From the NCBI GenBank assembly GCA_963575645.1, contig OY754470.1, positions 5,712,501 to 5,776,500 of the forward strand: a DNA stretch of 64,000 nucleotides, given 5' to 3'. Shown piece by piece: positions 1-64,000 of the stretch (within the stretch, counting starts at the first letter, position 1; each line of letters opens with the position of its first letter). Below the pieces are notes generated by a model, which was given only the letters and a program-made list of their open reading frames with translations, had not been told where the DNA came from and ran no database searches. The position numbers were made by a program, and so were the translations under genes. This DNA comes from Xanthostigma xanthostigma (taxonomy: Eukaryota > Arthropoda > Insecta > Raphidioptera > Raphidiidae).

Positions 1-370
1 ATAAGTCACGACTTCATTGAACGCACTGTACCACCCACGTGATTTACTGTCTTCAACTTGACTATTGGATACAAGGTCAGCGTAGAAATTGGGTAAATTC
101 AATTTATTTTTTGCTTTGACCTGAATAAAAATTCAGTGAATGTATACATTAATTATTAGTTCTACTGCGAATTCTATAAACTTAAAAATTATTTTATAAT
201 TTAAAAAGATGCTTTTTTCAAAGCGGTTTTCCTAAAGATGGTAAATGTTGTGTAATGAAAATAGTAAGTTATATAGATTCTCCTTTATATGCATAACCAA
301 ATTTTTCATGTTCATTACTACATGTAAGGTTTATTTAACATTTTTTTATATTAAAAAATATTCAAAAATA

Positions 371-803
371 GTATATTACAGCACAAAGGCCGAAAGTTTG
401 ATATTCTTGCACTGCGCGCCATTATACCATGACGCGCAGTGCAAGATATCAAACTTTCTGCCAGTGTGGTGTATACTATTTTTCCTTCATATCTCGGTCG
501 TAAGTACGCTTATTAAATACATAAAATACATAAAAACACAGATATACATTTCAAGCAAGAAGCTATTGAGATTATACGTAAAAACACGAATGATAGCTGT
601 TCGCGACTGTTAGCTAAAATGTAACAGGGTTGCTATGGAAACGACATTTAAACACCAGTTGATAGGTAATTTTCCTTTACTGCCCCCCCGAACGTACGTA
701 CTTCCCGCATCAGTGCGTGTAATCCCACCAATGCGTAAATGTTAGACTTTCTGCCTTACAATTGATGCCGAAAAGATGTACTTTCGATCGAGGTATGAAG
801 AAA
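371..803 (+). repeat. Interspersed repeat S, copy 1 (opposite orientation to 38963-39410)
   Basis: The first part is a short palindrome around a CACTGCGCG core, with the arms TTGATATTCTTGCACTGCGC and its reverse complement. It is followed by about 300 bp bounded by inverted CTTCATAYCTCG motifs. The whole block recurs inverted at 38963-39410 in the same internal order, so it is one mobile family and not two chance hairpins. No coding capacity is visible. The class is unknown; a non-autonomous DNA element is the simplest reading. Confidence 0.7.
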
Positions 804-1468
804 GAGAAATTCGTATGCGGCTTCTAAACCCTTCTGATTTGACGTAGGTATCTCTTTTGGTACCCAAATCTTTTTTCAATTGACTTTTTTATGACGATAA
901 AAATTCCAACGTTTGTGAATGATAAATACGATTCAATATTTTCAACCGGCACTAATTTATAAAGCTCCGAGGGGTTAATTTTTGATGTAATAAATTTCAA
1001 TTAAAGTTTGAACCTTTTTAAAATAAACCGGCAACAATGACGTCCCGTCGTCTAGACGGACGTGTTCTAGAATTGATTAATGACTTTTAAATAAAATATA
1101 TCTATCATAACAATACAACAACAGGTGGAAATTGACAAGGTGAAAATAATAACTATTGTATTTTAATTTTATAATATTTCTCCTTATGATAGTAATAAAT
1201 GATGCTTCATTATTTTGAATATAGATAAGTGTTTGTTTATTATATTATATAAAAAGAAGAGTTACACATTTTTCAACCCTTTCTGTATATTTAAACAAAC
1301 ACTGCGACCACCAAAATTTTACGTTGTGCACTATTAAATAGAGAAATTATGTAGTTTAGCAATTTATCTCTTTCCGTCTGTCTGATCTGTTTGCATCGAA
1401 AAACGCGCGATTATTTTTATTAATACTTATTTCTGAGGTAGACCATACTCTGAAGTCTATATAATATA
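804..1468. other. AT-rich stretch with no recognised feature
   Basis: No open frame, repeat or hairpin that I could support was seen here. There are short A/T homopolymers only. Confidence 0.5.
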
Positions 1469-1963
1469 CAGAGTGTCCCACGACATGACTGCCATAACCT
1501 GGGACTGTTGCTGGGGTGATTTTAAGTAAAAAATGTCTAATGAACATATACCCGGAACGCTATCCTAACTGAGCTAGAAGCATTTGAAATTTTAGATAAG
1601 TAGTAGTAGGAATTCCCTACTAATTTAAAAATCTTTTAAAAAGAAATCGCTTTATTGAATTAGTTGCTCAAAATGTCCACTCAGTTGCTATATACATAGT
1701 CTAGCTCCTCTTAGAATTGAAGTGGTAGTTTTGCGAAGAGTCTCAGGATCAGCACGAATAAATACTAATGGTGATTCACAGCCACCTGGTCTTTTTAATA
1801 ATAATAAAACCAACAGCCGAACCTAATACCTGCATACTTATTTAAAATTTAAAATGCTTCTAGCTCAATTAGGATATCGTTCCGGCTATATGTTCATTTT
1901 TGAGTTGAAATCACTCCAGCAACACAGTCCCAGGCTATGGCAGTCATGTCGTGGGACACCCTG
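1469..1963. mobile_element. Long-TIR MITE, about 495 bp
   Basis: Both ends begin CAGRGTGTCCCACGACATG and the inverted similarity runs about 130 bp inward, through a shared 'gagctagaagcattt' tract. The two arms are roughly 90 percent alike. The interior has no reading frame. TA lies directly outside each end, which fits a TA target duplication, but the flanks are AT-rich so this is weak. It is a non-autonomous DNA transposon; superfamily not assigned. Confidence 0.8.
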
Positions 1964-3025
1964 TATACTGATAATATATAGTGATACTTTTCCTTTTTGA
2001 AGTTGGCTGTTTTCATTCACTGGTTAATTAAGTAGACATTTTAGTTTGTAAAAAGTAAAAAAAATCACAACAAAGAAAAAGAATCTAGAAAACACGCTTA
2101 TAACACATTAAAAACGAGATTTTTTTTCATCTTATTTAACGTGTAAAAGTGTGGGGCACTCGATGAATTAAATTAAATATAGATAATTTGAATGCCATAC
2201 GCTTCCAAACCTTATAGAAGAGCTATAAATTTATTTGCTACATTTTTGGTACGTTGATTAAAGCAATTGTTTTTTTTTAAACTAAATTTTATCTTTAAAC
2301 TTTAAAAATTAGATTATTGCATTGTCATTAAAACGACATACGACTGCAAAATTTCACGCCAATCAGACACTTGGAAGAGGGAGCAAATCGAGTTGAAAGA
2401 TTTTGTTTTATACAATATACAAAGCAAACTAATATAAGCGTGTTAAAAATATATTAAATCATCTGAAATAAACATAACTCTGACTAATAAAATAAACTCA
2501 GGCAGTTATAGAAAAACCTGTGAAAAATGACCAAAAACGTGTTTCTTGATAATATTTACGCAGTTTTGTAACAGCAGGAGTTATGATATTTAATAGTTGG
2601 ATAACGGGGACTCATTATATCATATATCTATATTTAAAAAAAGCAAAAACACAATAATATCGGTGGATTTTTTAACCAAACACTTTTAACTGTAAAACTA
2701 CGCGTGATATAAATTTTAAAAAAGTTCGTAACAAATTTAATTACTTTTCTGTGTGTTTTAACACCAACTGTAAATAACCGAAAACACTAAAATTTCGAAA
2801 CATTTAATATTTTTCCTTGTTTCACGTAAATTTTAGTAATTACTTGAGTCAATGAGTACAACCAATACTGTAGGGATTATAATTTATATTTGACAGTTTC
2901 TATAGGCAAGTAAATAGTTAAAAGATATGTTTTATTTCACATTAAAATTATTATTGCGCTTTAAAATTTATGTCCTGGGGATAACAGACTAGACAAGCAT
3001 CGAACGATGAAAGTTTGATAGTTAA
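1964..3025. other. AT-rich stretch with no recognised feature
   Basis: About 1 kb of low-GC DNA with poly-A/T runs. I see no repeat shared with the rest of the window and no convincing reading frame. Confidence 0.5.
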
Positions 3026-3220
3026 ATGTGTTTAAATAGATACACCAGTGATTGTCAAACAAACTGCTGTCCACAGTCCACCCTGTACAAAGTGAACGTT
3101 CAACACTGTCCATTCGTCTTCCACAAAAATTATAGCTTATACGGTTGTGTGAGCTATTACAACAAAGAAAAAATTCCAGCCAGTTGGGCGACGGGACCAT
3201 TCCAACTTCAAAAATGTTGA
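3026..3220 (+). CDS. Weak candidate: small cysteine-rich open frame
   Basis: The 64-codon frame starts with ATG directly after a stop codon. Residues 2-40 hold six cysteines, including an adjacent CC pair (CQTNCCPQS) and CPFVF, and local GC is above background. The last dozen residues run into interspersed repeat X, which starts near 3180, so the frame cannot be an intact gene as drawn. The opposite strand is also open for 79 codons here. No family is recognised and no signal peptide is visible. It may be an exon fragment or chance. Confidence 0.12.
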   Translation: MCLNRYTSDCQTNCCPQSTLYKVNVQHCPFVFHKNYSLYGCVSYYNKEKIPASWATGPFQLQKC

Positions 3221-3562
3221 CATTTGATTTTAATAAAGAAAATAAAATTTCTGATATCGCGTGAGGTGACGCGGGTAATGGCTAGTATTCAATATGATAT
3301 TTGCTATTCGTTGCCATGGTTACCTACATAATATGTTCCACGTCATGTAAAAATTAATCAAAGCATGCCGAACTAGTTTATTTCTGACAGATCCATAAAA
3401 CAAAAGAGCGGCTGATTTTTTTTAATTTTCAAAATATTTCGGTAACTATAAAGTTTAGAAAAAAATTTTTTGAACGTAACTTTCTTGAAAAAATAAATAG
3501 AATAATAAGCCGTTATGAAAAGTATACAATTATTATATAAAATCACCGTTATAGCATATATC
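3186..3562 (+). repeat. Interspersed repeat X, copy 1 (uninterrupted)
   Basis: It starts at GGGCGACGGGACCATTCCAA and runs through GTGAGGTGACGCGGGTAATG to a 'tatatctcttc' tract. The same order of blocks is found at 46990-47740 and, inverted, around 59430-60680, with a short fragment at 14540-14650. This copy keeps the empty target site (cctacaTAAtatg, near 3330) that is filled by a MITE in the 47-kb copy. Unclassified; no coding potential. Confidence 0.75.
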
Positions 3563-4175
3563 TCTTCAGCTTCGTAGCCAGCCTACCGGCTAGCAGAACT
3601 GCTAGCAGCGTTTCTAGCCTCGTGTGCAGCGCCCTTTTCACAAGTATTATCAAAAGTGTTAAAACTTTTTACACGTATTATTAAAATATTACGTCACCGC
3701 AAGAAAATCTTCAATATCGTAAAAATACAAACATTTTTGGGACACTGACGTGTGAACAAAGCTGACAAGGGTTTGTTCTGTAGTTTTTGTGTTGGTCATC
3801 AAAAGACGTTTTATAATTTTTGATGTTCGTACCTAACGTGTTCCTTGTATAGCATTGCCATAAAGGACACACAACGACATACATACTATATTGGTATATT
3901 GCCATGCTACGATACTTAACATCGGAGAATTCAATATAAGATTTGATTGAATAGAATTAATAAACCGCGTACCAACATAAATCAAGGGTTGATGAGAACA
4001 ATGAACCGTAGTCGTATATCACCGTTTTATTACGGCAATCAATTCTCCAGACGAGGACTCGTTAAAATTAGCATAGGTAAAAAAAATCAGAGAGTGTTAA
4101 TAGAAGAAAATTTAATCTTCAAGTACAATTAAAATCTTTTTTATACTGGTAAACGCCAAAACGTTGTTTGTTTTT
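3563..4175. other. Mostly unannotated; short moderately repeated fragment at its start
   Basis: Positions 3570-3640 carry a GC-richer 'ctagcctcgtgtgcagcgc' tract. Related sequence in the opposite sense occurs near 11222 and 15765, so this is probably a fragment of another repeat. The rest, including a 61-codon open frame at 3947-4132, shows nothing I can support. Confidence 0.4.
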
Positions 4176-4733
4176 GAAGTAAAACTTCTTCCAGCCATAA
4201 TTTGTTATTATTCACCCGAAAATTCACAAAATATGAACTTTAAAATAATTTTACAATTTTTTTCACTTTAAACGTAGAATATTTAATGTATTGAACAAAA
4301 TATTAGTGTATAAAATTGTTCAAGAACGAAATGAACAGTCTAATGCAAGAAAAACGAAATATAAACATAAAGATAATGAAAACAAAAGTAATACATTGCA
4401 ATTAGTTAGCCTCATTGGATTTTAAGCGTAAATCTTTATGAAATATTATTTAGCTCTGCAAGTTAAATAGGTTTACAAAACTTTTTTCTGTCACCCGATA
4501 GCGCCACTGGCAAGTAAAGTATGTGTCATTCTATTGTTAGTACCGCTTGGCGCTTATATTTTCATCCACCTGATGGCACCACTAGCCAGTGAAGTATTTG
4601 TCATCCTCTTTCTATCTTCACTAACTTATATCTCCCTTCCGTTCGCCTCACCCGATGACACATCCGTAAATCTCTCGTCGCGCATTCACCAGCTTACTCC
4701 CCAAGTCAAGCGTGCATAAAGAAGTTTTTCTTC
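4176..4733 (+). mobile_element. GAAG element, full-length copy (558 bp)
   Basis: The element starts GAAGTAAAACTTCTTCC and ends AAAGAAGTTTTTCTTC, so the two ends are inverted repeats of about 15 bp. The interior contains a CACTAGCCAGTGAAGTATTT tract and ends CCCAAGTCAAGCGTGC before the right terminus. Other copies are at 19797-19895, 23128-23773, 40274-40563, 41087-41613 and 63240-63686. It has no coding capacity, so it is a non-autonomous element of unknown class. The right terminus has one substitution that weakens the TIR. Confidence 0.8.
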
Positions 4734-6095
4734 AAAAATAATGTCTAAACATCAGTAATAAAATTTTATTCGAGCCTAGTTAAGGTTAGTCGTTAAGTGG
4801 AGCATTATCTTTCCAAAAGTAAATTCATTCTTCAAATAAAGTTGGTATTTCCTGACATAATCTAATTTCTGTGTAAATTGGGATTTGTGGCGCCAACGAG
4901 TTTCACCCTCTTTTTTCCATTTACAATTGCAATTTCAGTCCGCCGATGCAATTTGTCCGGGCGCTTGCGTTGTCGTATCACCCCATCCCCGTGTTGTGTG
5001 AAGGGTGCTCCGCCCCATCACACGATAGCAAACACGCACACAACACATTTCTTATGTGCTTGTCTGACTCACGACCTCGTCTTCGATTCACTTTTTATTG
5101 TACAAACTTGCATTAGTTTTAGGGTTAGAGGGTTTAACCTTTTAACTAACGAGGGAGTGAAAAAGCACTGCGATATTATAACCAGTTAATCACAGAATGT
5201 AGGTCATTTTCAGCTTTTAAGGGTAATTTAGTGGATAAAGATAGCTTACAGCGGGTTCAAATAGTTACCTTATATCCGCCGTTGAATAGGAGATCAGCAA
5301 ACGCTATAGATTTCTGGTCCGACTTTTACAAGTCTAGATTTAAAGAGAGCTTCTTAAGAACTGTCTTTAACTTTGAACGTTATTTGCCAGAATTCAGTGG
5401 TGGTTAACAAAAATTTCAATAGAATATTTTTTGTGTAAAATTTAATAACCAATATTTCTATTTCTATAAATTTTTCACGTCACAACAAGGGCTTACGAAA
5501 AAAATGAGAAAAACAAGCACAATGTACGAGCTGGAGGTGGAATTTGGTTTTTGGCGGACACCTACTAGTTGCGGTTTGTTCCTACCCCTATAGAGAATAT
5601 ATATACGTAACATGTTTGTATTTACTTGCAATCCTGCTTCAGATTTATTTAAGAAAACTATTCCGAAATCAAAATTTATCAGTTAGTTTGCGATAGCTTC
5701 TGATGGTGCAGAACTATAAGGAGATTGATTTTTTGTTAAACTGAAAATCCACAAGTGAAATTTAAATTACAAATTAGCATCAGATTTGTTTACCTAATAA
5801 AAGAGAATTAAAAAACAGGAAATATAAAATTCTAATGAACCATGAATATATTAAAATGATTATTTTTTTTACACTGATATTGTGTTAGTCGGTCAGATTA
5901 ATTTTTTAAGTAATTATAATAATTAATTTTAGATTTGCATTACAAATAAGGCAAAAGTTAAGAATAATTATAATAATAACGTATTTATTAGTTCAAAAAT
6001 AAATCGTTTTTATAATGAAGTCATTTTTATGCACAAAATGATTATACAAAGTGTGTTCGTAATTTTTTTTTAACGATACGTCGACTATTTATGTT
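4734..6095. other. Stretch with no recognised feature
   Basis: It includes a somewhat GC-richer part at 4880-5060 with a 103-codon open frame (4878-5189) that resembles no family I know. The rest is AT-rich. No inverted repeat or copy elsewhere in the window was noticed. Confidence 0.4.
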
Positions 6096-6420
6096 TTACT
6101 CTAGCGGTCCGGTTCGACTTCGCCCGAATTTGTAGATTGTCGCCGTTTTTTCGTCGACTTGCGTTGCAAAATTGGTCCATTCTAAATATTGGTGAAAAAA
6201 ATTTTGAAATCGGATGAGTAGTTTCGGAGATTGACTCCTACACCCAAACTTAGAAACTTGATCTCTTTGTAATATTTTAGCGGTCCGTCTCGGTTTCACC
6301 CGCGGGTGCGATATATATAATTCTGCAAAATGTATTTCGTTTGTCTGAACTAACAGCTTTGAGCTAATTGCAAGTTCTAACAGATGTCGCTATTTGGTAC
6401 TAAGCAGTGTTGTTTATTTG
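6096..6420. repeat. Two fused LINE 3'-tail fragments (types T1 and T2)
   Basis: Positions 6096-6277 match the T1 tail seen at 26342, 32943 and 34079, with markers CGTTTTTTCGTCGACTT, GGATGAGTAGTTTCGGAGAT and CTCTTTGTAATATT. Positions 6278-6420 match the T2 tail seen at 7330 and 39765, with markers CACCCGCGGGTGCGA and TGCAAAATGTATTTCGTT. Such 3' untranslated tails without the upstream ORF are typical of 5'-truncated RTE-like LINEs. No reverse transcriptase remains here. Confidence 0.6.
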
Positions 6421-6438
6421 CTTCTGAACTATTAGTTA

Positions 6439-6871
6439 AGGCTCAATTACATTGAGCGTGTTTACAAGCTGCTTGTTGGCGAATTCGCTAGTTGCTAGTA
6501 AACTCGCTCAGTGTAATCAGTTTACTAGCCAAGTAGCAGATTGTAAACTATCTGCGAGTAAAGTTGAAAGCCGGTCAACTTTACTCGCTACTCGCTGGCG
6601 TTTGGGATTGTTAGCTAGTAAACTAGCCGTGTGTCATCATAGTTGCTAGTGAACTAGATGCCTCTTGGTAGTTTCTGATTTCAGTGTCTACAAAATGTCG
6701 ACGAAAATGGAAGAAAAACAACAACAAATTCATAATACTTGGTTCGTTAGCTAGTTGGCTAGTGAGAGAGTGAGAAGTTTGTGTGTCATCATCCGTATCT
6801 CACTAGCCAACTCGCCTGCTTAGAAAATCGACAACAAGCAGCTTGTAAACTCGCTCAATGTAATTGAGCCT
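6439..6871. mobile_element. PIF/Harbinger-like MITE with TTA duplication
   Basis: Both ends begin AGGCTCAATTACATTGAGCG, and the inverted similarity continues through AAGCTGCTTGTTG for about 40 bp. TTA is present directly outside each end (6436-6438 and 6872-6874), matching the 3-bp TTA/TAA duplication of PIF/Harbinger elements. The interior is full of short inverted GCTAGT...ACTAGC motifs. The open frame at 6452-6649 only translates these repeats. 433 bp, non-autonomous. Confidence 0.85.
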
Positions 6872-7329
6872 TTAATAACACAGTCTTTAAAAGCTGAAAC
6901 ATTTCTTTAAAAGTTGGTCATCTTGGTTGTTCTTGAATAGATCGCACTACGAAATGTCCCGTGAATGTATAAAAACGCAATCAATGCGTAATATAACAGG
7001 GGGGGTGGAATATGGATTTAACCTACTTAGATGCACGTCATTAGATAACGGCATGCAGTGGCGTACCTTTGAAATCTACGTAATGATACATATAGGTGAA
7101 TGTACCCCAATGCCTATTTATTATTCATCATTTTTATTATACTTATGTCGGTTACATGTGATTAAATTAGCCACTGTTTTGTTTAAGTTAAATATTCATC
7201 AAAGCAGAAGTTATGTTGCGAGTATATCGTGTTTTCTATGAAAACCAGTATAGGGCGAGTTTTATCAATTGTAAAACCTAACCTAGATTCTTACTTAAAA
7301 ATAAACATTTTTTTAAAATTATATTTTTA
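6872..7329. other. Unannotated; one 104-codon open frame of chance length
   Basis: The frame at 6927-7241 has no recognisable motif. No repeat was noticed. Confidence 0.35.
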
Positions 7330-7645
7330 CTAGTGGTCCGGCCCGGTTCATCCGGGTGCGACAGATATATTTTGTGTTATCGGAAAATTCTGCAAAATGT
7401 ATTTCGTTGGCCGCCCGGCGTCTGAACTAATAGCTTTGAGCAAATTCTATCAGATGTCACTATATGTTACTAAAACAGTTTTTTTTTCATAAAACATCCT
7501 AATTTTGTATAAGATATTATAAAAACTATCTTATAATGTAAGTTGAACCAAGCAAGACACATTTACAAAATTTCATTAAAATCGGTTCGGTGGTTTCCGA
7601 GATTGGCGCAGACGAACATCGTGACACGAAATTTTTATATAGGTG
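7330..7645. repeat. LINE 3'-tail fragment, type T2
   Basis: It opens GTGGTCCGGCCCGGTTCATC and ends in GACGAACATCGTGACACGAA followed by a TATA-rich tract. It is the reverse complement of the tail at 39765-40160, and shorter pieces occur at 6278-6420 and 28923-29005. The 'aaatcggttcggtggtttcc' type phrase is common in insect RTE-like LINE tails. No coding sequence remains. Confidence 0.6.
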
Positions 7646-8410
7646 ATATTTCCTGTATGGGCAATGCAATAATTTACTGTGCTGTTAATTTTTTGTCATA
7701 AAGTGAGACACAAATTTAACAGCGCTGTAAATTCCAATATGGACCGTTTTAATTCCATTTTCTACTGGAATTTTTATGTAGTACTTACATATTATGGTAC
7801 GCGAGAAATTATAAAAAAAAACTTTCTTAATTTTCGTTTATCGAGGGGGTCAACAATTTGCATTTATATTTCTCCTATCCCCTTTCTTTTCCTTCAACAA
7901 AAAATTCAGTCATTGCTTTAAAATTGTAAGCAAATGTCATTTTTTTGATAACATTTGACTGGGCCCTAACTAAAAACAGGTATAAAAACTATTCAATGAA
8001 ACAAACTATTCGCGACAAGATGACATTTTTAATTAAAAAAACCTATCTTTGTTTATCCACACTGAACTGAAAGAAGCAGATATATTTTTTCGTGTCTTTT
8101 TTACGCATAAGTCATAACGCAATCCGTACCTTTTGAAACAGAGTGGCTTGACTTTGGTTGCTTTACATAACAAACTATAATTTTATACTTGAATATTCTA
8201 ATAATTCTATTATTTCAGTTGTGAGATAGGCTGATGATATGCATTATGCAATCACAAAAACAGTGCAAACATGTCTAGTTGAAACTTGAAAGTAATAATG
8301 ATGTACATTCTTGTGTATAATTAATGTTGTGTGATATACAAAATGTGATTTACGTAGAAACTATAATATGTTTTAAACAATCTCAAATAATAGTTGTGTT
8401 TTTTTAATAG
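7646..8410. other. AT-rich stretch with no recognised feature
   Basis: The only open frame (7679-7921, 80 codons) has no recognisable motif. No repeat or hairpin was seen. Confidence 0.45.
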
Positions 8411-8498
8411 AAGTGGAGTGAAGGTGGTGAAAACAGACTGAAAGCAGCCTCCATTTCTCGTCAAATGCCAATGCAGTATCAGGAGCGCAGAACAACCT
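8411..8498 (+). CDS. Candidate internal exon (88 nt), gene unknown
   Basis: A T-rich tract ending AATAG precedes it and a consensus donor GTAAGT follows it at 8499. Of the three plus-strand frames only one is open throughout. It encodes a polar 29-residue peptide beginning KWSEGGENRLKAASISR and ending MQYQERRTT, with one nucleotide left over (donor phase 1). GC is about 48 percent, well above the surroundings. I do not recognise the protein. The minus strand is also open across it (8373-8669), which weakens the case. If real, it would put the window inside a long gene on the plus strand. Confidence 0.25.
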
Positions 8499-8804
8499 GT
8501 AAGTTATACTTTCCCATATTTTTACGTTGTTTACATCAAGACACAATATGGTAAAAGCACAAGAATAATTTATTCTTGTGGTAAAAGTATGATATTGTAC
8601 ACGTGGATTTTTGACAGTGGCATCGACTCCATGAAGTTTAAAGGGGCTCAAGTCCCCAAATATTAACACGTGGGTAGCTCAACCCCCAGTAAATGATTGT
8701 CTTCTTCCTATGTAATCGACTATAATAAAAGTATACGAAAAGCTTTTTGATAGCCAGTTCATAATCATACTGTAATATAAAACTGGATCTTCCACAATAT
8801 TTTT

Positions 8805-9298
8805 AACCGAATTCAAAAAAGGAGGAGGTTCTATTCGACTGTATATATTTCTTCGTCAATTATGGACCGATTTTCAAAATTCTTTTTTTATTCGAAAGAG
8901 TGCAATTCCGAGGTGGTCTCATCGGAACCAAGTCAGGATCTGATGGTGGAATCCGAAGAAATCGAGGGAAACTCTCAAATTTCAAAGGCACGCATAATGT
9001 TTTTTTTTATGTATGTTCACCGATTTCTCCGTCAAATATCTAACACTAAAAAGAGAAAAATAAAATAATTTTAACAAATAATTTGAACCGACTATAAAAA
9101 TATATGCACTAAAAAGTAAAAAATAATTGCGTATTGAAATGTTTTGGAGTCGGTGTCACATCGGAATTCTAAAGTAGCAATTTAAATCTTACATGTCTCT
9201 AGTTCTCGGAATAGATTTCATTTTGGCTGACACCGACTCCAAAACATTTCAACACGCAATTATTTTTTTACTTTTTAGTGCATATTTTGAAGTCGGTT
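8805..9298. mobile_element. TIR element with AACCGAmTTCAAAA ends
   Basis: The left end reads AACCGAATTCAAAAAAGG and the right end is the complement of AACCGACTTCAAAA. This pair is very common in lepidopteran genomes as I remember them. Inside it, 9083-9301 forms a strong fold-back: TTGAACCGACT through 'aatgttttggagtcggtgtc' pairs with its inverted copy. Diverged relatives lie at 12680-13130 and 29600-29797. No coding sequence. Confidence 0.7.
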
Positions 9299-9301
9299 CA
9301 A

Positions 9302-11590
9302 TTTTTTTGTTAAAAATATTTTATTAACAAGTAGACTCCCCATTTTTTTGATAAATTTTTAGACCATTGCTATAGAATGGTTAAACAATTATTTTCCATT
9401 GAAACGCACCTCCTGTCGCAAAAAATAACAATTCTTATTGAAGCTACACAATTTCTAACCCTAAGAAAAACTCAACGTTTAGTTATCTTGCTTTTACCAG
9501 AAACATTTCTCTGATTCAAGAACATATCTGAATATAATTTCGACAGGAGCCTCTTAATTAATTAATTTAAAGCGACCTTTGCTGTCGACGTTCGTTGCTG
9601 AAGGACGAAATTTTGTCGTACTGGTTTTTAAAATTTACAACCAATTATAGATAATATTTTCCGCTTTTTCAACATTTTTTTTCTGTAGCAATAAAAACAG
9701 TCGTGACCTCAGAAAACGATGCGCAGTATATTTTAACGATTCAATTAGGCTAAAAATATAAACAATATAATTACTACAATCAAACTACTTGATGCGAATA
9801 AACTTGACGGAAATAATTTACTGTTAAATATAATAATAAAAGTATGTAATAGTAATTTATTAAATAATTATTGGATATAAACAAAACAAGACGCAAGTCT
9901 TAGCGCCTTAAAGCCGCATCATACAGTTATATTTATGTGGTCCTAATGGTAAAGTTACCTATAACAAATTTTCGGTAAAATAAAATTTATAACGACTTGA
10001 TCATTCAGTTCATTTAATCTGCAGTTTAAATTTATTATTGTAGGATTTTTTGTGAGAAACTTGCGATCTTTTAATGTATTACTTATAGAAGAAATTCAAC
10101 GCAGCATAAAATCAAATTATAATTAATTATACACGTGTATATAGCCTAAGTTGCTTAGCACGTTTTGTTTGTTAAAAAATTAGATCAAAATAAAGCAATA
10201 TTGATCGTTCAAATAACAAATTGCATTTACTGTAGTGACGTTTCAACAATATTTTTGTCGTCTTTCGAAGATGAGATACAGATTTTCGAAACGTTTGTAA
10301 ACAATCCCTTATGTTTCGAAGAATTTCTTCTGTTAACTGTAACGATGAAAATAAATTTAAAGAAAAAAAAACGTTTATTAGAAAAAAGCCTCAAAAACAA
10401 ATCTGAAACAAAATATAAAATCATGACTAGTTTCATCCAAAAACCACCATCAGGTGATATTAAGAAAAAATATTTCTAAAATCAAACAAACAGAACAAGT
10501 CACATTAAGATATTTCTAAAGTATTTATTAACATTAATTTCATCTGATGATGCGCTCATTTAGGACGTAAATAGTGATAAGTATTTTTGAGTTTATTTTC
10601 AAAGAATCGAGTAGCTGATGGTAAAGATTTGTGTCACTTACCAACTCATATAAAAAATCTTTTTTAAAGATTTAGAAAAAAATATACCTACTGAAAATTT
10701 GTCATTAGACGATTTCGCGTTGTGGCCATATCCATAAACAAATATCGCATACTTATCTAGTTCACCTTGACTATTAACCGCTTCTCTTTTGTCATATGTG
10801 CGATTAGCTATTGTTTTCACTTTAGCGTGGGTTTATCGCCTGCAAAAAGTTGTTTGAAACTCGTCTCCTCACAAGGACCACGACAAAAGGTTTTAGATTT
10901 TTCGGAGATCATATAACATACTGGTTAGAATTTTTTTAAACGAAATATCCAATTATATATGTCTCCATAGACCCATTATAGTAGGTATACACAGGTATTG
11001 CAAATATTTACTCCTTTAATTATTTCAAATCAAAGCAATAAATTATTTTGGCAAACGTGCCAGGGCCACCAAGTTTAGAATACGTTCTTTATTTTGAATT
11101 TAATGCTTTATTTTATCTTTGTTTTACTTTTCCTAAAAATTATTTAGAAAATTGGATAGAATTTATTTATCAACTAAATTATTTTTAGATACAGTATACT
11201 TATGTAAGAATAAAATGTTCCTGCACACGAGGCTGGTTTTGCCGCTAGGTTTTAAGCGTGCTGTGGCATTGGGTTTCGCGATGGTGTATTAAAACAGAAA
11301 TTATGGCATGTACCTATGGCTATATCTCAAAAACGGTTATATGTATAAAAATTTGGTTAAGACGGAATTTGTAGAGAATCTTAAACTCTATAACTTTTAT
11401 AATAAATGCAAATATGATTTGAGGCAAAGGAAGTGAGATATTTCCGAAAAACTAATTTTCGTAACTTTTGACCTTAAATATCTCACACTTGACCTTATGA
11501 GACTTTTGAGACAACATTAAGAATGCCAAAATAAAGGTTTATACAAATATTCAGCTTGTTCCGGTTCATTCCGAGGTGAAACCCTAAAGT
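9302..11590. other. 2.3 kb without a supported feature
   Basis: AT-rich. There are two open frames of chance length: plus 10165-10479 (104 codons) and minus 10638-10820 (61 codons). The second ends at a good donor-like GTAAGT, but an in-frame stop follows the nearest acceptor upstream. No repeat shared with the rest of the window was found, so this may be among the older or unique parts. Confidence 0.4.
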
Positions 11591-11598
11591 GATTGGAC

Positions 11599-11832
11599 CA
11601 TAGAGATATAAGTACCTACTAGAGTACGCTAGTGGGTACCTATGCTTGCCATAAGTGAAAGTGTCTGCCGTTCAGAGAGAGAACGCTGCAAACGTTCCGT
11701 ATCATTATATATGTTTACTCAAATCAGCATTGTTTTGTATCATTAGTTACCATGGAGATAAGGAACTTTTCTCTCTCTGAATAGCAGACACTTTCATGGC
11801 TCACTCGCGTACTCTAGTATAATATCTCTATG
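11599..11832. mobile_element. hAT-like MITE (234 bp), copy 1
   Basis: The ends are CATAGAGATAT inverted repeats, continuing imperfectly through CTAGAGTACGC. The flanks GATTGGAC (11591-11598) and GACTGGAC (11833-11840) match at 7 of 8 positions, as expected for an 8-bp hAT duplication. A second copy, in the opposite orientation and with a perfect 8-bp duplication, is at 51716-51926. The interior has no frame. Confidence 0.85.
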
Positions 11833-12679
11833 GACTGGACTATTTATATTTCACCGTTCTCTAAATATAAACATATGCATGCAAAAAAAAAAGAAACAAG
11901 TAGAGGTATTCCGTAAGAGAGATCTCCTTAAAACTCGTGATTTGCAAGATGTAGTACCTTGTTCTGTGCTTTGTAACTCAATAAATTACATCGTTTGTAA
12001 ATAGTTCCACATATTTTTGTTACATTTCGCAAGTACAATTTATCAAGTCAATTCAGCTTTTAAATTAGGTTTTGTCCATTGTATAAATTGTCAACGCTCA
12101 ACAGATCCGGTTCACGTGATGTACCAGGTGGTTGAAATACTAGTTTATGTATCCAAATTGTAATGCACCACTTCATTGACGAGCTCTGACATTATGTTAA
12201 CGACGAGCGACCGGGGAATTTTAAGTCACGCGATTATTTTTTTACGCTAAAATACCTTATTGTCATGACTTCATACTAAGTGTAGGTGTATTTATACATC
12301 TGACAGTTCAGTGTTCGGCCATGTTGGAATCTACTTGGTAGGTTTAAGATGATTTCGCCTACTTTGATGTCTCTGAGGCTCGTATGGTTTTAAATGGCAA
12401 CTGACAGCGAAATTACTATTGGATCGATAAAATCGCATTGTTTTATTTTACGCACAATGCGAAATAGGGTCATTTTACTGTCACTATGCAGGCATGAAAA
12501 GCAGCTTTTTTATAAGGTTCATGCAAAAAAGCTATGTAGGTTCTTTTTCTCCTCATTGAAACGTTGATCATCATTCTTGAGGTATGGGGATTACGAGCAC
12601 TCGAAAGCATTACATAATAATGCACTTAAATACAATGCATGTATATTAGCAAATACGTTACTTTTAACCTATTTAAAAA

Positions 12680-13130
12680 AAAATGACGAGGTTCTCTATA
12701 GTCTACTCGATTGTATTTTTTTTTTTGTATGTCTGCCCGTCGATATCTTCGCCGGCTGTGAACCGATTTCGATGTTTCTTTTTTTATTCCATAGAGTATG
12801 TCTCAAAGTTGGTCTCATATAAATTTTAGCAAAATCGGCTCAGCAGCTTTTTAGAAAATTAACAAAAATCAAAGAAAATTGCAAAAGTTATAGTTGTCGG
12901 CGTAAACGTTGCTCTTCGGTTTCATTAGACACTAAAAAGTTAAAAATAAAAAATACTTAGAATAAAAACCTTTTTAAAAAAAGAATTTAACCTTTTTCAA
13001 AAAAGGGTCACTTAAATCGTAAAATAACAGTTTTGAAGTCAGCATCAATTTAATATACCCTAAGAACATAAACTTTGTTATTTTAAACTTTTTAGTGACC
13101 CTTTTTTGAAGGAGGTTAAATTTTTTTAAA
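12680..13130. repeat. Diverged copy of the AACCGACTTC element family
   Basis: It has the same order of parts as 8805-9298: a GAGGTTCTCTATAGT start, a T-run followed by TGTATGTCTG, a central 'acactaaaaagtt' inverted repeat, and a CTTTTTTGAAGGAGGTT end. It is more diverged and the ends are worn. The central fold-back spans about 12945-13115. Confidence 0.5.
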
Positions 13131-13696
13131 AAAGAATTTGACAGCTAGGTTTGACACTGCGACCGGTTTAAAAATTTTTTATTATTGTTGAGACTGTTAA
13201 GAAACGGGATATTGGAAGAATAGATCGAAATATCAAAGAATATATTTGATTCTTAACATGTATGAATATAACATAGGTATCTATTTACAGCAGTTGTATA
13301 ACTTCAGGAAATGTTTTTTTTTTCGACATCAGGTATACAAAAGTTGGTGAAATATGATACGTGATCTGATCCATAGGTGGACAAGCCAAAGAACTGTCTA
13401 CAATCCATAAACGTATGTGACAATAAAATATATAGACTGATTTCTGACAATTTTTCTAAGGTAAAAAATATATGAATTTAAATTAGGAATTTGATTAAAA
13501 AATAGTTGAAATTCCTGTTTTTCGATTGACTAGCAATTAACAAAAAAGCAAACATGTAATAAATGATCATTTAGATTTTTCAGTTTCTCACCTCTCGTAC
13601 AAAATTATGTTCAGTTTCTTAACGCTAAGTTTACTTTCAAAGTACTATATTTTACGTACCAGAAATCGAGACTTGACTGACAACGGTAATAAAATA

Positions 13697-14111
13697 AATG
13701 TAATATTATCATAAGAAAAAAAATATTAAATTTAACATTCAAAAATAGACAGTTTAAACAAGCGGCCATGTTGGCGGGCTTATGTGACGTCATGATATAT
13801 TATGATGCATGTCAATCTTGATGTCAAATTGTCACTGTTCTAAATGAAGTTTTTTGTTGTTTTCTCTAAATACTGACATAATCTTACTGTGAAACGACGC
13901 AGTCGTCATGGAAACTGTTGTTGATATATACTCTGACGTCAGGCTGCGTTTTGAAAATTCGAAAATAGCGCGTATTTTCTACATTTCTTTTTTATTAAAT
14001 GTATTTTTGTCAGTGATTAGATTAATAAAATAACCATTACGATATGATCAGGAACTAAAATATATTTCGGAATAAAAATTTAGACCAATTTGGAGTCTCA
14101 TGCATATGACC
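13697..14111. repeat. Interspersed repeat H, copy 1
   Basis: About 415 bp matching 52834-53338 in reverse complement. It includes TGTGACGTCATGATATA, ACTGTGAAACGACGCAGTCG and a CATGCATATGACC end. In the second copy both ends carry the AATAGGTCATATGCAT inverted repeat, so this is probably a TIR element that has lost one end here. Several TGACGTCA-type palindromes lie inside. No coding capacity. Confidence 0.65.
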
Positions 14112-14804
14112 TCAAAACTTTGTTATTTTTAATGACCCTTTTTTGAGGTAGGTTTTTTATTAGTCGGGTAGAAAATGGAAACGTACTGATCACATCACTC
14201 TGTATATTATATTCTTTGGAGTTGACGTTAAGTTACTGACCCCAACAATGCAATGCGCGACGTATACAATCATAGAATCTGAGAGAAGCGACTTGTCCGT
14301 CTTTTTCATATCCGCACCACGTCAGGACGACATGTTCTCTTGCGGTATTTCCATCCACCGCAACAATCAACCACCGACGTCTGCCGCGTTTGCAAACTTC
14401 CTTTTCGTTTGTGTAATATTGATATATGATTGTATTCATTGTTTCATTGATTTTACTTCCGTTTCTTTGATAAAAAACGGATGTATTTGAGTAGTTAAAT
14501 AATAGTGTTTTCAGTTAGTTGATGCATAAAAGAAAAATGCAAACCAATTGGGCAACAGAACTTCTTTTATAAATAAAATAAAATTTATGTTAATGCGTGC
14601 AGTGACGCGGGTAACATTATACTATAATCTGTATTTTGACATTTTGCTACACTGTTGACAATCCGAGCCCATAGATGACACTACAGTGCGTATCTTGATT
14701 ATAGCAAAGATTTGATAATGCAGTGCTCTCTTTAATACCTTTCAATGAAATAATGTGAGGTTAATCAATCATTTTAAAATCTTCTATGTGGCGTATTGGT
14801 CTAA
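14112..14804. other. Mixed: fragment of repeat X and an unrecognised open frame pair
   Basis: Positions 14540-14650 match repeat X (CCAATTGGGCAACAG through GTGACGCGGGTAAC). At 14233-14490 both strands are open for 68-80 codons in GC-richer DNA. The minus frame contains RGRRRWLIVAVDGNTAREH, which I do not recognise, and I do not call it a gene. Confidence 0.4.
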
Positions 14805-15484
14805 AGAGCTGGCTACGGAGAAAATGGGTGACTCGGTGCAAAGCTGAAAATTTGCAGAATAATAGGAGATAGTACAAGTAAGTAGGGAAAAAATTGCCAG
14901 CAAGCTAGGCGGAAGATAAAGAGCCGCCAGAAGGCGTTAATGTTGCGAAAAATCAGTGCACTTCTGGCAATTTCTATACTTATTCTGTAATTCAAAACTA
15001 GATTATATATTATAATATATATTATACATTACATACTGAAAATTCAAACATGATATAATAATTACATTCGACAAATATTCAAAATTATTAATGTCATTTT
15101 GATAGAAATAAATTACGTTGTTATAACAACGTAATTTTATTACCTAATTTATTTAATTTTATTTCTATCACAATGACATTAATTATAATTTTGAATATTT
15201 GTCGAATGTAATTATTATATCATGTTTGAATTTTCAGTATGCCCTTATAACTATTATAATGTATAATATATTATTATAATATATAATCTAGTTTTGAATT
15301 ACAGAATAAGTATAGAAATTGCCAGAAGTGCACTGATTTTCCGCAACATTAGCGCCTTCTGGCGGCTCTTTATCTTCCGCCTAGCTTTCTGGTAGTTTTT
15401 TCCCTACTTACTTGTACTATCTCCTATTATTCTGCAAATTTTCAGCTTTGCACCGAGTCACCCATTTTCTCCGTAGCCAGCTCT
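14805..15484. mobile_element. Near-perfect 680-bp palindromic element, copy 1 (empty site)
   Basis: The ends are AGAGCTGGCTACGGAGAAAA and its inverse. Inverted identity runs through both arms (about 330 bp each) to a centre at ACGTTGTTATAACAACGT near 15115-15132. A second copy is at 59680-60613. Short bases just outside the ends (CTAA on one side, CCGTC on the other) are also shared by the two copies, so the true ends may lie slightly further out. No coding sequence. The site TACAGAATAAGTATAG in the right arm near 15300 is uninterrupted here and filled in the other copy. Confidence 0.85.
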
Positions 15485-17750
15485 CCGTCAATATTATTTC
15501 TACTGAACAGGGAACTTTTCCATACCATGGTCATTTCAACATTCCATCAGCGAGCACAACAGACAAGACAGAGAAAGATCAAATTGAAAAAAAACTGTGA
15601 CTGTACGAAGGTATTATTTACAGATAGTCGCACGATGCTTCTAATCAAAAGATTATTGCCGACCGGTAATGTTATGTTTGGTTCACAATTCTTAGCACTC
15701 GTTTACATGTGAAAATGAACGAGTCTTATGCTGGATCGCGGAAAGCCTAATTTGACTCAAGGTCGTTGCACACGCGGCTAGATTTGACTGCTAGGTGCTG
15801 TGGAACTGGATTTCGTAATGGCTTTTATAGCTCTGTTCCAAGTTCTCTGAGAACGCTAACACAACCGGCACCACCTTGCTCTAAAACGAAACAGTTTGTA
15901 TCGGTTTTTGAGCTATTGAACCGATGAACTATTTGACAAACCTATATATTTATTAACGAGATAGGTTACTATCGTAGCTACGGCGTTAGTTTATTCATGG
16001 TACGACACTGCGTAAAGTAAAGTGCAGTGGGCGGAGTGGAAGATCTCATATACTCACTACTATTCTTAAATTGATTCTGCCGTCACATTGTTACGTCTTG
16101 TGGCTCCTAATCGGGAAAGGGTTAAAGTTTAAACTGTGCATTGATTCGTTCATACGAGCAGAGGAGTGGAGGTGCAGCGTTTCGTTACACATTGAGCCGC
16201 CTGAATCCAATTCACTCTACTGTGCGTAAAAGAAAAATTGAATAGCTTTGTTAAAAATTTTAAATAAAATTCAAATGTGATATTATTACGTAGATTTTCA
16301 GAAAAACATTAAATCTGCATCTTTTTAATGTGAACTTGCCTTCGGCTTCCCTTGCCAATGGAAACCACAGTATAATAGTATAGCGTGTAGTAATAAACTG
16401 CTCTTAGATAATACACCGTATAATTCAAATGAACTTCGTTGTCATGTCCATTTATGGCTATTATCATCTATTGCCTTTTTACAAAATTAACCTTTTGTGT
16501 GTACAAAATAATGTTTTATGGCGCAGACGCGATTCTTCAGCGTTCGATAAATAAATAACATGATTTTATGGAGTTATAAGATCAAAGATAACGGACAGTG
16601 ACGTGCAAATAGGGATCAACGGGGTCTGATACACTTACTGTCAAATTGAACGCTGCGCTTCATATTACAAAAGCAATTTTCATTGACTTTTACTGTTATT
16701 ATGTAATTTTACTGTGAATATTAGAATACCAGGCACAACATCGAAGTCAAAGAATTCAAAATAACATGTTTTTTACATATAGTAAACTCTATATAGCGAC
16801 ACTCAAGGGACTCTACACTTTGTTACGTTATTGAGAGTTGTCGTTAAACGGAGAAAAAAAATAATTCATTAATACGTATTTACTCATAATATATAAAATT
16901 TACAACTGACCAACTCCCGCCTCTATTGCGCTTATATTCATACAACGTTTTCGTCAATACACAAAGATTTTCTTTTACTCGCCATGTTCACAGTTTGCTA
17001 GTTTGTGGGCAACTAAGAATATGATAATTGATAAGCAGCTGAGCTAAACATATGAAAGATAATCTCAACAAACAAAAGAACGAATTGCTTAGAATCTTCG
17101 GTACGCATGATGTCGACAACAAAGCAACAAAATAACAAACAAGTACTGTTTATTGCTTAATGATGACGTATTGTTGTCGTTATTTGGAGTTGGTGTGTCG
17201 TTATTAAGAGTGTATCATTGTATGGGCAACAAATGAAAGTCAAGTAATTTCGACGTTTTAAGGAGTTTGTCGTTATATCGAGTGACAGAAATATAGAAGT
17301 TGAAATGTGTACGTTAGGTATACCAAAAGTGTAAACTGTTGACACTTGTCAAATTCAGTAATCGGTTCCCCTGCTCAAAGAGTTAGGACTGCTAGCGTTT
17401 ACACTCTTAGCCCGACAGTTATAAATATCAAACAGGTCAGCGTATCTTATATTTATGTATATTAGACGCAATAGTGTCAAAAGTGTTAACACTTTTTATA
17501 ATGGCGTACGAAATCTTCTTCCAAGCGTCAAGTGCGCCTCTGCCCGGTAGAGTAACTAGGTAATTAAAAATGTATTACCCATATTAAGAAACTATACACG
17601 TAATAAAATATTTCTTTATCTGTGAGTTGTTTGAACATCTATCTATCTACAATATAAGAGATAAAGAGACTCGTCTTTTATATGAGACACGTATTTATGT
17701 CCATGCGGACTGTCTGTATGGCTGTCTGCCGTTTCTCTTCTCTCCTTACA
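15485..17750. other. 2.3 kb, mostly unassigned
   Basis: A 'tacgtcttgtggctcc' segment near 16090 recurs near 41856, and the 15765-15830 stretch resembles sequence near 11222, so fragments of further repeats are present. Positions 16790-16850 and 17260-17300 contain GTCGTTATAT-type motifs that may be worn TIRs. No gene supported. Confidence 0.35.
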
Positions 17751-17751
17751 G

Positions 17752-17760
17752 GAAACTACC
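17752..17760 (+). other. Candidate 9-nt microexon
   Basis: A long pyrimidine tract (17731-17751, CTTCTCTCCTTACAG) is followed after nine bases by the donor GTAAGTTATT. The nine bases, GAAACTACC, would preserve frame. Microexons of this size occur in animal neuronal genes, but such a pairing can also arise by chance. If joined directly to the 8411-8498 candidate it would create a stop at the junction, so the two cannot simply be consecutive exons. Confidence 0.15.
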
Positions 17761-17942
17761 GTAAGTTATTTAATGGTTAATATAAATCATAACGCCTTCT
17801 GTACAATGATGATGATTTATTGCATGTATTACCAACACAAAAGTGTACATTTACATGTTAAATACTGATGCAAATTGTATGTACTCGTTGGCTCTTTACT
17901 GTACTCCGTGTTAAGCTGGCCACATACGGTTTTACTTCAACT

Positions 17943-18303
17943 GATAAATCGCACATGGGTTGCCTAGCTAAATCGCGTACCGATGCTGTTAAATTAAATA
18001 AATCTAATTATCTTTTTATAGGATCAACTTCCCCGTTTTGTTAATCATAAAAATCGAGCCTAAGATGGGAGAATATAACACAAATAAAATGTTAACAAAA
18101 CAAACTCAAAATTTACAAGGTATGTTTATGTGGATGATCTATATTTATGTCTGGAATCAATGCTATATTCCAATTCATTGTGTCATATTCTCTCATCTTA
18201 GGGTCGATTTTTATGATTAACAAATCGGGGAAGTTAATTAGAATTTATTTTATTTAACAGCATCGGTACGTGATTTAGCTGGGCAACCCATGCGCGATTT
18301 ATC
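17943..18303. mobile_element. Inverted-repeat element (361 bp)
   Basis: The arm GATAAATCGCACATGGGTTG continues through CTAAATCGCGTACCGATGCTG to AACTTCCCCGTTTTGTTAAT. It pairs with its inverse at 18185-18303. The spacer of about 90 bp has no frame. No clear target duplication. It is a MITE or fold-back of unknown class. Confidence 0.7.
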
Positions 18304-19796
18304 TGCAATGTATATATTATCTAACATAGGTATAATCTTTGTCATCATCAAATAACAGATGAGGGTATATATTTCAAATACCGGATCTTAGACTAAAGAT
18401 AATGACGAAATTCGACCCCGAACTCGACATCTTCCGAACGTAACACCGCATGCGGTCCATTACTAATTTGTTAAAGTTCAAAGTTCCTATTATCATTAAC
18501 GACAGCTGGTTATGTTTCTGTTACGAAATTGTAACAGACTGCGCGCATATATAGTATTTCAGTTAGTTAATATTATGTTAATCAGTTCTCGACTAGTGGA
18601 CTAACTAGCGAGTCTCATTGCCACACAAATATGCTTACATAATGATGTTTATGTGTTTGTTTTTTATGCGCTGCGCCCAGGGCATCCAACTGTCAACCGT
18701 TCCGTATTTGGTCATAATTGACATTACTCTTTAATGCGACTGACTGACAGGCGCCACGGTATGTGAATTATGGTTCTGTTTATTTCTTGGCACTCATTCA
18801 CCCGGGAGAAACAAAACAGCATCTCAACACTTTCACTGCCAAGGAGAATATTCGCTCAAACAAGAACAGTCATGTGTTATTGCCAAAACGAGATTTTGGA
18901 TTGGAATGTTTACCCCACTCACTCAGTCAATTTGTAGAGTTCCGGGAGATAAGACTTTATTGTAGGGAGTTTCTTGCTCTTTCACAATCTTTTTTGTGAT
19001 TTCAAATATCTGCAATAGTTTTCGAGATATATTCGCAAAAAAACAAACCCCTCTTTTTTTACTAAAATGTTTATAACTTTTGCAATTTTTTCGTGCCTCA
19101 CTTCAATTTTTTTCAAAAAGTTTCTAGATGTCATTCCGAATCGAATGACACCATGATCATAATTTTCGGTGTTGGAGGACTGGAATTTATCAAAAAGGGA
19201 CATCTGAACTAGAGTAACACAGTTAAGTTCACGGCGTACACACTTTCTGTTCTAATTGATCATTGAAATCACCAGACTATATTTGTGCGTTGAATTTATT
19301 ATGCGTTAGAGCGCGACCGTATTCAAAAAGTGTTGAAATTGTTAACACCAAAACATTTAACAAGTGTTTGATGTTTATGTTATTGATTGACATAATTTTT
19401 TGTCGCAATGATGCATTTGATGTGTAAATATATCTTTATTTGGTCGTTGAAAGTAAAATAGATTTTATTTACTTTTATTATGACATGTTTGATTATGCAA
19501 ATTAGCTATGCTCGTTGATAATTTTAAGAATGTGTCCATCTGAAGTAACTATTTACTTACTCGAAAGGAAAAATATTATGTTACTCTGACAGTGTGTTTG
19601 TTCTCTAAAATTTGAGATCGTGGCATGCGTGTAGAGTATTTAGGTCGTGGAGACATTAATTTATATATTTTGAGCTGAAAATAATTGTCAGTGATTATAA
19701 AATACTAGCAGTTCGGTCCGGCTTTGTCCGAATTTTTAAAGATAACATGTTTAGTTGGATATGGATTAATACTAATTATTTTGTTGCGAATAATTG
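18304..19796. other. 1.5 kb without a supported feature
   Basis: One 78-codon plus frame (18763-18999) and one 73-codon minus frame (18982-19203) are of chance length. No repeat was recognised. Confidence 0.4.
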
Positions 19797-19895
19797 AAGT
19801 AAAACTTCTTTACGCACGCTTGACTTAGGCACGCTTGATTTGGGGAGTAAGCTGGTGAATGCGTGACGAGAGCCTTACGAAAAGTGTTATCATAG
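19797..19895 (-). mobile_element. GAAG element, right-end fragment
   Basis: GAAGTAAAACTTCTTTACGC followed by the CGCTTGAC block and GGAGTAAGCTGGTGAATGCG match the right part of the full copies, in reverse orientation. It stops about 20 bp before the pogo-like element at 19914. Confidence 0.65.
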
Positions 19896-19913
19896 CCAGT
19901 TATGTTTCGTATA

Positions 19914-21121
19914 GGGTAATTCCGGGGGAGATGGCCCTACTAACTTTAAGGAACTAAGATGAATAAAATATTGAATTCTGCGGGAAACGAAACTTTAATT
20001 ATAATTCTTACAGAACATAAACGAAATATTACTTTTAAATAGACCAAAACAAGTAATTTTAAACTTTGAAAAAAAAGTAGATTTGGCCATCTTTCCCGGA
20101 GTATCCGGGAGTGATGGCCATAGTGGTCGGGAGAGATGGCCAGTACTTTATTTGCCTTTCCCTTTGCACTTAAGAGCTTCTAATTCCTTCTTTTTTTGAT
20201 TACCACTCTTGGAAGACATGTTCTCGACCTGGCTGTAATTATACATACAAACACTGCACTAAATCCAATCTTCAATTATTTTTTTACTTATGATAGTTTT
20301 CATCACAACTTCTGTAGTTTTCTTCTTCTCTGTCTTTAGTTTCACTTTCTGAGGTGTCACTGAAATCCATGAGAGTTTCTTCGCAATTGCTATCTGAGAA
20401 ACTGCGATTAGCCTTACGTTTCTTGTTTTGCTTAAATGTATCGGTCTTAATTTCCTTTTTGATTATCTTTGGTTTTCTAAATTTCTCTTCTGTTTCTTCT
20501 TTCTCTTTTTCTTTTATTTTTCGTTTTTTAATATGTTCTTCAGACGTAAAGAGGATGCCTACTTCCTTGACTCGTTTGCGGACTTTGTTGAGTTTTACAG
20601 GCAGTGGAGATACTTTGTTCAGTGCTTTTGTTGGTGTTGGTTGGTCTATCGTCTGACTGGACGTACTTGGACCTGGATCTGAAACTGATTGAGCTTGCGC
20701 TGTATGCCCTATTTTATGGCCATCTGTCCCGGAAAAAATGTGGCCATCTCTCCCGATTGTCCGGATGAGATGTTTACATTAGGTAATTAAAGCAGTGTAT
20801 ACATTTTTGAATAAATTTTGAGGTTAGAACACGTGAAAATGATTATCCTCGCAAGGAAAGTACAAAAAAATAACAAAACTTTCAAAACCCCTTTAAGATC
20901 ACTTAATATGTCAAACCCTTAATTAATAACAAACATGTCTTATAAAATCAAAGTCAAATTACTCAACTTCCCTTTCTTTTTTTTACACAAATCCACTAAA
21001 ACTTATTGCTTGTTGTGAAATGAAGCAAACTATATTGAAAATAGAGCCATTTGTTTACTATTAGTTAGACTTTTTTCTATTGGCCATCTCTCCCGTAAGG
21101 CCATCTCCCCCGGAATTACCC
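19914..21121 (-). mobile_element. Pogo-like DNA transposon, deletion derivative (1,208 bp)
   Basis: A perfect 23-bp TIR begins GGGTAATTCCGGGGGAGATG, and TA lies on both sides (19912-19913 and 21122-21123), the duplication of the Tc1/mariner superfamily. The core GGCCATCTnTCCCG recurs at least five more times inside, near both ends. The minus strand keeps the 3' end of a coding region (20148-20790) whose lysine-rich tail resembles pogo/Tigger/jerky-type transposases. The catalytic domain is gone, so the element is non-autonomous. Superfamily is well supported; pogo is an inference from the tail and the long GC-rich TIR. Confidence 0.75.
20148..20790 (-). pseudogene. Decayed 3' end of a pogo-like transposase gene, probably with a 55-nt intron
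   Basis: Reading the minus strand from an upstream stop near 20778, the frame is open to TAA at 20284-20286. It encodes a basic tail with the segments VSPLPVKLNKVRKRVKEVG and ILFTSEEHIKKRKIKEKEKE, then a serine/acid tract ending SDTSESETKDREEENY. A donor GTAAAA at 20287 and acceptor TTACAG at 20233 would remove 55 nt and keep the frame, adding 27 residues that end LKCKGKGK before TAA at 20148-20150. There is no ATG near the 5' side, where TIR-like subterminal repeats are translated instead, so the transposase body was deleted. Function is inferred from layout and the tail only. Confidence 0.5.
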
Positions 21122-21123
21122 TA

Positions 21124-21944
21124 TCTAAACACAGTGCAGGCCTATTGTCTGTATCACACTGTAAGAGCAAGAGAGAGCAGTGCGCGCGCACATTTTCTTT
21201 CTCTCTTCCTCGCATAACCAGTGCATGAAATATATATATTCTCAGTCAGTAGTTAATTGGGGACCACTTGCTTAGGGTAACTGACGTATTGAATTGAATA
21301 ACGATTGATATCGAGTCGGTTAAAATAACATCAACTTTTGAAAGATAAAAATCGTTACTGTGAAAATATTTTCGTCTACCTGCTTGCTTTTTTATTTTCT
21401 ATCTTGAAATCGATTAAAAAGTACTGCAATAAAATAAACTACGTTTACTGAAGAGTTAAAATATGTAGTTCCTACTATTTTCGAGAGATGAACTGAATAA
21501 AATTTACCTATTTAATTGACAAGTCCATTATTTATAGTCGATCAGCTAAAACATTTTAATGTCACTTTCTCTTTCACGCGGAAATCGCTCTAGATGTTTT
21601 AAGTGCTTCTCCATAACGGTACCTGCAGTATCATGATACCGATACCATCGATAGTTTTGTCATTTGAACTGTTAAAATAACAAGTAAAAATATCGATAAA
21701 GTAGTTATGAAATTAATTCAATTGTATTTTTTTCCGAGCGATCCACAAATTTCAAATTAATCAGGATTTTTAAAATTTTAGTTTTACTCTTTTGATACAG
21801 CAATGTAGTAAAATTACTATCTTACACTTATTTCAAGTTACTACTCTGTAAAAAATGAACAGGAAATTTTCTTAAACTTTTAAAAAATGCTATTTTTAAT
21901 GGAAGTATATATTTAAAAAAAAATATCCTTAACAAAAAATATAA
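21124..21944. other. Unannotated AT-rich stretch
   Basis: A short GA/CT-rich part lies at 21160-21215. Nothing else recognised. Confidence 0.4.
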
Positions 21945-22120
21945 AAAATCTTTGATTAACGTCTGATTAGAATTCTTCAATAAATAAAATTATCGACCAA
22001 TTTTTCAGACAAATATATTATTTTTTCAAATTTGAATATAATTTAAAAACTTAAAGCGAATATTTTTAAATACAAATTAGAAATTAATTATTAATTATTT
22101 TTATATTTTTTAGATCAGTT

Positions 22121-22158
22121 CTGAAGAAGTTCCAAATCCGGACCGAAACGTCAATGTA
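22121..22158 (+). ncRNA. Hammerhead-ribozyme core, copy 1
   Basis: CTGAAGA (22121-22127) is followed by a helix-II hairpin with one mismatch, then GAAA (22145-22148). After it AC...GT could form the very short helix III with a GTA cleavage triplet ending at 22158. The conserved core is complete. Helix I pairing is weak, so activity is doubtful. Confidence 0.5.
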
Positions 22159-22240
22159 TTAATTATTATTTTTCGTTAATATATTTGTCTGAAAAATTGG
22201 TCGATATAATTTTATTTATTGAAAAAATAAAAAAAATTAT

Positions 22241-22278
22241 TACAATGACGTTTCGGTCCGGATTTGGGTCGTCTTCAG
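22241..22278 (-). ncRNA. Hammerhead-ribozyme core, copy 2
   Basis: On the minus strand: CTGAAGA, a helix-II strand GACCC against GGACC, GAAA, then AC-GTCATT-GT-A. All core boxes match the hammerhead consensus CUGANGA...GAAA...UH. It lies in one arm of a palindrome whose other arm holds copy 3. Confidence 0.5.
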
Positions 22279-22421
22279 AAATATGTAATCTGAAAAATAT
22301 AAAAATTAATTAGTATCTACTTATTTTACAATAAAATTAGGACTGAATTATTTAAAAAATTCAGTCTTAATTCTATTGTAAAATAAGTAGATACTAATTC
22401 ATTTTTTTATATTACATATTT

Positions 22422-22459
22422 CTGAAGAAACTTCAAATCCGGACCAAAACGTCATTTTA
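22422..22459 (+). ncRNA. Hammerhead-ribozyme core, copy 3 (mutated)
   Basis: CTGAAGA is intact but the GAAA box reads AAAA and helix II is weakened (ACTTC against GGACC), so this copy should be inactive. It pairs as the inverted partner of copy 2. Confidence 0.45.
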
Positions 22460-22530
22460 TTAATTTTTAGATTTTTTGTTAAGATATTTGTCTGAAATGG
22501 TCGATAATTTTATTTATTTAAGGCTATTTT

Positions 22531-23127
22531 ACATTGATTCTTGTATTTGGTTCAACAGAATGTAGAGAACTAAGCAACAGCAGATAATTACGTAATAAAA
22601 GAAACAAAAAATAGAACAATCAACAACAAGAAAGCTTCGCTTAATACACAAAGACATTTGAAAATAAATAATTTATCAAAATGCAGTTCTAAAACGTGAA
22701 CATATTCTATAAATAAGTTCAATCTATTTTCTTTAGTATCTCCTTTTCATTATTTTTTTCATAAAAAAACGCAGTCATTAATTTGATAAACCTCTGCTGA
22801 ATAGTAATCCTGCAGTGTACACTTGGCAAGCATGTTTTTGCAGTTTTTAGAAAATAATTTAATGCTTGCACTTTATACGCGCGACATCTACGGAAAGGGT
22901 TGTCAAAAAATCTGGCCTTAGATTGTGAACATACACATTTCTCCATATGAAAAACATTATAGAGTTTTCAATCTGCCCTGCTTCAAAAATAATTGATTGA
23001 TCGAAGCGATATTTTTCTCAAACTGTGTGTACATGTGTTTAGCATTGTATTTTGAACAATTTCATTTCGAAACAACGTTTTTCTACGCACTTGGATCAAA
23101 ATTTACCTTGAAAAACGATATTTTTTT
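22531..23127. other. Unannotated AT-rich stretch
   Basis: One 75-codon minus frame (22719-22946) of chance length. No repeat noticed. Confidence 0.4.
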
Positions 23128-23773
23128 GAAGTAAAACTTCTTTAGGCACGATTGACGTGGGGAGTAAGCTGGTAAATGCCTGACGAAAGCGTTTACGGAA
23201 GTGCATCATCGGACGAGGCGAACGGTGCGTGATCGTTCGAGGCGAACGGTAGTTGAGAGGGAGATATAAGTTAGTGAAGATGAGAGAGAGAGGGTTACGT
23301 TTCGTATGTTGGAAGTTGAGAGGGAGATATAAGTTAGTGAGTGCGACAAAGACGGAGCATTAATCGAAATTCTTTTTTTTACGTTTAAAATGAAAACAAT
23401 TGTTTTTGTATCAAAAATACATTTCATTGAATTTTGCTGCATTTTGTAACGGGAAATAATGTAGGTTAGTTAATAAATCCTTTTAAATGTATTATAAATT
23501 ATGCTAATAAATAAATATACATATTTTGCCTATTAATTAACCAAAAATTATATTCAATAACTAAAATTATCGACCAATTTTTCAGACAATAAATTAACAA
23601 AAAACAAAAAAATTATATTTTAAACATTTCGTCTTTGTAGATATGTGCTACAGAGTGAGGTTATATTGAGTCGTTAAATCAGGATGTCTAATCAAAATAT
23701 GGTGATAGATTATCGAATATTATTGTATTATATATTATTATATATTATATATGGAAGGAAAAAGTTTTACTTC
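23128..23773 (-). mobile_element. GAAG element, rearranged copy
   Basis: It starts GAAGTAAAACTTCTTTAGGC and ends AAGTTTTACTTC, giving the family's TIR. The first 230 bp match the other copies, including two successive 'gttgagagggagatataag' blocks. The interior after about 23350 is different, and a Penelope-like fragment (ATCGACCAATTTTTCAGACA) sits near 23570. So the interior has been replaced or interrupted. Confidence 0.6.
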
Positions 23774-24420
23774 AGTTGCTTCACTCGCTTTTTTATGTAG
23801 AACAATCATTTGTTTTTATGTGAGCACAGTCTAATTTTCTAGATGACAGGGAGTTTTTATACGACATTTATACTGCTTCTGATGTATGGATATGATCACA
23901 ACTGTGAAATAAAATTTTTTGACAATCCTTTCTGCAACCCGGTATAGGTATACAAGATACTATTCCCGTAAAAAAACTGTCAAATTGTTCGAAAAACAGG
24001 ATAATGAAAATGTTTTCATTATTATTATACTGCAATAATGAATATGTCCAATGCGTGTTAACACTATTGAGTGAGATGCAGTGTTACATTATGGGCATTC
24101 AGAAACAGTAAAACGCTGTGTAAATGGCAATACGCTGTCTATAAAATGGTACCGGCCTTTTATTACCACACCTTTCACACTTACATCTGCATTCGATTTA
24201 TAGTGGGATTGATAAAAATGCATCTTACATTGGATGGAACAAATCGTTAAGGGGGGAGATGCAGTTAGATTTTTCAAAAAATCGATTTTATTTTTTTACA
24301 TTTTTCTTGAAGTATGATGTTTCGAAAATAATCTTTGAAAATTTCAAGTCAATCCGATGAATAGTTTTTGAGATATCATACAATTACTGAAGGGGTCTTG
24401 GATCCCCATGGCAGGAAATT
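23774..24420. other. Unannotated; possible host repeat from about 24240
   Basis: From GGGGGGAGATGCAGTTAG (24251) the sequence resembles the terminal part of a large insect DNA element as I remember such ends. I cannot place its other end, so no element is called. Confidence 0.3.
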
Positions 24421-24635
24421 TCCCAACTACCTGCACGGAACGTGCGCTTGTCGGTGATTGGCCGTGATCGCTCGTTGCCTTTGTCACTTATCGCTTTCCT
24501 GCTTTAAAGTACAGTCGAGTACGCTATTGTCAAGTTATTGCTTTTTTAGTTTTGTTGAGTTGCGAGTTTGTAGTTTTTCAACAGACTGTACAGGCGCATA
24601 ACTTCTGAGCCTTTTAGATTCCTGGCGCGTATTAT
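24421..24635 (+). mobile_element. MITE W, 5'-truncated copy
   Basis: It matches the right two thirds of 37977-38302, from CTACCTGCACGGAACGTGCG to GGCGCGTATTAT. The left TIR is missing. Confidence 0.7.
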
Positions 24636-25204
24636 AAATTTGGAAAACTCTTTCAGAAATTTTCAAAAATTTATAACTCAAAATAGGAAATATAATACCA
24701 TAATATCTACATCGAAATACTAACTATTAAAACTTGAAAAATCAAATCGGTGACAACTATAATTCAAAAACCACTCGATGGATTTTGATGAAATTTTTAC
24801 AACTTATTAGTAGCATTAAAAACTAGTCCTTGATCGAAGGATTTTCATTTTTGTTCAAAATTTCGATTTTTGTTAACAATAAACTAATGATTTTTGATCG
24901 CAAATCCTGGAATAAACTGTCAAAACGAATCTTGATTTTTGTTGCTCTTCGTACTTGTATATGACGCAATCAAACAAAATGTTAACACTCTGCAACAATA
25001 ATGTTTAATTGATTAACTCTAGAAGCAACAGTTGCACTGATGTCGCGAAAACTTAAGGTTACATAACATTGTCGGCCCCGAACTTTCTGAAACTTTCAAT
25101 TATTGATCGAGTAAGCAAACTAGTCCTTGACTGAAGCGCATATATTATTATGAACTTTATAGATATGGGTTTATCTTTCGATAGACAGATATTGTGACAC
25201 ACAT
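24636..25204. other. Unannotated AT-rich stretch
   Basis: Nothing supported. It may continue the uncertain host repeat that begins near 24250. Confidence 0.35.
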
Positions 25205-25540
25205 CGCTAGCGGGATCGTGAGCTCTTTTATCACTTTGCGTGTCAAAGCTTATTTTCGCCCATGGAAAGAAGTTCTAGATCTAGAAGTTCAACCGAATTA
25301 CAGCTTTTCGAGAAGAAGAGACTCCTTTCTTTAAAACAGAAGTATTTTTAGATTCATTCGAGTTCATATCAAGTTCTATAATTGTAATTAAAAATCGCTA
25401 ACTGCATTTGCCAGTCGGTCTGTACGTACGTCCGAGCTCTACAGGTTGCAATTCTTGACGACTCTACTTGATTTTTAGATCAAGGTATTCGGTAGTTTAA
25501 TTGTTGTTTATTTTTTACTTATAGTAGGGTGTGCACTTTT
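25205..25540 (+). repeat. Interspersed repeat V, copy 1
   Basis: This is a diverged direct relative of 55890-56270. Shared blocks in the same order are 'tttatcactttgcgtgtca', 'cattcgagttcat', GGTCTGTACGTACGT and 'gtgtgcacttttg'. In the second copy the last two blocks are separated by an extra 400 bp that holds a tRNA-like sequence. Class unknown. Confidence 0.5.
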
Positions 25541-26341
25541 GACGTCGTCAGTGATTGTAAACGCTCAATAAGAGAGGTCGGAGGTGCCTTTATCTGAAAT
25601 CGTTTGCAGTTGATAGACCTTAACGTATGTTGAAAGAGAGAGATAGTGTGCAAAGGATTTCCTTCAATTCACTCTCATATTGTAATTCAATGTAATCTGA
25701 GTTTAATGCTATTAGTGGGTGTTTGCAATATAATAGTGTTATTATATAATAGTGTTGTCGGTACTATTTTTGGTCATAGCTATGTGTTAATTAGCAATAA
25801 ATCATAATAAAACATTTGTGCTTATTTTGTAATAATATCAAATCTTCATGCAGCGATGATTAGTTGAAAGTCTGGTTGATTCGGATGGAAAGGATCTTGA
25901 TCATAAGAGTGGATGATGGATGGTCCCAAGCATCATAACATGATGATAGATGTGTGATATTGCTAATGGGTGTCATTATTTTCCAATTTATTTCGGTCTG
26001 ACAAATTAACATTTTAATGCTTTAATGGCATTTTATTAAGGAATTTGATGATGGATTAGAATATCATTGACACTATCAAATAAATGTGAAAGGTAGAGAC
26101 TTCGAACCGTGGTTTTATTTGAAAAGAACGAGAATTCTTTTCGTATCCGTTCATGCAATTATAATTTATTATTTTTAAGCGTATGAACAACTTTTAATTT
26201 GTTAAATTTCTGTCTCACTTTAATTTATGTAGTGTTAAGTTTGTCAGTAAGTGGCAAAAAATTAACAGCACTGTACAGAATGGCACCTCAAGACATTTTA
26301 ACAAAAGAATTCAGCTATTAAATGAATTAAAAAATTATCAA
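25541..26341. other. Unannotated stretch
   Basis: It contains short ATGATG-rich tracts near 25900. No open frame or repeat was recognised. Confidence 0.4.
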
Positions 26342-26600
26342 TGACTAGCGGCCCGATTTTGTAAATTACTATAGCTTTTTTTGTCGACTTACGTTGCCAA
26401 ATTTGTCTCCACGAAAAGAGCTTTTATTTTAGCGCGATAATATATAATCTATGTCCATCCATTACTGTTCTGTGGTCCATCCAGAAGGTCAGTTCTAAAT
26501 AGATGAGAATTTTTTGAAATCGAATGAGTAGTTTCGGAGATAAACTCCTATATCCAAACTTACAAACTTTACCTCTTTATAATATTAGTATATAGATTAT
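26342..26600. repeat. LINE 3'-tail fragment, type T1
   Basis: From CTAGCGGCCCGATTTTG to ACTTTACCTCTTTATAATAT, then TAGTATA. It is the longest T1 copy in the window and includes CTCCACGAAAAGAGCTTTTA, which is shared with 34079-34262. It is the 3' end of a 5'-truncated LINE. Confidence 0.6.
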
Positions 26601-27358
26601 CTATACCAATGGTCTGTTTATATTTGAGATATAGTTTCACGTAGTTAAAAAAATCAGTAAATATTTTTTAATTAGTACGTAGATACAATTAAAATCAAAT
26701 CAGTTATTTAATAATCTAGATTTAGCACAATGTTTTCACTTTTAAAGCTGTCGAGTCGAGATCCAGTTTTTATTAAAAATGTAAAGATGAAACCACAAGA
26801 TATGGATTCTTGAAAAAACCGCAACGAGAAACATGTTTATATTTTATATTAATGTAATTTTTTTATGAGCTCAATAGACAATACTGAGTACATATTTTTC
26901 ACAGAAGTCACGAACTATATTACAGACCGCATTTTCCTTTTCTTTGGCAAGATAATTGTTTTTACTTAACAAAATAATTTTGTTGTAAATTAAACAACTG
27001 CAGCTGGCTTGCTGGGAAAAGGTAAAAAAAATGTGACTTCTCATATTGGATTGAGGATACAATAAATAAGCGCTTATGCAAAGTTTATAGTTGATAAAAA
27101 GAACTTATTTTTTTTAAAATATGTGTTTACACTTCAAAATATTTATACGTAATATTTTTTTTTTAATTTTTGTTCGTTACGATTAATTATTTCTCAGCGT
27201 AAACAAGTTTTGTTATTAAAAGTATGCAACGAAACTACTCCATTTTTTTAAACAACGGAGTCAAATGTTTTCCTTAATAAAGAAGAAAATAAAGAAATTT
27301 TAATAAATGCATTTAATTCATTCTTACTTATTTACCGTTGTACGACGCCCAGCAATCA
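26601..27358. other. Unannotated AT-rich stretch
   Basis: A 63-codon minus frame (26871-27062) only. Positions 27278-27310 are similar to 27477-27530, so the tRNA-like sequence between them may sit inside a small duplicated block. Confidence 0.35.
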
Positions 27359-27433
27359 TCGATCGTAGCTCAGTTGGTTAGAGCGTCGTGGCAACAACGC
27401 GAAGATCGCCGGTTCGACACCCCCCATAGGCCA
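27359..27433 (+). pseudogene. tRNA-Ile-derived pseudogene
   Basis: Box A TAGCTCAGTTGG (27366-27377) and box B GGTTCGACACC (27411-27421) are intact. The body TTAGAGCGTCGTG...AACGCGAAGATCG and the 3' end AGGCCA match eukaryotic tRNA-Ile(AAT) as I know it. The anticodon arm pairs but its loop reads GCAACAA, which loses the invariant U33, and the 5' acceptor strand does not pair with the 3' end. T runs start about 10 nt downstream and could terminate Pol III. It should not be a functional tRNA. Confidence 0.7.
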
Positions 27434-27493
27434 TACAATTTTTGTATTTTTGTTTTTACTATGTTTTTATTAACTGCAAAGAAGAAAATAATA

Positions 27494-27765
27494 AAATAAA
27501 TATAAAAAAATTTTAATACACCGCATTTTTAAAACGAACTAAAAAGTATAAATTATGTGTGTAACTTGTAGGATTTGAAACGAAAAACGCGGGAGCGCAT
27601 TATTAGTTTTGTCTCATAAATAGATTTTTTCATTAATAGCTACTCTCTAGGTACACTTATATAACCCCCACGTTTTTCGTTTCAAATTAAAAAAAATATT
27701 TTATGCTTTTTAGTTCGTTTTAAAAATGTGGTATTTTAAAAAAAAATTTATTTATTTTATTTTTC
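27494..27765. repeat. Fold-back (inverted repeat, about 270 bp)
   Basis: The arm 'gcatttttaaaacgaacta' through GAAACGAAAAACGCGGG pairs with CCCCCACGTTTTTCGTTTC through 'tagttcgttttaaaaatg'. The spacer is about 90 bp. There is no frame and no clear target duplication. Probably a MITE. Confidence 0.6.
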
Positions 27766-28362
27766 AAGAACAATTATTAAGAAAAATAATTACGTTAGCA
27801 AGATAAGTTAGCCATCTATTGTCTTGCATAATAATAATATTCTTTAGTTTAACTTGGTTCTTTCATTACAACAAAACGCAAGCGGTATATTATTAAGATA
27901 TTCCGCGATGTTAATTGATTTCTCAAATATTCACAACAAGAACTGAAATTAAAAAAAAACTGTTGTTGTTGTTTTGATTGCACAGCCTATGTTGCGTGCG
28001 GGGGCGCAGCCTCGCTCAGAGCGACATAACAGCTCCCCAATATAACTCAAACAGACCTAATTAAACAGCTGGATATAAACACTTAATTTACATAATTATT
28101 ATTATAAAAATAATATTATACTTAAAATCAATGAATCAACGAACACGCTGACAGCTAGAGTCTGCAGAATATCGCGGCTATCCATAATGGCACATAAATA
28201 ATATTATTTATATGGATATTGTACGAATCGCAGGCGCCAATAGCGTGTGATGTTGTAAGCCGCATACCAGTTCAGTGTATCTACTTGTGCGAAGGGATGG
28301 AAGAAAATTGAACCGATCCTTGTTTATAGGGTTCAGTGCACACGGATCGAAGTAAATGTATA
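27766..28362. other. Unannotated stretch
   Basis: A short GC-rich patch lies at 27985-28030 (GTGCGGGGGCGCAGCCTCGC). No gene or repeat supported. Confidence 0.35.
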
Positions 28363-28655
28363 ATACGGTCCCGGGTGCAAAAGAACGAATGGGGGGGAGG
28401 GACATGAGTTTACCGAGATGAATGTTGTGTCTAAATTTCATGATGATCGGAGTTACCGTTCAAAAGTTTTTGTCGGACGGACAAATTTTGAGTTACATAT
28501 TGCAACATTTTTCATTGATGCTCCGCTCCTATTGGTCGTAGCCTTCCTCAATAAATGGGCTATCCAACAAAAAAAATATTCTATTCGAACCAGTAGTTCC
28601 TGAGATTAGCGCGTTCAACCAAACAAACAAACAAACTCTTCAGTTTTATATATTA
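28363..28655 (-). repeat. RTE-like LINE 3' tail, interrupted at its end by a hAT MITE
   Basis: Read on the minus strand it runs from the very 3' TA-rich end through GAACGCGCTAATCTCAGGAA, GACCAATAGGAGCGGAGCAT and AACTCCGATCATCATGAAAT. This is the standard lepidopteran RTE tail as I remember it. A second copy is at 58463-59180. Confidence 0.65.
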
Positions 28656-28663
28656 GTATAGAC

Positions 28664-28914
28664 CAGGGGCGGGCAAATCTTTTGATCGGCAGGCCACATA
28701 GCTGATGAAAATTTGACCACGGGCCGGATGGCTGACGAAAATTTCACCGCGGGTCAAAAAATTGCAGAAAAAAAGATCCTTACATTCTATTTCCGCATTT
28801 GGAGAGCAAAAAAAAAAAAGGTCCCCGTATTTTCGCTACTATTTTTATAAAATTTTATAAAATGCATCGCGGATCGGATAAAATTGCGCTGCGGGCCGGA
28901 TTTGCCCAGGCCTG
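28664..28914. mobile_element. hAT-like MITE (251 bp)
   Basis: The ends are CAGGGGCGGGCAAATC and the inverse of CAGGCCTGGGCAAATC, the CAGGG(N)TGGGCAAA type of hAT terminus. The flanks are GTATAGAC (28656-28663) and GTATAGGC (28915-28922), 7 of 8 matching. GGGCCGG motifs are repeated near both ends. Non-autonomous; it sits at the 3' end of an RTE-like tail. Confidence 0.8.
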
Positions 28915-28922
28915 GTATAGGC

Positions 28923-29005
28923 GCTGGGCCGCAAACGAAATACATTTGGCAAAATTAGATCTATCGCACCCGGGTGAAACCGGGACCGCTGCTATCGAGT
29001 TAAAA
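28923..29005 (-). repeat. LINE tail fragment, type T2
   Basis: GGGCCGCAAACGAAATACAT followed by CGCACCCGGGTGAAACCGGG match the end of the tail at 39765-40160. Confidence 0.5.
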
Positions 29006-29599
29006 AAAATAGACTGGATCTCATCCTTATACTAAGCGATACAAGAATGCAGTAGAATAGCTTATAAATAAAAAAGTGATATCTTAAAACATAATTATTG
29101 TAAATTCTGCCGGCGACCGGTTTGCCTTCATCGTCTAGCGTATATATCGAGGTAAAGTTTGTGTTTATATTATATATTTAATTACGCGAATTTACATTTT
29201 AATCCGATTAAATGAGTGTACATTACTCGTTCGAGCTTTTATGCTCCTATTTCGAAAAAAAATAACAAAAATATCCATTGCATTTATTAAAATATTTGCA
29301 TATACAGTAGAACTCATTTATTTTCAACCTGTCGAGACTAATCGATTCGTGTATTTTCAACTTCTTCTTCACCCTCACTTCGTGGCAGTCATAGACCAAT
29401 CAGAAAACACCTTTATTAATTTGAGGCTGTTTCCATTGATTGAGCAGCGTAGGGGGAGACATTTTATGTGAAAGGTGGGGACTAAAAACTTGAAAATACA
29501 TTAGTAAACTCAGTTGAAACTCGATAATGGGGGCCGTATTGAATAGGAAAATAATCATCAAAATCGATTCATAAATGCTGGAAATATAAGGTAACATTC
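29006..29599. other. Unannotated stretch
   Basis: Two overlapping opposite frames of 65-76 codons (29241-29597) are of chance length. No repeat noticed. Confidence 0.35.
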
Positions 29600-29797
29600 A
29601 TATAAAAAATCCCCGGTCAGTTAAAGACGACTGATCCGATTTAAAAAAAGTTATATGGGATCAACTCGATAGAATTCTGAACAAAATGGCGTCGGAATTT
29701 TTAAAATCGGTTCACAACTGGCGGAGCTATCGCAGAACGTACAAAAAAAACAAACGCGCGTCGAATTTTATAACCTCATTTTTTAAAGTCTGTTAAA
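29600..29797 (-). repeat. Fragment of the AACCGACTTC element family
   Basis: Its right end, TTTTTTAAAGTCTGTTAAAA, preceded by 'gtcgaattttataacctca' is the diverged end of the family at 8805-9298. Only the last 200 bp is recognisable. Confidence 0.45.
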
Positions 29798-30244
29798 AAC
29801 GCGATGTTATTGGTTCTTTTCATTGCTCCCGTGCGGATCGAAGTGTTATGTTTGCGCACCTTTGGTTTCTGTTCGCAGTACAATTTACAATGCAGAATCA
29901 AGTACATAAACAAACTTGAACTTTCAATCGACCCATGGCAACTTGCAACCGACTGCATAACGTCGAATGTTATCGGCCACATATCATTAAAACACAATCT
30001 AATTGATGACTTCATTTGCATAATGTGCAACAGATACAGCGCTTGCAGTGAAATTGGTTCTTCTAAAGTGTTTAATAAATCAACGGTCAAATTGTTAATT
30101 ATTCTTCGTGAACATTTCGTTTCATTCGTTATTTGTTTCTCATAGTTCGCTCTAGTCTCACAAGATGACCTTACAGTATGTGCAGTGATTGATTTCGATC
30201 ATTTTGGCGTAGGACTACTTTGAGTATGTCACTCAATTCGAATT
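29798..30244. other. Open on both strands; no gene called
   Basis: The plus frame 29804-30145 (113 codons) and the minus frame 29776-30090 (104 codons) overlap. GC is slightly raised. Neither has a motif I recognise, and the lengths are compatible with chance. Confidence 0.3.
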
Positions 30245-30752
30245 ATGCCCATATTCACCAAACACTATTAAAGACAGAAGTTACTAATCTTGGAAAAAAT
30301 TATTCGTTAGAATAAAGTTTACTTTCAATTCACGAAGCAAAATATCAGGTAGAAAAGTTAGTTAAAGAACAAATATACACTGCACTATAATTCTTGCTCT
30401 TTTTTTGAATATTTTGACGTTCACCCAAAAATCCTAACCCCATTGCACACAAAACTTCCACTAACTTTAATGTTTTACAACTGTACACTTCACAAAAGGT
30501 TAATAACACAAATAAATTCGCAAGAGCAAACTGTAGATATAATACTCCACGTTTATAGGTTAGGAATTATGATCTATGTGGCGAATAAATATTTGTACCC
30601 TGGAAGTAAGACAAAATAGGTTTATACCTGCAGTATACATAATTATGGTTGGTGTATTGAATTATCGCTATTTATTCGGATGAATAGCTACCTGAAGAAC
30701 AAATAAACCGAATAAATAACTACTTACGTTCGGTGAATATGGTCATTACTCG
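30245..30752. mobile_element. TIR element with CCATATTCACC ends
   Basis: The left end GCCCATATTCACCAAAC and right end GACCATATTCACCGAAC (inverted) match at 15 of 17 positions. The roughly 500-bp interior is AT-rich with no frame. No convincing target duplication. Confidence 0.55.
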
Positions 30753-31436
30753 TATAGTGGAGTCGCTATAGCTTTGTAAAAAATAAATATTAAAAAGTCA
30801 TCTGAAAGCCAAAAAAAAAATCCCGTTCAAATATTATGTATACCTTGCGGGACAACCAGAGTTGCTTCCATCCGATTATTTTTTTGTGAAATTGAACCCT
30901 AAAAACACTGGCAAAATCCGATAATAATTATAAAAATCAATAACACTGGCACTGTAGAAAATTCCAATTCAACTTGTTTCCTTACCGACTTTTATCAAAA
31001 TCTATCAGATCTTTCCAACGGGGCATCAGAGGTTAGCAAACTGATAACCTTTTAATACCTGACGTACAAACTGCGGGTCAATGACGTAGCTTTTATGATA
31101 CTCCGCCTGTATGATTAGAGACGATTCCGATGCATATCTTCGGAGGAAGGCGTACGGAGAGTGTGTTTGAGAGAAATGTTTATAAATGTTTTCACAATGG
31201 CAATCATTAGCGAACAAATGGTGATGACAAGTCCGGTTTGTATTCAACAATGGTCTGTAATCGAAGTAATCGATTCGGTCATCTCCATTTACAGATATAT
31301 ACATACAAACATATGTTCAATGGTTCTACTTATACAATATCATTGACCGCAAGGAAAAGTTATTAATGTTTTTATTCCAGTGCACCTCTTGTAATTACTT
31401 TTGGGTAATCAATCGTAGACAAAATATATATACACT
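30753..31436. other. Unannotated stretch
   Basis: A 92-codon minus frame (31026-31304) has no known motif. Nothing else noticed. Confidence 0.35.
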
Positions 31437-31858
31437 ATGATCCTTCTATATGGATCTGAAACCTGGAAAGTGACGAAAGCCATAACAACTAAACTGCAAA
31501 TCTTCATAAACAAATGTCAGAGCAGTCCTCAGGGTGAAATGGTACGAACACATCTCGAACAACTAACTTTGGAAACGTGCATGTCTTGAACAAATCTGTA
31601 TAACTATAAACCGTAGGAAATGGAATTGGATAGGACACTCGCTACGAAAGACAGATGACGACATAGCGAAGATAGCCTTGGATTGGAACCCACAGGGATA
31701 CCGAAAAAGAGGAAGACCAAAAATATCCTAGAGAAGAACTCTTCGTGAAGAAGTTATGGAACAAGGAACTACCTGGCTTCAAGTCAAAATTTAAAATTTT
31801 CGTAGAGGCCCTATACTCCACTGAGGAGTTAAAGGAACTTATTATTATTATATATGAT
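31437..31858 (+). pseudogene. RTE-like reverse transcriptase C-terminus, copy 1 (broken)
   Basis: The translation includes LLYGSETWKVTKAITTKLQ, RRKWNWIGHSLRKTDDDIAK and ALDWNPQGYRKRGRPKISW, the typical C-terminal part of RTE-type LINE ORFs just before the 3' tail. Against the copy at 32030-32475 it has a 2-nt deletion near 31511 and a TAG in place of the Trp codon after KIS, so it is dead. It ends in a TTA-repeat tail. It is 5' truncated at CCTTCTATATGG, close to where the inverted copy also ends. Confidence 0.85.
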
Positions 31859-32029
31859 AAAGAGACGCACGTAGAATGCACTCAAAATTTTAACCCGAGT
31901 ATCCACATTTCTTCCGATCTGTTGTCGGCCGATATAGAAAAGATAACACCAATATTGTAATGTAGGTACACTGGAAAGGAAGCCCGATTTCTTTTACAAT
32001 GTAGTCAAATACAAAGATTGAAATAAACT
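31859..32029. other. Spacer between the two inverted LINE tails
   Basis: About 170 bp without a feature. The two LINE 3' ends face each other across it. Confidence 0.6.
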
Positions 32030-32475
32030 GTATATAATAATAATAATAATAAATTCCTTAACTCCTAAGTGAAGCATAGGGCCTCTACGAAAATTTGGAA
32101 TCTATCTTTTGCCATATTTTTGACTTGTAGACAGGTAGTTCCTTGATCCATAACGTCTTAACGAACAGTTCTTCTCCAGGATATTTTTGGTCTTCCTCTT
32201 TTTCGGTATCCCTGTGGGTTCCAATCCAAGGCTCTCTTCGCTATGTCGTCATCTGTCTTTCGTAGCGTGTGTCCTATCCAATTCCATTTCCTACGTTTTA
32301 TGGCTATACAGATTTGTTCAAGACATGCACGTTTCCAAAGTTCGTTGTTCGAGACGTGTTCGTACCATTTCACCTTGAGGATTGTTCTGAGACATTTGTT
32401 TATGAAGATTTGCAGTTTAGTTGTTATGGCTTTCGTCACTTTCCAGGTTTCAGATCCATATAGATTATAGAAGGG
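32030..32475 (-). pseudogene. RTE-like reverse transcriptase C-terminus, copy 2 (inverted)
   Basis: The minus frame 32439-32158 gives FINKCLRTILKVKWYEHVSN and KRRKWNWIGHTLRKTDDDIA, then PQGYRKRGRPKISWRRTVR and a stop, where copy 1 reads on in frame (LREEVMEQ). It also keeps an extra 3' segment absent from copy 1. A (TTA)n tail lies at 32030-32052. The two copies are about 90 percent alike and form a large inverted repeat. Confidence 0.85.
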
Positions 32476-32942
32476 CCGATTTTACATTCGAGTTAAAAAT
32501 ACGTAACTTCGTTTTTTCAAAAATCATGCTTGAATGCCAAATACGATTTAAACTGTATACACGGGTGAAATATAGAACTCTTATTTCGGAAGGCGGTAAA
32601 AAACTTTGTCTTGCGGGCCACAGATATATTGGGTGTTCATTGTATACATAAATAAGTTCACACAAACCGCGGGCAACGGGTCGCGCGGCAATTGAACAAA
32701 CGACATTGTGGTGTGTATTGACAACAGTTGACAAGATGTTTTACCTTGTACGGTCGCATACCCCTGTCAGGGCTGGGTATATTGGCTATCAATAATGATC
32801 CAAGCGCCGCAAGAAATTAATCAATCGTTTGATAACGCGATAAGTAGAGCTGAACTTTCAAGCGCAGAAAAACAGATCCGAAAACTTTAAACCGTTTTAA
32901 ATCCATTGTCCAGGAGTTGATAATACCTCAGAAAACTTATAT
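32476..32942. other. Unannotated stretch
   Basis: A CAGGGCTGGGTATA motif at 32768 looks like a DNA-transposon end, but no partner was found. Overlapping frames of 76-89 codons are of chance length. Confidence 0.35.
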
Positions 32943-33050
32943 AACCTCAAATTGGTGAAAAGATTTTTGAAGTCGGATGAGTAGTTTCGGAGATTACCTC
33001 CTACATCCAAATTTGCAAACTTTACCTCTTTGTAATATTAGTATAGATGA
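32943..33050. repeat. LINE 3'-tail fragment, type T1
   Basis: GTCGGATGAGTAGTTTCGGA through ACCTCTTTGTAATATTAGTA; the last 100 bp of the T1 tail. Confidence 0.6.
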
Positions 33051-34078
33051 CCAGATAGTGAGTGTTTTGAAGCATTCATTAATGTTGAGCATATATAATA
33101 ATAATTACTATATGAAGCATTGGCTGTTTATGTGCAGTGAGCGAAGGCAACAAATCGTATCGAAAATATATTTGCGTCTCTTTTTTCGAAGTAATTCCTC
33201 GGTTATTCCGACATATATATTATATATAGAACATGTTAATGTATTGAATTTATATATTTTAAAAATATTAAAAATGGGTCGATAATTTTATTTATTGAAG
33301 AGTTCTAATCAGACGTTAATCAAAGATTTGAATATATTATATATATAAGCATTGAGTATATCTCTCTTTATCAATAGTCTTTTTTCTTTATCAATGGCGT
33401 TAGCCAATCAGAACCAACAAGTTCTTACGACTTAAAAAAAGACAAAAGTATATTATGTTTGCATCCTAATGGTTCGATTACGATATTATTCCTATGCTCG
33501 GTATTTAGTGAAAGTATATGATGTTGAGGATAACAACGGATTATTCTATTCGGGCGTATTCTAAACATCCCTGATTGATGTTGCGGTACAACACACAACT
33601 TACATACAGTTGACACTTAAGATGAGCCGCTAGTGTTTTTGCGTGCGCATGCTCGATTGTACATATCTATATATATTATATATATATCGTACAACAATAG
33701 TCGTCATCCGTAATTGTTATTGGATGTGTCCAAGCTAACACGGTGGTCGGACGACAGTTGAATCATGATGGGTGGCCAACTATCCAGTCCCTGTCCCATC
33801 GCAGACTGAAACAATTATTGCCATCTACGTACGTTATTTGATATGAATGACCCTTACCAGCAGACATTATGTAAACAGTTTGATGACATTATTGAATTCT
33901 TGGCATTAGTGTTATGCAATGTTTATTTATTTAGTCAAATACAAAGATAAATTAAAAATAAGTGATAAAAAACGCTTGAATTTTTAGAACAATTTGTTTT
34001 GTACAAACAAATTTGATTTTTATCACAGTCAAAAAAGAAGGTTGGAGTTTATGCTATTGCGAACGTATGATTATATCT
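33051..34078. other. Mostly unannotated; short Penelope-like fragment inside
   Basis: Positions 33285-33330 carry the GTCGATAATTTTATTTATTG - GAGTTCTAATCAGACG block of the Penelope-like repeat. Positions 33650-33700 are a TA-rich palindrome around GATTGTACATATC. Nothing else supported. Confidence 0.5.
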
Positions 34079-34262
34079 AGCTATCTGGCCCGAATTTGTA
34101 GATTGCCACCGTTTTTTCGTCGACTTATTGCAAAATTGGTCTCCACGAAAAGAGCTTTTATTTTCAACACGATAATATATAGTCTATATCCATCCAAATG
34201 GTTCAAATATTGATGAAAACATTTTTGAAACTTACAAACTTTACCTCTTTATAATATTGGTA
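34079..34262. repeat. LINE 3'-tail fragment, type T1 (internally deleted)
   Basis: It shares CGTTTTTTCGTCGACTTATT, CTCCACGAAAAGAGCTTTTA and CTTTACCTCTTTATAATATT with 26342-26600, but lacks the GATGAGTAG segment. Confidence 0.55.
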
Positions 34263-35125
34263 TTGATAAATTATTTCAATCGTTTCACAATCAATTAAAG
34301 ATTTCGATCGCATGGGTTCTATAACGGGGGGAGACCAATTTCTAGTATTCCGGAATGGCACAATACGCCATTAACTGTTAAACCCATTCAAATGGTGGAA
34401 TAAAAAAAAAATGAAGGTCAATTTATAAAATAATAACACAATTATAATTAATGTTTTTTAAATACATAATCGATGAAATGTATAAAGGAAATAATTTAAT
34501 TAGTTTTAGAAAGTTAAGTTAATTAAGTTCGCATAACATTAATAACATAAACGTTGAAGTTGCGAGTTAAAAGCGGAGGTTAAACTTGATTGGTTGATTA
34601 GGTCATCGGTCATTCGGTCTATTATTATTTATGTATGTATAATTTATTGTATTATGTGCTCGCGCTTTACATTCGCCGGTTCAGTAATTTACAGTTCAAT
34701 ACAATAGGATGTAAAGGTGCGTTCACAGAAGCGCACTGCCTCTTGATATTTATGTTGTTCCATACACGAGTATATTTGAAGTGAGATTACCAACTTTATG
34801 TCCAATCGAGTATACCTCTGTTAGTAGTCATAAATGCCGAAACACTTATTTAATAAAAAAAAAGACGGACAAGTGCGAGTAGAACTCGCGCCCTGAGGGT
34901 TCAGTACCGTTATTTAATAAAATTAAATTTGTCATGTAATAATTCTATATATAAAATCAGAAATTTATGATTTTTGGATTTTTTTTTACTTATGCTATGC
35001 AACCTTCTTTCGCGCCAAATAAGATCCTAGGTCAACGAGAAGCAGTTTTGATAAGTGAGTAAGTAGGTAATTAAATGATTTGCAATTTTAAAAATAAATA
35101 TATCAATTTGAATCCACACAAGGAA
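34263..35125. other. Mostly unannotated; short repeat fragment at 34860-34915
   Basis: GACGGACAAGTGCGAGTAGA followed by CTCGCGCCCTGAGGGTTC resembles a very common insect repeat tail. The rest is AT-rich without features. Confidence 0.4.
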
Positions 35126-36230
35126 ACGTCTGTATCTCTTTTTGATTAGAAGTTATTTGCGTTTATATTTTTCAGAAAATCATATAAAACCTTCGAATGG
35201 CCGTAATTTCCAAACTAAAAGAGATACCTACAGACGTTTGCTTATGCTCATTAAATTCAGCGTAATTTTTTCTGTAAGTATTCTCAATTTCAAAAGTATA
35301 TTAAAAAATTGATTTTTGCGATTTTTTCAAGGCATACCCCTTTAAAAAAATGCGATTTTTGACGAAAACCGAAATCTTTTAGAACTTTTGCAAAATCGTC
35401 GTGCTTACAGAAAAAAAATACGCTGAATCCAATGAGCACAAGCAAACGTCTGTATCTCTTTTTGATTAGAAGTTATTTGCGTTTATATTTTTCAGAAAAG
35501 CATATAAAACCTTCGAATGGCCGTAGTTTCCAAACTAAAAGAGATACAGACGTTTGCTTATGTTCATTGAATTCAGCGTAGCTTTTTCTGTAAACATTCT
35601 CAATTTCAAAAGTGTATTAGAAAAATCGATTTTTGCGATTTTTTCAAGGCATACCCCTTTAAAAAAACTCGATTTTTGACGAAAACCGAAATCTGTCGGA
35701 AATTTTGCAAAATCATCATGCTTAAGTATAGAAAAAAACACGCTGAATCCAGTGAGCACAAGCAAACGTCTGTATGTCTTTTGGTTTAGAAGTTGTTTAC
35801 GTTTATATTTTTTAGAAAATCATATAAAACCTTCGAATGGCCGTAATTTCCAAACTAAAAGAGATACCTACAGACGTTTGCTTATGCTTATTAAATTCAG
35901 CGTAGTTTTTTCTGTAAGTATTCTCAATTTCAAAAGTATATTAAAAAAATCGATTTTTGCGGTTTTGCAAAATCATCATGCTTATAGAAAAATAACACGC
36001 TGAATCCAATGAGCACAAGCAAACGTCTGTATCTCTTTTTGATTAGAAGTTATTTGCGTTTATGTTTTTTAGAAAATCATATAAAACCTTCGAATGGCCG
36101 TATAGTTTCCAAACTAAAAGAGATACAGACGTTTGCTTACGCTCATTGAATTCAGCGTAATTTTTTCTGTAAGCATTCTCAATTTCAAAAGTATATTAAA
36201 GAATTCGATTTTTGCGATTTTTTTTTAGGA
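35126..36230. repeat. Tandem satellite of palindromic units (320, 320, 257 and about 205 bp)
   Basis: Units begin ACGTCTGTATCTCTTTTTGA at 35126, 35446, 35766 and 36023. Within a unit this start pairs with AAAAGAGATACAGACGTTTG, and the flanking TACGCTGAATCCAATGAGCA pairs with its inverse, so each unit holds an approximately 55-bp-arm hairpin. A second inverted pair (TTTTTTCTGTAAGCATT and its inverse) brackets the other half. The third unit lost about 60 bp, and the last stops after about 205 bp. The open frames here are by-products. Confidence 0.9.
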
Positions 36231-36998
36231 AATTTTTTCAATTTTTAGGAAGCGCTGTATTATGGGATGCATAATTAACAAACTGACCCAATTAGCGTTT
36301 ACGAAGCGATATTCCGTGCGTGTATCAATCAAGGTCGTTCTTATATAAGTAGGTACGTCTTGTGTACATCCATGTCTATCCTCCTTATATAAATATAAAG
36401 TACATTCATTTTCTGTTCCGTTCTTCCGTGGGTTGTCATCTTCCATGTGTTATAATTTCTGCAAGATTCAAGTAGGTTTACTAGATAGTAGATACCAAAA
36501 CAATTCCTGAAATAATATCTTTATTTTTTCGACCTTGACAAAAGATTGCAAAGATTCGATTTGCAAAAAATTGGTCAGGATTTTTGGATATTTTGTTTTA
36601 CTATCATTCGCGTCTGCATTTTAAACTCGAAAACTGCTCGTTTAATTACAATTCGTTTTTCTGTCAAAAATGGAATGAATGCAGTCAGTAATCTATAATA
36701 CAAACTGGAGAACGTTCAGGTTTTTCTGTTTGCTTGTAGCCGCATCACTTGGAAGCTGATGTACCGATTTTGATGAAATTCCGTTCAGTATCAATAATTG
36801 ATATCCAAACCTAAACTTTAATATTTTCCAATTTTTTTCCTCTGCTGTAAACCACAAGCAATAAAATGAAAAGACAGTTTCTCGGCAGAATCAACTTAAA
36901 ATATTTTAATGTTGTCATCGTTCAACTATTCAAATGGCGCCTGTCTAGGCGAATAGAACAATGAAAAATATGTAAGTAAATTAAGAATCAATTGGCCT
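36231..36998. other. Unannotated stretch
   Basis: A 73-codon minus frame (36225-36446) of chance length. A LINE-tail-like phrase (GTACCGATTTTGATGAAATT) at 36760 hints at an old fragment. Confidence 0.35.
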
Positions 36999-37006
36999 TT
37001 GGACAT

Positions 37007-37602
37007 TAGTGATGTGTCGCTCCTGAGCGCCTCGTTCATAATGAACGACTCCCTTCTCGGAGCGGAGCGAGTCGCACTTTTTTTTGTGAATGACTCACTC
37101 CGAGCGCCATTGTTCTGTGCTGAGCTGTTCTGTACTGTTACATTCGCACATTTACAGAGCGCGCACAGCACAGGCCACAGAAACACTAGCGAACTTTGCA
37201 CGTACGGAGTTATCTTTGCTGAGTCATTTAATGTTGAATGACACACTGTAAGTGCACTAGTACTAAGCTTACAGTGACTTAAACCATTCACATTGACGTC
37301 GTTGACAAGGATATAATATTGTAACAATAAACATTATTATTGTTATACTTTATAGTTTATCCGAAATGCGAATAATATATAAGATCAGAATCATATTAAA
37401 ATGAGCTCAGAGCTGAGTGTGTATTGTGCTGTGTAATGCTAAGTGACTCGTGAGCATGCATGATGACAGTTCACACCTCTGCAGTCTGCAATCCTGTGTA
37501 GTGCGTACTGTCTAGTGTCGCTCCTTTGAATGAGCGACTCTTTTTAGTGAGCGGAGCGCACGGAGCCAGCTCTCAATAAAGAGTAATGTGGACACATCAC
37601 TA
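37007..37602. mobile_element. hAT non-autonomous element (596 bp)
   Basis: The termini are TAGTGATGTGTC and its inverse, with a perfect 8-bp duplication TTGGACAT at 36999-37006 and 37603-37610. Subterminal GAGCG/CGCTC motifs repeat near both ends, as in hAT transposase binding regions. The 133-codon minus frame (36926-37327) crosses the left terminus and is not a gene. No transposase remains. Confidence 0.9.
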
Positions 37603-37610
37603 TTGGACAT

Positions 37611-37976
37611 GTTGCTGAGCTGTTTTGAACCAGATTGCGTTTCCATCCGAACAGGTTTTTTTTACATTAATAATGCAAACAAGAATTATGATCAGTTTCT
37701 GTTGACAAATAGTCACCGTAATGTTAAATAGCCTTTAATCCATTAAGTTTATTCAGAATATTAAAATAATGACACATGTCGCATTAATACTGTTTAACTG
37801 CGCGAGAGGATAATCCATTGCAAATAAATGCCGTTGTCACAAAAGAATGGCTTCTTTGTCGTTTTACTGAACAATTCTTGTGGTTAGACTTTCGACCATA
37901 TACCTACCATAGCGTAAAGATACATCAATACATGCCGGATTCAACCCTGCAGTGCTCAGACACGTACCTACGCCGT
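37611..37976. other. Unannotated stretch
   Basis: Nothing recognised. The 111-codon frame at 37818-38153 runs into MITE W and is not supported. Confidence 0.4.
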
Positions 37977-38302
37977 ATAATACGCGCCACGGATCTAAAA
38001 GGCTCTGAAGTTAGTCACAAACAGCGTCGCAAAGGCACATTTAGAGCCGTTGATACTTCCACCACCTCCCAGTTACCTGCACGGAACGTGCGCTCGTCGG
38101 TAATCGGCCGTGATAGCTCGTTGCCTTTGTCACTTGTCGCTTTCCTGCTTTAAAGTACAGTCGAGTACGCTATTGTCAAGTTGTTATTGCTATTTTAGTT
38201 TTGTTGAGTTGCGAGTTTGTAGTTTTTCAAAACAGACTGTACAAGCGCAAGCCCGCATTCGCATCTAACTTCCGAGCCTTTTAGATTCGTGGCGCGCATT
38301 AT
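37977..38302 (+). mobile_element. MITE W, full-length copy (326 bp)
   Basis: The ends are ATAATACGCGCCACGGATC and the inverse of ATAATGCGCGCCACGAATC, continuing through TAAAAGGCTC. Other copies are at 61898-62208 (right end worn) and 24421-24635 (left part missing). GC is higher than the flanks. No frame and no clear target duplication. DNA transposon of unknown superfamily. Confidence 0.8.
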
Positions 38303-38962
38303 TTTATATATTTTATATTTATTGAACGTACTCAACAGGCAAAATGCCCAATTACAGAGTAGTATTCATAATTAATATACACGCACAAAAATTATAACAT
38401 AAGATATAACACAAAACAAAAAAAAATAATAAAATGAGTTCTTACAAGTTCACATTAGTGCCAAGTACATTAAAAATCATTTAATATAGCAGCTAGACAT
38501 AAATTTACTGTACATAATATGACGAAAAGGCGAGGATAATTTCAAAATTGCCATTCTAAAACATAGCAAAGCCAAACATTTCTTTTACTAATTATTATCA
38601 GGCTTAGTCGCAAGGGCGTAGATGGGGGGGTACCCCCTTTACCCCCCCTCAGGATAATAGGTAATAATAAAAAATAAAACTGAAAATAATATACGAATAC
38701 CTGGCTAAAAAATTAATTTTAAGTAGGAAGTACAGAAACCCACCACTAGAGTGCAAACAAACTTAGAAGTGCAATGACATAAACCGCACAAGCGCATTCT
38801 CCATTGACATCCCGATATAACATATCGACAACGATTTGCTTTATGCATTCAGATTTTATGTTATGATGTCTTGCACGTTGGTATGCAGAAAACATCAAGT
38901 AACCGGTCGAAAGTCTTATCTATACATTGACTGCTTGCGTTATACTATTGATTCTATTTGCG
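38303..38962. other. Unannotated AT-rich stretch
   Basis: A G-run/C-run hairpin at 38625-38650 (GGGGGGGTACCCCC) is the only structure noticed. Confidence 0.4.
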
Positions 38963-39410
38963 CATTCTTCATACCTCGATCGAAAGTACATACTTTCGAC
39001 ATCAATTATAAGGCATAAAGTCCAACATTTACGCAATCGTGGGATTACACGTCCCGATGCGGGAAGGACGTACGTCCGGGCGGCAGTAAAGAAAAAACAA
39101 CCTATCAATTGTTGTTTAGATGTTTCCATAGCAACCCTATTACATTTTCGAACAGCTGTCATTCGTGTTTTTTAGGCATACATAACCTCAAAGCTGCTTG
39201 CTTGGAATTTATCTGTTTTTATGTAATTAATAAGTAATTATTGTATTTAATAAGCGTACTTACGACCGAGGTATGAAGAAAAATAGTATACACCACGCTG
39301 GCCGAAAGTGTGATATTCTTGCACTGCACGCCATGATGCCCGAGGCGAGTCGAGGGCATCATAACGCGCAGTGCAAGAATATCAAACTTTTCGCCCTTGT
39401 GTAATATACT
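38963..39410 (-). repeat. Interspersed repeat S, copy 2
   Basis: Reverse complement of 371-803. The central palindrome here is longer: the CACTGCACGCCATGATGCCC arm faces GGGCATCATAACGCGCAGTG across a short loop. CTTCATACCTCGATCG and its inverse bound the second half, as in copy 1. Confidence 0.75.
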
Positions 39411-39764
39411 AACTTTCTGGCTCGGATTCGTACATTAGAAAAATTTGTGAACACAATTAGCCGTATTATAAGCGATATAATAAAGATTTATTATGATTTG
39501 TAAAGTGTTATTTAAATTACCATTTTCATTGTGAACCAGTGCTCACAAGTGGCTATAATTTGTAGAATAAAAGCTCACAAAACAGATTATGTGAAACTGA
39601 ACTGATCAGTGCCTACAATAATTTCGGTCTCGTACCACGCGTTTACCTTTCTTCTCAGAAATAATTTGGTTACACATAAAACGCGCATATTTTATGATTT
39701 TGAGGATAAGACATATTATCTGCGGCTCGTCAAGTCTAGGATTGCGCACTTTTTTCGATATCTT
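39411..39764. other. Unannotated stretch
   Basis: No supported feature. The 87-codon frame 39609-39872 runs into the LINE tail. Confidence 0.4.
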
Positions 39765-40160
39765 TATATATATAAAAATCTTGTGTCACGATGTTCGTCC
39801 GCGCTAATCTTCGAAACCACTGAACCGATTTTAATAAAATTGTGTAAATATCCAGCTTACGTTATAGGATAGTTTTTTATTAAATATTTTGTACAAAATT
39901 ACGGAGTTTTCTCGAAAAAAAAAAACTGTTTTGGTAACATGTTACATCTGATAGAATTTATTTAAAGCTATTAGTTCAGAAGCAAACTAAAAAAAAATTG
40001 CTTTAGTACCAAGTAGCGACATTTGATAGATTCCGCTCAAAGCTATTAGTTCAGAAACAAATCTGGTAGAATTTGCTCAAAGCTATTTAGTTTAGACGTC
40101 GGGCCGCAAACGAAATACATTTTGCAGAATTATATCTATCACCCCTGGATGACGCTAGTT
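39765..40160 (-). repeat. LINE 3'-tail fragment, type T2 (longest copy)
   Basis: On the plus strand it reads from 'tatatataaaaatcttgtg' through GATGTTCGTCCGCGCTAATC to GGGCCGCAAACGAAATACAT. It contains three approximate repeats of 'gctattagttcagaa'. Reverse-oriented relative to 7330-7645. Confidence 0.6.
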
Positions 40161-40273
40161 AATTGATATATCAATGTTTCGATGTTTAAATAGATTAATG
40201 TCGATTAAATTGATGTAAAGACAAACGGAATGTAATTCACTATCATCAATCCTTTGCTCTCCAGAATATTTTT
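40161..40273. other. Short unannotated gap
   Basis: Nothing recognised. Confidence 0.4.
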
Positions 40274-40563
40274 GAAGTAAAACTTCTTTACGCACGCTTG
40301 ACTGGTGAATGCCTGACGAAAGATTTACGGAAGTGTGATCGAGCGAGGCGAACGAAAGTTGAGATGGAGATATAAGTTAGTGAAGATAGAAAGAGGATGA
40401 CAAATACTTCACTGGCTAGTGGCACCATCAGGTGGCCGAAAATATAAGCAGTACTAACAATAGAATGACACATACTTTACTTGCTAGTAGCGCTATCGGG
40501 TGACAAAAAAAAGTTTTGTAAACCTATTTAACTTGCAGAGCTAAATAATATTTCATAAAGATT
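40274..40563 (-). mobile_element. GAAG element, truncated copy
   Basis: It starts GAAGTAAAACTTCTTTACGC and follows the full copies through the CTTCACTGGCTAGTGG tract and GGGTGACAAAAAAAAGTTTTG. It then breaks off after 'catttaaag'-like AT-rich sequence near 40563. It lies 0.8 kb from, and in the same orientation as, 41087-41613. Confidence 0.75.
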
Positions 40564-41086
40564 TAATATATAACATTTTTTTTATAAAAAAAAGTTGTAA
40601 TTTACCTGTCATTGCTTGTGTTGACTTGAAATAAAAACTCCGGGTTCTACAGGATTTTCGTAGATGGTGGATATCTGAAAAAGTTAAAAAAATAGTACCA
40701 TGAAAATCTGGCGGTTGTTATATTTTGTATAAGATTACAAAAAATAGATGCGGTGGCATTGTTATGGCAGATTTATGTAATTAAAGAAAATAAAATATGA
40801 TCACAGCTCCTAAACTTCATTTGGTTGCTTCATTAATAGCTAGTTTAATGACCGTTTGTATCAACAGCTGTCTTTATTGGAATTTATATCACACTGCTGA
40901 TTTACAACGGATCTAGTATGTATTGTAGCAAAAACACGCTTCGCAGTTACTTGTTTGAACATAAATACTCCCATTTGATAATAAAACCGTTTCTTTTACC
41001 ATTGCAATTCCAAAAGTGGTACTAAATTTAGGTAAAAATTCACTTTTAAAAATTTTACTCTGTGCCACGGGCGTAGATATTTTTTT
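40564..41086. other. Unannotated stretch
   Basis: Nothing recognised. Confidence 0.4.
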
Positions 41087-41613
41087 GAAATAAAACTATC
41101 TTTACGCACGCTTGACTTGGGGAGTAAGCTGGTGAATGCGTGACGAGAGATTTACGGAAGTGTGATCGGGCGAGGTTGAGCGAAGTAGAGTGGGAGATAT
41201 AAGTTAGTGGAGATATAAAGAGGATGACAAATACTTCACTGGCTAGTGGCGCCATCAGGTAGCCGAAACAAATACTTCACTGGCGCTATCGGGTGACAGA
41301 AAAAAGTTTTGTAAACCTACTTAACTTGCAGAGGTAAATAATTATTTCATAAAGATTTACGCTTAAAATCCAACGAGAGCTAAGTAATTGCAACGTATTA
41401 CTTTTGTTTTCATTATCTTTATGTTTATATTTCTTTCTTCTTACATAAGACTGTTCATTTCGTTCTTAAACAATTTTATAAAATAATATTTTGTTCAATA
41501 CATTAAATATTCTTTGTTTAATGTGAATAAACATTGTAATTTCATTTTAAGTTCATATTTTGTGAATTTTCGGGTGAATAATAACAAATTATGGCAGGAA
41601 GAAGTTTTACTTC
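41087..41613 (-). mobile_element. GAAG element, full-length copy (about 527 bp)
   Basis: The left terminus is GAAATAAAACTATCTTTACG (mutated) and the right AGGAAGAAGTTTTACTTC. After the right terminus, AGTCGTGTGGTCTAAAGCAC is shared with the sequence before the copy at 63240, so the family may extend beyond the TIR or prefer a related target. A 15-T run follows at 41639-41653. Confidence 0.8.
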
Positions 41614-41653
41614 AGTCGTGTGGTCTAAAGCACACTCGTTTTTTTTTTTTTTT

Positions 41654-42460
41654 AACTCCTAAAATTCGGATTTTTGTAAAAAGAAAACCGAAGTATATTT
41701 TCTCGAAAAGGACACATTTCCGATCCCCAAGTAGTTAAATCATTTCAAATTAGGCATAGTTTCTTCTCCCGAGAGAAATACGAGCAATTATCGGCCACTC
41801 TGTATACACATTACACACATAATATAAAACACGGTTCTCCATATACTCACACCGATACGTCTTGTGGCTCCCAATTGGGAAAGGTTTAAAGAAATGGAAA
41901 ATCGTAGCACAGGCTCAAGCAAACAACAGTACCTACTGATCATTTAAAAATTAAAATAGTATTTTTTACTGGAATTTTCTCAATTTGAACCGACTGAGCG
42001 AATCGCTTAGTGTGTATAAAACTCGATAGGTGAGTGGGTTAAATAGTCGTTGGGTCTTTGAACCGCCGCGCTCCAAGGAGACAGTTTACCTCGAGCATAG
42101 GCCATATACGCCGTTTACACATTGCGCGAACAGCTGGACGCTAAGAAAACGCCGTGTTCTTAAATGTCATAAACCATAATATGTATGTGCAACAGCAGCG
42201 TTGGCTTCTCCAGTTCTCCTTCGTATTGTCCTGTTCTGTGCTACCGTCGCGCCGCGCAGCGCGATCGCCCGTTGATTGATGACACAGACAAAATTTCACT
42301 GTCTCTCTATTCATGTTTGAAATTCCTCACTTCTACGAATTGCATTGTAATTTCCTTTTAGAAAATGATTTATGCGACTACGGTTTGGCACTTTACTATT
42401 GTTAAAGACGTGACAGAGTATAAGAAAAGAGACTGTGTATTTTACACTACACACTACAGA
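41654..42460. other. Mostly unannotated; CpG-rich patch
   Basis: Positions 42237-42275 (GTCGCGCCGCGCAGCGCGAT) are unusually CpG-rich for this window. Positions 41856-41890 resemble 16088-16125. No promoter motif or frame supports a gene. Confidence 0.35.
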
Positions 42461-43173
42461 AGCTCACCACACTATTTTTGAAAAAACTGTCTCTGTGTGC
42501 GGGTTGTGTGTACGTACGCACGTACGTGATAAATGATAATTTCTTTCTAAGACGAAATCTCGTGAATAAAAAATGATATCGACTTCATTATGGTGCCAAT
42601 CGAAGCGTATGAACGTCAATAAGACCCAGAAGAAATTTTATGAAAATCGGTCGAGTCGTTTTTTTATATATAAAAATATTGCAAACAATATTGGGACTCT
42701 ATACAGTCTACGATCGACTTTCCAGTAAGATCAATTTTGAATAGTAGGTCTAGGTACCTATTTAAAATAATTAGATTTTTTTTTAAATCTTTTCTGCAGT
42801 CTTTGTTTAACAAAACCGGCTGAACCGATTTTGATAAAAAAAGCTTTGTTCATATTCATGCTAATAAGCTTTGATTGGCACCCTAGCAAATTCTATATCA
42901 TTTTTTATTCCCGAGATTTCGTGTAAAATCCACTCTTTTTTTACAATATTTTTATATATATAAAAAAACGGATTGACCGATTTTCATAAAATTTCCTCTG
43001 AATTTTATTGACGTCCATACGCTTCGATTGACACCATAATGAAGTCGATATCATTTTTTGTTCTCGAGATTTCGTCTTAGAAAGAAATTATCACGTACGT
43101 GCGTACGTACACACAAATTCGCACACAGAGACAGTTTTTTTCAAAAATAGTTTTAAAAATAGTGTGGTGAGCT
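42461..43173. mobile_element. Fold-back element (about 713 bp)
   Basis: The arm starts AGCTCACCACACTATTTTTG, continues through GTGTACGTACGCACGTACGT and TTTCTAAGACGAAATCTCG to 'atgaaaatcggtcga', and pairs with its inverse at 42960-43173. The spacer of about 290 bp is AT-rich and contains a partial extra copy of the arm motif (CGAGATTTCGTGTAAAATC). No frame. Confidence 0.75.
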
Positions 43174-44314
43174 TGAAACCTACGATTTTTAGTTTACGAG
43201 GCAAGTATTCTACTTCGACGCCAACTTAGCTTAATGTTTACAGTCGGTTTTTCTAGTATTATATACGGATAACTACGTAAGTACATTTATATTTTCAATC
43301 TAAATTCTAAAGATTCAATTTTTACCCTGACGTGCCAAAAGAAGTTTTACTTCTGAAAAAAATCAAGATCTCAATATAGGGGTTAATGTGTCAGGTATCG
43401 AGCTTCTATAATCATCAATCTCTCTCTCTCTCTCTCTCTCTTTTATACCTGTCTCTTTCTACAAAACGTGAAATAGAATTTAAGAGAATATTTCTCCGTA
43501 AATAAAGTACACGTTCGAAAATCGAAAGTAAATTCAATAAGTTGCGTGACTTTTATAATTAAGTATTTAAATCGAAAGATGTTCGTTGAATTAACAAAAT
43601 AATTAAATAACTATTAAGTATCTGTCGATGATAATTAATGCAGATAACCTGAAACAGCTGTTTAATTAAATGTACAAATAAACACCTGAGTTGGGACGGG
43701 ACTTACACAAACGTGCTAGCCATATTCAGGTTTTATTTTTTGTATTTGATGACGTCACTGCGGTATAATCATTGATCATTTACCGTTAATTATAGAATTA
43801 GTTAATTACTTGTTTTTGGGAAATATCTTTAATCTTAATTGTGTATACTTTTCACGATTTATGTATGTGCATAAAATTGTTCATTTATTTTCAAAAAGCG
43901 TATCTGGTTTTTGCATTGAACCGTTTGTATGACTGGTCAGGGAAAACTTTTGAAATACGATAAACAAATAGGAATAATTACGGATTAATTTTATTCTTAC
44001 TTGATATCCAAATATTAACATTGCATATAGTCTAGTCGAGAAGTGAGATATCTACGAAAAATAATTCCAAGTCTTCAAAAAATATGAGCAATAGTTCATT
44101 CGATTCGGAAAAATATTCCGACAAAGACGTTTTTTTATTTTTTGCGCCGATATAAAAATTTCATTTGTTATTAACAAAAAACGAAAAAAGCTCTTCAGAT
44201 TTTTGGCAAGTACTCAAAAACTATAAGTGATAGCAGAAATTGAAAAAGAAATTCTTAAAGAGGAGAAAATTTCCATTAAAAAAGTTCTACCTCCCGGGCT
44301 CTATCTCTATTATT
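43174..44314. other. Mostly unannotated; microsatellite inside
   Basis: An isolated AGAAGTTTTACTTCTG near 43338 matches the terminus of the GAAG element. A TC dinucleotide microsatellite is listed separately. Nothing else supported. Confidence 0.45.
43419..43441. repeat. (TC)11 microsatellite
   Basis: Eleven uninterrupted TC units. Confidence 0.95.
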
Positions 44315-44462
44315 TATACAAATCTTTGATTAACGTCGGAATAGAACTCTTCAAATAAAATTATCGACTATATATTAACAAAAATTATAAAATTATAATT
44401 CAATAAATCAGATGATGACATTGCGGTCCGGATTTGGACCTTCTTCAGAAATAATCCAAAAA
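44315..44462 (-). mobile_element. Penelope-like terminal-repeat fragment
   Basis: AATCTTTGATTAACGTCGGA, a 'taaaattatcgac' tract and then the hammerhead block, in the same order as the cluster at 21945-22530, minus orientation. Confidence 0.55.
44415..44448 (-). ncRNA. Hammerhead-ribozyme core, copy 4 (mutated)
   Basis: CTGAAGA is intact and helix II is perfect (GGTCC with GGACC), but the GAAA box reads GCAA, so it is predicted inactive. Confidence 0.45.
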
Positions 44463-45514
44463 ATAGGGATCCGTGCGACCGTTCCCAGATAGACAAGTAT
44501 GAGACTCATGGGTATGATGAAAATGAATTATCCAAATTTTACAGAATATTGAACGTATTTTATTTGACGAAATCAGTATATGAGAGATTTAGATCAAATT
44601 GACATCATCAGAAAAGTGTAATGTAAGCACCGAAATTGTAGAAAAGTATTGAATGAATATTACAGCACGAACGGCTTTACTGATTTTGATAGAAAAAAAA
44701 AACATTTAAATATGTCATCATCTGAATGCTATAGTTAGACCCGGTTTAAAAGATTTTATTTCAAGAAATATATTTTTTTAGTGAGGTCTGTGGCAAGACG
44801 TCTGCCTATACTGGGTCCACTAGTAATTATTACTGATTTGTAGAACTTACTATAGTGTCAAAAATTCCCCTAGAATCACGTCATTAATTGAAGAGAATTT
44901 ATATTTTAACATTGGAAATATTATTACTTTTAATTATGCCATAGTTTCTCTAAATAATTCCAGACAAATGTCGAGATGGTTCCTTATTCTTGGCCATGGC
45001 CGAATACCTGTCAAACTCCTATGCCTACCTTATCCTAATGTCCTAAAATTCCTTCATTCGCCCATTGCTATTAAGTGGAAGTTGAAAAAATTTAGAAAAT
45101 AATGTGAAGTGTGATGGATGGAAAATAGTAATGGTGCGAATGGCGTCTGTTATGACGTAAAGTCGAGAAACGGACGTTAAACGCATTATTATTATTATTA
45201 ATTATGCCATAAATATTCTCCTGTCTTATTTTGCGATAACCGTAAGATAAATTATTATGATAACTGATTATAAGTTATAACTATTATTTGTCTGTGAAAA
45301 CGGAATTTGACTGCTTGGGCAATTACCTAGTGAATGCTCGTCACGCTGTTGATATCAAAATAAGCGTTAAATTATGATATTATTATTGTGAAGTGTACTT
45401 CGCAAAGTGTAGCATGAAGCCTGCTTAACATTAAGCACAGTTGAAACTGTAATATTAGTATTATACTTACTTTGCATTTTATCAACAGTTAATCTGTCTT
45501 CAAACTCCATATTT
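44463..45514. other. Unannotated stretch with an ATT tract
   Basis: GACGTAAAGTCGAGAAACGG followed by (ATT)n at 45186-45200 could be an old LINE 3' end. No frame supports it. Confidence 0.35.
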
Positions 45515-45625
45515 TAAACGTTAATGTATTAATTTTTATATTTTTTGTTAATATATTTGTCTGAAAAATTGGTCGATAATTTTATTTATTGAAGAGTTCT
45601 AATCAGACGTTAATCAAAGATTTCC
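45515..45625 (+). mobile_element. Penelope-like terminal-repeat fragment
   Basis: From 'aacgttaatgtattaattt' through TTGTCTGAAAAATTGGTCGA to TCTAATCAGACGTTAATCAA. The hammerhead part upstream is too worn to recognise. Confidence 0.55.
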
Positions 45626-46189
45626 ATATTTTATAACCATGAATTACATTAAGATTATTTTATGTGAGGGTTGGGACATTTTGGAAAAACTATCGTCAGC
45701 GATTTTTTTATAGTTCGCTCGAATCTTAAAAGCAATACGCTCGAGATACATTCTACATTTTTTGCACATACTATCTCCTATAAAATTGCTGATATATTCA
45801 CTTTACAATATTTCTGACAGCTGGTGTCAATGCTGTTTGCGGCCATACTACATTTCATATGGGTCGTTTAAGAAAACTGTTTTGAGTCGCTTACAGAATC
45901 GAACGGTAACTGACGGGTCTCTTTTGGAAATGACTGTACGACCGCTTTTTTTAACACGCTTATATTAGCTTGCCTGTATGTATGAATGAATGTATGTATG
46001 TAAAGGAATCTTTCAGCGTAATTTTCACCAATTTCAAGAAGTCTGATTAACTTGGAAATTTGCACACGTGTCAAGGGCCGATGACAATACAATTATTTCA
46101 TAAAAATAAATTTGAATTTAAAAATTTTGAAAAAAATTACTTTTGATGTCGTTTTAAGACTAATAATTAAGAAAAAAATTATAGTTTAC
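45626..46189. other. Unannotated; probable old repeat near 45965-46090
   Basis: GCCTGTATGTATGAATGAAT and CACGTGTCAAGGGCCGATGA look like a common insect repeat, but I cannot set its ends. Confidence 0.35.
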
Positions 46190-46446
46190 AAAAACTAAAA
46201 AAAATACGCTTTAATAGCAAACCGACCCAAAAAGTAGAAAATAATTATTAATAAAATAATTCAATTATAGTAAAAAAAGCGTGGGGTGCCAATTACTATA
46301 TTATCATTATAAATAGAGCTACCAGTGAAATAATTGTATAACATTTAATATCAAGCTTTTTTACTATAATTGAATTATTTTGTTAATAATTATTTTCTAC
46401 TTTTTAGTTCGGGTTGCTTATAAACCGCGTTTTTTTTAGTTTTTAA
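46190..46446. repeat. Fold-back (inverted repeat, about 257 bp)
   Basis: The arms of about 95 bp contain 'aaaaagtagaaaataattat' and 'caattatagtaaaaaaagc' and their inverses around a 65-bp spacer. No frame. MITE-like. Confidence 0.65.
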
Positions 46447-46469
46447 AACCTTAATTTATATATTAATTT

Positions 46470-46546
46470 CGAGTATGAGACGCACCTAAATTTTGGAAGT
46501 AATTTTTTGAAGAAAAAAGTGCGTCTTATAGTCCGTAAAATACGGT
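46470..46546. repeat. Terminal fragment of the ACCGTATTTTTCGG family
   Basis: GAGACGCACC...GTGCGTCTTATAGTCCGTAA and an ACGGT end match the right end of the element at 55759-56914. It ends flush with the fold-back to the left. Confidence 0.6.
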
Positions 46547-46989
46547 AAATCATTATAGATGTTCAGTAGATCATTGACTTTCGTGAAAGAGATCGACGTT
46601 ATTGTTGTTTAGGCTTTAGTATAATATATATCGGTTTTATATTGTAACAATAGATTACAGCGACGAACATCAATCAAGGACGGTTGTGCAATAATTACCG
46701 AACGATGCAACAATAACAAAACACATACGGAGAGAGAGTTTCACTTTTTTACCGGCTGCTAAAGCCTGAAGCGGCCGCATCGCAGCTGGTATTTAAGTTA
46801 CCTTACGTAGAGATTTGACCGTAAGTGCTTGTATACTGTAACCGCAAGAATAACATTATCGAGGCACGTTTACACTATTTATCTTCTAGATTCTAGAACA
46901 AATCATGAACACATTAAACGTTTTTTATTTAACTTTACGGATTGTCCATAAACTACGTGGTCTTATTTCAACACTTCTCGACACCCTCC
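46547..46989. other. Unannotated stretch
   Basis: A GC-richer patch lies at 46750-46790 (GCGGCCGCATCGCAGCTGGT) with a donor-like GTAAGT at 46821. No frame spans it cleanly, so no exon is called. Confidence 0.35.
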
Positions 46990-47740
46990 AGGTAGCCTAA
47001 CGTATTCCAACCAATTGGGCGACGGGACCATTCCAACTTCAGAATATTGATATTTGATGTAGACGTAGTGTAGTAAATAAAATAAAATTTCTGATATCGC
47101 GTGAGGTGATGCGGGTAATGGCTAGTATTCAATATGATATTTGCTATTCGTCACCATGGTTACCTACATAAGGCTAGGTTCACACTATACGGTTTTTCCT
47201 ATTCGGAATTCTTATACGATTTTACCGTATACAGTAAAAACGTATTCAGTATTCACATTCATACGTTTTTCTTATACGGTAGAATCGAAATGCTATTGCC
47301 ACTGAGACCGTTTCGTTTTTTGTGCCGTACGCGGCTCACGGTTTTCAGTGACAAGACACGGCTGCAAAAATAAACGAAACTGTTTTTTTTACCGCATTCG
47401 GTTTTACCGTATAGTGTGAATACGTGTATATGTTTGCATTTGCTACTGAAAACTGCATACGAAAAACGTTTCGGTAAACCGCAAGGTGTGAACGTAGCCT
47501 AATATGTTCCGCACGTCATGTAAAAATTAATCAAAGCATGCTCAACTAGTTTATTTCTGACAGATCTACAAAACAAAAGAGCAGCTAATTTTTTTTATTT
47601 TCAAAATATTTCCAAAACTATAATGTTTAGAAAAAAAAATGTTCAACGAAACTTTCTTGAAAAAATAATTAGAATAATAAGCCGTTATGAAAAGTATACT
47701 ATTATTACATAAAAAAACAACGTTTTAGTATATATCTCTT
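46990..47740 (+). repeat. Interspersed repeat X, copy 2 (filled by a MITE)
   Basis: It matches 3186-3562 on both sides of an inserted MITE at 47172-47499, with about 90 percent identity. It continues directly into repeat Z at 47741, which suggests X and Z are parts of one longer element. Confidence 0.8.
47172..47499. mobile_element. PIF/Harbinger-like MITE (328 bp), TAA duplication
   Basis: The termini are GGCTAGGTTCACACTATACG and the inverse of GGCTACGTTCACACCTTGCG. TAA lies on both sides (47169-47171 and 47500-47502), and the uninterrupted repeat X at 3186-3562 has a single TAA at this point. The interior repeats GTATACGG/CCGTAT motifs. No transposase. Confidence 0.9.
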
Positions 47741-48012
47741 CTGCGCATGCGCCGATTTTCTCCAAAAACAATAGGGCTCTTTATATTTGCAAACCAAACA
47801 ACCTTCCAAAATTTGGTTTCAATCCGCTCATCCTTTTGACCTGTATCGTGCTCACAGACAAACAAACTAACAGACGCACAGAGTTTTTCCAAAAATATGT
47901 TTTTTTGGATTCGGGTGACCTCAAAACGAAAAATATTGTAAAATTTTTGAAAAGTGATTTTTGACCTAAACTAGTACCATTTCCCACTTGTGGGTTGGAA
48001 TGGTAAAAGATT
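47741..48012 (+). repeat. Interspersed repeat Z, copy 1
   Basis: From GCGCATGCGCCGATTTTCTC through CAATCCGCTCATCC, GTGCTCACAGACAAACAAAC and GACGCACAGAGTTTTTCC to TGGGTTGGAATGG. Copies are at 59178-59425 and, interrupted, at 63050-63770. It has a LINE-tail look (ACAGACAGAC-type phrase), but no coding part is present. Confidence 0.65.
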
Positions 48013-48459
48013 AAATCCCACTGTAAATTGCGTGACGTGATTGTATTTCGGTAAATCGAGTTTTCTGTGTAGACGCGTCCGTTGTCGGGCACGTTAATAA
48101 GGTGTGTACTGTGTGTACCGTGTAACTAGTTCCATGCAACTCACGGACCACGCCCACGCTAGCTCATATGTGGGCAGTAGCAGCCCGGCTGTCTCTCTAT
48201 AATACGTAAGATAATATTTTTGTATCCATTCTCTGTTTATGTGCATAATAACTACTACTTGTAGCGTGCCAGAAATTTATGATTCAGCACGCGCTCAAAA
48301 TCTCCTCGATTTGGCCCCGGTACGAACCTTCAAATAACGTTTGACGTAGAGCCGCGCACGACATTTTATCAGTTTTGCAACCAAAAGACCTGATGCAGTG
48401 AACGAATCTTATTTTATTCTTGTATTTTTTAAAAGTCCAGTATACAGGACACTTGCGTA
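48013..48459. other. Unannotated stretch
   Basis: GC is slightly raised at 48120-48190 and 48300-48360. No frame or motif supports a gene. Confidence 0.35.
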
Positions 48460-49432
48460 CAGTCCCAGATCTAGGGGGAGGGGTGCAAACTGGGGCACCC
48501 GCCCCGGGTAGCAGTTTTAAGGGGCGCCAGAATCAATATAGGTAATGTAACAATCGCCCCGTTGGGACAACAAAGAATTTCGTGAGACGACAATCAGTTT
48601 GTTTTTCTAAAAAAGACACACTTTGTTGTCTAACAACAATCGGCTCCCATTCTGACAATGATACGCAAATTGTTGTGGGGCAACAACAATCGGCTCCCAT
48701 TCTGACAATGATACGCAAATTGTTGTGGGGTAACAACAATCGGCTCCCATTCTGACAATGATAGGCAGATTGTTGTGGAGCAACAACAATCGGCTTGATT
48801 TTCCAACAAAAAAGGGCTTTGTTGACAAATTCCAATGAATGCAAGAAAGGAAACAACGATCCAGCGCGTATACAAACCACGGGATAGCTCACGATCATAG
48901 GTCAGTCATGATACGACAGTGATACACAGTGTTTCATCGAGTAAAGAATCAACATAAAATAACAGTCAGTGAACAGTGCTGAGGTAACTGATAAGATAAA
49001 AAATAAATTAACTGTGTAAATAATACTGTAAGAAATAAATAGAACTGTATAGAGTTAATAAATAAGTGTGTTAATTAAATTTTGGTGTGTTTCTGTGTTG
49101 TAAATAATCTTGTGTATATAGTTGTATAGTGACTTTGTGTTCTCGATACTTATATTTTTATTAATTTACTTAGTTTTCGTTTGTGTGTTTAACTGTTTTG
49201 TTAAACGTTTAATATTGTAAATAAATAATTTCCACCACGAACTAGCACAGTTTTGTTACAATAATATGGTAATAGATAATAAAGAGTGCAAAATTATTAA
49301 AGAGTTTTTATTGTCCCGTCAACCATTATATATTTGTGAGTTTTTTTAAGTAGTTTATTTCAAACGCCGGAGAGATGGGGCGCCATTATCAAGTTTCTGC
49401 CCCGGTTCGAAAAAATCTTAGATCCGGGGCTG
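48460..49432. mobile_element. hAT non-autonomous element (973 bp)
   Basis: The ends are CAGTCCCAGATCTA and the inverse of CAGCCCCGGATCTA. The 8-bp duplication CTTGCGTA is perfect (48452-48459 and 49433-49440). GGGGCGCCA motifs lie inside both ends. It carries a worn copy of the repeat seen at 50649-50827 and a 50-bp tandem array. No transposase; the middle is AT-rich. Confidence 0.9.
48632..48781. repeat. Tandem array, 3 x 50 bp
   Basis: The unit runs from AACAACAATCGGCTCCCATT through ACAATGATACGCAAATTGTT, with about 95 percent identity. Each unit contains ACAAT...ATTGT inverted motifs. A fourth unit begins at 48782 and fades. The minus-strand open frames of 73-121 codons here are translations of the array. 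Confidence 0.95.
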
Positions 49433-49440
49433 CTTGCGTA

Positions 49441-50565
49441 GACGAAATAGGTTTTAATTTAGTATGTGTTTTAGTTTTTAATTTAGAGTCTGGCCCGCTA
49501 ACACACCCTAAATCTTATAAATGGCCCTTTAGAAAAATCAGTCTGACACCCCTGGCTTAGACAAGGACTGTGTGGCAACATTTTAAATTTCCTACTGCAG
49601 TACGTACGGAATGAATGAGTCAGTACTCAGTAGGCACTTTGGTATAACAATAACACACGTGGAACTAGAACAATGTTTCACACATCTTGTATACAAATAT
49701 ACCAACATATACACATAAGTAAATAAATTTCACTTTAACCATTTCACTACGTGCAGCATGCGAGCTAAAGCGAAATCAACACTTACAGCTTATCTATAGC
49801 ATCTATGTCTCAGCTGGTAAGCTGTCTCATCGCGCAGAGATTAATCTAATCTTGATAAAATACATCAAAACCTTTTTTTTACTCTTTGTTTAACCTAAGG
49901 TTAATCTAAAACAGTGATGCAAACCTCTACCTTTCACATACTAAAGGTAGAGTACATGCTACCTACAAATAACTGCTGCGCTCCTCATCTCAAATCTTTT
50001 TCCCTTCGCTTAAAAACGAATACTGCTCTTCCGACGCTGTTTTTAAAGCTAAATTGTTTCGGTAAACGCCAAAGAATCACACTACAAAAGGTAGAAGATA
50101 TTCTTCGTAGCATATGATCAAAATAAGTCAGTATTATTTGTACGTATTGATAAGAAGACTTCAGTCAAGCTATTCAGTGTATGGGACTTAGCATCAGGAA
50201 GTACTTTTATGTCAGCTCTGACTCCAAATTTAATGGTGTTTGTGATAAATTGTGATAATTATTCTATCACTGGAAGAACTTTCTAAAATTGCGTTCAAAG
50301 AATTCGATTTTCCAGCAAAGAATAAACATAATATTTATTGATCGGCACAATATAGATACTTAAAAACAGTCGACATTCTATTTTTTTTTTATAAACTAAT
50401 CAATAATTTTCTCAGAAAATGTCAATCAACTGACAGGCGGATAATTTATACATAACCGCCGTACATACGCGATATTCTATATATTATATTGTTTTTGATG
50501 TAATTATTTTATATTGAGTGTTTTACAATTATTGCATACTAACTGATTGACCCGACTTACTGTAA
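49441..50565. other. Unannotated; possible solo hAT end at 49500-49553
   Basis: GACACCCCTG at 49543-49552, with GGCCC motifs just inside it, looks like one hAT terminus (inverse of CAGGGGTGTC). No partner was found. A 67-codon frame at 49914-50117 has no known motif. Confidence 0.35.
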
Positions 50566-50648
50566 CATTAGGTCAGGGGTCACCAAATGGCGGACCCCTG
50601 TCCGGATCCGGACCGCTGACCTATTTTGTGCGGACCCAGATGAATTAT

Positions 50649-50827
50649 GAATATTGTTAAAACTCCCCGTTGGGACAACAAAGAATTTTGTGAGTCTCCC
50701 ACAACAATATGTGAGACGACAATCAGCTAAGCAATCTAACAATGAGACACATATTGTTGTTGGAGACAACAATCAAGTCGTCTCACAAAATTCTTTGTTG
50801 TCCTAACGGGGAGATTGTAACAATATC
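50649..50827. mobile_element. Small inverted-repeat element (179 bp)
   Basis: TATTGTTAAAACTCCCCGTT and GGGACAACAAAGAATTTTGT at the left pair with their inverse at the right; arms are about 50 bp. A related, one-ended copy begins near 48545 inside the other hAT element. No clear duplication. Confidence 0.75.
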
Positions 50828-51715
50828 AATATAAACATTTTTGTGGTCATTCAATTTAGTCTGCGCTTTGTCTTTTTTCTGCCGCTCATCGGATAGTCAC
50901 GATTTTTTAATTCGATGTATCTAGGTTGATCTGTTACAGTCCCAATCAAAAGTAAGTCGAATTCTAAATGGGAACTTTTCCATAATAAATTTTTACAAAA
51001 GGGTTAAGTCGATGATACCAATAAATTATTGTCATAAAGGTATAAATAAATAATTTTCTTTAATATTATTAATTATTTCAGTATTTTACTTAATGGACTA
51101 ACTTTTGAATTTTTTGTACAAAGTTAGGTTAGAAAAAATAAATTTATGTAAATATCTGTATTTTACATATTTTTTGCAGTAGGTAATTAAAAAAAGAAAT
51201 TAGAAGTAATAAAAATTAAAATTAAATCATTAAAAAGTTGAAAACTCAGTTAAAATTGTTAAAATTGTCAAGAATAAAAATCCATAATCGAAAAGTGATA
51301 AGGTTTAATAATTTTTCTTAATTGATTAAAAGTCTCCTAATTAAATTGGAAAAAATATTAAAATATGCGTAAGACATCGATGCTTTACATAGTTAGTTTT
51401 CGGAACTGCTGACATTATTTGGTTATTTGCAAAAAATTAAAATGTACCGTTTGCATGTTAGGTTGACATATTTTCCATAAGACTACATGTAAAAGTTTTT
51501 TTTAATTTTTGACTTTATAAATCTCCTAATGATTTTGGATTTTTTTGAGAAAGTTTTGTCATAAAAAAATCTATTAAAAAACCTTATTTCAGATTTTTTT
51601 CATTATCTTCGTAAAACGGCTCAACCTCCTTAATAAAAAAAAAACTATTCAAAGTTCTTTTCGTTTTATTTTTTAGTCTTGGCTGTTAGTCATCATCTAC
51701 CAAACGGACCGCGAC

Positions 51716-51926
51716 CATAGAGATATTAGACTAGAGTACTCGAGTGAACCGTGAAAGTGAGAACAGTTCCTTATCTCTATGGTAACTAATGATACAAAAC
51801 AATGCTGATTTGAGTAAACAAATTACTGATTTTCTGGGTTTTCTACAGCGTTCTCTCTCTGAACTGAGGACACTCACTTATGGCAAACATACGAACTAGC
51901 GTACTCTAGTTACTTATATCTCTATG
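51716..51926. mobile_element. hAT-like MITE (211 bp), copy 2, nested in another hAT
   Basis: The CATAGAGATAT ends are flanked by a perfect 8-bp duplication ACCGCGAC (51708-51715 and 51927-51934). It is inserted in opposite orientation to 11599-11832, in the right subterminal region of the 50574-51972 element. Confidence 0.92.
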
Positions 51927-51980
51927 ACCGCGACAGATATGGACCCGCAATGAAACTAATTTGTGATCCCTGCATTAGGT

Positions 51981-52833
51981 TATAAAGCTTAGACTTAGTA
52001 TTTAATAATCAACCTAGTACCCAGAATGATATATACGTGCGACTTGCACGGCCAATCAGCTGTCAAATTTTAAACTTGGACAAATGGGGCCAGATTTAAA
52101 AACGGAATATTCGCATTCGCTAATATGGGCGCCTAAAAATTTACATTCGTTACATCTTATTACCTACCTACATAAAAAAACACAGTATCAAAATTTCTTC
52201 AAAACCCGAGTTACAGACGAGGGGGTCAGAATGTATTCCTTGAAATTGAACTGTCTGTATAATTAATATTTAATATCTATAAAAAAATTCTGTGTTTGCG
52301 CGGGAACACACAGACATTTATGGAAACAATTTATTTCTCTATAAACAGTATTTTGTCATTAGAATTGTGTCAATTGATTTGAAATACGTCAAGTTATCAA
52401 TAATTCACATCAGGTTTGTATGCCTGTGCATGGCGTGTACTTACTCTATAATATTATGTGTATTATATATATTGTTAGTTTATAGACTCGAGAAATCGAT
52501 ATTCCCACGATTTGTATTACCTTAATGGTGACGTAAGCACATTCTAAATAAGCCAACAAATAAACGGTACAATATGACGTAACATACACGTCATTCTGGA
52601 GTACCTTACCCAGAAAATTGGAATTGTCGGGGTGTTATTGCCTTTGTAATCATTATCAACCGCTACTTCGATCTTACGTTACGAATACAAAAGTGTCGTT
52701 AGAAAACTCGATGGATGAAGATCGAGCCAAATCGGGATCTTAGACTAAATGTTAATGAAATATTCCTCTATTGTGACCGAAACATAACATTGATTATTCA
52801 ACAAAATTTGAAAGGTTCTAAAAGGTTTATCTC
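51981..52833. other. Unannotated stretch
   Basis: Frames of 60-77 codons at 52084-52525 are of chance length. No repeat noticed. Confidence 0.4.
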
Positions 52834-53338
52834 AATAGGTCATATGCATAAAACTCCAAATTGGTTAAAATTTTTATTTCGAAATATATTTTAGTTCTTG
52901 ATCGTAACGTAATGGTTATTTTATTAATCTAATCACTGAAAAAAATACAAATAATAAAAAAGAAATGTAGAAAATAAGCGCTATTTTCGAATTTTCAAAA
53001 CGCATCGTGACGTCAGAGTATATATCAACAACAGTTTTTTTGACGACTGTGTCGTCTCACAGTAAGATTATGTCAGTATTTAGAGAAAACAACAAATAAA
53101 CTTCATTTAGAACATTGACAATTTGATATCAAGGTTGGCATGCATCGTATATCATGACGTCACATAAGCCCGCGAACATGGCCGATTGTTTAAACTGTCT
53201 ATTTTTGAATGTGGAATTTAATATTTTTTTTCTTATGATAATATTACATTTTTAAATGATTATCAATTTTTTCCGTATTATGGTTGACTAAATAATCTAT
53301 TAAAAATATAAAAAAAAAAATCATGCATATGACCTATT
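52834..53338. mobile_element. Interspersed repeat H, copy 2 (TIR element, 505 bp)
   Basis: Both ends carry AATAGGTCATATGCAT as a terminal inverted repeat. The body is the reverse complement of 13697-14111. No coding capacity and no convincing target duplication. Confidence 0.7.
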
Positions 53339-53639
53339 GCAATAATGCACCTGGAATCTTTCAAATCAAAAGAATTTCAGGCCGGAGAGACCTACCTAAC
53401 ATGTAACAGTAAATTATAAATATTTCGTTGAATCTGCTTTAGTTTCGGTAGCTTTTTCAAATACAATGTTTGGTCACGAAATTCGTGCCTTATTTTTATT
53501 ACATGTGACAGATAACAGTTTTAAATTTATCACACCGAAACAAAAAATATAGGTACGCCTAAAAATTGTTTTTAACAGATTTTTTGTTACCCATTAAGTG
53601 TAATAATCGATAAAATACCAAGATGAAAATAGTAGAGTA
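53339..53639. other. Unannotated AT-rich stretch
   Basis: Nothing recognised. Confidence 0.4.
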
Positions 53640-53985
53640 AGCTATCCATAAAAGATAGACATATAACAGGGCTCATGGCGGACTTTCTGTAGAGCTAGAA
53701 AAGAGAAACAATCCCACTACACATTGTTTTGTTATATCTCAAAGGGATCAGGCAGCGTTTTCGATGAAAGCTCCCAGTGGGCTTGATTTTTTCCAACATC
53801 TTCTACAATCGTCGTTATATTTCAACTACTTTACACAAAACATAAATGAATTATACACATAAACCTTTGTCTTGAATCACTCCGTCCATTGGTGAAAACC
53901 GTATGAAAATCCGTTGAGTAGTTTTTGAGTTTATCGCGTTCAGACAGACAGACGCGTCGGGGGTACTTTGTTTCATAATCTGCAG
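53640..53985 (+). repeat. Probable LINE 3'-tail fragment
   Basis: GTCCATTGGTGAAAACCGTA, GTTGAGTAGTTTTTGAGTTT and CAGACAGACAGACGCGTCGG form a phrase known to me as a very common lepidopteran repeat tail. Only one copy is in the window, so the boundaries are guesses. Confidence 0.45.
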
Positions 53986-55538
53986 TGATAGAAGAGGCTA
54001 TGATGTTCTGTGTTACAACACTTTTGTAATTTAGTTTAATTTTATATAATTTGTAACTGTCAGATTCTTTTGAAATTCGCTAAAAGCCTACGGAAGCCGA
54101 GACTTGAAAAGATAAAAGTTACGCTCTTTCATGAACAACAATTAAAAAGCCAACACGTTCCCAACAATCGATTGTTTCGATTGACATGACGCAAGGTCAA
54201 AGGTCGCCACTCGGTAGCCATGCGGCCGGCAACTTTTATACAGGAGATTTTTAAGTTGATTCTTCTTTTTTAACAGCGTGTAGAAATCAAATAGACGAAC
54301 AATTATTATTTTAAGTAACTTTTTTATCAAAACTCAAAAATAAGAGAGACATAGCCGTTCAAAGTTTAATAAATTTTATTTAATTAATTCAAAAGCTCGG
54401 TTAACACACGCGAGAAATGGTGGCACGAATCGGAATTGCATTCCAAATGATTCGCGGATGCTACGACGCACGCATTTTTGTGTCCAATAAAACGGGCACA
54501 ACTTCGTACAATTTCTGTGAATACTTAATATTGACGTAACATATTACCGTAGTGACATAACAGCTCCAGGACCGACCTCATTGGATAAAATTTCATAAAA
54601 CTTTGAAAGCCCGTTCCTCTTTCATTTTTGAGTTTTGATAAAAACGTTACTTGAAATATTTGTTCGTCTCTTTGATTTCTATACGCTGTTAAAAAATTAG
54701 TTGTCTGTAAAGTCGGTTTACGGACGATAGTTTTACGTGATAACGTATTCCGCTTGAATATCATATTTAATAATACATAACCTAAATTTTAGTAGCTGTC
54801 AAACTATATTTTTACCGACTAATAATTTGATCAACCAAAGCAAAATACACATTTTTAAGCAATTATAAAAGACATTTAAAAGAATGTATATATATTATAT
54901 ATTTGACCGTATAATTTATCTGGCCATCTGTCAGATGTAGCTTTCGCTGGAACAGCCGAAAAAAATGTTGAACGCACACTACTCTCTGACGTCACGCGAG
55001 AAGAGAGAGACTATCGCTTATATCGCGCTCTCGCTTGCGGAACGTTACTCTTTTTCGTGCGTGCAGCCGGTGTTTCATCAATTTGTAAGACGTTATCACG
55101 TCAAAAAAAGATTCTACTTAAAAATCATTCTGTATATCGTGTCTTGATGGAAGAATTTTATTTCGCTATATTGTTGTGGAAGCAATAGAGTTGGTAAAAG
55201 TGTACATTATAGTGAGATATTTACGATCGAATGTCGGGTTGTAATTGGTATGTTCTTTGTGTTTATACAAGTAAGATGCTAGATCCTAACTAAATGTACC
55301 TACTCTCAACTCTGGCAAGGCAACGGCTAATGAAAGGTTTAATTAAAAACAATTAATGTATCACAAGATAATTTAATGGAGTCATTTAGCTCTTGCGGCG
55401 TTCCCGTATTGTTAGTGTATCGACGCTAATAGCCTCTACGCCAGATCAGACGTACATACATAAAATCTGCGGTCATATGGCGAAAATGGCTTATGTTTTG
55501 ATCTCAAATAAATACAAATACCTACTTTTTGTACTATC
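53986..55538. other. 1.5 kb without a firm call
   Basis: Positions 54295-54335 and 54600-54640 hold an inverted pair (AAGTAACTTTTTTATCAAAACT against AGTTTTGATAAAAACGTTAC). Positions 54940-55110 contain TCTCTGACGTCACGCGAGA and TTCGTGCGTGCAGCCGGTG, which look repetitive. Frames of 60-79 codons are not supported. Confidence 0.35.
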
Positions 55539-55758
55539 CCCTATAACAGGGGTGGCGAACCTTTCTACATCTATACATGCCAATTTTTTTCAAAAATCTT
55601 TAATGTAGCCATGACACGCCGACAAGCAGCCAAGAAAATTTAGTTGTCAAAAAAATGAGTCTAAATGAAGAGAATAATTTCGATAATACATTGAGCACCA
55701 TGAAACTATTGTTATTTGGTGATAGTAATTTTTTTTTGACATTTGCATATTTTTAATT

Positions 55759-56914
55759 ACCGTATTTTTCGGAGTATAATATAAGACACACCGGACGATA
55801 AGACGCATCTCAAATTTAAGAGATGATTTTTAGAATACTATATTTTAATGTTATTTTCGGATCATAATTGCACATACCGCTAAACTAGCGGTATGTGCTT
55901 TATTATCGCTTTGTGCGTCAGAGCTGATTTTCGTTCATATAAGAAGTTATATCTAAGTTAATTTCACACGAAATCCATTCAAATTGAAGCTTTTTGAAAA
56001 GAGGAGATTCTAATCTATAAAACAGAACCATTTTTAAATCAATTCGAGTTCATAAATACTATTAACATTGTAATTGAAAATCACAAAGAGCAGTTGTCGG
56101 TTGGTCTGTACGTATGTACGTACGTCACGACTCTACAGATCGCAATTTTGGTCGGATTGCCTTGGGTTATATTTTATTCACTTTGTTTACTATCAGACCA
56201 GAACCCTATTTAAATTCACTAAAATGTGTTCAGTAGTTTAATTTTTATAAACAGTTTTATTTTATTATTTTTGACAGCTAATAGTTTAAAAAAACAATAT
56301 AATAATTGCTGTGTAAATACTATAGTGTAATCCATAAAACAAGTGCTACACTTCTATACTGTGATAACACCACTACACTTAGTAGGCTTCGTGGCGTAAT
56401 GGTTATGCCGTTGGATCCCCAAGGGCAAGGTCCTGGGTTCGATTCCTTACGAAATAATTGATATTTTTCTTTTTTTTTCTTTTTATTTTGTTTTATTTTA
56501 TTCCACTTGATATTAATTATATATTATATTATGTATAGTTCTTAATTTTTTTTATTTTTGCAAACTTAAAAAAAATATTTTTTCAATTTTTAATTATTTA
56601 TTTCTTTAAATTTTTAAATCTTTTTAAATTTATTAAAAATATTTTTTAATTGTTATTTTTTTATCATACAGTGGAAAACTTGCGGGTTGTGCACTTTTGG
56701 TTTTGACAACTATTTTTATTTATTGTTAACATAACTCGTACTAGAAATATTTAGTTCATCTTTATTCTTAATGTTAATGGCGTCCCATAGTTTTATTGAA
56801 ATAGATTTATTGAAAAAAATATTTTAATGTTACCTTCGAACAATAAGACGCACCCAAAATTTGAGTCCATTTTTCTATGTAAAAAGGTGCGTTTTATAGT
56901 CCGAAAAACACGGT
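55759..56914. mobile_element. ACCGTATTTTTCGG element nested in the hAT (1,156 bp)
   Basis: The left end is ACCGTATTTTTCGGAGTATA and the right end the inverse of ACCGTGTTTTTCGGACTATA; AAGACGCA motifs follow inside both. ATT flanks both ends and may be a 3-bp duplication. The interior includes repeat V (55890-56270) and then a block of about 400 bp with a tRNA-like sequence. No frame. Confidence 0.7.
56386..56456 (+). pseudogene. tRNA-like sequence of uncertain origin
   Basis: Box A GTGGCGTAATGGTTA and box B GGTTCGATTCC (56436-56446) are good. The acceptor strands GCTTCGT and ACGAAAT pair at 6 of 7 positions if G-T is allowed. The D arm pairs, but the anticodon and T arms are poor. T runs begin at 56462. 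It could be a decayed tRNA or a SINE head; the isotype is not clear. Confidence 0.5.
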
Positions 56915-56997
56915 ATTTCGATTTTGCATCTCAATCAATGCCATAGGTTCGCCATCCCTGCCCTATAAAATAACTACTTTACATGCAGAAAAGTTGA

Positions 56998-57232
56998 AAG
57001 GTTATGGGAACTGAACAGGAGAGGGTATGGGAACTGCAAAGGGGGTATGGAGTCTGCAAGGGGTTATGGAAACTGCAAAGGGGGTATGACAGTTGGAAAG
57101 GGAGTCTGGCACTTATAAAGGGGTATGGCAACTGAAAAGGAGGGATGGGAACTGAACAAGTGGGTATGGGAATTGAACAAGTAGTATGGGAACTAAACAG
57201 GGAGTGTATGTGAACTGAAAAGAGTGGTATGG
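56998..57232. repeat. Purine-rich minisatellite, about 10 units of 22-26 bp
   Basis: The unit is roughly GGGTATGGGAACTGAAAAGG, variable in length and sequence. The plus strand is strongly purine-biased, with several G runs of 4-5. Confidence 0.9.
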
Positions 57233-58462
57233 CCTTTGTTTGTTTGAATTTCTCTATTGTCTAAAAATTTTTCTAAAGGAAAAAGATTAACGCTTTTCTT
57301 ATTTATTTCCACTGTTTGTTTATCCTGCTCCGAACTCAACAAAAAATCACAAAATAAAACTTTTCTCTTGTATTAATCTTCTGGTGGGTGCGTGAGCCAC
57401 CCCGTTGTCTATTTTTCACTGAGATCACAGCACGGTCCGGTTTACATGACTCACGAGCCAAATTCGTTTACTTTAAATCTAAATGTGTTCGAAAGGGTGC
57501 GGCCTCCTAAGGTGGCTTCACCGTTTTTGTGTGCGTTTATTTAAATTTATTTAGATTTAAAATTACAGTAAATCCCCGTACCCGCGGCTCGGTAAAATCA
57601 CTGTGAAACCGTACAATTCTAAAGGCACTTATTTTGCTAGACGCGTGAACTTGTGCGTCTTTAATTTTTACTCGGATTGTCTATTGCCGGCCATTATAAA
57701 GGGTTCATCCTAAAATGTCTTTTATTGAAATCTAAAATAGATAAAGAGACATTTATTTGAGAAAATTACAGACATTTTTTCATAGAAGTTTTAAACAAAA
57801 AACGGTGCCACTACCGAAATGGCGTAGACGCTTATGAGCTTATGGTTGGCTGAATAGATCTGTGTTAACTGCAAAAAAATTAATATATATATACATCTCT
57901 TTCTATAGATAAAGTAATGTGACTGTCTTCTACGGCATCGTATGGCGGTTTATGCTCATCTGTCATTTCTGTAGTTTTTGTTTGCACTTAAGAGGAAGTG
58001 AGCTTATACCCTTCTTCTTATGTTTTTGTATGAGAAATAATTATACTGTTCAAATAATAATAATAATAATAAAATTGGTTGAAATTATCAAATTTTGGTA
58101 CGTGGAAGGACCCTATTAAACATCGCCTTCAACTACTATCTGTAGACGGCGAAACCAAACTCCCGCAGATACGGGGAGGCCTATACAAATGTTGATGGAA
58201 CAATTTCATTGTAAAACATATGTTTTATATTGCAGAAAAAAATAGTTCCACCACGTTCATAGATGGATTAAAAAGTCGTTTTGAATTTAAATGTAGATTT
58301 TATTTACAATTTGTATAGAAAAAAAAACTATTGAACTCCGCACACCCACAGACGGATAGGATTAAAAAGTCATAAATCTCGTTTTACCAAAAAATCTGAC
58401 ATAAGCTACTTTTTCTTCTGAGTTTTGACCACAGATGATAATATACCTAATATACGTAGCAT
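57233..58462. other. 1.2 kb without a supported feature
   Basis: It includes an (AAT)n run at 58053-58072 and a slightly GC-richer part at 57380-57530. No frame or repeat supports a gene. Confidence 0.4.
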
Positions 58463-59180
58463 AGGTATATCTATACTTACTAATATATAAGAAGAAGAGT
58501 TTGTTTGCTTGTTTGATTGGTTGAACGCGCTAATCTCAGGAACTACCCATTTATTGAGGAAGGCTATAGGCTATATAATATCACGCTACAACCAATAGGA
58601 GCGGAGCATCATTTTCAAAATTTCAAAAATAAGCTTCTATTCAGGTGAAATGCCCTAACTAAATATACCAATATTAGCGTTGTGCATTCACAAGCCCGAC
58701 TAGTTCAGTCGGTAGAGCATGCGTCCTGTTAATATCAGGATCGTGGGTTCGAGCCCCACGTTGGACGAATATATTTTTTATTTTTTTTTTATTTTCTACA
58801 TTACTTTCTTCTAAGGCTTACATTTAAATTTATTTTAATTTTATTTACGACTAATTAAAATTAAATAAATCTAATTAATAGCTCATTTGAAAACTGTTAT
58901 AACTATAGGTACCTATATAAAAATAATTATCCTGCACTGGTTTCAATTAAATATTTATTATATTTTATTAATTACAGTAATTATTGATTAAGAAATTAAT
59001 TACTTAAAAAATGTAAATACTGCTTTTTATCGACAAACAACTTTTGAACGGTAACTCCGATTATCATGAAATTTGGACACAACATTCATCTTGGTAAACT
59101 AAGATGAATGTGCGTACTCATGTCCCTCCATTCCCCATTCGTTCTTTTGCACCCGGGTGAAACCGAACGGGACCGCTAGT
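58463..59180 (+). repeat. RTE-like LINE 3' tail with a tRNA-derived insertion
   Basis: Read from the TA-rich 3' end it has GAACGCGCTAATCTCAGGAA, ACCAATAGGAGCGGAGCATC, then, after an extra block of about 380 bp, AACGGTAACTCCGATTATCA and CACCCGGGTGAAACCG. Strand follows the sense in which the phrases are quoted; the element itself reads the other way. The extra block is absent from 28363-28655 and holds a tRNA-Lys-like sequence. Confidence 0.6.
58694..58767 (+). pseudogene. tRNA-Lys-derived pseudogene
   Basis: GCCCGACTAGTTCAGTCGGT and the 3' half CGTGGGTTCGAGCCCCACG match eukaryotic tRNA-Lys(CTT). The acceptor (6 of 7 pairs), D stem and T stem are intact. The anticodon region has one extra nucleotide and no longer forms the normal stem; an alternative TCCTG/CAGGA stem is possible but leaves the wrong spacing. 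A T-rich tract follows at once. Not expected to decode. Confidence 0.75.
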
Positions 59181-59425
59181 AGCATATATCTCTTCTGTGC
59201 ATGCGCCGATTTTTCCCCACAGACAATAGGGCTTTTCATATTTGCATATCAAGCATCCTTCCAAAAGGCTTCAATCCGCTCATCCGTCTAACCTGTATCG
59301 CGTTCACAGGCAAATAGACGCACAGACTTTTTCCAAAAATATGTTTTTTTGGACACGGTAGATCTCAAAACGAGAAAATATTGTAAAGTTTTGAAAAGTG
59401 AATTTTGATCTAAATTAGTGGTAAA
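59178..59425 (+). repeat. Interspersed repeat Z, copy 2
   Basis: GTGCATGCGCCGATTTTTCC, CAATCCGCTCATCCGTCTAA, GACGCACAGACTTTTTCC and the TTTTGAAAAGTGAATTTTGA end match 47741-48012. It abuts the RTE-like tail. Confidence 0.7.
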
Positions 59426-59679
59426 AACTTTGAAGGATGTAACTTGCTTATGATTAAAAAAAAATAGTTCACTATCTGTAAAAAAAAATACTTACTCCCA
59501 TATTAAAGTTTCAATTTAAAAGCTGATTGCCTATGCCCTACCCAATGACAAACACAAACAAATCAATTAATTTTTTATCTGTATCTGTAACTATGCAAAC
59601 GAATAGCAAGTATCTATAGTAACCGTTACTCGCGTCACCGCACCCGTTAAGAAATTTTATTTTCTTTATTATAGACGGT

Positions 59680-60613
59680 GAGCTGGCTACGGAGAAAATG
59701 GGTGACTCGGTGCAGAGCTGAAAATTTGCAGAATAATAGGAGATAGTATAAGTAAGTAGGGAAAAAAATTGCCAGAAGGCTAGGCGGAAGATAAAGAGCC
59801 ACCAGAAGGCGCTAATGTTGCGAAAAATCAGTGCACTTCTGGCAATTTCTATACTTATTCTGTAATTCAAAACTAGATTATATATTATAATATATATTAT
59901 ACATTATATAGTTATAAGAGCATACTGAAAATTAAAACATGATATAATAATTACATTCGACAAATATTCAAAATTATTAATGTCATTTTGATAGAAATAA
60001 AATTAAATAAATTAATAAAAATACGTTGTCATAACAACGTATTTTATTAATGAAAATATATGACGATTAATTTTATTTCTATCAAAATGTCATTAATAAT
60101 TTTGAATATTTATCGAATGTAATTATTATATCATGTTTGAATTTTCAGTATGCCCTTATAACTATATAATGTATAATATATTATATAATATCTATATAAT
60201 CTAGTTTTGAATTACAGAATAAGGCCTAGCACACATGAAGAGCGTTCAACGCGCGTTGGCTCAACGCGCGTTTACAATTTCTATACAATTGTATATAACT
60301 GTTTACATGATAACGCGCGTTCAACGCGCCACCAACGCGCGTTATCATGTAAACAGTTATATACAATTGTATAGAAATTGTAAACGCGCGTCAGCCCAAC
60401 GCGCGTTGAACGCCTCTCATATAAACTGGGCCTAAGTATAGAAATTGCCAGAAGTGCACTGATTTTTCGCAACATTAGCGCCTTCTGGCGGCTCTTTATT
60501 TTCCGCCTAGCCTTCTGGCAATTTTTTCCCTACTTACTTATAGGTACTATCTCCTATTATTCTGCAAATTTTCAGCTCTGCACCGAGTCACCCATTTTCT
60601 CCGTAGCCAGCTC
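59680..60613. mobile_element. Palindromic element, copy 2 (filled)
   Basis: Same ends and arms as 14805-15484, about 720 bp once the 213-bp insertion at 60223 is removed. The centre is ATACGTTGTCATAACAACGTAT near 60025-60045. The two long open frames at 59538-59870 are arm translations and also occur, diverged, at 14813-14995. Confidence 0.85.
60223..60432. mobile_element. PIF/Harbinger-like MITE (210 bp), itself a hairpin
   Basis: TAA is duplicated at 60220-60222 and 60433-60435, and the 15.3-kb copy of the host palindrome has a single TAA there. The termini are GGCCTAGCACACATGA and the inverse of GGCCCAGTTTATATGA. The inner arms (about 80 bp) are nearly perfect inverted repeats that hold most of the eight or so AACGCGCGTT-like motifs. 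Confidence 0.88.
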
Positions 60614-60680
60614 TTAGTCCATTATGTCAAGTGACAATATTTTTTAAGTTGAAATGGTCCTGTTGTCCAATTGGTTGAAC

Positions 60681-60997
60681 ATTTTTTTTGCTATCTGTCG
60701 TATCATAGCTCTTCAATTGACCGCGTTATGAATGTTTTTGAAAAAACCGAGAAATAAGCTATTCCGTGCGGGATGTCAATAAAACAAAAGTCGGGTCGTT
60801 CGTCCGGCAAAAATCGATACGTCTGGCAACGCTGGTTTTCCAAAAAATAACGGGTTTCTTCGTTTCGGTTTAAAAAGTGCATCGCCCCATCGATCGAATC
60901 GTAAGTGTATCGATTGGTTCGACTTATCGGTGTTCAATTGTATCGAATTAACCTCGAGGGCTATTGCATGCATATCACTGCATCGTGCAATACGAGT
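60681..60997. other. GC-richer stretch upstream of a possible promoter
   Basis: Several ATCGAT/CGAATC motifs are clustered at 60880-60950. No repeat copy was found elsewhere in the window, which makes it one of the few candidate unique regulatory stretches. Confidence 0.3.
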
Positions 60998-61005
60998 TAT
61001 ATAAG
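60998..61005 (+). promoter_or_regulatory. Possible TATA box
   Basis: TATATAAG lies in a region of raised GC. A start site about 30 nt downstream would fall near 61028. There is no clear arthropod initiator (TCAGT). The first ATG after it is at 61151. Confidence 0.25.
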
Positions 61006-61150
61006 AGAGCGATAAGTTTAGTATAAAGTTGAGTTACATAGGTCTTTGGAGCGCAACGACCGCACAGGACAGCGGAGCGACAGCCAGTCGTTATTACAGA
61101 TTCCGCCCAGACCGGTTGATCCGGCACTCATTCTCAAAGCTGCTGATAAT

Positions 61151-61246
61151 ATGTCACGGATACTGGTATCAGTTATCTGTGCGTTTGGCAATCTATTGTT
61201 ATTGTCATTTTATCGAATAAAAATTTCACATAATATTGTCTTTTAG
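61151..61246 (+). CDS. Possible first exon with signal-peptide-like start
   Basis: The first ATG downstream of the TATA-like box opens a 31-codon frame, MSRILVSVICAFGNLLLLSF..., with a basic residue followed by a hydrophobic run like a signal peptide. It ends in TAG at 61244-61246, so a real gene would need a donor before that; GTGCGT at 61179 and GTATCA at 61166 are possible but not strong. No family identified. Confidence 0.18.
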   Translation: MSRILVSVICAFGNLLLLSFYRIKISHNIVF

Positions 61247-61897
61247 TTGAGACACTGCTTTCTGCGGTCGCAAGGTGCAGTGGTCTATGTCGTATTTTCA
61301 GTAGAATAAAATTAGTGACGTATGTATTTAGTATTGTAACAAAACTGTTCTTTGTTGGTGATTAAAAATATTTTAACAAAAACAAACTAAAAGTAATTCT
61401 CTAATAATTGTGCAAAAATGAAATAATAAAATAAATAACGAGGAACAGACGAATTCTAAAACAACAGTTATAACTACTATGTACACAGAATATATATCAC
61501 TGACTTCTGACTGCCCGTTAGCGCTGTTTTTATTCCACGACGTTCTACAAGCTTCGGCATGCTTTTAAGCGGTTTCGATGACAATGAGTGTAACAATACG
61601 CGCATTATTGTCTCTCGTTACAATATGATTCTTAGTTAAACTTGTAACAATGCCAAGTTGTATTGGCAGTACTGTATATATTTTTTTTTCTTTTTTACTT
61701 TTGTATTTTAAATAATTTATTGTTCATTACACAATAAACTGACATTGCTACAAAAGCTCAAAAAGCAAAAATTTATTTAAAGTTGTGTTATTACATCATT
61801 GAAATTAAGATTTCGTTGCCCTACGACGTTACTAGATACAGTTCAAAATAAAAATAAAAGGATGAGCGTTTTTTCTTGCTCTTTTACGTACGTTATT
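61247..61897. other. Unannotated stretch
   Basis: AT-rich with T runs at 61681-61692. Nothing recognised. Confidence 0.4.
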
Positions 61898-62208
61898 ATA
61901 ATACGCGCCACGGATCTAAAAGGTTCAGAAGTTAGTCACAAACAGCGTCGCCAAGGCACATTTTAGAGCCGTTGTGACTCCCACCACCTCCCAGCTACCT
62001 GCACGGAACGTGCGCTCGTCAGTAATTGGCCGTGATCGCTCGTTGCCTTTGTCACTTGTCGCTTTCCTGCTTTAAAGTACAGTCGAGTACGCTATTGTCA
62101 TGTTGTTATTATTTAAGTTTTGTTGAGTTGCGTGTTTGTAGTTTTTCAACAGACTGTAAAAAGCGCAAGCCCGCATTCGCATCTAACTTCCGAGCCTTTT
62201 AGATTCCT
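61898..62208 (+). mobile_element. MITE W, copy with worn right end
   Basis: It starts ATAATACGCGCCACGGATC and is about 93 percent like 37977-38302 as far as CCGAGCCTTTTAGATTCC. It then diverges where the GTGGCGCGC end should be. Confidence 0.8.
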
Positions 62209-63049
62209 CGCAACCTTGAACTGACATAATTATATAACATGTTGTTAGTGAATGCTGCAACATTATTTGTCAGTTTTGTAAACGGTTGTCTAATTAACTG
62301 TCATGTCTCAGGCTTTTACAAATGCAAATATAAATTAAATGAAGTTTATCCTTAATCATAATAAAAAGCTTTTGTCAAAAATTCATCAATAAATATCTCA
62401 GCATGCAACTGTCAGAGATAATTTAAAATGCTTTAAACAATTTCAAATAGACATTTTTACGTGTCGTTTATCAGACAAAGTGTGGACTACAAATAAAAGT
62501 CAATGATACACTTTTTTTAACAATATAACTTATGAACTGCCATCCGAGAGCTGTCAGGGAACCTTGTGTAGGATCCGTTATGTTGTAAAAATTATAAATG
62601 GCAACACGAAACAATGTGAAAGACCAATCTATTTTTTTCCAAAACTATATTCGTTGTACGGAATTGGTTAAATTTAACCCGTTATTGCTCAATCTGCATA
62701 TTTAAATTGAAAAATGCCTCGGCTGATTATATTGTACATCAGTTTTGGTGTTAAAACATTTGTGTGGGCGAAGAAACGTGTAATCGAGGTGCGTTGAAGA
62801 ATGTGTGATGTCAAAAAGGATCCTCGTGGTTGCTATGGGCGCAGTTCGTATCAATCGACATTGAAAAACTAAAGACGTGTCTACATGATCTGTGATAATA
62901 ATTATTTCAGATCGATCATCCGAAGTGATTACGGGTGAAAAAAGAGAAGATTTGTGTTTAATACAACATGGTAGCAGTGAAACTCTCTCTCTCACTCACG
63001 GATATATTTTCGTGTCCTCTTTCGTTCACATACACTGAAAAACCGGATA
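62209..63049. other. Unannotated stretch
   Basis: A 97-codon minus frame (62702-62995) has no known motif. No repeat noticed. Confidence 0.35.
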
Positions 63050-63239
63050 AGTTGCGAAGATTTTCCCCAAAATCAATAGAATTTTTCATATTTACTTATC
63101 AAACGTCTGAACAAAATTTGGTGTCTGGTACGTGCTCAGTGCTCACAGACAAACAGACGGATAGATATTTGCTAAAAATATGATTTTTTAGATTCGAGGC
63201 ACCTCAGAAAAAAACGAGTGTGTTTTAGACCACACGACT

Positions 63240-63686
63240 GAAGTAAAACTTCTTCCTGCCATAATTTGTTATTATTCACCCGAAAATTCACAAAATATGA
63301 ACTTTAAAATGAATTTACAAGTTGATTCACTTTAAACGTAGAATATTTAATGTATTGAACAAAATATTACTTTTTTCTGTCACCCGATAGCGCCACTTTC
63401 ATTCTATTGTTAGAACTGCTTATATTTTCGGCCATCTGATCACGCCACTAGTCAGTGAAGTATTTGTTTCGGCTACCTGATGGCGCTACTAGCCAGTGAA
63501 GTATTTGTTTCGGCCACCTGATGGCGCCACTAGCCAGTGAAGTATTTGTCATCCTCTTTATATCTTCACTAACTTATATATCCCTCTCAACTTCTGTTCG
63601 CCTCGCCCGATCACAGCGATCACATTTTCCGTAAATCTCTCGTCACGCATTTACCAGCGTCAAGCGTGCGTAAAGAAGTTTTACTT
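63240..63686 (+). mobile_element. GAAG element, full-length copy with expanded minisatellite (447 bp)
   Basis: It starts GAAGTAAAACTTCTTCCTGC and ends AAAGAAGTTTTACTT. Compared with 4176-4733 the central AT-rich part is deleted, but the 41-bp internal repeat is expanded to three units (63429-63551). Confidence 0.8.
63429..63551 (+). repeat. 41-bp tandem repeat, 3 units, inside the GAAG element
   Basis: Units begin CGGCYAYCTGAT at 63429, 63470 and 63511 and include CACTAGCCAGTGAAGTATTT. The other copies of the element carry about one unit (4176 and 40274) or two (41087). Confidence 0.85.
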
Positions 63687-63770
63687 AAACAAATGTAAAA
63701 TTTTGAAAAGTGAATTTTGATCTAAATTAGTTCAGTTTTCCGCTTGTGGAGATGGAATGGTGAAATACAC

Positions 63771-64000
63771 GACAACCTTAAAAGGAGACGTAGAGACAAA
63801 GTTCACGTGAACAGATCACGCTCTACACATCAAATTTAAAACTCAGAAACGAACATTACTTTTCTGTCATACAGATAAATAATTTTTCATTCCTTCAATT
63901 CTCAGCACGAGCTATAAATATTTTTATGCGGCCAGAAATGCTGTGAAACTTCATTTGTTTCCAATTCATTTATTTTTTTTCTTGCAACAATAACAAGTTC
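63771..64000. other. Unannotated end of window
   Basis: Nothing recognised. Confidence 0.4.

Follow-up and report, generated by a model that had tools for sequence, protein, structure and literature searches.

Within a window of 64,000 nucleotides from Xanthostigma xanthostigma (contig OY754470.1, positions 5,712,501 to 5,776,500; "the window" is this whole analysed stretch), four short blocks carry letters laid out like the core of a hammerhead ribozyme, and the locus raises the question of what these blocks are, which element carries them and whether their family could cut RNA. A sequence-only reading had taken them for hammerhead cores in relics of Penelope-like elements (PLEs). Cervera & de la Pena 2014 and Lunse et al. 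2017 are said to describe minimal type I hammerheads in the pLTRs of PLEs, and Lunse et al. 2017, by its title, reportedly deals with PLE hammerheads that cleave RNA in vitro. We consider it very probable (about 0.93) that a Penelope-like retrotransposon once carried the blocks in its pLTRs as minimal type I hammerhead ribozymes, which have since decayed; their catalysis is a prediction from sequence. This is one more instance of a known association, as minimal type I hammerheads in PLEs are described as established in passages of earlier work (PMC7761336, PMC6155905, PMC7229834).

The four blocks start, each in its own reading direction, at 22121 (+), 22278 (-), 22422 (+) and 44448 (-), where they had been placed, and all of them keep CTGAAGA, the loop AAATCC and the helix II strand GGACC intact. 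The first, F1 (22121-22152, +), combines CTGAAGA with GTTCC/GGACC (one mismatch) and GAAACGTC, the expected cut falling after 22152, and F2 (22247-22278, -) combines it with GACCC/GGACC (two mismatches) and GAAACGTC. In F3 (22422-22453, +) the helix is ACTTC/GGACC (two mismatches) and GAAA is replaced by AAAA, and in F4 (44417-44448, -) a perfect GGTCC/GGACC is accompanied by GCAA in place of GAAA. The GAAA box is thus kept in two of the four copies, F1 and F2, exactly as the sequence-only reading had it, but the GGTCC/GGACC helix it saw in every block is perfect in F4 alone, and the two copies it credited with a complete core do retain GAAA but have a mismatched helix II. Since the sole perfect helix II belongs to a copy without GAAA, core and helix II are nowhere both complete among F1-F4. 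The CUGANGA box, the GAA(A) box and an NUH triplet follow one another in order in F1, in F2 and in intact copies elsewhere in the genome, and not in F3 or F4. Over the four window copies, 15 of 20 helix II cells are paired, with no covariation. A flanking helix I is plausible only for F2 (6 bp, with 66 of 2000 shuffles as good); the corresponding numbers are 185 of 2000 for F4, 1599 of 2000 for F3 and 1838 of 2000 for F1. When single copies were folded, F4 gave the full helix II hairpin and F1 a shortened one, and none of the four gave a complete hammerhead.

The identity of the blocks is settled at the level of the family to which they belong. In the genome searched (623 Mb, 28 contigs, the window lying at C7:5712501-5776500), there are 6337 matches to CTGANGA-N10-24-GAAACGTC and 46 to its reversal, and the 20-mer AAATCCGGACCGAAACGTCA occurs in 711 exact copies and its reversal in none. 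The covariation of helix II was assessed in the first 100 listed motif matches, all on contig C1, of which 95 were kept and five, differing in length, were set aside. In these 95 rows, standard pairs fill 85.9% of cells, where 2000 shuffles average 75.8% and reach 79.2% at most, and for the 43 distinct strand pairs the values are 75.3% vs 62.3% and 69.3%, the shuffles leaving the relatedness among rows in place. A perfect five-pair helix II is found in 49 of the 95 rows and in 11 of the 43 distinct pairs from these first listed places on contig C1. Several helix II families, namely GATCC/GGATC, GATCT/AGATC, GATAC/GTATC and GGCTT/AAGCC, differ on both strands, which is the covariation that a real helix gives. 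The form GATCC/GGACC, with an A-C mismatch, is common as well, making up 9 of the 17 GGACC rows of the genome sample, and the GGTCC/GGACC form restores the mismatched pair in some copies (e.g., L103 and L105). The exact 20-mer of the repeat has no match in the viral-contig or genome-contig collections searched, and a 25-mer from its 3' part none in the viral-contig collection; three viral-contig matches fall in stretches unlike the repeat, look coding by eye only and were taken as chance.

The Rfam hammerhead models match nothing in the window and nothing in seven relatives (E up to 10 was allowed for one of them, and gathering thresholds were applied to the other six), so the motif is not filed under an Rfam family. 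The sequence-only reading had named the lack of such a match as grounds for rejecting it, and formally this is what was found; the models probably miss the minimal form because they need a longer helix III. The other outcome that it had said would count against it, a family in which the GAAA box and cleavage triplet are not conserved, did not appear, both being conserved in the intact genomic copies. Among other Rfam results, a tRNA-like match at 58694-58767 of the window stands above the gathering score.

Which element carries the motif was approached from both sides. Searching the genome for GIY-YIG gave 37 places, 30 of which were taken as loci, and a hammerhead-like motif is present in six of them (L042, L048, L049, L051, L052 and L053, with four helix II sequences; L051 and L053 overlap, and L052 is without ACGT). 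No motif lies within 1.5 kb in the other 24, including 18 of the abundant family that contains L058. From the motif side, a GIY-YIG piece occurs within 1.5 kb in only one of 38 motif-fetched loci (L004-L041, some overlapping), namely L015, where a GIY-YIG ORF ends upstream of the motif and on its strand, the motif there being that of the window family. The strong link between motif and ORF comes from the protein family of L015. Its 114-aa piece has at least 151 matches in the genome, with 150 of 3165 candidates scored, in open frames of up to 822 aa, and the family divides three ways, at about 98, 88 and 81% identity. Twenty top-scoring loci were fetched, L072 among them being L015 again, and in 18 the motif stands 173-190 bp after the ORF stop, with an identical core in 17 and one change in L089; in L090 and L091 it is found elsewhere. 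In the 88 and 81% groups, too, the motif comes after the ORF end in each of the four loci read, of 20 selected. No motif is present in the one 5' region of the long ORF that was read (L108), and three of the 20 top-scoring loci have an inverted motif on the 5' side of the ORF. The L058 and L052 proteins pass the Pfam cut-offs for RVT_1 and GIY-YIG, and the ORFs of L089 and L077 fall below them, so that the PLE assignment of the latter rests on alignment to L058, with 31% identity over 555 aligned positions, including the YVDD box, for L089 and 33% for L077. The same genome thus holds a family with an ORF joining a Penelope-type reverse transcriptase (RT) to a GIY-YIG endonuclease; the proposed search for full elements carrying the repeat has found them, and the assignment to Penelope-like elements holds at family level. 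In these elements the intact motif reads CTGAAGA, one spacer base, a 5-bp helix II, GAA, ACGT, C or T, and A; it lies about 180 bp 3' of the stop, and the repeat ends about 70-100 nt beyond it, at one of two places about 29 nt apart.

The window itself contains solo, inverted and 5'-truncated pieces of the end repeat of this Penelope-like element. Eight copies (F1-F8) lie in the 64 kb, with nhmmer E-values from 1.4e-33 to 3e-14 and the next match at 0.49, under a profile made from those same eight copies, which had first been picked up by blastn. The hammerhead block is present in F1-F4 only; F5-F8 begin inside it or 3' of it, its 5' half missing from all four. F1 (22089-22225, +) has no 3' tail; F2 (22224-22353, -) and F3 (22354-22522, +, without tail) are the left and right arms of a head-to-head palindrome; F4 (44319-44464, -) has the tail; F5 (45517-45622, +) and F6 (33229-33331, +, with tail) are 5'-truncated insertions; F7 (23545-23634, -) is a diverged, 5'-truncated copy without tail; and F8 (21946-22021, -) is a 5'-truncated copy with tail, head-to-head to F1. 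Four reference repeats (L074, L092, L094 and L095) were compared for placing these copies. For F4 the top score is with L074, a member of the 98% group (130/145), the best scores of F1, F2, F3, F6 and F7 are with L094 or L095 (F1 with L095, 123/131), and L094, of the 81% group, matches F5 at 104/105 and F8 at 73/74, near-identities that mark F5 and F8 as young copies. There are no tandem arrays among the window copies, save a possible second partial copy after F8, a weak candidate equalled by 12 of 3000 shuffles and 50 of 3000 AT-rich window pieces. A PLE ORF is absent from the window, in which ten open frames were checked by Pfam. An open frame of 107 aa at 32161-32481 (-), with GRPKISWRRTVR at its end, has no Pfam family above the cut-off and resembles the terminal part of a non-LTR retrotransposon ORF; positions 31419-31586 hold a stretch similar to it. 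Elsewhere, at 23248-23340, two 30-nt direct copies are 97% identical and start 63 bp apart.

Two of the eight copies retain readable insertion boundaries. F5 is bounded by an 11-bp target-site duplication (45506-45516 and 45623-45633) and F6 by one of 14 bp (33215-33228 and 33332-33345); in random controls, duplications of at least 11 bp appear in 0.125% of 4000 position pairs and 0.15% of 2000 AT-rich pairs, and one of 14 bp in none. For F1, F4, F7 and F8, and for the combinations tried, in which alone F2 and F3 were checked, the best duplications are of 3-6 bp only. Both F5 and F6 end at the tail end (AAAGATT in F5, AAAGATTTGA in F6) and begin within GAAACGTT, F5 with AACGTT inside the ribozyme core and F6 with GAACATGTT; these starts precede the expected cut by 6 and 9 nt, and in F5 another 100 nt separate the cut from the end of the tail. 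As they start upstream of the cut, their RNA template was presumably not cut there, and their retaining bases upstream of it indicates that not every insertion requires cleavage at this site. The optional tail, 29 nt long in F5 (45594-45622, +), is present in F4, F5, F6 and F8 and absent from F1, F3 and F7, F2 ending earlier (4, 3 and 1 of 8), and the 20 coding loci divide into 9 with it, 9 without it and 2 unassignable. As a second, decayed hammerhead the tail is a weak candidate (19 of 5000 shuffles and 32 of 5000 window 35-mers are as good). At the other end, 5' starts at the base of helix II are seen in F5, F6, L096 and L098. Genome counts, 798 for the repeat body, 640 and 719 with 8 nt added on its 5' and 3' sides and 467 with 13 nt added on the 5' side, only hint that 5' truncations pile up there, the 467 being depressed by a query with GGATC, where its list commonly has GGACC.

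Inverted arrangements recur at several scales. F2 and F3 form a palindrome (22223-22477) with 109 of 124 aligned positions identical; five of the 15 mismatches between its arms sit side by side across the spacer base and the 5' strand of helix II (regions 22246-22290 and 22415-22435), and five adjacent mismatches are expected in 0.2% of random placements. Matches to miRNA precursors (MIR2646 and others) here are below gathering scores and were discarded as a consequence of this palindrome. Seventeen close ORF pairs, within 10 kb of each other, occur among 150 listed places, 16 of them head-to-head and one tail-to-tail, and the single junction fetched (L109) is a 642-bp palindrome of 99.7%. Among 100 listed places, motif pairs within 1 kb comprise 8 head-to-head, 3 direct and 1 tail-to-tail, and those within 5 kb 8, 8 and 2. 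Repeat pairs 288 bp apart were considered as a mobile palindrome and rejected, as all four copies fetched (L103, L104, L105 and L106) share flanks beyond the palindrome at 98-99%, so the Penelope palindrome seems to be embedded in another amplified repeat.

How the intact motif might fold bears on its possible function. Helix I stays weak in four intact copies, with 4-7 pairs that 282, 347, 889 and 1725 of 2000 shuffles equal. Directly upstream of the hammerhead (e.g., 22106-22117 of the window) come a T-tract and then AGA, a stretch that is able to pair with CTGAAGA and resembles what we would take for a 3' splice acceptor. The predicted fold of an intact copy alone is, in four of four, a hairpin of this poly-U-AGA stretch with CUGAAGA, in which the core is hidden. 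Such a hairpin pairs at least five of the seven core bases in 40 of 47 contexts vs 479 of 940 shuffled ones, a modest excess of which the T-rich flanks explain much.

These observations have to be weighed against other readings of the same repeat. It might be a non-autonomous element akin to retrozymes or SINEs, equipped with a hammerhead of its own and merely co-resident with Penelope elements, as the shortness of the window copies, the window's want of a PLE ORF and the PLE piece in one of 38 motif-fetched loci would suggest. The genome does hold something of that kind: at G000:C1:10656695-10657161 another minimal hammerhead, with GATAC/GTATC as its helix II, stands in three direct copies spaced 220 and 216 bp apart, a retrozyme-like tandem array. 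The repeat of the window, however, forms the 3' end of RT and GIY-YIG elements at near identity, and the 104/105 match of F5 to L094 largely refutes the idea, which we hold to be very unlikely. Nor do its copies, bar the possible partial one after F8, form tandem arrays: the hammerhead-bounded tandem units without an ORF that mark metazoan retrozymes are not what is seen, the copies being solo or inverted and the repeat ORF-linked. Its helix III is minimal as in PLEs, whereas most invertebrate retrozymes are described as having a stable one in passages of PMC7761336. That the decay of AT-rich DNA produced hammerhead-like letters by chance has a negligible probability. The loose pattern alone is expected 0.35 times per window and was found twice, a number reached by 5 of 100 shuffles, but the strict layout, which tolerates a single helix mismatch, arose only 3 times in 400 dinucleotide-shuffled windows vs one real place, F1 (F2, needing two helix mismatches, falls outside it), and the genome count of 6337 vs 46 refutes chance.

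Another alternative takes the motif for a non-catalytic likeness of a hammerhead, conserved as a sequence signal for reverse transcription, splicing or 3'-end formation. The poor support for helix I, the upstream poly-U-AGA with its assumed likeness to a splice acceptor and the frequency of the A-C-mismatched GATCC/GGACC form would all fit. Against it stand the variation of helix II on both strands and the recurrence of CTGANGA, GAAA and ACGT, fixed as they are by the search pattern, at 6337 vs 46; other PLE hammerheads, moreover, cleave RNA in vitro, according to the title of Lunse et al. 2017 and, with protein added, in PAc (PMC11167929). We regard this alternative as unlikely, and retain the decayed PLE hammerhead as the best explanation.

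Comparison with known systems places the family among PLEs with some features of its own. In passages of PMC7761336 and PMC6155905, PLE hammerheads have, as here, a minimal core in which helix III is all but absent, lie at the end of an element with RT and GIY-YIG, and number thousands per genome; there they are described as tandem, whereas here 16 of the 17 close ORF pairs listed are head-to-head, a contrast repeated by the listed motif pairs within 1 kb (8 of 12 head-to-head) but not by those within 5 kb (8 of 18). A second parallel is PAc, a Poseidon element of Anolis carolinensis (PMC11167929), which likewise has an RT and GIY-YIG ORF, a hammerhead, 3' ends at two places about 30 nt apart and AT-rich targets, both duplicated targets in the window being AT-rich. 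In PAc, the optional tail is tied to two RT start sites and the hammerhead is inactive without protein, becoming active only when protein is added (PMC11167929). The PAc hammerhead overlaps the start codon, with the RT starting 111-118 bp into the ORF (PMC11167929), in contrast to the motif here, about 180 bp after the stop and absent from the one 5' region read (L108). That position was not met in the literature passages covered, and we make no claim that it is unpublished. With the Penelope families of Adineta vaga, the repeat shares inverted pLTRs, head-to-head junction palindromes, an optional tail and target-site duplications, as given in passages of PMC3846280; there the tail is of 31 bp, the palindromes are read as self-priming and the duplications are of 8, 9 and 10 bp, unlike the 11 and 14 bp found here. 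The word "hammerhead" is absent from the main text of that paper. Metazoan non-LTR retrozymes resemble the repeat in carrying type I hammerheads in short AT-rich repeats and differ from it in being non-autonomous tandem repeats without LTRs, those of invertebrates cleaving efficiently (passages of PMC7229834).

A life cycle can be proposed. The element would nick AT-rich DNA and start reverse transcription at the tail or at a pre-tail site, incomplete cDNA would leave small insertions, and self-priming would yield head-to-head palindromes. Transcripts of intact copies may self-cleave 3' of the C (or U) right after ACGU, whether on their own, in dimers formed via the ACGU palindrome or together with the protein of the element, an ability that the window copies would have lost. 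Tentatively, the hammerhead, sitting after the ORF, might not be needed in cis for movement, and the upstream poly-U-AGA might keep it off until protein or a second RNA opens the core, making it a switched processing step that could, for example, part head-to-tail or read-through transcripts. The broken-helix form GATCC/GGACC and insertions that start inside the core would have spread regardless. The core-hiding fold would fit the inactivity of the PAc hammerhead without protein, but its pairing excess over shuffles is modest; we think this idea doubtful, if somewhat less so than a non-catalytic signal.

The role of minimal PLE hammerheads in vivo is called "still a mystery" in a passage of PMC7761336, and Rfam models missed the minimal form in every relative tried. 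With its thousands of motifs, near-identical young insertions, readable duplications and helix II variants on one ORF family, the genome of X. xanthostigma makes the role of the hammerhead testable by mapping insertion ends.
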